This document shows, one piece after another, positions 1 to 34,055 of a DNA stretch of 34,055 nt. The position numbers and the translations under genes are program-made. Source of the DNA: Ignavibacteria bacterium (GTDB taxonomy: Bacteria > Bacteroidota > Ignavibacteria > Kapaibacteriales > UBA961); assembly GCA_016873735.1 (NCBI GenBank), contig VGWD01000023.1:1-34055 (forward strand), written 5' to 3'. Below the pieces are notes generated by a model. It worked only from the letters and a program-made list of their open reading frames with translations. It did no database searches and was not told the origin of the DNA. Positions within the stretch are counted from its first letter, which is position 1, and each line of letters begins with the position of its first letter.

Positions 1-996
1 ATGATGGGAATTGTACAATTCTCAACATTGATTGCAGGTGATGTTCCAAAGACAATGTCTTATCAAGCCATCATTCGTAATGGAAACCAAGGTTTGATTG
101 TGAATGGTACAGTGTCTGTACGCATAAGCATTTTGAAAAATTCTGAATTTGGCAGCCCGGTTTATGTTGAAAGACATAGCGCAAAGACCAATGCAAATGG
201 ACTATTGACTCTACACATTGGAGCAGGAAATCCACTATTTGGAGCTTTCCAATCGATAGAGTGGGTAAATGGACCCTATTTCCTGAGAACTGAGACTGAT
301 CCGCTTGGTGGAACTGAATATGGTATTACTACAGTCAGCCAGATTTTAACTGTACCATATGCTATTCAAGCACATAAATCACTTCATGCCGATTCCGTGA
401 AACATGAAAGAGATCCCATGTTCACCAAATCGGTTGCTGCAGCCATCACTGCTCAAGATACAGCAAGATGGAATGCCAAATTATTGAATGAGTTGGACCC
501 GGTTTTCAGTGCTTCGGCAGCTGCATTATTGGATACAACATATCTTCAAAGAATTGATTCCGCACTCACTGTTGAGTCAGATCCTGTGTTTATGGCTTGG
601 GATAAAGATTATGCAGATCTTACAAATAAGCCCACGACTAATGGTTCCGAAACAAAGGTCACAGGAAGTGGCGTGATTTCAGTTACCGGAAATGGTACAA
701 CCGCAACACCATATTCCATTGCAATGAAACCCATGGTAATGAATGTAACAATTGACAGTACCAATACAGTTGTATTACAAGGAACAGCATCATTGATCAT
801 CATTCAAAGCAATAATGATGGAGCAATTGATAGAATTACATTACCAACAACAGGTGAGACCGGACAAGTGTTATATGTAATTCATAAAAGAACCACTCAA
901 GGTGATGCGCCTGAAATCAATTCAGAAGGACTTAATGGAAATAATTTCACCTATGTCTATGCTGACGGAGGTTGGAAAATTTTCTCTGAAATATGA
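1..996 (+). CDS. Secreted repeat protein of the Bacteroidota 'SYQAIIRN' family, possibly 5'-partial
   Basis: Residues about 17-125 match a domain common in Bacteroidota exported proteins. It opens with a YQAIIRN block, continues with VSVRISIL and NANGLLTLHIG, and closes with SQILTVPYAIQA. Three imperfect repeats follow, each starting near DPMF or DPVF (about residues 138, 165 and 195), two of them with an AAA(I/L)..DT pattern. Such repeats are often seen in tail-fibre-like surface proteins. The C-terminal 90 residues look like a compact beta domain ending in GGWKIFSEI; no T9SS sorting domain is present. The first codon is the first base of the window, so no ribosome site can be checked. The short hydrophobic start may be a signal peptide or the rest of a longer one. 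Function is unknown; surface exposure is an inference. Confidence 0.75.
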   Translation: MMGIVQFSTLIAGDVPKTMSYQAIIRNGNQGLIVNGTVSVRISILKNSEFGSPVYVERHSAKTNANGLLTLHIGAGNPLFGAFQSIEWVNGPYFLRTETDPLGGTEYGITTVSQILTVPYAIQAHKSLHADSVKHERDPMFTKSVAAAITAQDTARWNAKLLNELDPVFSASAAALLDTTYLQRIDSALTVESDPVFMAWDKDYADLTNKPTTNGSETKVTGSGVISVTGNGTTATPYSIAMKPMVMNVTIDSTNTVVLQGTASLIIIQSNNDGAIDRITLPTTGETGQVLYVIHKRTTQGDAPEINSEGLNGNNFTYVYADGGWKIFSEI

Positions 997-1037
997 TTCG
1001 GCACTTTATGCCAATATCGGGCCGAGGAGTTCGATAT

Positions 1038-1066
1038 AAAAGCCACGCTTATGCGTGGCTTTTTTT
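1038..1066. terminator. Bidirectional rho-independent terminator
   Basis: The 8-bp arms AGCCACGC (1041-1048) and GCGTGGCT (1053-1060) are perfect around a TTAT loop and extend by three A-T pairs. A T run follows on the + strand. The hairpin sits between the convergent genes ending at 996 (+) and 1065 (-), and the minus-strand stop codon lies in its T run. It can serve both genes. Confidence 0.85.
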
Positions 1067-4000
1067 ATAATAAAGTGGATTTCTTGGCAGAGGCAATGTG
1101 TTCTTCTATTTCTTTTCGAATCATGGGCATATCATCTCGATTCCAATGTAATTCCCTAATCCAATTTTGCTGATCGGCATTGTTAATCATCCCTGTGAAT
1201 AATAATGTGGTTGTGATGATTTCCTGCAATGGATACATCAAATGGAGGATATATGCATAATATTTCATCTGAAGCTCATACTTTTTAACAAGGGTGTCAA
1301 CTTCAGTCTTTGTGAAACATGCATTTGTTTTCCAATCCCAAACCTCGGCTTTACCATCTTCTTTTACAATGAGCACATCATAGACTACAACAAAAAAATC
1401 ATCATCGATTGGTATGGTAAATGAATATTCAGTTTTGATTTTTGAAATCACTGATAGATGAGATTGAATGAAATCAGATTGATGTATCGTTCTACAAAGT
1501 GTTAGTAATCGTGAACATATCTCATCTTTTTCAGATGAATATAACATAAATTCATTCACTTGTTCTTTGATGATTGAATGCAAAAGTTCTTCATTGATTG
1601 AACCATCTTGTTGAATCCATGCATTGATTTGTTCAAGGACGCGATGTACAAGAATACCAAATTGAGCGGCTGATATATCACCATGAGCTTCATCATTCAT
1701 GAAACCTGCATGATGATCTGCTTTTGTATCGGGAAATCCAAATACATATTTTTTTCTAAAGCGATCTTCATCAGACTGCAGCAACATGAATTGAGAGGTG
1801 GAATACCATTCATCTTTATATTCCTGTCTTGACTTCTCGAACAAATGAAACGATGCTTCTTGAATCGGACTTTCCTGCGCTTCTTCAGTTTGAATCTCAA
1901 AAGGTTTGCGAATGATTGAAATGGGAATGTCCAATTCTCGATTTAACACGATTTCTTGATCAGTATCAAGTACTGGTATTGTCGTATGATATAGTGAAGT
2001 TCCTTCGATGTTTTGCAGTGCAATCTCATAAGCCGAGGAATGTATACTAATCAATTGCATCATGCTGCGTTCGGCATATTCTTTACCTTCTTTATGAGAA
2101 GCGGAAATGAATAAATGGTCTTTTGCTCTTGTCAATGCAACATAGAGTAAACGCTTCTTTTCAGCTAAGAGTCTTGCTTTTCTTTCTGTGGACACAGCCA
2201 TTGACATCAATGATTGAGACGTTTCATGTGCTCCTGAAACGCGATATTCTTTGATGAGTGGCAAACCTATCCCGAATTGATCGGATTCAAACAATGCCGG
2301 CTGTGAAATTCGCTCTTTTGCATTTGTGTCATAAAGCATGACGATCGGGAATTCAAGTCCTTTCGATGCATGAATAGTCATTAAATTCACGGCATCTTCA
2401 GTATTGACAATTGGTGCTTCGGATTCATCATCATAATCTGAAGCTAGATTTAATTCTTGCACAAATGCATGAATATGTCTGAAGCCTCTTTGCTCAAACT
2501 CACGAGCAATACCGATTAACTTCTCCGCATTTGCCAACCATTGAGCTCCATCCTCCATGGTTTTGACAATATTTCTCCAATGAGATGCCTCCAGAATGGT
2601 ATGAATCAAGATTGGTAAGGACATTGTTTGAGCTTTGACCAATAATGCCGAAAGAATCATAACCGCTTCTTTTATATGCTGCGTAGCTTCCGCTTCTGCA
2701 TTGACATATTCGTTCATTGCCACCCAAAGACTTTTTCTGCCATATGCATTCCTAATTGCATATAACTCATCATCACTCACACCAAAAAATGGTGAAAGCA
2801 ATATTCCTGCAAGAGCTAATTCATTGTTTCTATTACTCAGAAATGTAAGATAATTTCTGATGTCAATGATTGCCGGAGATGTGTAAAACCCCTTATTCCC
2901 GGAAGTGAAATACGGTATACCTTCTGATCTTAAAGCAGCCATGAGTATATTTACCATGGTTCTTCTTTCATAGAGAATGGTGCAGTCCTTAAATTTCACA
3001 TCACGTAAAACATGCTGAATAATGCCTTGCTCATCCTTTATGACATCCCATACTTTCTTGCTTTTATTCACAACCATGTCTTTGATTGCAGTGGCAATCA
3101 AACCCGCCTCATCCATGATCGATTGCGATTCATCCTCATCTGTGTGTGTACGAATCAAAAATGAAATACTTCCTATTTCTTGTTTTTCGAAAAAGTCATT
3201 GCTTATGTTCCGTCCACCTATCATCTGTTCATAAGCAACTTCATATCCTTCCGCTTTTTTACCCATCAGTGATGAAAACAAATCATTGACAAATCCAATG
3301 ATGCCCGGCAGAAGACGAAATGAAGTTGAAAGTGATAACTTACCAGCTCTTTCTTCATCATTCAATTGTTCTGCATGATATACTGTAACATTGAGAAGAT
3401 TTGCCTGCTGTATGTCTTTTGATGCAGTGCCGAATACGCGGACATCTGCAGATCGAAATCCATAAATGCTTTGCTTGGGATCCCCGACGATATAGAGATT
3501 TACATCATCATCATCGCTCTGTTCACCTTTTAATGATCGAACAATGCGTGAAGCCAATTCATATTGCATTGCATTGGTATCTTGAAATTCATCAATCATC
3601 AAAAACTTTATTCGGGACCTTATTTTAGGACCCGCCTCCGGATGATCTAGCAATTCTATGGCAATTGTTTGCACATCGTTAAACTCCAGCGTGCCTTCAT
3701 TTCTTTTATATGCTTCAAACAATTGAGAGGCATGAAGAGCAATGTCAAGCAATAAGCGAGAAAATCTTATTGCTTCTTTTTCTGCGGAGAGAGAAGAGCC
3801 ATCAAGAGCTACACCAATCTCACCTATCTTGCTTAGTATATCACATTGTTTACGTATTTCCTCGATCAAACCATAATTGGAAATAATCCAATCATCAATG
3901 GAAATATCGGAGAACTTTGTGTATTTCACTGCCGGTGTTTTCTTCTGCGTCACATATTGAGAAACTATCGTCTTGGACAATGCATCAACCAATCGTAAAA

Positions 4001-4799
4001 ATGTGAATGTTTCATCATGTAATGGTTGTTCAAGAATCTCAACGCATTGTTTACGAAGCGATTTCCATTGCATCACAAGGTGCGCATCAACAAATTGTGA
4101 ATCAAGAAATCCAGGTAATTCAGCCATTACAATGAACATTGTGCTCATATGTTCCAGCAAATCATTCCGAATCGATTTCCATGCATGTTCTATTATGTCT
4201 TCATCTCGCCTGTTATGAAGTTCATCGAGAACCTTCAATGCCAATGAACCTTTTTGCAATAAATGGTCTAATGCCTTTGTTATCGTCGAATGATGATGTT
4301 TATGGAAGAGCGATTGAATCAATTGTTTTGATGGATGATCCGGATGCAGTACATGTATCAATGCTTCTTCGATGCATTGCATGCGCATTGTGACTGCTCT
4401 ACTTGTAGGCAGTGGAGAAAGCGTATGTGGCACACCCGCTTCGATTGGATATTCACGGACAATTTGACTGCAAAACGAATCTATGGTAGAAATTCTTGCG
4501 GCATTGAGATGTTGTCTGATTCTCGACCACATTTCCACATCAAGCATTCGTTCTTGATTGATAGCATCATGCAATTTGTCTTCCACTGCATCCATGACTC
4601 TTTTCATCATTTCTGCTGCGGCTTTTCTTGTGAATGTAATTGCCACGATGGATGATAAGTCAATCCCCGGATATTGTTCCAAAATGTGTATGAATCGCTG
4701 CACCAATACCCGTGTCTTCCCGCTTCCTGCCCCGGCGGATACAGAGATATGTCGGTCAATTGCCCTACCCAGTATTTGTTCTCTCGTCTCTTTCATCAT
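1065..4799 (-). CDS. addA: AddA/RecB-type UvrD-family helicase with C-terminal nuclease
   Basis: This is an ATP-dependent superfamily 1A helicase-nuclease expected to process double-strand DNA ends for recombination. The Walker A motif SAGAGSGKT is at about residues 21-29. Motif II is IDEFQDTNAMQYELA, motif III VGDPKQSIYGFRSADVRVF, a later motif LMTIHASKGLEFPIV, and motif VI LLYVALTRAKDHL. The last 200 residues carry a PD-(D/E)XK nuclease signature: GILVHRVLEQ, then AEVWDWKTN. The length of about 1,240 residues fits AddA. The open frame could begin 11 codons earlier, but that ATG lies in the loop of the upstream terminator, so the MMKETREQ start at 4799 is preferred. No AddB or RecC partner is in the window. 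Subtype (AddA rather than RecB) rests on length and overall feel, not on a search. Confidence 0.88.
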   Translation of the reverse strand: MMKETREQILGRAIDRHISVSAGAGSGKTRVLVQRFIHILEQYPGIDLSSIVAITFTRKAAAEMMKRVMDAVEDKLHDAINQERMLDVEMWSRIRQHLNAARISTIDSFCSQIVREYPIEAGVPHTLSPLPTSRAVTMRMQCIEEALIHVLHPDHPSKQLIQSLFHKHHHSTITKALDHLLQKGSLALKVLDELHNRRDEDIIEHAWKSIRNDLLEHMSTMFIVMAELPGFLDSQFVDAHLVMQWKSLRKQCVEILEQPLHDETFTFLRLVDALSKTIVSQYVTQKKTPAVKYTKFSDISIDDWIISNYGLIEEIRKQCDILSKIGEIGVALDGSSLSAEKEAIRFSRLLLDIALHASQLFEAYKRNEGTLEFNDVQTIAIELLDHPEAGPKIRSRIKFLMIDEFQDTNAMQYELASRIVRSLKGEQSDDDDVNLYIVGDPKQSIYGFRSADVRVFGTASKDIQQANLLNVTVYHAEQLNDEERAGKLSLSTSFRLLPGIIGFVNDLFSSLMGKKAEGYEVAYEQMIGGRNISNDFFEKQEIGSISFLIRTHTDEDESQSIMDEAGLIATAIKDMVVNKSKKVWDVIKDEQGIIQHVLRDVKFKDCTILYERRTMVNILMAALRSEGIPYFTSGNKGFYTSPAIIDIRNYLTFLSNRNNELALAGILLSPFFGVSDDELYAIRNAYGRKSLWVAMNEYVNAEAEATQHIKEAVMILSALLVKAQTMSLPILIHTILEASHWRNIVKTMEDGAQWLANAEKLIGIAREFEQRGFRHIHAFVQELNLASDYDDESEAPIVNTEDAVNLMTIHASKGLEFPIVMLYDTNAKERISQPALFESDQFGIGLPLIKEYRVSGAHETSQSLMSMAVSTERKARLLAEKKRLLYVALTRAKDHLFISASHKEGKEYAERSMMQLISIHSSAYEIALQNIEGTSLYHTTIPVLDTDQEIVLNRELDIPISIIRKPFEIQTEEAQESPIQEASFHLFEKSRQEYKDEWYSTSQFMLLQSDEDRFRKKYVFGFPDTKADHHAGFMNDEAHGDISAAQFGILVHRVLEQINAWIQQDGSINEELLHSIIKEQVNEFMLYSSEKDEICSRLLTLCRTIHQSDFIQSHLSVISKIKTEYSFTIPIDDDFFVVVYDVLIVKEDGKAEVWDWKTNACFTKTEVDTLVKKYELQMKYYAYILHLMYPLQEIITTTLLFTGMINNADQQNWIRELHWNRDDMPMIRKEIEEHIASAKKSTLL

Positions 4800-4811
4800 T
4801 CTTATGTAGAG

Positions 4812-4847
4812 AAAAAAAGCCCGACAGTGCATTCACGGTCGGGCTTT
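4812..4847 (-). terminator. Rho-independent terminator after the FKBP gene
   Basis: The arms AAAGCCCGAC (4816-4825) and GTCGGGCTTT (4838-4847) are perfect over 10 bp. On the minus strand they are followed by a run of U. It lies between the FKBP stop and the helicase start, so the helicase probably has its own promoter or depends on readthrough. Confidence 0.88.
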
Positions 4848-4866
4848 GAATATTCAAGTCGTGAAA

Positions 4867-5577
4867 TTATTTCACGATATCAAGCAATTCAACTTCGAAT
4901 ACCAATGTTTCATTTGGCCCGATTGCATTGCCTGCTCCGCGCTCACCATAAGCAAGTTCAGCAGGAATATAGAATTTAAACTTTGAACCTTTGCTCATGA
5001 GCTGAACGCCTTCTGTCCAACCTTTGATAACACCATTGAGAGGAAATTCAACCGGCTCACCACGATCAACTGAAGAGTCGAATGTTGTGCCATCGATCAG
5101 CTTTCCGGTATAATGTACTTTTACGGTTGAGGAAGCAATTGGTTTTGGACCTGTGCCTTCTGTGATCACAGAATACTGAAGTCCACTTGGGGTTGACTTC
5201 ACACCGGGTTTGTTCTTATTGTCGGCAAGAAACTTTTCACCTTTTGTTTTATTCTCGCCACCTTTTTTGGTTGCTTCTTCCTGTGCTTTAGCCATGATTT
5301 CTTGTTGGAATTGAGTTAAGACATCACCCATTTCTTTTTCTGTCAATTGTGTTTTTGCACCTGTATAAGCATCAAGCAAACCCTTGACCAAAATATCTGT
5401 AGTGATTTCTACTTTTTGGTCTTTCAAGTTTTTACCGATGCTAACACCGATACTGTAACTTGCTTTGTCTTTCTGGGTTTTGAGTTCCATTGGTGCTCCT
5501 TTATCGGACGATTGTGAACATGCTTGGACAGAAAATAGTCCGATGCATGCCATTGCAATGATTGCTGAACGGATCAT
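4867..5577 (-). CDS. FKBP-type peptidyl-prolyl cis-trans isomerase, lipoprotein
   Basis: This enzyme should catalyse cis-trans isomerisation of X-Pro bonds in proteins outside the inner membrane. The N-terminus is a lipoprotein signal with lipobox VQAC, the lipidated Cys being residue 20. Residues about 35-120 form an FkpA/Mip-like dimerisation region, including the block KASYSIGVSIGKNLK. A lysine-rich linker follows. The FKBP domain spans about 140-236, with VKVHYTGKLIDGTTFDSS, EFPLNGVIKGWTEG and IPAELAYGERG, the usual active-site blocks, and ends VFEVELLDI. Length and order match the Mip/FkpA family. It is followed by its own terminator. The lipid anchor suggests it faces the periplasm, where it may help fold exported proteins. 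Confidence 0.93.
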   Translation of the reverse strand: MIRSAIIAMACIGLFSVQACSQSSDKGAPMELKTQKDKASYSIGVSIGKNLKDQKVEITTDILVKGLLDAYTGAKTQLTEKEMGDVLTQFQQEIMAKAQEEATKKGGENKTKGEKFLADNKNKPGVKSTPSGLQYSVITEGTGPKPIASSTVKVHYTGKLIDGTTFDSSVDRGEPVEFPLNGVIKGWTEGVQLMSKGSKFKFYIPAELAYGERGAGNAIGPNETLVFEVELLDIVK

Positions 5578-5617
5578 GTATTATCCTTGATGAATAGAAT
5601 TGATGAAATAAGTGTTA

Positions 5618-5625
5618 CAAAGATA
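5618..5625 (-). promoter_or_regulatory. Candidate Bacteroidota -7 element upstream of the FKBP gene
   Basis: On the minus strand this reads TATCTTTG, an exact match to TAnnTTTG, about 40 bases before the FKBP start. No TTTG -33 box is seen at the usual 19-21 base spacing, so the call is tentative. Confidence 0.4.
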
Positions 5626-5651
5626 ATGATTTATGCCCAAATCTTAACGGT

Positions 5652-6365
5652 TCACTCTGATAATGCGATGGATTCCCAATCGGTGAACGGAGATAAAAAC
5701 AATGTTTCGCCATGTGTTGAATAACCGGGAATCGGTGTCATGAGGGCCCTACCCTTCTTCCGAAGTTCCAGAAACATTTTGAAATCATTTGGACAATGAC
5801 CTTTATTCGTCCATTTCCTTAATATTCTGATGTCTTGTTTGAGAGTTCGGACTTTACAAGCAAAAGTCATGGTGGTGCTATTCGTGATTTTCCAATGAGA
5901 TGACCCAATGCAATAGACTTTTGTTGCTTCACCTCCATCGACATCCACAAATGGATTGCCTCCCAAAGAGGGCGGTCTATATTTATCGGGATGATCATAG
6001 AGACTGCAATATGATGCACCATGATGCAGGATTTCCTGAATGAGTTGTTCAGAACCTGGTCTGTGTAGATAATCATTTTCAAGATGATAGACGATGTCTT
6101 CTTCAGGAAAAGTCAATGCCAAATCAAGTCCCAGATTGAATGTCCCTGCACCATGTCCTATGGAAACTCGAGAAATGTACTCAGGTTGTACATATCGACA
6201 TATCATCGCAAAAGTTTCTTCCGATACATTATCCGCTATCACATGAAATTCTGCATCATGAAATACCTTAGCTGCATTCTTCAGACAATGTTCATTTGTG
6301 ATATATGCGGGTTTCACTTTGGAATACCCAGAATCTGAGATGCGATAGATGATGTGAAGGTTCAT
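5652..6365 (-). CDS. Glycosyltransferase-like protein
   Basis: The 237-residue protein has no signal peptide and should be cytosolic. It opens with a beta strand and reads as a GT-A-like fold: LHIIYRISDSG at the start, an NAAKVFHDAEFHVIAD block, and VYHLENDYLHRPG at about residues 92-104. That last motif sits where GT-A enzymes carry the metal-binding DxD motif, here as END. FFLELRKKGR-like and STHGET motifs follow near the C-terminus. I cannot assign a sugar or acceptor. It is the last gene of a tight operon (15 bases after the barrel gene), which may hint at a role in modifying a cell-envelope product, but this is only context. A non-catalytic nucleotide-sugar-binding protein is an alternative. 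Confidence 0.55.
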   Translation of the reverse strand: MNLHIIYRISDSGYSKVKPAYITNEHCLKNAAKVFHDAEFHVIADNVSEETFAMICRYVQPEYISRVSIGHGAGTFNLGLDLALTFPEEDIVYHLENDYLHRPGSEQLIQEILHHGASYCSLYDHPDKYRPPSLGGNPFVDVDGGEATKVYCIGSSHWKITNSTTMTFACKVRTLKQDIRILRKWTNKGHCPNDFKMFLELRKKGRALMTPIPGYSTHGETLFLSPFTDWESIALSE

Positions 6366-6380
6366 GGTTGTGATGAATAT

Positions 6381-7499
6381 TTACATCGCATGTTCTTTGC
6401 CACCAAATCTCCATGTGAAGCCGAGATTGATGACATAATCCGCAAATGCTGCATCGCCATTTGTGAACACACCATTGACTCTTGTCTTTTCAAGATCATC
6501 ATAACTTTGAACGCGATTGCGATAGACAGCCAGAGGTACACTGAAGAATACAGACATGGAATTGAATGCATAGGACATCCCTGGTTCAAATGCAACAGAA
6601 TAGCCGGGTCTTCTGAATCCACGGCTTCCACCAAATGCATCATGTGATGGAACGCCTTCTATTCGTCCACCGAAATATCCACTCAATCCAAAAGTTGAAT
6701 TGTAAAATGCTCCGATGCGAGCGCCATATTGATCTGGAACGGAATATTCCAAAATATTGCCAAAAGCATCTTTTCTCAATGTTGGAATACCATTTGTTTC
6801 ACGTGGATTGAACATGTAAAATGCATTCATTGCAATCGCAATCTCATGAGAAATAGGATGATAACCTTGCATATCCAAAGAAATTCCTGTTCCACCATCA
6901 CCCAATTGAATGGATTGATCCACGAATTGCAGCATATTGGTGTCGCGCTTCGGACCTTGATTATAAAACAAATCCTGACAATCAAATTGTCCATTCGGAA
7001 GCTTCACACCAAACCCGATTGCATAATTGAAATCATGTTCAAATGGTTCAAACAACCAATACCCAAGACCAAAACGAATGTCCGATAATCCGGATGAACC
7101 TGTCGAATTTCTTCGACCAAGACCATTTGGTGGATTTCCACCATGCTCGTACATCGATGAACGATTATGGTGCATATAGGGCAAAGTTGCAGTGGCATAT
7201 AATTGATCGGTAATGCCATAATTCAACGTGACATCCAAAAAGCTTGACCAATTCCAGACTTCCGTTCCATTTGCAACTCTTTCAGGTTCTTCGTGATCAC
7301 CACGAAAATGTCTGAATGATTCAAAATATCTATATCCCGTAACGAGATTCCATTCTCCGGGTGACAAATTAATTCCCATGCCAATTCCCGTACCACCACC
7401 ACAAGAACTCATACCACGTGTGGCCACACATCCTTGTGCATTGAGGTCGCATTGCAATAATCCAACCAATGCAAAACATATAGAAACAAATGTTTTCAT
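6381..7499 (-). CDS. Outer-membrane beta-barrel (transporter-like) protein
   Basis: A signal peptide of about 21 residues ends near LNAQG. The mature protein alternates aromatic and small residues in short strands, for example WNLVTGYRYFESFRHF, TLNYGITDQLYATATLPYM, LSDIRFGLGYWLF and IGFGVKLPNG. It ends with the aromatic strand YVINLGFTWRFGG. This pattern fits the meta-pathway phenol degradation/transporter-type barrels that Bacteroidota use as small outer-membrane channels. A Cys pair and a glycine-rich loop follow the signal peptide (CVATRGMSSCGGGTGIG). It is the middle gene of the operon, 12 bases after the BNR protein and 15 before the glycosyltransferase-like gene. Its substrate is unknown. 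Confidence 0.72.
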   Translation of the reverse strand: MKTFVSICFALVGLLQCDLNAQGCVATRGMSSCGGGTGIGMGINLSPGEWNLVTGYRYFESFRHFRGDHEEPERVANGTEVWNWSSFLDVTLNYGITDQLYATATLPYMHHNRSSMYEHGGNPPNGLGRRNSTGSSGLSDIRFGLGYWLFEPFEHDFNYAIGFGVKLPNGQFDCQDLFYNQGPKRDTNMLQFVDQSIQLGDGGTGISLDMQGYHPISHEIAIAMNAFYMFNPRETNGIPTLRKDAFGNILEYSVPDQYGARIGAFYNSTFGLSGYFGGRIEGVPSHDAFGGSRGFRRPGYSVAFEPGMSYAFNSMSVFFSVPLAVYRNRVQSYDDLEKTRVNGVFTNGDAAFADYVINLGFTWRFGGKEHAM

Positions 7500-7511
7500 C
7501 TATTCAATAAT

Positions 7512-10500
7512 TTAATGTTTGACAATTGTACAACGATATATGACATCGTCACGGTTATATAACTGAATTTGAAACAAACCGGTTCCAATACCGAAACAGT
7601 CCAACATGATGTCATTGTGATCATATGGTCCTTCAAAACTACGAACTATTCTACCTTGAAGATCGATAATATCTATATGTCTCACATTCAAACCCGATAA
7701 TGGTATGGTAACAAAACCTGTGGTTGGATTGGGAAAAACAGTCAAAACAGCCATTTCTTCCTTTACTGGACTTGGCTTTGGTGGTATGCAACCTTGAGCA
7801 TAAAATTCCGCAACCGTTGTCCAAGGATTGCCATTGACTTCTGACAAAGATCGAAATTTCACATATCGTGCATTGAGTCCGGCCGAATCCAATTTCAGCC
7901 ATTGAATCGCACTGCTATTGTCAAATGTAGCGGGATATACTTTGCCCCAATCGGTTGTGTCTTTGGTAAAATAGAATTCTGCGTTTTTCACGCGACCATT
8001 CACTCCATCGGCTCTTCCCTGATATGCAAACTTGAACACCTTATATTCAAATCCAAAATCTATCTGCATTTCATGAGGAATCGTATCATTGCCCGTGCTC
8101 CATCTTGTATGCCAAATTGTATTTGGATCATCATCTATCGCCATTTCTGCAAGTCCGGGATAATTCACTTCCTGACTAAAAAATTTCATGAGATGCCAAT
8201 CTGTTTTGGGAAGCAAACCGGGATTATCACATGTTTCAATCGAAGGACATGATTTTACGGTGACTGGAACACTTACCGATGTATATGTCTTGCCATCTTG
8301 CTCCAAAGTGAGTGAAACGGAATATGTTCCTTTTTCCCCATAGACTACTTGTGGGCTCATTGCATTCTTGTCACTGATCCAAACAGGTTCGGGTTCAATC
8401 TTCCATGTACGCTTTGCATTGCGATTGATAAAGAGCGAATGATCAGTCATTGCAACGGTGTCTTCACCACATGATACCACTTGTGAACCTACCCATGCTT
8501 TTGGAATCGGCGTAAAACTTGTATCAATCATCGGCGATTCCCATACGCTACCATTTCCCGCAACACGAAGTTTCCCATCACGGAAAAATGGCAATGCAAG
8601 ATTCACACTCATACCTGCCGGATATCCTTCATTGAATAATTCCCAATCAGTCATCATTGCTGTGCGATAATATACTTTGCCGGTTTTCGCATTCTTTGCA
8701 TTCGTGAAGAGATATGCGATGTCTTTGCCGTTTTTATCGGGTTGAATAACAGTACATTTCAAGTATTCCGATACTGTACCTGTATGGTCCGACCAAGTGT
8801 CACCGCCATCAGTGGAGCGAAAAACTTTTCCTATATCCGCACTCCATGTGCCATTGGAAAATGTTGCATAGACCACATTTCCATCTGTCGGAGAAACGGA
8901 AATATGTGTTCTTCCTTTCCATGCATTCGTTCCATTCGGTGTGACATATAATGATGATTTGGCTTTCCATGTTTTTCCAAGATCATCACTGCGATACATA
9001 CCTTCATTCACGATATCCGCATAGATGATGGGATCTTTTTCCGCATAACTGATTTGCATGAATCGAACGGGATTATCAAAAGCATGCATCAAATCCCATG
9101 TTGAGCCTGCATCGGAAGACATCCAAAATCCTTTTCCTTCTCCCACAAACAAAGTTGTGCTATATGTAGGATGATGAAGAAGATTTCCGCGTCTTCCACC
9201 ATATTCTTCCATATTGGGGAATTTGCTGTAGACGAATCGTCCTTCAGGTTTTCCGGTCGCTGTTTTCGGTAAAATCCAACCATTGCCCAAATCATTGAAT
9301 GCCACATGCCTTTGTTTATGATGCAATACCCAACCGGTCGGTGATTCAGCACCACCCATGCGCAATGCCTTGGGTTGATACATGTCTGAAATTGCAGTAT
9401 TGCCATTATGATAGCGACCACCAATGATGATGTCTTCAGTCCAACCTTGATCAAATCCCCAAAAATCCGATCCTACGATGCCATTATTTCTTGCGAATGC
9501 ATTATTCGGATTTGAAAATGCATCGGTGGATAAAGTCAAACCACCATCGGTCGAAATCCAAAAATCACCATTCGACATAAGTTTCATGTCTTGCTGATCG
9601 GGATGCACAGGTATATTTCCACCATATCCACCTATGATGCTGAATGTAGAACCGCCATTGGTTGATTTATACAATGATGCAGTTCCTGTGAACAACATAT
9701 TTGAATCCTTTGGTGACACCTCCAATACCAAGTCAAAATATCCTTGCCAGTTATCCATTGGAAATTCTGTCGTTTTCCCTTTTCTCACTGTCGTCCATTG
9801 AGGATTTGCCGTTCCAACTCGACCTTTAAGCAAATGTGGAATATCATCAGTGCTCAATAAGATTGCATAAATGATTCCGGGATTTGCAGGCGTCATCGCA
9901 AGCAATCCACCGGAACGCTCAACAATGTCTGTAGGAAATGCAGATTGATTGGTGAATGTCTTTCCGCCATCTGTACTTTGCGCCAATCGAAAATTTGTGT
10001 TTTCCTTCACGAGCGCATACACATTTTTGGAATTGCCCGGCGTGAATTCAATATCATAAGCCGGCATATTCCACACTTTTGTCCAAGTTAAGCCTTGATT
10101 CTCTGAACGATATACTCCCTCCGGTGCAGCTGCAATCATAATGCTGGGATCTTTTGGATCAATCTTCAAACGATCTGCTCCGAAGCGCTCAGTCAGCATC
10201 GCCGTCCAAGTTTTGCCACCATCACTTGTTTTATGAATTTGCTTTCCTCCACTTACAAATGCTATTTCAGGATTTGTGGGGTGAATGGCAACTGCAGTTA
10301 TGCCACCACCGAAATAATAATCTGTTCCTGATTGAGTCCAATTCAATCCTTTATCGGTAGACTTAGCAACAAAACCCGTTTCGGTTCCTGCATACAGAAT
10401 CGAAGGATTGGATTCCGATACATCGAATGCATAAATATTCACTTGCCAAGGGCATGCTTTTGGTGCAGTGGCCGATCCGGATTCATTGAGCCAGAATGTT

Positions 10501-10898
10501 TCATTCGGACCCCAAAATGTCCACTTCCCTTTACCTGCAAGAGTTTGTTCGGCTTTTGAATCATACGCTTGCACATCTTTTGATGGAAGCTGAACCATTC
10601 CCTGCGCATCAGCATTATCTGCAGTAGCTCTCAACCACTGCTTTGCATACCGAATGATTGCACTATGTGCATTGGGGTTCTGTTGGAGATACGTATTCAA
10701 TCCAATGCGTACTTTTTCTGCATTGGCTGGATATATATAGAGTTCTTTGGCCCAATCGGGATATGAGGCGTCGAAACTCGGTTTATGACTTTTGATGATA
10801 CCCGAAAATGATTCATCATAAGGCGTAAACTGTTGTATATGCTGCGCAAGCAGCGACGAGCTACAGAGTAGCGCTAATAATAGTAGTAAGGTGTGCAT
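7512..10898 (-). CDS. Large secreted BNR-repeat protein with discoidin-like and T9SS sorting domains
   Basis: A signal peptide (about residues 1-18, ending LLAQ) starts a 1,128-residue exported protein. Residues about 150-720 contain repeated BNR/Asp-box units of the sortilin/VPS10 type, such as KSTDKGLNW, KTSDGGKTW, RSENQGLTW, QSTDGGKTF, KSTNGGSTF, SSDAGSTWD, RSDDLGKTW and RSTDGGDTW. These predict one or two beta-propellers. A PKD-like stretch follows at about 780-850. Residues about 870-1010 resemble an F5/8 type C (discoidin) carbohydrate-binding domain, with DDDPNTIWHTRWS and ARYVKFRSLSEVNGNPWTTVAEFY. The last 85 residues are a T9SS type A sorting domain beginning VFPNPTTG. The catalytic residues of true sialidases are not evident, so a binding or structural role is equally possible. 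It heads a three-gene operon. Confidence 0.85.
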   Translation of the reverse strand: MHTLLLLLALLCSSSLLAQHIQQFTPYDESFSGIIKSHKPSFDASYPDWAKELYIYPANAEKVRIGLNTYLQQNPNAHSAIIRYAKQWLRATADNADAQGMVQLPSKDVQAYDSKAEQTLAGKGKWTFWGPNETFWLNESGSATAPKACPWQVNIYAFDVSESNPSILYAGTETGFVAKSTDKGLNWTQSGTDYYFGGGITAVAIHPTNPEIAFVSGGKQIHKTSDGGKTWTAMLTERFGADRLKIDPKDPSIMIAAAPEGVYRSENQGLTWTKVWNMPAYDIEFTPGNSKNVYALVKENTNFRLAQSTDGGKTFTNQSAFPTDIVERSGGLLAMTPANPGIIYAILLSTDDIPHLLKGRVGTANPQWTTVRKGKTTEFPMDNWQGYFDLVLEVSPKDSNMLFTGTASLYKSTNGGSTFSIIGGYGGNIPVHPDQQDMKLMSNGDFWISTDGGLTLSTDAFSNPNNAFARNNGIVGSDFWGFDQGWTEDIIIGGRYHNGNTAISDMYQPKALRMGGAESPTGWVLHHKQRHVAFNDLGNGWILPKTATGKPEGRFVYSKFPNMEEYGGRRGNLLHHPTYSTTLFVGEGKGFWMSSDAGSTWDLMHAFDNPVRFMQISYAEKDPIIYADIVNEGMYRSDDLGKTWKAKSSLYVTPNGTNAWKGRTHISVSPTDGNVVYATFSNGTWSADIGKVFRSTDGGDTWSDHTGTVSEYLKCTVIQPDKNGKDIAYLFTNAKNAKTGKVYYRTAMMTDWELFNEGYPAGMSVNLALPFFRDGKLRVAGNGSVWESPMIDTSFTPIPKAWVGSQVVSCGEDTVAMTDHSLFINRNAKRTWKIEPEPVWISDKNAMSPQVVYGEKGTYSVSLTLEQDGKTYTSVSVPVTVKSCPSIETCDNPGLLPKTDWHLMKFFSQEVNYPGLAEMAIDDDPNTIWHTRWSTGNDTIPHEMQIDFGFEYKVFKFAYQGRADGVNGRVKNAEFYFTKDTTDWGKVYPATFDNSSAIQWLKLDSAGLNARYVKFRSLSEVNGNPWTTVAEFYAQGCIPPKPSPVKEEMAVLTVFPNPTTGFVTIPLSGLNVRHIDIIDLQGRIVRSFEGPYDHNDIMLDCFGIGTGLFQIQLYNRDDVIYRCTIVKH

Positions 10899-10927
10899 GT
10901 AAATCCATAAAAGATGATTGACAGTCG

Positions 10928-10957
10928 CAAATTACGCAACGATTCCGATGTATTCAA
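10928..10957 (-). promoter_or_regulatory. Candidate promoter for the BNR-protein operon
   Basis: On the minus strand a TTG (-33 side, 10955-10957) and TAATTTG (-7 side, 10928-10934) are separated by 20 bases. The -7 box lacks one T of TAnnTTTG. The start codon is about 30 bases downstream. The spacing is right, but the short boxes could arise by chance. Confidence 0.33.
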
Positions 10958-11025
10958 CGGTGGAAACCTATCTTCTTTCAAATCATTGATTTTTCGTAGA
11001 TTACACTCATTCACATTATTGGAAT

Positions 11026-12891
11026 ATGCTTATGCAAGCACACTCTTTACACGGCTTCTTTCTCAATTCCGCACATACATTGAGAGGCCCGGATCAACCA
11101 TTCCTCATGAAAAAAGTCCAAGGCGCTTATACACAAATTAGCTTTGGCGATGTTCTTTCCTCTATCGATGCAATTGCTTCTACTTTGCACGACATGGGTT
11201 TACGTAAAGGTGATCGTGTAGCGTTTATTCTGGAAAATTCTCCGGAATATATTTTATTCGATCAAGCATGTCTGAAATTGGGATTGGTGAATGCATCACT
11301 GTACCCAACCTTATCCGAATCCGAAATAGAATATATCCTGAAAGACAGTGAGTCGAAAGCAATTCTTGTAGGCACACCTTTTCTTCTCCGAAGAATACTT
11401 GGTATCGATGAACGAGGCACATCGCTTCAACATATCTTTACTGTATTTGATATCGAGTCACAGGAAAAAGTAATGAGTGCCAAGAATGTCATTGAACATG
11501 GAAAACAGAAGCAATCTGAATATGCATCCACAATTCAAGAAATCTTCAATTCGATTCATGAAGATGATCTTGCTTCTTTGATTTATACATCAGGTACAAC
11601 CGGTGTCCCAAAAGGTGTGATGCTCAGTCATGGGAATTTCATGAGCAATGCCAAAGCGGCAAAAACCATCGTGAGCAATATCGGACCCGATGATGTTTTT
11701 TTGTCTTTCCTTCCTTTATGTCATGTCTTCGAAAGACTCGCATCCTATTATCTCTCGACTTATATAGGTGGTACAATTGCATTTGCGGAAGGGATTGAAA
11801 CAATCGCGACAAATATCAAGGAAGTGCGCCCAACAGTGATGGCATCAGTTCCACGCTTGCTTGAACGCATTTATGATCGTGTGCAAAAAATGGCACTTGC
11901 GGATGGAGGATTAAAATCAAAGATTTTTCTTTGGGCATTCAGTCAAGGTGATGCAAAGCGGTTGCTCAATGAAGATGGTAAACAACCCGGTGCATTGCTT
12001 TCCATAAAACTTGCTATTGCAGACAAATTGGTATTCAGTAAAATCCGTGAACGCATGGGCGGAAGAATGCGCATCGTGGTTTCCGGTGGTGCGGCACTCT
12101 ACCCACATGTCGGAATCTTCTTCAAGAATCTCGATATTCTCGTTCTGGAAGGATATGGATTAACCGAAACTTCACCACTTGTATCAGTGAATGAATTCGA
12201 GAGACAAGTCTATGGAACAGTTGGTCGTGTGGCTCCCGGATGCACAGTGGCCATTCAGAATCCTGATACCAAAGAAATGCATACGGTTCAGACTTATGAA
12301 ACCTTCGACAAGAATTTTACTTGTCCTGAAGGCGAGATTCTCGTGAAGGGTCCGAATGTGATGCATGGCTATCTGAATAAACCCGAAGCCACCGCAGAAG
12401 TGATGGATGCCGATGGTTGGTTTCATACAGGTGATGTGGGAACATTCCACAAAGGATATTTGAAGATTACCGATCGCATCAAAAACATGATCGTGAATAG
12501 CTTCGGAAAGAATGTCTATCCAACGCCGATTGAAAATCAATATTCAAAAAGCACGAAGATCGAACAGATATTCCTCATAGGTGATAAAAGAGAATTTCTC
12601 ACGGCAATCATCGTTCCTTCGAAAGATGATATCAAAGAGATATTCAAAAAGAATGATGCATTTTTCGAAGAAGTCGATCCCTTCATTCCGGATCAAGACA
12701 TACATGATTGGATTGAACAAGACATGAAACAACTCGAAAAAGATCTTGCGAAATTTGAACGCGTGAAGAATTTCATCGTCAAGCGTCAACCATTCAGCGT
12801 GGAAGCAGGCGAATTCACAATGACACAAAAAGTCAAAAGAAAATTTGTCGAAGCCAAATACAAAGATGCGATTGATGCGATGTATTATTGA
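11026..12891 (+). CDS. Long-chain fatty acid-CoA ligase (AMP-forming)
   Basis: This adenylate-forming enzyme activates fatty acids to acyl-CoA using ATP and CoA. The P-loop-like motif YTSGTTGVPKGVMLSHGNF is at about residues 189-207. The block DVFLSFLPLCHVFER and the adenine-pocket motif GYGLTETSPL follow. The hinge region has GWFHTGDVG, then KNMIVNSFGKNVYPTPIEN with the conserved C-terminal lysine region. Length (621 residues) and motif order match the FadD15/AMP-binding long-chain family, which feeds beta-oxidation or lipid synthesis. A second ATG lies two codons downstream, so the exact start is uncertain. Its 3' end overlaps the convergent GyrI-like gene by 7 bases. No other fatty-acid genes are adjacent, so its role in the cell is not narrowed by context. 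Confidence 0.93.
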   Translation: MLMQAHSLHGFFLNSAHTLRGPDQPFLMKKVQGAYTQISFGDVLSSIDAIASTLHDMGLRKGDRVAFILENSPEYILFDQACLKLGLVNASLYPTLSESEIEYILKDSESKAILVGTPFLLRRILGIDERGTSLQHIFTVFDIESQEKVMSAKNVIEHGKQKQSEYASTIQEIFNSIHEDDLASLIYTSGTTGVPKGVMLSHGNFMSNAKAAKTIVSNIGPDDVFLSFLPLCHVFERLASYYLSTYIGGTIAFAEGIETIATNIKEVRPTVMASVPRLLERIYDRVQKMALADGGLKSKIFLWAFSQGDAKRLLNEDGKQPGALLSIKLAIADKLVFSKIRERMGGRMRIVVSGGAALYPHVGIFFKNLDILVLEGYGLTETSPLVSVNEFERQVYGTVGRVAPGCTVAIQNPDTKEMHTVQTYETFDKNFTCPEGEILVKGPNVMHGYLNKPEATAEVMDADGWFHTGDVGTFHKGYLKITDRIKNMIVNSFGKNVYPTPIENQYSKSTKIEQIFLIGDKREFLTAIIVPSKDDIKEIFKKNDAFFEEVDPFIPDQDIHDWIEQDMKQLEKDLAKFERVKNFIVKRQPFSVEAGEFTMTQKVKRKFVEAKYKDAIDAMYY

Positions 12892-13346
12892 GCGATGGGA
12901 ATGAAGACATATTCCTCACTTTCGGGATCATTCATCACATAGTCTGCTGACATGATTTGAAATTGTGCTCTTGAGGAATCATAGTGATATGGCGATGATG
13001 GCAACCATTCGGTGAAAATCATCGCCATTGTTTTTGGGAAGTCTGCTTGTGTACCACGATGTATAAAACGGGCATAAGTTCCGGCACCCAAAGTATGCAT
13101 TATCCATTCATCGGGATATGCAATTCCATCTATTTTCTCAATCCCCGCCCAATGTGTGATCATGCTCTTTGGTGGCCATTCTGCATAGAGTTGAATCGCA
13201 TAGAGGTCAACACCCATGAGATTGCTTGCAGATTGCTCTGTTCTGAATTGCTTCCAAAGTGGAAACACATTGTGATCATCAATCGGTAATGTAAGATGTC
13301 TACCTATGATGAGTGTGTTAGGAAGGTTAACGATTTCAGGATTCAT
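12885..13346 (-). CDS. GyrI-like / AraC effector-binding domain protein
   Basis: The 153-residue protein consists of a single GyrI-like small-molecule-binding domain. It has the early strand VNLPNTLIIGRHL and a central IDGIAYPDEWIMHTLGAGTYARFIHRG. The family's late block is TEWLPSSPYHY, and the closing strand is DPESEEYVFIPI. No DNA-binding helix-turn-helix is present, so it is a stand-alone sensor or sequestering domain rather than a regulator by itself. The start codon overlaps the stop of the upstream secreted-protein gene in an ATGA arrangement, implying translational coupling. The ligand is unknown. The 3' end overlaps the acyl-CoA ligase gene on the other strand. Confidence 0.87.
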   Translation of the reverse strand: MNPEIVNLPNTLIIGRHLTLPIDDHNVFPLWKQFRTEQSASNLMGVDLYAIQLYAEWPPKSMITHWAGIEKIDGIAYPDEWIMHTLGAGTYARFIHRGTQADFPKTMAMIFTEWLPSSPYHYDSSRAQFQIMSADYVMNDPESEEYVFIPIAQ

Positions 13347-13924
13347 AAAGGATTGCCATTACCTGGGGTCGGCTTCTTTTCAATCACAGGTGTAGCAACG
13401 GCATTTTTCTTTTCAAGTGTCTGCTCAAAACAAGTTTTCTTTCCATCAATTTCATAGCATTCCGGAATTTCTCCGCTATAACGGAAGAATCTATTATCCG
13501 CTCGAACTCCCGGCCCGAAGCCACATTCGGCAAGGCCATCAACTGTGCGAATATCCAAAAAGCGTTTTTCGATTTGGAATGACAATTTGCAAACAGGAAT
13601 TCCTTGCGGATTATTCAGAGTGAATATTCCCTTATTGCTTTTCAATGTGATTTTTCCCGTCAACCTTCCGATCACATTCGCGGGCTCGCCTTTTTCTACT
13701 TCCATGAAAAAAAGCATGGTCGAATCTGATTCAGGATACAACAGTACTGTACCACCGGGACCAACATGATCATCTTCATCTTCATCGGCATCTTTATGAA
13801 TGGCAGAACCAAACATATATGTTCCTGCAAAACGTGCGGTATGTCGTTTTGCGGGTTCTGCAGCGTTCATTATTGAGTTATGGCAAATGAACAAAGTCAA
13901 ACAAAGTATGATGAAGTGTCGCAT
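13343..13924 (-). CDS. Secreted protein of unknown function
   Basis: A signal peptide covers about residues 1-22 (hydrophobic LCLTLFICHNSIMNAA). The mature part begins with a beta strand (ARFAGTYMFGSA) and has an acidic stretch DADEDEDDH at about 45-53. Several beta-rich segments follow, such as GTVLLYPESDSTMLFFMEV. Four cysteines are concentrated in the second half (CKLSF, AECGFG, ECYEID, KTCFEQ), which may form disulfides outside the cytoplasm. The tail is low-complexity and rich in Lys and Pro. I do not recognise the family. It is the first gene of a two-gene unit with the GyrI-like protein (ATGA overlap). Confidence 0.75.
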   Translation of the reverse strand: MRHFIILCLTLFICHNSIMNAAEPAKRHTARFAGTYMFGSAIHKDADEDEDDHVGPGGTVLLYPESDSTMLFFMEVEKGEPANVIGRLTGKITLKSNKGIFTLNNPQGIPVCKLSFQIEKRFLDIRTVDGLAECGFGPGVRADNRFFRYSGEIPECYEIDGKKTCFEQTLEKKNAVATPVIEKKPTPGNGNPL

Positions 13925-14042
13925 GTTTATTCCTTGTGAAGATTCTCCATACTGTACCCCAAAAGATTATGCCAAACACTGTCCATTCATGAAATATTTC
14001 GAGCAATCAGTCAAAAACGCCATAAAAAAGGCCTGTCGGTAA
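13911..14042 (+). CDS. Possible small cysteine-rich protein (43 residues)
   Basis: This short plus-strand frame begins at one of three ATGs (13908, 13911 or 13923) and stops inside a terminator hairpin. The product has a regular cysteine pattern (FIPCEDSPYC, KHCPF, KKAC) with proline and aromatic residues, which looks more protein-like than neighbouring antisense frames. It overlaps the start of the divergent secreted-protein gene, and no clear ribosome site is visible. It may be a chance frame, and conservation elsewhere would decide. Confidence 0.25.
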   Translation: MKCRMFIPCEDSPYCTPKDYAKHCPFMKYFEQSVKNAIKKACR

Positions 14043-14050
14043 GACAGGCC
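14024..14050 (-). terminator. Rho-independent terminator after the Ig-repeat T9SS gene
   Basis: The arms GGCCTGTC (14030-14037) and GACAGGCC (14043-14050) are perfect over 8 bp with a GGTAA loop. On the minus strand they are followed by six U. It begins 8 bases after the stop of the gene at 14058. A weaker T-rich tail on the plus side could allow bidirectional use. Confidence 0.87.
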
Positions 14051-14057
14051 TCAATTT

Positions 14058-16766
14058 TTATTCTTGTTTCATGATTTGTCTAGTGTATATCCGACCATCA
14101 TTTGACTGTAGTCGCAGCACATAGAGCCCCGAAGGAAGTCCTGAAAGTGGAAGATCGATGGTATCATCCATGAATGGGCCGGACATCATCCGAATCATGC
14201 CTCCCATCAAAGAATACATGCTGATTGATTCAATTCTGGTACTTCCTATCCCCGAAATGCTGCAAATACTATATGCAGGATTCGGCATGATGCGGAGCAT
14301 GGAGATCTCTTCTTCAATAGATGTTGCAATCTCTACCTTCAATGGAATGGTATATGTACCTCTTGATGATGTAGTCAGAAGACCAGCAGTATATGTGCCT
14401 GGTTGGATTGCATTGAAGGAAATATTGATATTCCTACATTCTGCAACAGGAATCGACAAAGGAAATGTTGGAAGATTTTTAATGGAGAACTTATCAGATC
14501 CGATGATGGACAAACCGGTGATGCTTGCATCTTTGCTACCTGTATTGCAAATGCGCACAATTGTATCGAGACTTTGCGATCCCGAAATGAGTTTACCAAG
14601 ATTGAACACTGTTGTATCGATGCGCTCAAAGCAACTTTTGCCAATCAAGGCAAGTACTCTGTCACCCGTTGTTGAATTACTCTTGATCGTAATGTCTGCA
14701 GTATTATTAAGCGATTCACCTGCCGTGAATTTCAATACAACAGTTTGTGCCTGACCCGGAGTCAAAGTAAAGGTTTTTGCTCCAAGAATTGAAAACTGTG
14801 AAGCTTGTGATCCGGCAATATTCATTGCGGTAATGATCAAATCTTCTTCGCCATCATTTTTAAGAAGCCCTTCAATTGTTTTGTCTTGATTTGTACCTTT
14901 ATCTATGCAGCCAAAATCTATCACAGATTGCGATAATGTTAATTTTGGTCCGCTTGGAGCTTTTGTGATTGACAATTTCTTTGCTGAAGAAGTAACTATT
15001 TGGCAAGCATTGGACACAATGCAATCATAAGAACCACTATCTGAAAGAACAGCATTTTGTATCGTCAAAACAGCAATTGTATCTGCCGGACGAATGATGC
15101 CGTTTTTACGCCATTGATAACGAAGATCGGATCCACTTGCAATTATTCTCATGGATGCGATTGTTCCTTCCACAGCAATAGTATCTCGTGGTTGTAATAA
15201 TATCAATGGCAACTCTCTGACAATGACATTGATTGTTTTTTCAATTGACATCTCATTGCAGGAATTCATTACGGCCACAGAATATGAACCTGCATCGGTG
15301 CTTGATAATGATGCAAAATTCAATATGGTATCCGTTATGGGTAGAATCGTACCATTTTTTTTCCATATAAATGAAGTGATTGTTCCACCCGTTCCTGTTG
15401 CAGATACTTTAAATGGTTTTCCGACACATAATGCTGTATCATTACTAAATGCAAGATTGGCAACAGGACTTGGAATAACCGAAATCGTTGCTGAAGAACT
15501 TGTGATTGGATTACCGCAATAACCTGTCACAATACATGAGTAAGTACCTGCATCGGAATTCTGTAATGAAGCAATCGAATACGAGGATTTATTCGTATTG
15601 GGAATGTCTACACCGTTCTTCCTCCATTGATAAGAAAGATTATAACCATTTGCTGAAATGCTCAATGTTGCCGGTGCATTTTTACATCCATTCACAGAAG
15701 TGGGTTGATTGATGATTGCTGTTTGCACAGGAACAAACAATGAAGTCGGATTACTATTTATTTCGGTACAACCTTTTACACGACATGTATAGATACCCGC
15801 CATGGATTCTGTTACTTGAGTGATATTCAATGTTCTGTTCGTGGCACCGGGAATCAACACATTATTCCTATACCACTGAAATGTCAGAAAATTCTCATCT
15901 GCTTTTACCGTAATGCTCAACGTTTTGTTTGTACCGACACATGCTGTGTCAAATGGTGCGGAATGCGTCAGTATTTCAGGAATCGGTAAAATTGAAAGCG
16001 GAGCATCGATTGTATCGATAGCAGTTCCATTCATTACACGTATTCGATAATTGGAACCAAATGCTTGATTATCGGAAATATTCCATGTATAGTTTAACGT
16101 GGAAGCAGGTACAGAACCAATTGGGGTCCATGGTGCATTTCCATTTGGAGATGCTTCAATGATTGTATTGCCCGAAAGGCCATCACCGGTCCAAGTCACA
16201 TTAACGGCACTGCTTCTACAAACAGTACTCGGGGTGGTTTGACTTGTCAATGTAATGGATGATCCACTCACAACATTGATTGTAATGGAATTCATGAGAT
16301 TCCAAGAATCACCATTTGCATTGCCATTATTATTGATTGCATTTCCTGCCATGTAGATTGTATATGTACCCGGTGTTGAAGGGGCAGTCCATGTAAATCC
16401 AAATTCAGCTTCTCCGCCATTCATGTTTGCGGGTGTTGGATGTGTAAGCTCGCCTCCGGAATCGTTACAGTTACTCAATGCTGAATATGTACCGGCATTG
16501 ACATTAGAGCTATTCTTTATACTGAGATTCATTCCGGCTTTGGTCAAAGTCGCATGAGCAACGACAGCCGTAAATGTTTTTGAATTACCCGCTTGAACGG
16601 TAAATGGCCCGGCACCTTCTCGAAGAGATACAGTTGTTGCATTGTTTTGTCCTCCATGACAACCTCCGCAACCTGTTTGTGATTTTCCTGTAATGCCACC
16701 ACTTGATGCTTGTACAGTTTGGACGAAACCACATATAAGAACCAATATTGTCAACACATGTTTCAT
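14058..16766 (-). CDS. Choice-of-anchor V / Ig-like / HYDIN-like T9SS protein with a CxxCH motif
   Basis: The preferred start is MKHVLTILVL at 16766, giving a typical signal peptide ending VQAS; an in-frame ATG lies five codons upstream. A choice-of-anchor V-like (reelin-related) domain follows at about residues 20-165. Its Cys-rich opening GCGGCHGG includes CGGCH, the sequence of a covalent c-type heme site. A fibronectin-like region runs to about 260. Four Ig-like domains of about 85 residues follow, each with a YQWRKNG- or FQWYRNN-type strand and a D(A/S)G(T/S)Y(S/D)C-type motif. Next come two HYDIN/ASPM-like segments (about 610-810). The last 75 residues are a T9SS sorting domain starting RIMPNPAYS. 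The protein is probably surface-displayed; partner and ligand are unknown. It lies 34 bases after the cyclase and may be cotranscribed with it. Confidence 0.85.
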   Translation of the reverse strand: MKHVLTILVLICGFVQTVQASSGGITGKSQTGCGGCHGGQNNATTVSLREGAGPFTVQAGNSKTFTAVVAHATLTKAGMNLSIKNSSNVNAGTYSALSNCNDSGGELTHPTPANMNGGEAEFGFTWTAPSTPGTYTIYMAGNAINNNGNANGDSWNLMNSITINVVSGSSITLTSQTTPSTVCRSSAVNVTWTGDGLSGNTIIEASPNGNAPWTPIGSVPASTLNYTWNISDNQAFGSNYRIRVMNGTAIDTIDAPLSILPIPEILTHSAPFDTACVGTNKTLSITVKADENFLTFQWYRNNVLIPGATNRTLNITQVTESMAGIYTCRVKGCTEINSNPTSLFVPVQTAIINQPTSVNGCKNAPATLSISANGYNLSYQWRKNGVDIPNTNKSSYSIASLQNSDAGTYSCIVTGYCGNPITSSSATISVIPSPVANLAFSNDTALCVGKPFKVSATGTGGTITSFIWKKNGTILPITDTILNFASLSSTDAGSYSVAVMNSCNEMSIEKTINVIVRELPLILLQPRDTIAVEGTIASMRIIASGSDLRYQWRKNGIIRPADTIAVLTIQNAVLSDSGSYDCIVSNACQIVTSSAKKLSITKAPSGPKLTLSQSVIDFGCIDKGTNQDKTIEGLLKNDGEEDLIITAMNIAGSQASQFSILGAKTFTLTPGQAQTVVLKFTAGESLNNTADITIKSNSTTGDRVLALIGKSCFERIDTTVFNLGKLISGSQSLDTIVRICNTGSKDASITGLSIIGSDKFSIKNLPTFPLSIPVAECRNINISFNAIQPGTYTAGLLTTSSRGTYTIPLKVEIATSIEEEISMLRIMPNPAYSICSISGIGSTRIESISMYSLMGGMIRMMSGPFMDDTIDLPLSGLPSGLYVLRLQSNDGRIYTRQIMKQE

Positions 16767-16800
16767 AAAATAACCTATCAAAATTGTAAATGTATATCTA

Positions 16801-18768
16801 TCATAATTGAAGAAGAACAGTGTGCATCATTCCTTTGCCCTTCATTGCCACTTCTTTTTGAGTGAGGAAGTGCATCGATTTCACCACCTCAAAATCTTTG
16901 ACTTCTTCATAAAACTCTTGAGATATTTGAATCGTTCCTGGTTCTCCGTATGACTCCATTCTCGCAGCGGTGTTCACCGCATCACCCCATACATCATAGC
17001 TGAGTTTTTTTGTACCAATCACTCCCGTGACGGTTGGCCCGGAATGAATACCAATTCTTACTTGCAAGCAATCACCATTCGGAAGTGTAATTTCTTTGCA
17101 AGAATGAAGTATCTGCTTTGCAAATGTAAGCATTTGCCTCTTATGTTCTTTTAAATTCTCATCAGTATTACAAATAGCCATATATGCATCACCGATGGTT
17201 TTGATTTTCTCAATTCCATGCATTTCTGCCAATTGATCCAAATTGGAATAAACGGAATTGAGCAATTCGATGATCTGAGATGGTTGTAACTGTTCAGAGA
17301 GTGATGTGAAGCCAACAATGTCAGCGAACATGATTGTCATGTCATGACATTCCTCTGCAATAGTTTTTTCTCCACGAATAATCTTCTCCGCCACATGTGA
17401 TGGAAGAATTTCATGAAGCAATTGCTCTTTCTCCTGAAGTCTGGTTAATTCAACCAGTCTTTGTTGCTCCATTTGATGATATGCTTGTTGAAACTCCATG
17501 TCTTTAATCTTGTCCCGAACTTCATTCGAGTTGATTTCCTGTTGCACATTCATGGACAAAACATAAAACTGATAGGCTTCCTCCCATTTTCCTTGCGATT
17601 TATACATATCGGACAAATGAATGAGATATGCCAATTCTATCGACTTCAGAGATAGTTTACGCAATAATTCAAGAGTTTCAAGCAATATTGATTCTGCTTT
17701 TGAAATGTCGTGCTGAGCAAATGCCGGATTTGACTGAATCTTTGTCATTTGCAAAAGATTATCATAATAATCACCAACGCGTTCGGAATCACGGAGCATT
17801 TCCAGTGCAGTGTTATAGCAGTCATATGCTTCATCCAATTGTCCTTTATGCAAATGAACATCGCCGATTGATCCTATGTGCACTGCCTCTGTTATTGGAT
17901 TTCCGAGAAAACGATTTACTTCTATTGCTTTGGTAAAATGGTTCAACGCTTCATCTGCATTGCCTTTTTCAAGCATGATATCCCCCAAGATCTCATGCCA
18001 TGTTTCAATGCCTCTTTTGTAGTCAATTTCTTCATGAATTGACAATGCCTTAAACAAATATTCTTGTGCTTTCTCAAGATCATTCATGGAAAAATATACT
18101 GAGCCAATATGTCCAAGAGCTCTTCCAATTCCATCTTTTGCATTGCTCTTCGTATGCAATTCCAAAGCCTTTGAAAAATAGTCCAGAGCTTTGGAATAAT
18201 CACCATGCTTATTGAATATGGTTGCTATATTGTCTGAAACAATTGCAAGATGATCATACGTTTTCAGTTCTTTCGAAATATCTTCTGAAAATCTGAGCAA
18301 TTCCAATGCTTTCACATCATTGGAAAGTGAAGAATGAACAAGTCCAAGATTTCCTGTTATGGTGGAAAGATTGTCCTTGTCTCCCAGCTCCAAGGCAATC
18401 TCATAAGCCCTTTCCAAATATGACAAACCTTCATTGCTCCTGCTTAATTCAAAAAGTAATAGCCCAATGATATTGTTGCATCTAAATGTCTTTGTCAAAC
18501 GTATGTCATCCGGTAAATCCTTACACATCGACAGCATTTCCTGCACAATGGGAATTGCGTCTTTTGACAATGTTCTTCTGATATATGAAAATGCAAGAAT
18601 ATTCAAAGCTTCATACAATTCCTGCGTTTCATATATACCGGATTTCAATTCATCTACATAGAGTTGGGCATGCTGATTGGCTTCTTCAAATTTTCCTTCA
18701 CGCAAAAGGATATTACCTTGCTCAATGCGAGAATTCTCATTGGTATTCATACATATCTCATGTTTCAA
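16801..18768 (-). CDS. Soluble TPR-adenylate cyclase (class III)
   Basis: This enzyme should convert ATP to cyclic AMP. Residues about 10-400 are tetratricopeptide repeats, for example YFSKALELHTKSNAKDGIGRALGHIG. A signalling helix follows (about 405-470, EKEQLLHEILPSHVAEKIIRG), then the class III catalytic domain to the C-terminus. Metal-binding Asp483 (MFADIVGFT) and Asp527 (KTIGDAYMA) are present. Lys523 and Asp592 (SYDVWGD) match the pair that selects adenine, and Asn599 and Arg603 (VNTAARMES) match the transition-state residues. No membrane segment or signal peptide is seen, so it is cytosolic, with TPRs as the likely input. A start at the ATG six codons in (18750) is possible. Numbering is counted by hand. 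It precedes the Ig-repeat gene by about 34 bases. Confidence 0.9.
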   Translation of the reverse strand: MKHEICMNTNENSRIEQGNILLREGKFEEANQHAQLYVDELKSGIYETQELYEALNILAFSYIRRTLSKDAIPIVQEMLSMCKDLPDDIRLTKTFRCNNIIGLLLFELSRSNEGLSYLERAYEIALELGDKDNLSTITGNLGLVHSSLSNDVKALELLRFSEDISKELKTYDHLAIVSDNIATIFNKHGDYSKALDYFSKALELHTKSNAKDGIGRALGHIGSVYFSMNDLEKAQEYLFKALSIHEEIDYKRGIETWHEILGDIMLEKGNADEALNHFTKAIEVNRFLGNPITEAVHIGSIGDVHLHKGQLDEAYDCYNTALEMLRDSERVGDYYDNLLQMTKIQSNPAFAQHDISKAESILLETLELLRKLSLKSIELAYLIHLSDMYKSQGKWEEAYQFYVLSMNVQQEINSNEVRDKIKDMEFQQAYHQMEQQRLVELTRLQEKEQLLHEILPSHVAEKIIRGEKTIAEECHDMTIMFADIVGFTSLSEQLQPSQIIELLNSVYSNLDQLAEMHGIEKIKTIGDAYMAICNTDENLKEHKRQMLTFAKQILHSCKEITLPNGDCLQVRIGIHSGPTVTGVIGTKKLSYDVWGDAVNTAARMESYGEPGTIQISQEFYEEVKDFEVVKSMHFLTQKEVAMKGKGMMHTVLLQL

Positions 18769-18791
18769 CGATTGATTTAGTCTAAATTATC

Positions 18792-18799
18792 CAAAAATA
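18792..18799 (-). promoter_or_regulatory. Candidate -7 element for the cyclase gene
   Basis: On the minus strand this reads TATTTTTG, an exact TAnnTTTG match, about 24 bases before the cyclase start. No clear -33 TTTG is seen at 19-21 bases. Confidence 0.42.
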
Positions 18800-18834
18800 C
18801 GCACAACTACCGTATGGGATACTGCTTTTCATGC

Positions 18835-18868
18835 TTTGATGAAGTTAGAATTCTTATGTGTATTTTCG
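18835..18868 (+). promoter_or_regulatory. Candidate promoter for the dioxygenase gene
   Basis: TTTG at 18835-18838 and TATTTTCG at 18861-18868 are separated by 22 bases. The second box differs from TAnnTTTG at one position. It ends about 22 bases before the dioxygenase start at 18891. Confidence 0.33.
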
Positions 18869-18890
18869 CATGGCAATTTTTGGAGTTCTT

Positions 18891-19853
18891 ATGCCCGCAA
18901 TCAATATACCCCGCTTGAATTTACTTGACTTCATTGGTGATGATCATGTAAAGCAACATGCATTTTCTCAAGAACTTGGTAAAGCATTCAATGACACCGG
19001 TTTTGTGATGATTGCAAATCATGGTTTGGATGCCTCCAGAATTGATGAACTTTATAAGCAGATTCAAGCTTTTTTCTCACTTCCTGAAGAATCCAAGCGC
19101 AATTATGAAATTCCCGGACTCTTTGGTCAACGTGGCTATACTGGCAAAGGAAGAGAAAAGGCAAAAGATGCACTAACACCTGATTTGAAAGAATTCTGGC
19201 AATGTGGGCAAACCGTACTCGACGATGACCCTGTGAGACATGATTACCCCGAAAATATCATGGTCTCGGAACTTCAAGATTTCAATGATATACTAAGAGA
19301 AGTATATGCACAGCTTGAGGAAACAGGGAAGCAGTTGTTAAGAGCAATTGCTCGATATCTTGATTTATCGGATTCATATTTCGACAAGCATGTCCATAAT
19401 GGTAATTCTATCCTAAGAGCCCTTCATTATTTTCCGATAACAGATCCTGACTCTATAGCGCCTGATGCTGTTCGCTCAGCAGAACATGAAGACATAAATC
19501 TCATAACATTACTCATTGGGGCTAGTGCCGATGGATTGGAAGTGCTGACTCGTGATGGTACATGGTTTCCGGTTAAAGCACAAGGGGAAGACATCGTTGT
19601 GAATGTTGGCGATATGCTCCAGCGTTTAACCAATAATCTATTGAAATCAACAACACATCGTGTGGTAAATCCACCAAGAGAATTATTGGGTACCTCAAGA
19701 TTCTCTGTACCATTTTTCCTTCACCCAAAATCCAATATGGATTTGACATGCTTGGATTCGTGCATCAAAGAAGATAATCCTAAGCAATATGCAGACATGA
19801 CTGCAGGTGAATATCTCGATGAAAGACTTCGTGAAATAGGATTGAAGATGTAA
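18891..19853 (+). CDS. Isopenicillin N synthase-like 2OG-Fe(II) dioxygenase
   Basis: This non-heme iron oxygenase should couple oxidation of an unknown substrate to 2-oxoglutarate decarboxylation. The start at 18891 is chosen because GGAG lies 5 bases upstream and the family opens with an INIPRLNLLDF-like strand; a longer open frame begins at 18858. The N-terminal DIOX_N block has AFNDTGFVMIANHG and FFSLPEESK. The iron ligands are His199 and Asp201 (AEHEDINLIT) and His256 (STTHRVVNP). Arg270 and Ser272 (SRFSVPFF) match the RxS that binds 2-oxoglutarate. Length (320 residues) fits the family. It is a single gene flanked by divergent and convergent neighbours, so context does not reveal the substrate. 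Positions were counted by hand. Confidence 0.92.
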   Translation: MPAINIPRLNLLDFIGDDHVKQHAFSQELGKAFNDTGFVMIANHGLDASRIDELYKQIQAFFSLPEESKRNYEIPGLFGQRGYTGKGREKAKDALTPDLKEFWQCGQTVLDDDPVRHDYPENIMVSELQDFNDILREVYAQLEETGKQLLRAIARYLDLSDSYFDKHVHNGNSILRALHYFPITDPDSIAPDAVRSAEHEDINLITLLIGASADGLEVLTRDGTWFPVKAQGEDIVVNVGDMLQRLTNNLLKSTTHRVVNPPRELLGTSRFSVPFFLHPKSNMDLTCLDSCIKEDNPKQYADMTAGEYLDERLREIGLKM

Positions 19854-19856
19854 CAT

Positions 19857-19890
19857 AAAAGGCATGATTTATGGAAATCATGCCTTTTTT
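19857..19890. terminator. Bidirectional rho-independent terminator
   Basis: The arms GGCATGATTT (19861-19870) and AAATCATGCC (19875-19884) are perfect over 10 bp around ATGG. An A run precedes and a T run follows, so it serves the dioxygenase gene (+) and the LamG T9SS gene (-, ending 19898). Confidence 0.9.
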
Positions 19891-19897
19891 ATTCATT

Positions 19898-22417
19898 TCA
19901 GCGATTGATCAGAAGTTTTTCTACATAACTCCGACTTCCATCATGTATTCTGATAAGATACATGCCATTTGCCAAAGATGCAACGGGGATATTGGTTGTG
20001 AATTGTTCATATGAATCTCCCGCATGTGTGCTCGTTTGGAATAATTGTTTACCCATCATATCCAATAATTCAACGAATCCTTGTCCATTAGGAGATAGCA
20101 TTGTTCTTACAGCGATTGCATCTTCTTGATTAACAGGATTTGGAAAAATGTTGACATGTGCTCCCATTGTTCCTTCTTCAACACTTGTTAAACTATATAC
20201 TGTAATTGTCAACATTGTATCTGCAATACATCCTTCTTTATTGGTCTCAGTCACTTTAAGATATGCTAATCCGGGCTTAGTAAAAGAAACGAGAATTGAA
20301 GAACCACCATTATTGCTTGCTATGACTGCATTCCCACTGATTTCCCAGTTATAACTACTACCCTCGTGATAGGCAGTATAATATGAGTGATTAACTTGTT
20401 TTTCATGAACCTTGGTGTATCCAAAAATATCAACATTAGATTCTGAAACATATACTGTGATGGAATCTACAAATATTGTTGCACCATAGGTGGTAGTCAA
20501 ATAATAAGTAGAGGTTTTTACCGGTGTTACAGTGATGAACGGTTCTTTTTGACCAGTGGACCATTCATATACCGGATTGCTTTTCATTGGTTGATCAGGG
20601 TATTTGTTCCATACCCAATTATTGATCAAGGTTACATTATTGTTCAATGCATTCATTGCTGCGTCACCGGACCCTTCATCAAAATGCCACAATCCGAAAG
20701 CAGTATGTGATGGTTTTTCAATTCTTCTCGGAAGATTATTAGCTGTAAACACATATTCTTCCAATGTTATATACACCTCATCGATACAGCCTTTGAATCT
20801 TCTTCCGCCCTCTCTCCAATTACCAAGTGTTAATGATGGAATGCCTGAATATCTAATTGGCGTAGAATTTTCTGCTACAAGCCCTCCATTGACATAGATC
20901 TTCTTTGTACCTTTATTATAGACAAATTGAACATGTTGCCATTCATTTGGCTTCAATATAAAATCCAAATCATTCCAAGACCATTTTTTTCCGCCATCCA
21001 ATGTTTGTACAACCCAATTTCTAGAACCACCATGACTGCAATCAAGCAAAACACCATAAATATTTGGTTGCACATCCGGTACCTTCACCCACATAGAAAT
21101 TGAAAAGAGGTCTTGTTGACCAAATGTACCCAATTCAATATATCCTCCTTTTTTAGAGTCAGGAAATCTTGCAGGATTTGGTGATGCACCATTTTCAAGA
21201 TAATACTGAATAACATTGTTGTCCCATGAAAAGCAAGTTGTATCAATTGGTTTGACAATAGATAGTTGAACTGTTTCTCCTTTGCAAATCGTGGTATCTA
21301 CTTCTAGTATTGAATACTGACAATCCTTTTCAGTCGTTTGTTTCGTTTTTGATAAAGCCCAAATTCCATCAGCACGGAAATATAATATGCGTTGTTCACT
21401 CCCATCATAAAAAACTGCATTCTGTCCCAATTCTGACACCCGAATCACTGGTGGAATATCACCAACTGTTGTCACCTCTTCAAACCCATTTGTCGTACCC
21501 GGTTTGAACACCATGACTTCCATGGTATAGAACTGATTTCTAGCCCAGTCATAACCCGGTATAAAGTCATTTGGTGGTATGAATCCACCTACTTTGACAA
21601 AACTATTATCATCATGATTATATGACACTGCACCTTCAGTTTTATAACTTTCATGATTGACCGGAAGAATATTGTAGAATTTGTTCGTGTTGAGATCTAA
21701 TTCCCACACATCTTTTAACCAACAATATTTTCCAATATCATTTGCCCATGGTTCACCTATAGTGCATTCTTGTTCAAATTGACTTCCGGATGCATTGCCA
21801 TATCCTGATGCGAAATACACTTTGTTCTCACCAGGTTTTCCAAGGACCAAAGAAGGACATCGCTTCATGGGAACAGTATTGCTATCTACAAATGCATTAT
21901 TCGCAATGGTGTTAACCCATTGGTCTTTATATTCCCAAACCCAATTATTGAGATTATACAATCCATATCCACCAACAAATCCCATAGATTGTGTTTTGTC
22001 ATTCCAGAAATATCCGGCATTATAACTTTCACTATCAAATGAGCCTGTCGCAATCTGTGTCCATTCACCACCAGATGAAGGTAATGCATAAAGATTTTCC
22101 CTTCCACTGCGTACTGCAATCAGTCGATCATTCGTGTAATCATATGTGAATGTTCGTAATTCATTAGGCGCACCCTGATTTGGAATCTCAATAAATACAT
22201 GTTGACGTATGTCATAAGCCATCACAATAAGTGTGTCATCAACATATTTCATGCTGTAAATGAGATTATGCACTCTGTCATACCCTGTAGAGCTAAATCC
22301 AAGCTTCTCATGTTTGAATTCCCCTTTATCCTTAATTTTTGTCCATCGATATTCATCAGCATAAAGATTGTTTAATCCCAATGCCAATAACATAGTAATC
22401 AGAAACTTCTGTTTCAT
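19898..22417 (-). CDS. Secreted T9SS protein with a kelch-like N-terminus and a LamG-type domain
   Basis: A signal peptide ends near residue 20 (LGLNNLYADE). Residues about 25-380 have repeated short beta units with Gly- and Trp-rich turns, such as GFVGGYGLYNLNNWVWEY and SYNHDDNSFVKVGGF, consistent with a kelch-like propeller. Residues about 420-580 look like a concanavalin A/LamG-type sugar-binding fold. They include LFSISMWVKVPD, NEWQHVQFVYNKGTKKIYVNGGLVA, LTLGNWREGGRRFKGCIDEVYI and FGLWHFDEGSGDAA. A PKD- or SprB-like beta stretch follows. The last 85 residues are a T9SS type A sorting domain starting IFPNPVNQ. No catalytic motif is seen; adhesion or glycan binding is an inference. It follows the SIMPL gene by 55 bases on the same strand. 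Confidence 0.83.
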   Translation of the reverse strand: MKQKFLITMLLALGLNNLYADEYRWTKIKDKGEFKHEKLGFSSTGYDRVHNLIYSMKYVDDTLIVMAYDIRQHVFIEIPNQGAPNELRTFTYDYTNDRLIAVRSGRENLYALPSSGGEWTQIATGSFDSESYNAGYFWNDKTQSMGFVGGYGLYNLNNWVWEYKDQWVNTIANNAFVDSNTVPMKRCPSLVLGKPGENKVYFASGYGNASGSQFEQECTIGEPWANDIGKYCWLKDVWELDLNTNKFYNILPVNHESYKTEGAVSYNHDDNSFVKVGGFIPPNDFIPGYDWARNQFYTMEVMVFKPGTTNGFEEVTTVGDIPPVIRVSELGQNAVFYDGSEQRILYFRADGIWALSKTKQTTEKDCQYSILEVDTTICKGETVQLSIVKPIDTTCFSWDNNVIQYYLENGASPNPARFPDSKKGGYIELGTFGQQDLFSISMWVKVPDVQPNIYGVLLDCSHGGSRNWVVQTLDGGKKWSWNDLDFILKPNEWQHVQFVYNKGTKKIYVNGGLVAENSTPIRYSGIPSLTLGNWREGGRRFKGCIDEVYITLEEYVFTANNLPRRIEKPSHTAFGLWHFDEGSGDAAMNALNNNVTLINNWVWNKYPDQPMKSNPVYEWSTGQKEPFITVTPVKTSTYYLTTTYGATIFVDSITVYVSESNVDIFGYTKVHEKQVNHSYYTAYHEGSSYNWEISGNAVIASNNGGSSILVSFTKPGLAYLKVTETNKEGCIADTMLTITVYSLTSVEEGTMGAHVNIFPNPVNQEDAIAVRTMLSPNGQGFVELLDMMGKQLFQTSTHAGDSYEQFTTNIPVASLANGMYLIRIHDGSRSYVEKLLINR

Positions 22418-22472
22418 TGCTTACCCCAATTAATAATGTAAAAATACCCCTACACTTCTTCTTCATGCAGCA

Positions 22473-23201
22473 TTATTCTGCTTCATATTCCAATCGAACC
22501 GTGATGGTTGCTGTTTTGTTCTTTGATGATGTATTGAATGATCCGCCTGATTCGAAATCTTCATCGGTGTTTTGACCGACAATTTGAAATACCCCCATCG
22601 ATGCTCTTTTAAGTTTACCCAATGAAGCATCTGATTTGTCTGCAATGTTCTCAGCACGATTCTTTGCATCTTCGGTTGCCTGAGCAATCATCTCCAATTT
22701 CAATTCCGATAATTTGGTATAATAATACATCGGATTTTCAGTGATGATTTCTATGCCTTGATCAATCAGTTCGCTCACCTCTCTGGAAACTTTCTCAACG
22801 AGATCCACTTTTTGTGACTCCACCGTGATTCTTTGAGTCAGTTTATAGCCAACAAATAAAGAATATGAAGTACCGTTTGGTTCAGACATGGTCTGAAATT
22901 CTTTCTCAATATCAATCGATGATATGTTTAATTCTTCATTCTTGATGCCTTTTTTAACAAGATATTCCTTTACTTTTTGCCTTCTTCCTTCAATCAATGT
23001 ATATGCTTCCTTCAAATTAGCTGCTCGTGCAGACACTGAAGATTGCCATATGATCAAATCTGAAGTGAAGTCCCTACTTCCCAATCCCGTAACCAAAATT
23101 CCATTGTCGATGCTATAACGTTTAATGACTGCATCAGCCAATGTTGATGTCGATACAATGATTGCAATTGCAATCAAGATGGTGTTTACATGCGCTTTCA
23201 T
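22473..23201 (-). CDS. SIMPL-domain protein (DUF541)
   Basis: A signal peptide or N-terminal anchor covers about residues 1-24 (TILIAIAIIVSTSTLA). The remainder matches the SIMPL fold of periplasmic or outer-membrane proteins. It has the early ILVTGLGSRDFTSDLIIWQSSVSA, then KVKEYLVKKGIKNEELNISSIDIEKEF and a YSLFVGYKLTQRITVESQKVD segment. The helix AQATEDAKNRAENIADKSDASLGKLKRAS follows, then a C-terminal ATITVRLEYE strand. The role is poorly defined: family members have been linked to oxidative stress or envelope integrity. Its upstream region is a long non-coding stretch with a small palindrome. Confidence 0.87.
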   Translation of the reverse strand: MKAHVNTILIAIAIIVSTSTLADAVIKRYSIDNGILVTGLGSRDFTSDLIIWQSSVSARAANLKEAYTLIEGRRQKVKEYLVKKGIKNEELNISSIDIEKEFQTMSEPNGTSYSLFVGYKLTQRITVESQKVDLVEKVSREVSELIDQGIEIITENPMYYYTKLSELKLEMIAQATEDAKNRAENIADKSDASLGKLKRASMGVFQIVGQNTDEDFESGGSFNTSSKNKTATITVRLEYEAE

Positions 23202-23242
23202 CGTTCTATCCTTTGTATGAATTGATTCACAACAAAACCCTG

Positions 23243-23258
23243 ATTGTAAATCTACAAT
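23243..23258. promoter_or_regulatory. Palindromic site upstream of the SIMPL gene
   Basis: ATTGTA and TACAAT form a perfect 6-bp inverted repeat with a 4-base spacer, 42 bases before the SIMPL start. The size and place suit an operator. No regulator can be named and chance is possible. Confidence 0.3.
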
Positions 23259-23740
23259 ATTTTCGGCACAGGATACGGCGAAACCGTATTATGCATGCAA
23301 TGATTCCAACACCCTGTCATCATCACATACACCCCCGATACATGCCCCTACCGTACCCCTTTCTCTTCGCCGACACAATTGTGATGGTATTGTTCAAGAT
23401 CCCCTTGGATGTCCCCTCATCCTGCTTGACGATACCAAGTGTAAGCGCATAGCCCCAGGATGTCATTTCACCCCTACATCACTCTATGCTTCCCTAAGAT
23501 ATTATGTTCATTTCTTTGATTGATCATGTCAATGTACTCTACAAGAATATGATATAAAACTCGTGCCAAACTTTTTTCGAGTACTATGCACTACCCCAGA
23601 AACAAGCATGGAAGCCACTTGTATGATATGTATGAGTTTTTGCACCAACTTTGAGAATAGGTTCAAAAGGTGTGATGTGATGTCAATGTGTCAATAAAGA
23701 TTGACACTTTTCTTCAACACTTTTCAGAATAGGAGAACAC
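23259..23740. other. Non-coding gap with clustered C/G runs and a small hairpin
   Basis: No convincing gene is seen in this stretch. From 23332 to 23597 there are eight runs of at least four C on the plus strand (G on the minus strand), unusual in this AT-rich sequence. A 47-codon minus-strand frame (23323-23466) covers many of them but resembles nothing I know. At 23688-23707 GTGTCAA and TTGACAC form a perfect 7-bp hairpin with a 6-base loop followed by TTTT, a weak plus-strand terminator or a regulatory site. Confidence 0.45.
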
Positions 23741-24754
23741 TTAAAACAGCATTCCAAGAGTGAACCTGTGTATCCCCCCGAGATCAGAAATATTCGTGTA
23801 TGAATAATCCGCCTGTAATATATATTCCATTCCGCTGATGGGAACTTGAATTCCGGCTCCACCTGATATCTGACCGGGCCCAATGATATATCCACCTCTT
23901 ATGATTGCCTTTGCGGGAAATGCTTCAGAGAATGTGACTGCATATTCGGTCCCCAATGAATAATTCTCTGCATTATCATTCGGATGATTGAGTTGCAAGG
24001 ACACTGTCCATGATTGCATACTATCGAGAATCGGTTCCATCGCAAAACCAATCCGAAAATTTATGGGTGGATCAAAAGATTGAAATGCGCTCATTTCAGC
24101 ACCATTGAAATTTGGTCCTGTGCCTTGATTGCGAATTGTTCCCATTGGCGATAACTTACCACCGAAATTACTGATGGCTACTGCAAATCGTGATGTTCCA
24201 AGACCTGTTCTATAGAATGTGCCGGCATCGAATAATACCCCATTCATGCGAAGTTTACCCACTTGCTCATGAAGATAGCGAACAGTTATACCTGCAGAAA
24301 ATTGCTCTGTGAATTGTCTGGCATAACCAAATGAAAAAGCAGATGTTCCAAAATTGATAGTTTCGCCCGTACCGAAAGGTCGAAACTCCGTTGTTACTTT
24401 GATTGAACCGGCATTCAGATTGGCAATGGAAAACCCTATTGAGGATTCATCATCCAGTTTATAGAGTCCTGAAGCAAAGCGATGTTGAAGTCCGGTAAAC
24501 CATTGCGTTTGTGTAAATACAACATGATTGCTTTTCGATTGCGTCATCCCGGCTGGATTCCAATACATCGCATTGGCATCATCTATAACACTTACCACAC
24601 TCTCACCCATACCGGTTGCGCGTGCTCCCGCCCCAATTTTCAATGCGGATCCAATGGATATGCCGATTCGTTCATCTCCAAATGCTGGAAGTATCTGTGC
24701 ATAGACTTCCATGGTTGAGATGAAGATGATGATGAGTATAAGAGCACTATTCAT
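23741..24754 (-). CDS. PorV/PorQ-family outer-membrane protein
   Basis: A signal peptide ends at about residue 20 (EVYAQ). The mature protein begins in the manner of the UPF0164/PorV-PorQ family, with LKIGAGARATGMGESVVSV and then DDANAMYWNPAGM at about residues 58-70. The remainder is an outer-membrane barrel of short strands, for example SIGFSIANLN, AFSFGYARQFTEQFSAGITVRYL and MEYILQADYSYTNI, ending IHRFTLGMLF. PorV shuttles T9SS cargo from the translocon to the attachment complex in Bacteroidota, and PorQ has a related role. Given the seven T9SS cargo units in this window, an accessory secretion role is plausible. Many family members have no proven function, so I do not assign porV itself. 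Confidence 0.85.
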   Translation of the reverse strand: MNSALILIIIFISTMEVYAQILPAFGDERIGISIGSALKIGAGARATGMGESVVSVIDDANAMYWNPAGMTQSKSNHVVFTQTQWFTGLQHRFASGLYKLDDESSIGFSIANLNAGSIKVTTEFRPFGTGETINFGTSAFSFGYARQFTEQFSAGITVRYLHEQVGKLRMNGVLFDAGTFYRTGLGTSRFAVAISNFGGKLSPMGTIRNQGTGPNFNGAEMSAFQSFDPPINFRIGFAMEPILDSMQSWTVSLQLNHPNDNAENYSLGTEYAVTFSEAFPAKAIIRGGYIIGPGQISGGAGIQVPISGMEYILQADYSYTNISDLGGIHRFTLGMLF

Positions 24755-24758
24755 ACTG

Positions 24759-24766
24759 CAAAAATA
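24759..24766 (-). promoter_or_regulatory. Candidate -7 element next to the PorV/PorQ-family start
   Basis: On the minus strand this reads TATTTTTG, an exact TAnnTTTG match. It ends only 4 bases before the start codon, so transcription from it would give an almost leaderless message. No -33 box is clear. Confidence 0.38.
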
Positions 24767-24853
24767 CCTTCTTTTCCCTCAATTTTTTAGTGGATTATTG
24801 CAAGATAGGCAAGAACATGATGAGTTGAGTTGTTCATTCAAAGTGCATGTGAC

Positions 24854-24878
24854 AAAAAAACCCCGCTGATGCGGGGTT
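24854..24878 (-). terminator. Rho-independent terminator after the small lipoprotein gene
   Basis: The arms AACCCCGC (24859-24866) and GCGGGGTT (24871-24878) are perfect around a TGAT loop, with a run of U on the minus strand. It lies 37 bases after the stop of the gene at 24915. Confidence 0.9.
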
Positions 24879-24914
24879 GTATATTATTCACGCAGTTGAT
24901 ACTGCCTCATCACA

Positions 24915-25313
24915 TTACTTGTTTGATGCACATGTGGTGTTTTCATATAAACGGATACGTTTTGAATCTTTGAACTTGTCTTTTGTTGACTCAATAAACT
25001 CTTGTTGTAATTCTTTGGTTAATCCTGTCAACTTTATACAATAATCTATCTCACCTTCTTTACCCCAGGATGTTTTATTCAACACAATGGTTACATTGTT
25101 TATCGTTTGAAATTCGTTTATATACTGCTCATATTCCTGTTTTGCTTTTCCATCTATCCCGCTTCCAATACTAAAAAATGAAACTCTTAATGCATATATG
25201 CTATCCGAGACATTAATAGCATGCACATCACTATGAGAATTATCTGTTTGGACTTTAGAACTTGAACAAGCAAATAACATTGAAAGAGCGAGGAGCAAAT
25301 ATGTATAGTTCAA
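24915..25313 (-). CDS. Small lipoprotein of unknown function
   Basis: The 132-residue product starts with a lipoprotein signal, lipobox LFAC, with lipidated Cys at residue 16 followed by SSSK. The mature part is a single alpha/beta domain of about 90 residues: a strand ALRVSFFSIGSG, a helix KQEYEQYINEFQ, a strand NNVTIVLNKTSWG, DYCIKLTGL, and a long charged helix ELQQEFIESTKDKF before a final strand. Two Cys (in DYCIKL and near the C-terminus, TTCASN) could pair. No known family is recognised. It has its own downstream terminator and stands apart from the M43 protease gene, so it is probably expressed alone. Confidence 0.75.
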   Translation of the reverse strand: MNYTYLLLALSMLFACSSSKVQTDNSHSDVHAINVSDSIYALRVSFFSIGSGIDGKAKQEYEQYINEFQTINNVTIVLNKTSWGKEGEIDYCIKLTGLTKELQQEFIESTKDKFKDSKRIRLYENTTCASNK

Positions 25314-25358
25314 AACTCAACCTATTACATTGGAACATCTACTACTTTGATATTGAAG

Positions 25359-26642
25359 TTACTTGTTAATTAAAATCTTTTTTGTAATAATCGAATTGTC
25401 ACCGGAATCAATTCTTATGAAATATGTACCGGGCTGAAACTCATTAACAGCGTTTACTTGGATTCTAGCATTTGAGTTCGTGCTAATTTCTTTTACTACA
25501 TTCCCGAATACATTTTGAACTTTGATAGTGACATCTTTCGATGATGCTTCTGACATATGAATGGTGAATAATCCATTATTCGGATTTGGATATACATTGA
25601 TATCATTTGCGATATCATTATGTTCTACAGAAAGTGGTGTTTGGCATCCTTGCGAAGTCAGCAATCCGGATCGTGGACCGGTTAAGGCTGCAGTCATTCT
25701 TTCACTTTGTCCAATGGTAAACATGTTCATGCATTTATCATCAACATAATCCATATAATTCATGTACATCTCTCCATTATTCCCTGTTCCACATTTATTG
25801 GATGCTTTGTGAGGAAAAGTGGGACAATCATAGTTGGCAGCTTCAGCTTTTTCGGTATCGGATACAAAATCATCTCCACATTCATCATCACCCCAGATAT
25901 GTCTTAGGTTTAACCAGTGACCAACTTCATGTGTACCTGTCCTTCCGCCTGTATTACTTTCGAAATTTCCTGTACCTGCAGTACCTTTTGTACCAAATAC
26001 CTCATATCTGATGACCACGCCATCAAGATTCGGGCTTGTTGTAAGTTCTTCAGGAAATGTTGCAAATCCAAGTGTTAATGAATCGAGTTTTACAACATAC
26101 ATATTAAGATACTGGGTTGGATTCCAATTGTCTTTTCCACCATTAGCTGTAGATTTTATGTTATCAGCATCATTCGGATCCCATCCAACGACAGATGTTT
26201 GTGTTCTTGTAATCCCGGTAGTAGGTTCCCCGTTGGGATCTCTCGTAGCTAAGCAAAATTCTATGCGTGAATCAGCTGCTTGTCCACGAAAAGGGTGCGA
26301 ACTATTTAATGTATCTGCATTTAAAAATCTAAAATCTTGATTCAATACATCTAATTGAGATTGTATTTGCTCATCAGATACATTTTGAATTGGATCATTC
26401 CAAATTACGTGAACAACAACAGGTATTGTTATAACCTGTGCTGTTCGTTTTAAATAAGGATTAGTTGAAATCAATTTCTGTGTTTGAGTCTCGGATTCTT
26501 CCATGTGCTGACGAAGAGAAGGATCTTGTAACATTCTCCGTTCGAGGATGTTCATCGTTGCACACTTTGTACCTTGTGCTTTACCATCAAATGATACAAT
26601 TGATAAGCCAATGCAAATCAAGAGTAAAAAGTTCTTTTTCAT
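25359..26642 (-). CDS. Secreted M43 (pappalysin/cytophagalysin-type) zinc metalloprotease with T9SS domain
   Basis: A signal peptide (MKKNFLLLICIGLSIVS) supports a start at 26642; an in-frame ATG 15 codons earlier would put a hydrophilic leader before it. A propeptide-like region is followed by TIPVVVHVIW, the usual entry to the metzincin fold. The zinc site HEVGHWLNLRH gives His238, Glu239, His242 and His248, followed by IWGD. The Met-turn is MYMNYMDYVDD. Four Cys in the catalytic domain are placed as in the family. The last 85 residues are a T9SS type A sorting domain starting VYPNPNNG. The enzyme should act outside the cell on proteins; its target is unknown. Numbering was counted by hand. 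Confidence 0.92.
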   Translation of the reverse strand: MKKNFLLLICIGLSIVSFDGKAQGTKCATMNILERRMLQDPSLRQHMEESETQTQKLISTNPYLKRTAQVITIPVVVHVIWNDPIQNVSDEQIQSQLDVLNQDFRFLNADTLNSSHPFRGQAADSRIEFCLATRDPNGEPTTGITRTQTSVVGWDPNDADNIKSTANGGKDNWNPTQYLNMYVVKLDSLTLGFATFPEELTTSPNLDGVVIRYEVFGTKGTAGTGNFESNTGGRTGTHEVGHWLNLRHIWGDDECGDDFVSDTEKAEAANYDCPTFPHKASNKCGTGNNGEMYMNYMDYVDDKCMNMFTIGQSERMTAALTGPRSGLLTSQGCQTPLSVEHNDIANDINVYPNPNNGLFTIHMSEASSKDVTIKVQNVFGNVVKEISTNSNARIQVNAVNEFQPGTYFIRIDSGDNSIITKKILINK

Positions 26643-26702
26643 ATCTAAGTGTCCAAATGTTAAGGAGGTATTTTCTTTGACGTTCATCGCTTATTTGGTT
26701 AA

Positions 26703-26726
26703 TATATGTCAAATATTCAACATATA
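26703..26726. promoter_or_regulatory. Palindrome upstream of the M43 protease gene
   Basis: TATATGT and ACATATA form a perfect 7-bp inverted repeat with a 10-base spacer, 61 bases before the protease start and just after the end of the decayed dehydrogenase. It could be an operator. Its AT-only composition makes chance likely. Confidence 0.22.
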
Positions 26727-26742
26727 ACAAGTAAATGAACCG

Positions 26743-27654
26743 TTACATTTTCACAAATTTCACTACCGACTTTATACCACCCTTATTGATTTCGACATAG
26801 TACATTCCTTTTGCTATGTCAAATGACTGAATCGCAAGGGAATGTCTGCCTTTTGAAACATATTGTGCAGGCAATTCCTGAACCACAGCTCCATGTATAT
26901 TATAGATTCTCACCGGTACCAATTGATCGTCTGACACTTCAAAAGAGATCGTGCTTTCTTCTGAACTTGGGTTTGGATATACTATGGTTTCTTGTTCATA
27001 TCCCGTATTGACATCATACACTGAACTAGAAGTAAGACCACTAATACGCAATTGCACAAATCGATTTGGTGATTCTGTCATTGCATAGATTTTTCCAACG
27101 GGTGCTTGTCGTATATCACGAAAGCGGACATATCCATTCATGCTTCTTGATGAAGATATTTTTTGATTGTCTTTCATCTTCAGCCAATGGATATGTGTTC
27201 CGGCCAATGCAACAATCAAGATATCTGCTTCATTATGTTGATTTTCCACCAGTATGCCTCTACCCAAAGCAGTAGTTTGTCCACCCGTTGCGGACACAGC
27301 ATATGTGATATACACATATTTGTTCTGCTCAAAATTGGGATGAATGGCTATATCCAAAAGTCCGCCTTAATCTTTTTGCACAATGGCAGGCAAACCTGAA
27401 ATCTCATTCAGCGTATTTGTGGAAATAGTATATCGATACATCTTCCCTTGCTTTTCCGTAAAGAGCACTTCATCGCTAGTGATAAATGTGAAACCCCAAG
27501 GAGAGGCCATAGTACTGATGAGTATTTTTTCTTGAGATACCTCGACGATTTTAGATTTTATAGTATAGATATTCACAGCAAAAAGGGTACATATAATTGA
27601 CAAGACTATTTTCATATCAAGAATTGTCTTGGAAAGAGTATGTATATGTTTCAT
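26743..27654 (-). pseudogene. Decayed PQQ-dependent sugar dehydrogenase (GSDH family) with T9SS domain
   Basis: The first frame (27654-27367) has a signal-peptide-like start and the GSDH opening SPWGFTFITSDEVLFTEK, then GLPAIVQKD. It meets a TAA at 27367-27369. The same frame continues at once with GGLLDIAIHPNFEQNKYVYI, so CAA to TAA (KDQGGLLD) explains the break. The family's next 200 or so residues are missing. About 36 residues after the later ATG, ALGRGIL passes directly into DILIVALAGTHIHWLKM, which belongs near the family's C-terminus, followed by RDIRQAPVGKIYAM. The catalytic His and the PQQ and calcium ligands fall in the missing part. The T9SS sorting domain (VYPNPSSE) remains. Soluble aldose dehydrogenases of this family are periplasmic. 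This copy cannot be active. Confidence 0.85.
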
Positions 27655-27778
27655 GGTAATTCATAGATTAAAGACAGTAGCATTATAATATTTTTGCAGT
27701 TGAATTTGTTCATTTGTCCGGACAGAGTTATATAGATAGAAACAATGGACAAGATTTTGTGGCGAAGGCTTATTTTAT

Positions 27779-27898
27779 TTATGGATCAGGATACTCGAGA
27801 GAATTCCCTGTTGGATTGACCAAGCGTTTATAATACACTCTTTTGAACTCGAGACTCAGTCCGCCAAAATTGATGAGCAGGCTATTGGCGATAGTGTA
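27779..27898 (-). pseudogene. 3' remnant of a GxxExxxY-family gene
   Basis: About 39 codons on the minus strand give NSLLINFGGLSLEFKRVYYK, then a short tail ending EYPDP and a stop. This matches the C-terminal strand of GxxExxxY proteins (LLINFG..SLEFKR). An in-frame stop lies at 27899-27901 and nothing of the N-terminal GxxExxxY half is nearby. The family has a PD-(D/E)XK-like fold and unknown function. The call rests on recognising a short motif. Confidence 0.6.
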
Positions 27899-27920
27899 TT
27901 ATCTCATTCATTTCAAAGAT

Positions 27921-30056
27921 TTAATGCTTAATAAATTTGCCTCTATAGAGTCCTTCATTCGTTTGGACTAGTATAATATAAGTTCCACTCAAGTAGTTGG
28001 AAATATTAAACTGGCTTTTTGATGTTTCGTTTATTAAAACACCTTGTATATCATAAACTTTTATATTCTGAATGATTTCATTGTTTATATCTATATGAAC
28101 AACTCCACCTGTTGGATTGGGATAAATATGTAATCTAAGGTTTTGTATTGATGAGTCATCTATTACCGCGGTAGTAGAGCAATCTCCCTGAAACTCATAA
28201 GCACCAATGTCGTATTTCTTACCGCACGGACGTTGATTTCCTTCAAAATCATCAATGAGATCAACAGTTTTTCCCATATTCAAACAAGGAGAAGTAGGGA
28301 GCAGGTGGAAATCTTTATTATTATAATCTGTAAACATAGGATTTGCAACCCAACAATGATCAAAGTAACCACTAACAACATTATTGCTTCCTGGTAAAAT
28401 TGGCGGAGACAAAGTTGTTGCTAGTGTATCAGTGTAAGGTATCTGATTATCAAAAGCATTATTGTGAAATAAACAATTTTGATAGCTATTCATAGTGGGA
28501 ATAATTCCGTGTATATCTGCAACATATTGCTGCGTATTAAGTGCAGAATATCTACCTTCAAAATTATAGAACCCATTGATAATACAGTTTATAAAAGAAT
28601 TATTTGAGCTTCCCCGCATGGCAAGCATAAAAGATGGGCGATTGACGGGTAGCATAGAAACTGTATCACTCTCTTGTGCAATGAATGTACAATTAATAAA
28701 GTTGTTACCAACTATGCGTTTTCTATTTACTCTATCAATAGGCTTTCCGGCTAAAGTGTGATAATTGGGATAATAATGCTCAGCATAACTGTCAAATAAT
28801 ACCCCAGAAGCTACATTTTCGAAAATACAGTTAGAAAAAGTATTATAACTTGCAGCATATTGAATCTCCCACGGGTAAGAATTCACTTCGGGGTCTGGTA
28901 TGTTTTGTGCAGTCGAGTCTCCATAATAACTGGCACGCAAATCAATTCCCGGAGCTCTATAAATAGAAGAATACTTCGGATCCTTGTAGTAGTACGTGTT
29001 TTTTATATGGCAACGATTAAATGTGTTATATCTACTACTATTTTGAACGTTAAGTGAACCATAAGATAAAGAAACTATGTCTTCTATTAGGTTATTTTGG
29101 ACCTTGTCTCCTCTTAACATAACCGACTCAAAAATATTTTTAGTCGTACAATTTCGGATGGTATTTTTTTCGACAGTCAGCAATTTTTGCGACTCATCGT
29201 AACAGTAACCAATACCAGATGCACATGGTGCGTGATTGTATGAAAGCGTCAAACACAGTCCATGCCCCCCATGCCCCAAATGTGGAAGATATCTCGAGAT
29301 TCTTTCTATATAGCAATGTTCTATTACATTGTATTTTGCCTGATTAGTGCCTGTGTTTGCAGAAATGTAGATATAATAATCTGTATCTCCATGCTTCGAA
29401 AGTGTATCATTACAATATACTTTACAATGCGTAATTAAATTTGAGTCCCCTTTTGCATTGATTCCCTCTGCCGCACCATTTAATACAAAAGCATTGCGTA
29501 TGACGTTGTTATTACCGTATGTAGAAATTGCAGTGCCACTGTAAAAAACATTTACGTCACCAAAATTATATGCAATAATGTTTTCAATCAAATTGTTTGA
29601 TCCGACAATCGAAATACCTAATCGGTAATTCCTGATTTGGAAATTCTTGATTACTATATTATTTCGACTTGTGGAAACAAAATCAATCCCAATACCTGCA
29701 GTAGCTCTATCTACTCCATCTAATGTTGGAAAAATTGTATCATATGTATTCTGAAGAAAAAGATTTAAAGAATCAGGTATCGCATTGCTAACAATATCCC
29801 CAGGCACATTTGTATATCCAATATAGCTTGTATTTGCATTACTTATACTTATGTTTAATGATCCATAATTACCTGCTTTTACCCAAACCGTATCCCCTGC
29901 AATCGCATGTGTTGTGGCATAGCTTAGGCTACCTGGTAAATTGATATTAGAAGAGAGCGTAGAGATACCATCTGGTGCCACGAAATACACCTTTGGGTAT
30001 GTGGTTGATGGTTGTAAAATTAGAATACAAAGTAAAAACTTGAAAGGTAATCTCAT
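27921..30056 (-). CDS. Secreted right-handed beta-helix protein with choice-of-anchor Q and T9SS domains
   Basis: A signal peptide covers about residues 1-22. Residues about 50-590 form a parallel beta-helix, shown by recurring N-rich rungs such as NNIVIKNFQIRN, NNLIENIIAYN, NNVIRNAFVLN, YNVIEHCYIER, NTIRNCTTKN and NNSFINCIINGF. Pectate-lyase-like and polysaccharide-binding proteins share this fold; no lyase-specific catalytic set is seen. At about 585-630 DFHLLPTSPCLNMG, DFEGNQRPCG and YDIGAYEFQG match choice-of-anchor Q. The last 75 residues are a T9SS type A sorting domain starting IYPNPTGG. The protein should be surface-attached or released; a role in glycan handling is an inference. It follows repeat copy A on the minus strand. 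Confidence 0.86.
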   Translation of the reverse strand: MRLPFKFLLCILILQPSTTYPKVYFVAPDGISTLSSNINLPGSLSYATTHAIAGDTVWVKAGNYGSLNISISNANTSYIGYTNVPGDIVSNAIPDSLNLFLQNTYDTIFPTLDGVDRATAGIGIDFVSTSRNNIVIKNFQIRNYRLGISIVGSNNLIENIIAYNFGDVNVFYSGTAISTYGNNNVIRNAFVLNGAAEGINAKGDSNLITHCKVYCNDTLSKHGDTDYYIYISANTGTNQAKYNVIEHCYIERISRYLPHLGHGGHGLCLTLSYNHAPCASGIGYCYDESQKLLTVEKNTIRNCTTKNIFESVMLRGDKVQNNLIEDIVSLSYGSLNVQNSSRYNTFNRCHIKNTYYYKDPKYSSIYRAPGIDLRASYYGDSTAQNIPDPEVNSYPWEIQYAASYNTFSNCIFENVASGVLFDSYAEHYYPNYHTLAGKPIDRVNRKRIVGNNFINCTFIAQESDTVSMLPVNRPSFMLAMRGSSNNSFINCIINGFYNFEGRYSALNTQQYVADIHGIIPTMNSYQNCLFHNNAFDNQIPYTDTLATTLSPPILPGSNNVVSGYFDHCWVANPMFTDYNNKDFHLLPTSPCLNMGKTVDLIDDFEGNQRPCGKKYDIGAYEFQGDCSTTAVIDDSSIQNLRLHIYPNPTGGVVHIDINNEIIQNIKVYDIQGVLINETSKSQFNISNYLSGTYIILVQTNEGLYRGKFIKH

Positions 30057-30112
30057 TTGGTATATCCTTTGTTTTTACCATTCCACTTGTCTTCTGTTTA
30101 AGTAGCTGATTG

Positions 30113-30240
30113 CTAACGTTTATCGGCTACCCAAATGTGGCGATTTCGAAACGATTCACTGTCAACCAAGCACAAACTTTGATAGATGCACAAAGCTTCA
30201 TTTAACCACTGAACCGCCACTTTTGGGTAGGTGCTGTTAG
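30113..30240. repeat. Intergenic repeat copy A: long imperfect palindrome
   Basis: The outer ends CTAAC (30113-30117) and GTTAG (30236-30240) pair. The inner arms TACCCAAATGTGGCG (30128-30142) and CGCCACTTTTGGGTA (30215-30229) pair at 14 of 15 bases, enclosing about 72 bases. The sequence at 30201-30219 recurs with one inserted base at 32942-32961. The arms and CTAAC/GTTAG ends recall an integron attC site, but the ends do not fit RYYYAAC and GTTRRRY. The SulP stop codon lies in its outer arm. Confidence 0.7.
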
Positions 30241-31628
30241 TGGCTGGTTTCCTTCGGATTTATTCTTTTGAAAGCATATTTCACCACAAAATAGATGATT
30301 AGTGCCGATAATACTCCCGTTAGAAAATCAGTCATTGGAACCATAACGGCGGTGTAGAGCATAATTGAAAACTCAAATTTTCCGAGATGCTTTATTTCTT
30401 TAATCTCTGCCGGCTTAATCATATTGCTTGCTACCCATACTAATATACCGCCAATACAAGCCATGGGAACTAACTCTAAATATTGAGCTAAATAATATGC
30501 CATTACCAGTTTTAAAATAGCTTTAAAATATCCTGCTAATGGTGTTCTTGCTCCAGATTTAATGCTTGTTGCTGTTCGTGCCAATGCGCCTGTACATGGA
30601 AATCCTTGCACCAATGGAACAAGAATTTGCACCAATCCTTGCCCGAAAAATTCTTTGTCAGGATTAAACGGTGTTTTATCGTTTTTAGCTAACCTATCTG
30701 CCATTGAAGAACACAAAATACTTTCCACCCCTGAAATAAATACAATTCCAAAAACAAAATAGCAGATATCGTAAATTACGCCACCTGTTATTTCAGGTAA
30801 AATAGGTAATTGTATTTTGAAAAAATTGTTGGGAATAGAACCGTATAAGTCTCTTACAAGAATAATATTCTTGTCGGCTAAAACGGTAGCAGATAGCAAT
30901 GTAGCTGTGCCCATAGCAATTACAGGACCTGGAATAAATATAGAGATACGCAATAATATTTTTGCCAAAGCAAAGGTCAATAAACCAAGAAAGATAGACC
31001 AGGGATTGATAATGTTTAAATTACTGAAAGCCAAAGACAAATTATGTAAAAGCCCACCTTTGATGTCTTCATCTTGACCTAAGAAATCTTTAAAATTTTC
31101 AATACCTAAAATATCTTCCAAATTGGTAAGTGCAATTGCACAAGCTATTCCAATGGTAAACCCAACAATGATAGAGTTAGGAACAAGTTTGGCGTATTTT
31201 CCAACACCATATATTCCCATTATTATTAAAATAATTCCGGAGATAATGGAAACCAAAACAAGGAAACCATGAGCCGTCTCAAAATTGCCTCCACTTGCAG
31301 GGCCATATTTTGCTATCAGTCCTGCTATAATAGGAATAAATGCAGCAGTTGGTCCATACACCTGATATTTTGAGCCACCAAAGGTTCTTCCAACCACACA
31401 GGCTAATGCTCCTGCAATAATTCCATGTTCCGGTCGCATACCGTTTGCCATTGCAAAACCCATTGCCATAGGAATGGCAGTTAGTGCAACTATTAGTCCA
31501 GCACTTAAATCCTGATAAGTTGTTTTTAACCAGTTTTCTTTGGTTAAATCTTCCCATCTTGAGTCAAAAAATGTGAAGAATAATTTTAGCCTTCCAAGAG
31601 GCGTTGTTGGGAATTTTACTTTGTCCAT
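30237..31628 (-). CDS. SulP-family inorganic anion transporter without a STAS domain
   Basis: This inner-membrane transporter probably moves bicarbonate or sulfate. Residues about 35-130 carry the SulP opening: LSAGLIVALTAIPMAMGFAMANG, then GGSKYQVYGPTAAFIPI. About ten to twelve hydrophobic segments follow, including GFLVLVSIISGIILIIMGIYG and FGIVFISGVESILCSSMADR. QGLVQILVPLVQGFPCTGALARTATSIKSGARTPLAG is the well-conserved C-terminal half signature. The protein ends about 20 residues after the last membrane segment, so the cytoplasmic STAS domain of typical SulP proteins is absent. STAS-less forms are often found beside carbonic anhydrases, which supports bicarbonate here. It lies downstream of the iota-CA gene and the beta-CA-like scrap, and its stop codon sits in repeat A. 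Confidence 0.9.
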   Translation of the reverse strand: MDKVKFPTTPLGRLKLFFTFFDSRWEDLTKENWLKTTYQDLSAGLIVALTAIPMAMGFAMANGMRPEHGIIAGALACVVGRTFGGSKYQVYGPTAAFIPIIAGLIAKYGPASGGNFETAHGFLVLVSIISGIILIIMGIYGVGKYAKLVPNSIIVGFTIGIACAIALTNLEDILGIENFKDFLGQDEDIKGGLLHNLSLAFSNLNIINPWSIFLGLLTFALAKILLRISIFIPGPVIAMGTATLLSATVLADKNIILVRDLYGSIPNNFFKIQLPILPEITGGVIYDICYFVFGIVFISGVESILCSSMADRLAKNDKTPFNPDKEFFGQGLVQILVPLVQGFPCTGALARTATSIKSGARTPLAGYFKAILKLVMAYYLAQYLELVPMACIGGILVWVASNMIKPAEIKEIKHLGKFEFSIMLYTAVMVPMTDFLTGVLSALIIYFVVKYAFKRINPKETSH

Positions 31629-31662
31629 AAGTTATAATATTTTTAATTAAATTCTTTAGTAA

Positions 31663-31749
31663 TTAAATAGAAGAAGTTTCCTTATAAAAAGTAACCTCTT
31701 CCGTTGATAATTCGTGTATACCACCTACAATACCAATTTCTCTAGTCAT
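31663..31749 (-). pseudogene. 28-codon ORF resembling the C-terminus of a beta-carbonic anhydrase
   Basis: The minus-strand frame begins at an ATG sharing one base with the stop of the iota-CA gene (TAATG) and ends at 31663. The product MTREIGIVGGIHELSTEEV continues TFYKETSSI. This fits the last strand pair of beta-carbonic anhydrases (pattern I.IVG...-..T..V.F). The zinc-binding CxDxR and HxxC regions are absent. It may be the tail of a lost beta-CA, which commonly neighbours SulP, or a small translated peptide coupled to the gene above. Confidence 0.4.
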
Positions 31750-32240
31750 TAGGTAATTGGATTTGGATTGTAAGGAAGAGAAGAATGATGTAAACAAATT
31801 TTTACGTTTCCTTCATTATCAATTCTGAAAACAAAACTTTTATTTACAAAGATTTCTCTCTTGGCTGAAATAAAGTGAATATTACATTGAACAAGAGCCA
31901 GATTTCCATTCAAAATAAAGTCTTCGTTAGCAAACCAAACTTTGGTCCATGGCTCCAACAAAAATCCATGATCGTTTGGATAGGAGGGGTTTTTTCCCAC
32001 AAAATAAGCCAATGCTCCTTCTTTTGTCGGTCTGAATGTTTGCTCTCCTGATGTGAGAGTTGGTTTGAATAATACACTTCCATTGTCATAGTCGTACGCT
32101 TCGGATAATACCTGATTGGCAAATGCTTTAACATCGCCTCCTTCATCATATACTTTTCCTGTGGCTACAACGGCATTACACCATCCTTGTAAAGTTGTTT
32201 TCACCATTTCTGCGGTGAATTGATTGTTTAAATTTTCCAT
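31749..32240 (-). CDS. Iota-class carbonic anhydrase (COG4337, CaMKII-association/NTF2-like fold)
   Basis: This 163-residue protein probably hydrates CO2 to bicarbonate. It matches the iota-CA family, whose members can act without a metal ion. The N-terminal helix block is TLQGWCNAVVATGKVY; GSVLFKPT (about 54-61) and GALAYFVG (about 75-82) supply the conserved Thr and Tyr. DHGFLLEPWTKVWFAN follows, and HHSSLPY (about 151-157) supplies the conserved His and Ser. It differs from the usual family near the end of the barrel: SFVFRI stands where EYTFGY-like is common. No signal peptide is seen. The ATG at 32240 is preferred; a GTG at 32300 would put 20 extra residues inside a palindrome. It is followed by the beta-CA-like scrap and SulP, suggesting a bicarbonate module. 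Some databases may mislabel this family. Confidence 0.75.
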   Translation of the reverse strand: MENLNNQFTAEMVKTTLQGWCNAVVATGKVYDEGGDVKAFANQVLSEAYDYDNGSVLFKPTLTSGEQTFRPTKEGALAYFVGKNPSYPNDHGFLLEPWTKVWFANEDFILNGNLALVQCNIHFISAKREIFVNKSFVFRIDNEGNVKICLHHSSLPYNPNPIT

Positions 32241-32298
32241 TTCTAAAGGTAAAAAAGTGTTGAATTTGTTTTGATTTAATTGAATAATCTCTCTTCCC

Positions 32299-32320
32299 AC
32301 CTATTATTACAACAATAGGT
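32299..32320. promoter_or_regulatory. Palindrome upstream of the iota-CA gene
   Basis: ACCTATT (32299-32305) and AATAGGT (32314-32320) form a perfect 7-bp inverted repeat with an 8-base spacer. It lies 59 to 80 bases before the preferred iota-CA start and overlaps the alternative GTG start. It may be an operator or an mRNA hairpin. Confidence 0.35.
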
Positions 32321-32359
32321 AAAAGATAAAAATGACCAGAAAGGCCGTAGAAAACAGAA

Positions 32360-32668
32360 TTAAATGTTAGGAGGGGGAGATTCCAGCAAAATAATCGGCT
32401 GCTCCAGCTTGACCAAGGCAGCAATAACGTATAATTTAGACTGAAATAAAGTTTGAGTAGGTTTATGTTGTAAAGAGGCAAATTCTTTTAAGTCATCTTC
32501 CACACCTTTATCTTCCAATTTTTCTTCCATATCGTTTTCAGTGTTTTCTGAATCGCTGTATTCAGTGCAAATGTTTTCAGAAACCATCTTTTTGATGGAA
32601 ATATCTATGTTGGTCGCATAAACGGTAAATACGAACAGAAGGGTCGATATTAAGTAATACGCTTTCAT
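32360..32668 (-). CDS. Small exported acidic protein of unknown function
   Basis: The 102-residue product begins with a hydrophobic signal (YYLISTLLFVFTVYA, about 4-18). A short basic patch (SIKKM) is followed by a strongly acidic segment at about 37-66 (EYSDSENTENDMEEKLEDKG). The C-terminal 35 residues are more hydrophobic (SKLYVIAALVKLEQPIILLE) and end in SPPPNI. One cysteine is present. I do not recognise a family. It is the first gene of the SulP/iota-CA block and lies 119 bases before the iota-CA start, so it may be cotranscribed or have a separate promoter. Its start region includes an 11-base direct repeat (TTTGAATCAGG at 32668 and 32698, 30 bases apart). Confidence 0.6.
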   Translation of the reverse strand: MKAYYLISTLLFVFTVYATNIDISIKKMVSENICTEYSDSENTENDMEEKLEDKGVEDDLKEFASLQHKPTQTLFQSKLYVIAALVKLEQPIILLESPPPNI

Positions 32669-32908
32669 TTGAATCAGGCGTAAAAATAGGCAAAAAATTT
32701 GAATCAGGGGTTATTTACAAAATTAATTCAGAGGAGTATTTTCTTTGACATTTATCAAAAATTACGATTTGCTTTTTATTTGTTTAAAAATTTTGTGATG
32801 TCCTCTTTTTAGAACCCCTTAAGCCATATTTGGAGTGAAGGTCGCCTGCATTTCTTTTGTTAAGGTCTTCATACTTTTTATTTATTGTTTACTGTGGTTA
32901 AATGGATC
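32669..32908. other. AT-rich non-coding stretch
   Basis: No gene is seen. It contains the second copy of the 11-base direct repeat TTTGAATCAGG (32698-32708), which may matter for control of the small acidic-protein gene. On the minus strand TATTTTTA near 32690 differs from TAnnTTTG at one position. With repeat copy B this makes a gap of about 320 bases. Confidence 0.4.
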
Positions 32909-32990
32909 TATAACGGTTCGCGGCTATACGCGGACAGGGATTTTAACCACTGAACCCGCCATTGAGACAAACGGCTGTTGTGGGGTGGTT
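32909..32990. repeat. Intergenic repeat copy B, diverged from copy A
   Basis: The segment 32942-32961 matches 30201-30219 of copy A except for one inserted base. The left part TAACGGTTCGCGGCTATAC aligns with TAACGTTTATCGGCTAC of copy A, and both end near GCTGTT(A)G then a GGTTT. Copy B is about 50 bases shorter and its arms pair less well. Both copies lie just downstream of a minus-strand stop codon (30237 and 32990) in the same orientation. Confidence 0.6.
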
Positions 32991-34053
32991 TATTCCTTTA
33001 TTATTTTAAATGTCTGCTTCACGTTGCTTCCAATGCAAAACATGTAAATTCCATCTGATAAATTGCCTAAATCAATTGTTGTATTTTCTTGGTTGATTAT
33101 ACCAGTCAAAACAACTCTTCCTATGTTATCATAAATGGTGTAAACGTTACCGAAAAGTTTAATGTCTATATTTAGATTAATTATTCCTTCCACAGGGTTT
33201 GGATAAATCTTAATATTAGTTTCGCCAAGCTCTTTGGACTCTTCAATTTTAGTTGTTGTATTTTCCCATACTCTGCTTTCTCCATTTGGAAAATTAAACG
33301 CGTTGAGTTCGGTCATTATAAGAGCCGAGATATCAGAAAACCTGTCGAGTATGCGCTGATCAATCTGTGGATGGGAAGCAAATGGTTTTACAGGTGATTT
33401 TTTGTGTTGAGCTGAATAAACTATCATTGCTGTCAAGAAATAAGAGCTTGGTTTTCCATGTGGACCTAGGTCCTCGAAAATTGAATCCACAGGCATATCA
33501 GATAATAAGCCTCCTTGCCGCCAAAGTTTTGCACAAATCATAGATGACGGAATTAGTTTTGTGTTCACTATACCTGCTTTTTTAATCAAGCTATCCTGAA
33601 GGTCCTTCCAAAATCCGTTGGAATTGCCTGTAGCATAATTAAGATAATTAACCCATTGTGCTGAACTGGGCGCTTTACCCGTGCTTAGGCTCCAATCCTT
33701 ACCATTCATGATATAGTTTTTTTCTATCTTAGGCCAGCATTCATACAAATACAAATTTACTCCGGGGTCATTCGCATTTAGCCAATTGAAAATAGAAGCA
33801 ATACTGTCTGTTGCTTTTCGAATTGTGCCGGGTATTCTCTGGCCAATTGAACCACCATAATCATATATGATTTCCCAATTCATGTAAGTCAGCACCACAT
33901 TCTGGTGAGCACCAGAAACATAAGCCCCACCCGGAGTCATTGCAGAACCATGGTTAGAAAATGTAAACGCCCAGCAATGATCGGGCTATGATCGGGCGGT
34001 AGTGCAGTGGCACCGTTTTGTCCCGGAGTATGTTTGCCACTTGTAAGGCACAC
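32990..34053 (-). pseudogene. Frameshifted, 5'-partial T9SS protein with SGNH-hydrolase-like features
   Basis: The open frame from 33940 to 32990 encodes the C-terminal 316 residues. Reading upstream, the frame stays coding-like (DHCWAFTFSNHGSAMTPGG) and then hits a TAG at 33986-33988. Removing one copy of an 11-bp tandem duplication restores ATALPPDHCWAFTFSNHG. The restored upstream frame stays open to the window edge (CLTSGKHTPGQNG). At about residue 157 of the 316, EDLGPHGKPSSYFLTAMIVYSA resembles the Asp-His region and following helix of SGNH hydrolases. The N-terminal Ser region lies off the window. The last 75 residues are a T9SS sorting domain (IYPNPVEG). Sequencing error cannot be excluded. 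Confidence 0.65.
33977..33998. repeat. 11-bp tandem duplication causing a frameshift
   Basis: ATGATCGGGCT (33977-33987) is followed directly by ATGATCGGGCG (33988-33998), identical at 10 of 11 bases. Eleven is not a multiple of three, so it breaks the frame of the T9SS gene. On the minus strand removal of one copy rejoins the two coding-like frames. Confidence 0.8.
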
Positions 34054-34055
34054 AT

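What the first reader, a model, noticed from the sequence alone, without database searches (positions are those of the whole stretch)
30237..32240. Iota-carbonic anhydrase paired with a STAS-less SulP transporter
The 163-residue protein carries FKPT, AYFVG and HHSSLPY motifs of the iota-class carbonic anhydrases, a recently described class that can act without metal. It sits 121 bases upstream of a SulP transporter on the same strand. SulP is usually found next to beta-CA. A transporter paired with a metal-free CA would be a compact bicarbonate uptake or CO2-supply unit, perhaps favoured when zinc is scarce.
Basis: partly seen in the sequence, partly recalled or inferred. Interest (0 to 1): 0.72.

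Follow-up and report, generated by a model that had tools for sequence, protein, structure and literature searches.

The report
Metal-free carbonic anhydrase replaced zinc one
In this bacterium the usual zinc carbonic anhydrase beside a SulP anion (probably bicarbonate) transporter has been swapped, in the same gene slot, for a member of the metal-free class, and broken pieces of the old gene still lie on both sides of the new one.

Summary
Window 31749-32240 (minus strand) encodes an iota-class carbonic anhydrase (39% identical to all2909, model TM 0.92 to 7c5v, all four catalytic residues kept). A STAS-less SulP follows 120 bases downstream. The pair is not a conserved Bacteroidota partnership: 0 of 80 loci of this SulP family in the genome scan carry an iota-CA, and no other sampled Bacteroidota iota-CA locus has a SulP beside it. 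Instead, the iota-CA sits where relatives keep a zinc beta-CA. The N-terminal (codons 1-46) and C-terminal (last 26 codons) remnants of that beta-CA still bracket it. A distant MAG (G485) has the same SulP (97%) beside a beta-CA with a nonsense codon and a zinc-ligand His-to-Gln change. Its 90% identical iota-CA lies at another locus, before another (frameshifted) SulP, with the same beta-CA C-terminal scar. The window genome has no beta-CA or alpha-CA; most congeners carry a beta-CA, fused to a SulP-STAS protein in the two read. The 2.7-kb module is compositionally foreign in a native contig and flanked by two attC-like repeats. Best reading: a laterally acquired CO2-to-bicarbonate/anion-import unit whose zinc enzyme was displaced by a metal-free-class one. 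Transport substrate and metal independence are inferred.

The parts
31749..32240 (-). iota-class carbonic anhydrase, 163 aa, no signal peptide (predicted cytosolic); T61, Y79, H151, S153 = T106, Y124, H197, S199 of all2909
   Evidence: dN/dS 0.12 against the G485 copy
30237..31628 (-). STAS-less SulP anion transporter, 463 aa (SulP1)
   Evidence: dN/dS 0.09 against G485
31663..31743 (-). remnant of the C-terminal 26 codons and stop of a beta-CA (REIGIVGGIHELSTEEVTFYKETSSI*), between iota-CA stop and SulP start
   Evidence: the same scar and junction are in G485 (L142)
32762..32872 (-). remnant of the N-terminal ~46 codons of a beta-CA (MKTLTKEMQATFTPNMA*GVLKRG...), with stops
   Evidence: 84% nt identity to the L058 beta-CA start; a degraded copy sits in the same place in G491 (L143)
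32360..32668 (-). 102-aa protein with an N-terminal signal or anchor and an acidic body, no family; precedes the CA here, in L058 and in L143
   Evidence: weak constraint, dN/dS 0.5-0.9
30105..30245 (-). attC-like imperfect palindromic repeat overlapping the SulP stop (3' boundary of module)
   Evidence: copies after SulP1 in L058 and L060, three in L063, one on G000 contig 12
32885..32995 (-). second, shorter copy of the same repeat family, same orientation, starting at the stop of the preceding gene (5' boundary of module)
32990..33940 (-). flanking gene: protein with a type IX secretion C-terminal tail
27921..30056 (-). flanking gene: 711-aa protein with a type IX secretion C-terminal tail
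   Evidence: foreign composition

Best explanation
This is a CA-SulP inorganic-carbon supply unit in which a metal-free-class (iota) carbonic anhydrase has taken the place of the zinc beta-CA in the same slot. Shown by sequence: the iota-CA lies between the two broken ends of a beta-CA gene, directly upstream of a STAS-less SulP whose relatives keep beta-CA there; the genome has no other beta-CA or alpha-CA; both genes evolve under purifying selection; and the module entered a native contig laterally. Also shown: the iota-CA is nested among lipoprotein-type iota-CAs but has no export signal, so it is predicted to be cytosolic like the beta-CA it replaced. Inferred: SulP imports bicarbonate (or exchanges it), and the iota-CA hydrates CO2 in the cytosol, so both feed HCO3- to carboxylases. 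The one-way CO2-hydration activity reported for COG4337 enzymes would suit this supply role. Inferred: the replacement happened once, before the module spread between lineages, probably as an integron-like cassette.
For: Identity: NF047901 E 1.7e-38, 7c5v E 1e-31 with exact mapping of T106/Y124/H197/S199 and F138, model pLDDT 92, TM 0.92 to 7c5v. Displacement: C-terminal remnant against an intact beta-CA E 6e-9, N-terminal remnant E 2e-6, DNA match 95.6% running from the beta-CA end through SulP into L058. No PF00484 in G000, against hits in 5 of 6 congeners, seen as SulP-STAS-beta-CA fusions in G116 and G119. No PF00194. Decay of the old enzyme in G485: nonsense codon 41 and zinc-ligand His to Gln. 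Second instance: G485 C28 has 129-aa gene, iota-CA (90%), the identical scar, then another SulP and a fragment of SulP1. Third, incomplete: G491 has beta-CA N-remnant, 107-aa gene and iota-CA 1-45 at one contig end and SulP1 140-463 at another. Lateral transfer: window 1-26 kb is collinear with congener G119, the module's tetranucleotide r to its own genome is 0.74 against 0.87-0.94 for native stretches, and SulP is 97% identical although MetK is 59%. Selection: dN/dS 0.09 and 0.12. Signal loss and tree. One-way hydration: PMC8132391. Related pairs in the literature: beta-CA/SulP operon in M. capsulatus (PMC11423575), iota-CA in place of CsoSCA in Thiomicrospira carboxysomes (PMC12628692).
Against: No transport or CA activity was measured. 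This SulP is not a BicA by model (NF050096 124.7 bits against an 880 cut-off), and not every SulP moves bicarbonate: of two T. pelophila SulPs only one rescued a CA-less E. coli (PMC12628692). The iota-CA is on a long branch (1.32), so its catalytic properties may differ. A gamma-CA-like protein is present, so the iota-CA need not be the only CA. G485 and G491 are MAGs, and the G491 operon is interrupted by a contig gap. The order of the 102-aa gene and the beta-CA N-remnant differs from L058, so the recombination path is not resolved.
Confidence: 0.68

Rival explanations
1. Chance neighbours: the iota-CA was dropped by recombination into a dead beta-CA gene and has no functional tie to SulP, which is an ordinary sulfate or dicarboxylate permease.
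For: The pair is rare. SulP1 relatives mostly sit behind a UspA-like gene and a two-component system, not a CA. The best NCBIfam scores are for DauA and sulfate permease, not BicA.
Against: The replaced gene was itself a CA. In G485 the beta-CA is dead by two changes while iota-CA and SulP1 are intact. The iota-CA lies before a SulP in both loci that can be read through, two different SulPs. The SulP-CA fusions of the congeners are missing from G000, as expected if this module took over the role.
Confidence: 0.2
2. Relic: the whole module is decaying, with the iota-CA as the latest inactive occupant.
For: Many broken genes in the module's history: beta-CA ends in the window, beta-CA and SulP2 in G485. 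The 102-aa gene is weakly constrained.
Against: Intact reading frames, all catalytic residues, and dN/dS of 0.09-0.12 for SulP and iota-CA.
Confidence: 0.07
3. Assembly or binning artefact: a contig end from another organism joined to this genome.
For: The module has foreign composition and lies near the contig end, beyond the last stretch collinear with G119.
Against: The same iota-CA/beta-CA scar junction was assembled independently in G485. The first 26 kb are collinear with a congener. The genome is 99.9% complete with 0.4% contamination and otherwise lacks the SulP-CA gene of its genus.
Confidence: 0.05

Closest known systems
iota-class (COG4337) carbonic anhydrase all2909 of Anabaena (PDB 7c5v)
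   Same: fold (TM 0.92), catalytic Thr/Tyr/His/Ser and pocket Phe, single domain
   Different: 39% identity; here it is encoded in a SulP operon in the slot of a beta-CA
SulP-beta-CA pairs and fusions (as in the congeners G116 and G119; reviewed by Felce and Saier 2004, known to me from citations only)
   Same: a CA gene joined to a SulP transporter
   Different: the CA here is of an unrelated, metal-free class, the SulP has no STAS domain and the two are separate genes
iota-CA in place of CsoSCA in Thiomicrospira carboxysomes (PMC12628692, citing Wieschollek et al. 2024)
   Same: an iota-CA stands in for a beta-type CA in a conserved locus, with a SulP encoded near it
   Different: carboxysomal and autotrophic; no remnants of the displaced gene reported in the passages I read
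BicA bicarbonate transporter (PDB 6ki1)
   Same: SulP membrane fold (E 9e-17 in the fold search, 23% identity)
   Different: no STAS domain here; scores far below the BicA model; substrate unknown

Membership tests
iota-class carbonic anhydrase (COG4337) | sequence similarity to characterised members | tested here: met
   7c5v E 1e-31, 7c5x E 2e-69; NF047901 E 1.7e-38
iota-class carbonic anhydrase (COG4337) | score over the NCBIfam equivalog cut-off (NF047901, 350 bits) | tested here: not met
   132 bits; the G485 copy scores 118 bits. The profile has 205 positions and the match starts at position 52; as an equivalog model it marks a narrower group than the class
iota-class carbonic anhydrase (COG4337) | catalytic Thr106, Tyr124, His197, Ser199 | tested here: met
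   T61, Y79, H151, S153
iota-class carbonic anhydrase (COG4337) | cone-shaped alpha+beta barrel fold | tested here: met
   AF2 pLDDT 92.3; 7c5v TM 0.92, rmsd 2.0
iota-class carbonic anhydrase (COG4337) | CO2 hydration without metal | not testable with these tools
   needs purified protein
SulP/SLC26 transporter | sulfate-transporter membrane domain | tested here: met
   PF00916 E 1.7e-60; SLC26 folds at the top of the fold search
SulP/SLC26 transporter | C-terminal STAS domain (usual, not universal) | tested here: not met
   no Pfam STAS hit, 463 aa; in the same clade 57 of 80 homologues are 500 aa or shorter
BicA bicarbonate transporter | score over the NF050096 cut-off | tested here: not met
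   124.7 against 880 bits
BicA bicarbonate transporter | sodium-dependent HCO3- transport | not testable with these tools
   needs an uptake assay
integron gene cassette | attC recombination site after the stop codon | tested here: inconclusive
   two same-family imperfect palindromes in one orientation flank the module, but canonical RYYYAAC/GTTRRRY boxes are imperfect by eye and no attC model was available
integron gene cassette | integron integrase IntI in the genome | not tested

The most novel reading that the evidence does not exclude
A mobile, integron-like cassette carries a metal-independent inorganic-carbon module (cytosolic iota-CA plus SulP) that displaces zinc beta-CA/SulP modules across distant Bacteroidota lineages, the old zinc enzyme being destroyed and the once-exported iota-CA moved to the cytosol by losing its lipoprotein signal when it was captured.
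Probability: 0.4. Interest if true: 0.75.

Novelty: new variant of a known kind. Interest (0 to 1): 0.57.

Why it matters
Replacement of one enzyme by an unrelated one is usually inferred from absence. Here both ends of the displaced gene remain around the newcomer, and a relative preserves the old enzyme in a dead state. It gives a natural test of whether a metal-free CA, reported to hydrate CO2 but not dehydrate bicarbonate, can do the job of a reversible zinc CA next to a SulP transporter, and it hints at the direction of carbon flow through CA-SulP pairs.

Tried and rejected
CaMKII-association domain in Pfam: no hit; this is uninformative for the class. Viral contigs: no relative. Conserved iota-CA/SulP pair across Bacteroidota: rejected. 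Misbinned contig: rejected by collinearity with G119 after five region fetches. Iota-CA as sole CA: rejected as stated, because a gamma-CA-like gene exists. Rfam: only a meaningless miRNA match. Promoter and terminator scans: at chance level. Literature: no paper in the held library describes an iota-CA paired with a SulP in Bacteroidota; the Wieschollek 2024 paper itself is not held.

Full report
What is there. On the minus strand the window has, in transcription order, a remnant of a beta-CA start (32872-32762), a 102-aa gene (32668-32360), an iota-CA gene (32240-31749), a remnant of a beta-CA end (31743-31663) and a STAS-less SulP gene (31628-30237). The iota-CA is 39% identical to all2909 in the structural match. 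Its catalytic Thr, Tyr, His and Ser and the pocket Phe map exactly, and the AlphaFold2 model (pLDDT 92) superposes on 7c5v with TM 0.92. NF047901 matches with E 1.7e-38 but below its equivalog cut-off. The SulP has the PF00916 domain only, and its model matches SLC26 folds and BicA.

The pair is rare. A genome scan with the SulP gave 80 loci; none has an iota-CA. A draw of 395 genomes of the phylum and the 123 genomes of the order gave 25 iota-CA loci, the window's own included, in 22 genomes. None of the others encodes a SulP within 1.5 kb, although the same probe does detect the more distant SulP2 type. The usual neighbours of this SulP family are a UspA-like gene in 46 loci, a two-component system in about 30, and a beta-CA within three genes in at least 22.

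Displacement. In L058 (genome G485, a MAG whose SulP is 97% identical) the order is 120-aa gene, beta-CA, SulP. The window matches L058 at 95.6% from inside the beta-CA end through SulP; upstream, the iota-CA stands where the beta-CA body should be. The C-terminal remnant matches an intact beta-CA with E 6e-9 and the N-terminal one with E 2e-6. No Pro_CA match exists in the window genome. Five of six congeners have one in a 735-756-aa frame; the two I read (G116, G119) are SulP-STAS-beta-CA fusions. The window genome has only one SulP, no alpha-CA, and one gamma-CA-like protein.

Relatives. G485's beta-CA has a nonsense codon at position 41 and Gln for the zinc-ligand His, yet is otherwise 83% identical to an intact one. 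G485 has an iota-CA 90% identical to the window's at another locus (C28), followed by the same beta-CA scar with the same junction, a SulP of another subfamily with two frameshifts, and a fragment of SulP1. G491 ends one contig inside an iota-CA (96% over 45 residues) preceded by a 107-aa gene, a leader resembling that of the L058 beta-CA (68%), and a beta-CA N-remnant; another contig ends inside SulP1. The shared junction implies one displacement event; the later shuffling is not resolved.

Lateral arrival. The first 26 kb of the window are collinear with congener G119. The module's composition is far outside the native range and close to that of G485. MetK is 59% identical between G000 and G485, no higher than for the other genomes of its family and order, while SulP is 97%. 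Two members of one attC-like palindromic repeat family, in one orientation and each at the end of a reading frame, bracket the module; further copies follow SulP1 in L058 and L060, occur three times in a Runella locus (L063), and once elsewhere in the genome. That they are integron sites is a lead, not a test.

Function. SulP and iota-CA show dN/dS of 0.09 and 0.12 against G485. The sister iota-CAs in the tree (L003-L011) carry lipoprotein-type signals; the window and G485 copies do not, so cytosolic location is predicted. COG4337 enzymes were reported active without metal and without measurable dehydration (PMC8132391). I infer a unit that raises cytosolic bicarbonate: import by SulP plus trapping of CO2 by hydration. 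Against this, SulP substrates cannot be read from sequence and only some SulPs rescue a CA-less host (PMC12628692).

Verdict. The enzyme class is known and SulP-CA pairs are known. An iota-CA occupying a SulP-linked beta-CA slot, with both beta-CA ends retained, was not found in the held literature; the nearest precedent is the iota-CA that stands in for CsoSCA in Thiomicrospira carboxysomes. I rate it a new variant of a known kind.

Noticed in passing
window 30105-30245 and 32885-32995: Two members of an attC-like ~125-bp palindromic repeat family in one orientation, each at the end of a reading frame; three more in L063 (Runella), one after SulP1 in L058 and in L060, one on G000 contig 12.
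   Followed up: partly
L058:5328-5966: beta-CA of G485 with a nonsense codon and the zinc-ligand His changed to Gln, otherwise 83% identical to an intact beta-CA.
   Followed up: yes
L142:8292-10650: G485: iota-CA, beta-CA scar, a SulP with two frameshifts, then a fragment of SulP1: serial in-place replacement of both partners.
   Followed up: partly
L155, L158 (and probably L154, L156, L157): SulP-STAS-beta-CA fusion proteins in the genus of the window genome; read in G119 and G116, inferred from the 735-756-aa frames in the others.
   Followed up: partly
L056, L060-L135 (46 loci): SulP1 relatives are preceded by a UspA-like gene, and about 30 also by a sensor kinase and a response regulator: a conserved operon for which no literature was looked up.
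   Followed up: no
window 32272-32318: Dyad ACCTATT-8-AATAGGT in the leader of the iota-CA, kept in G485; possible operator or hairpin.
   Followed up: no
window 26743-27654: A glucose/sorbosone dehydrogenase-like gene split in two frames, the second ending in a type IX secretion tail; probably broken.
   Followed up: no
window 27921-30056: T9SS-tailed 711-aa gene next to the module whose composition is also outside the native range.
   Followed up: no
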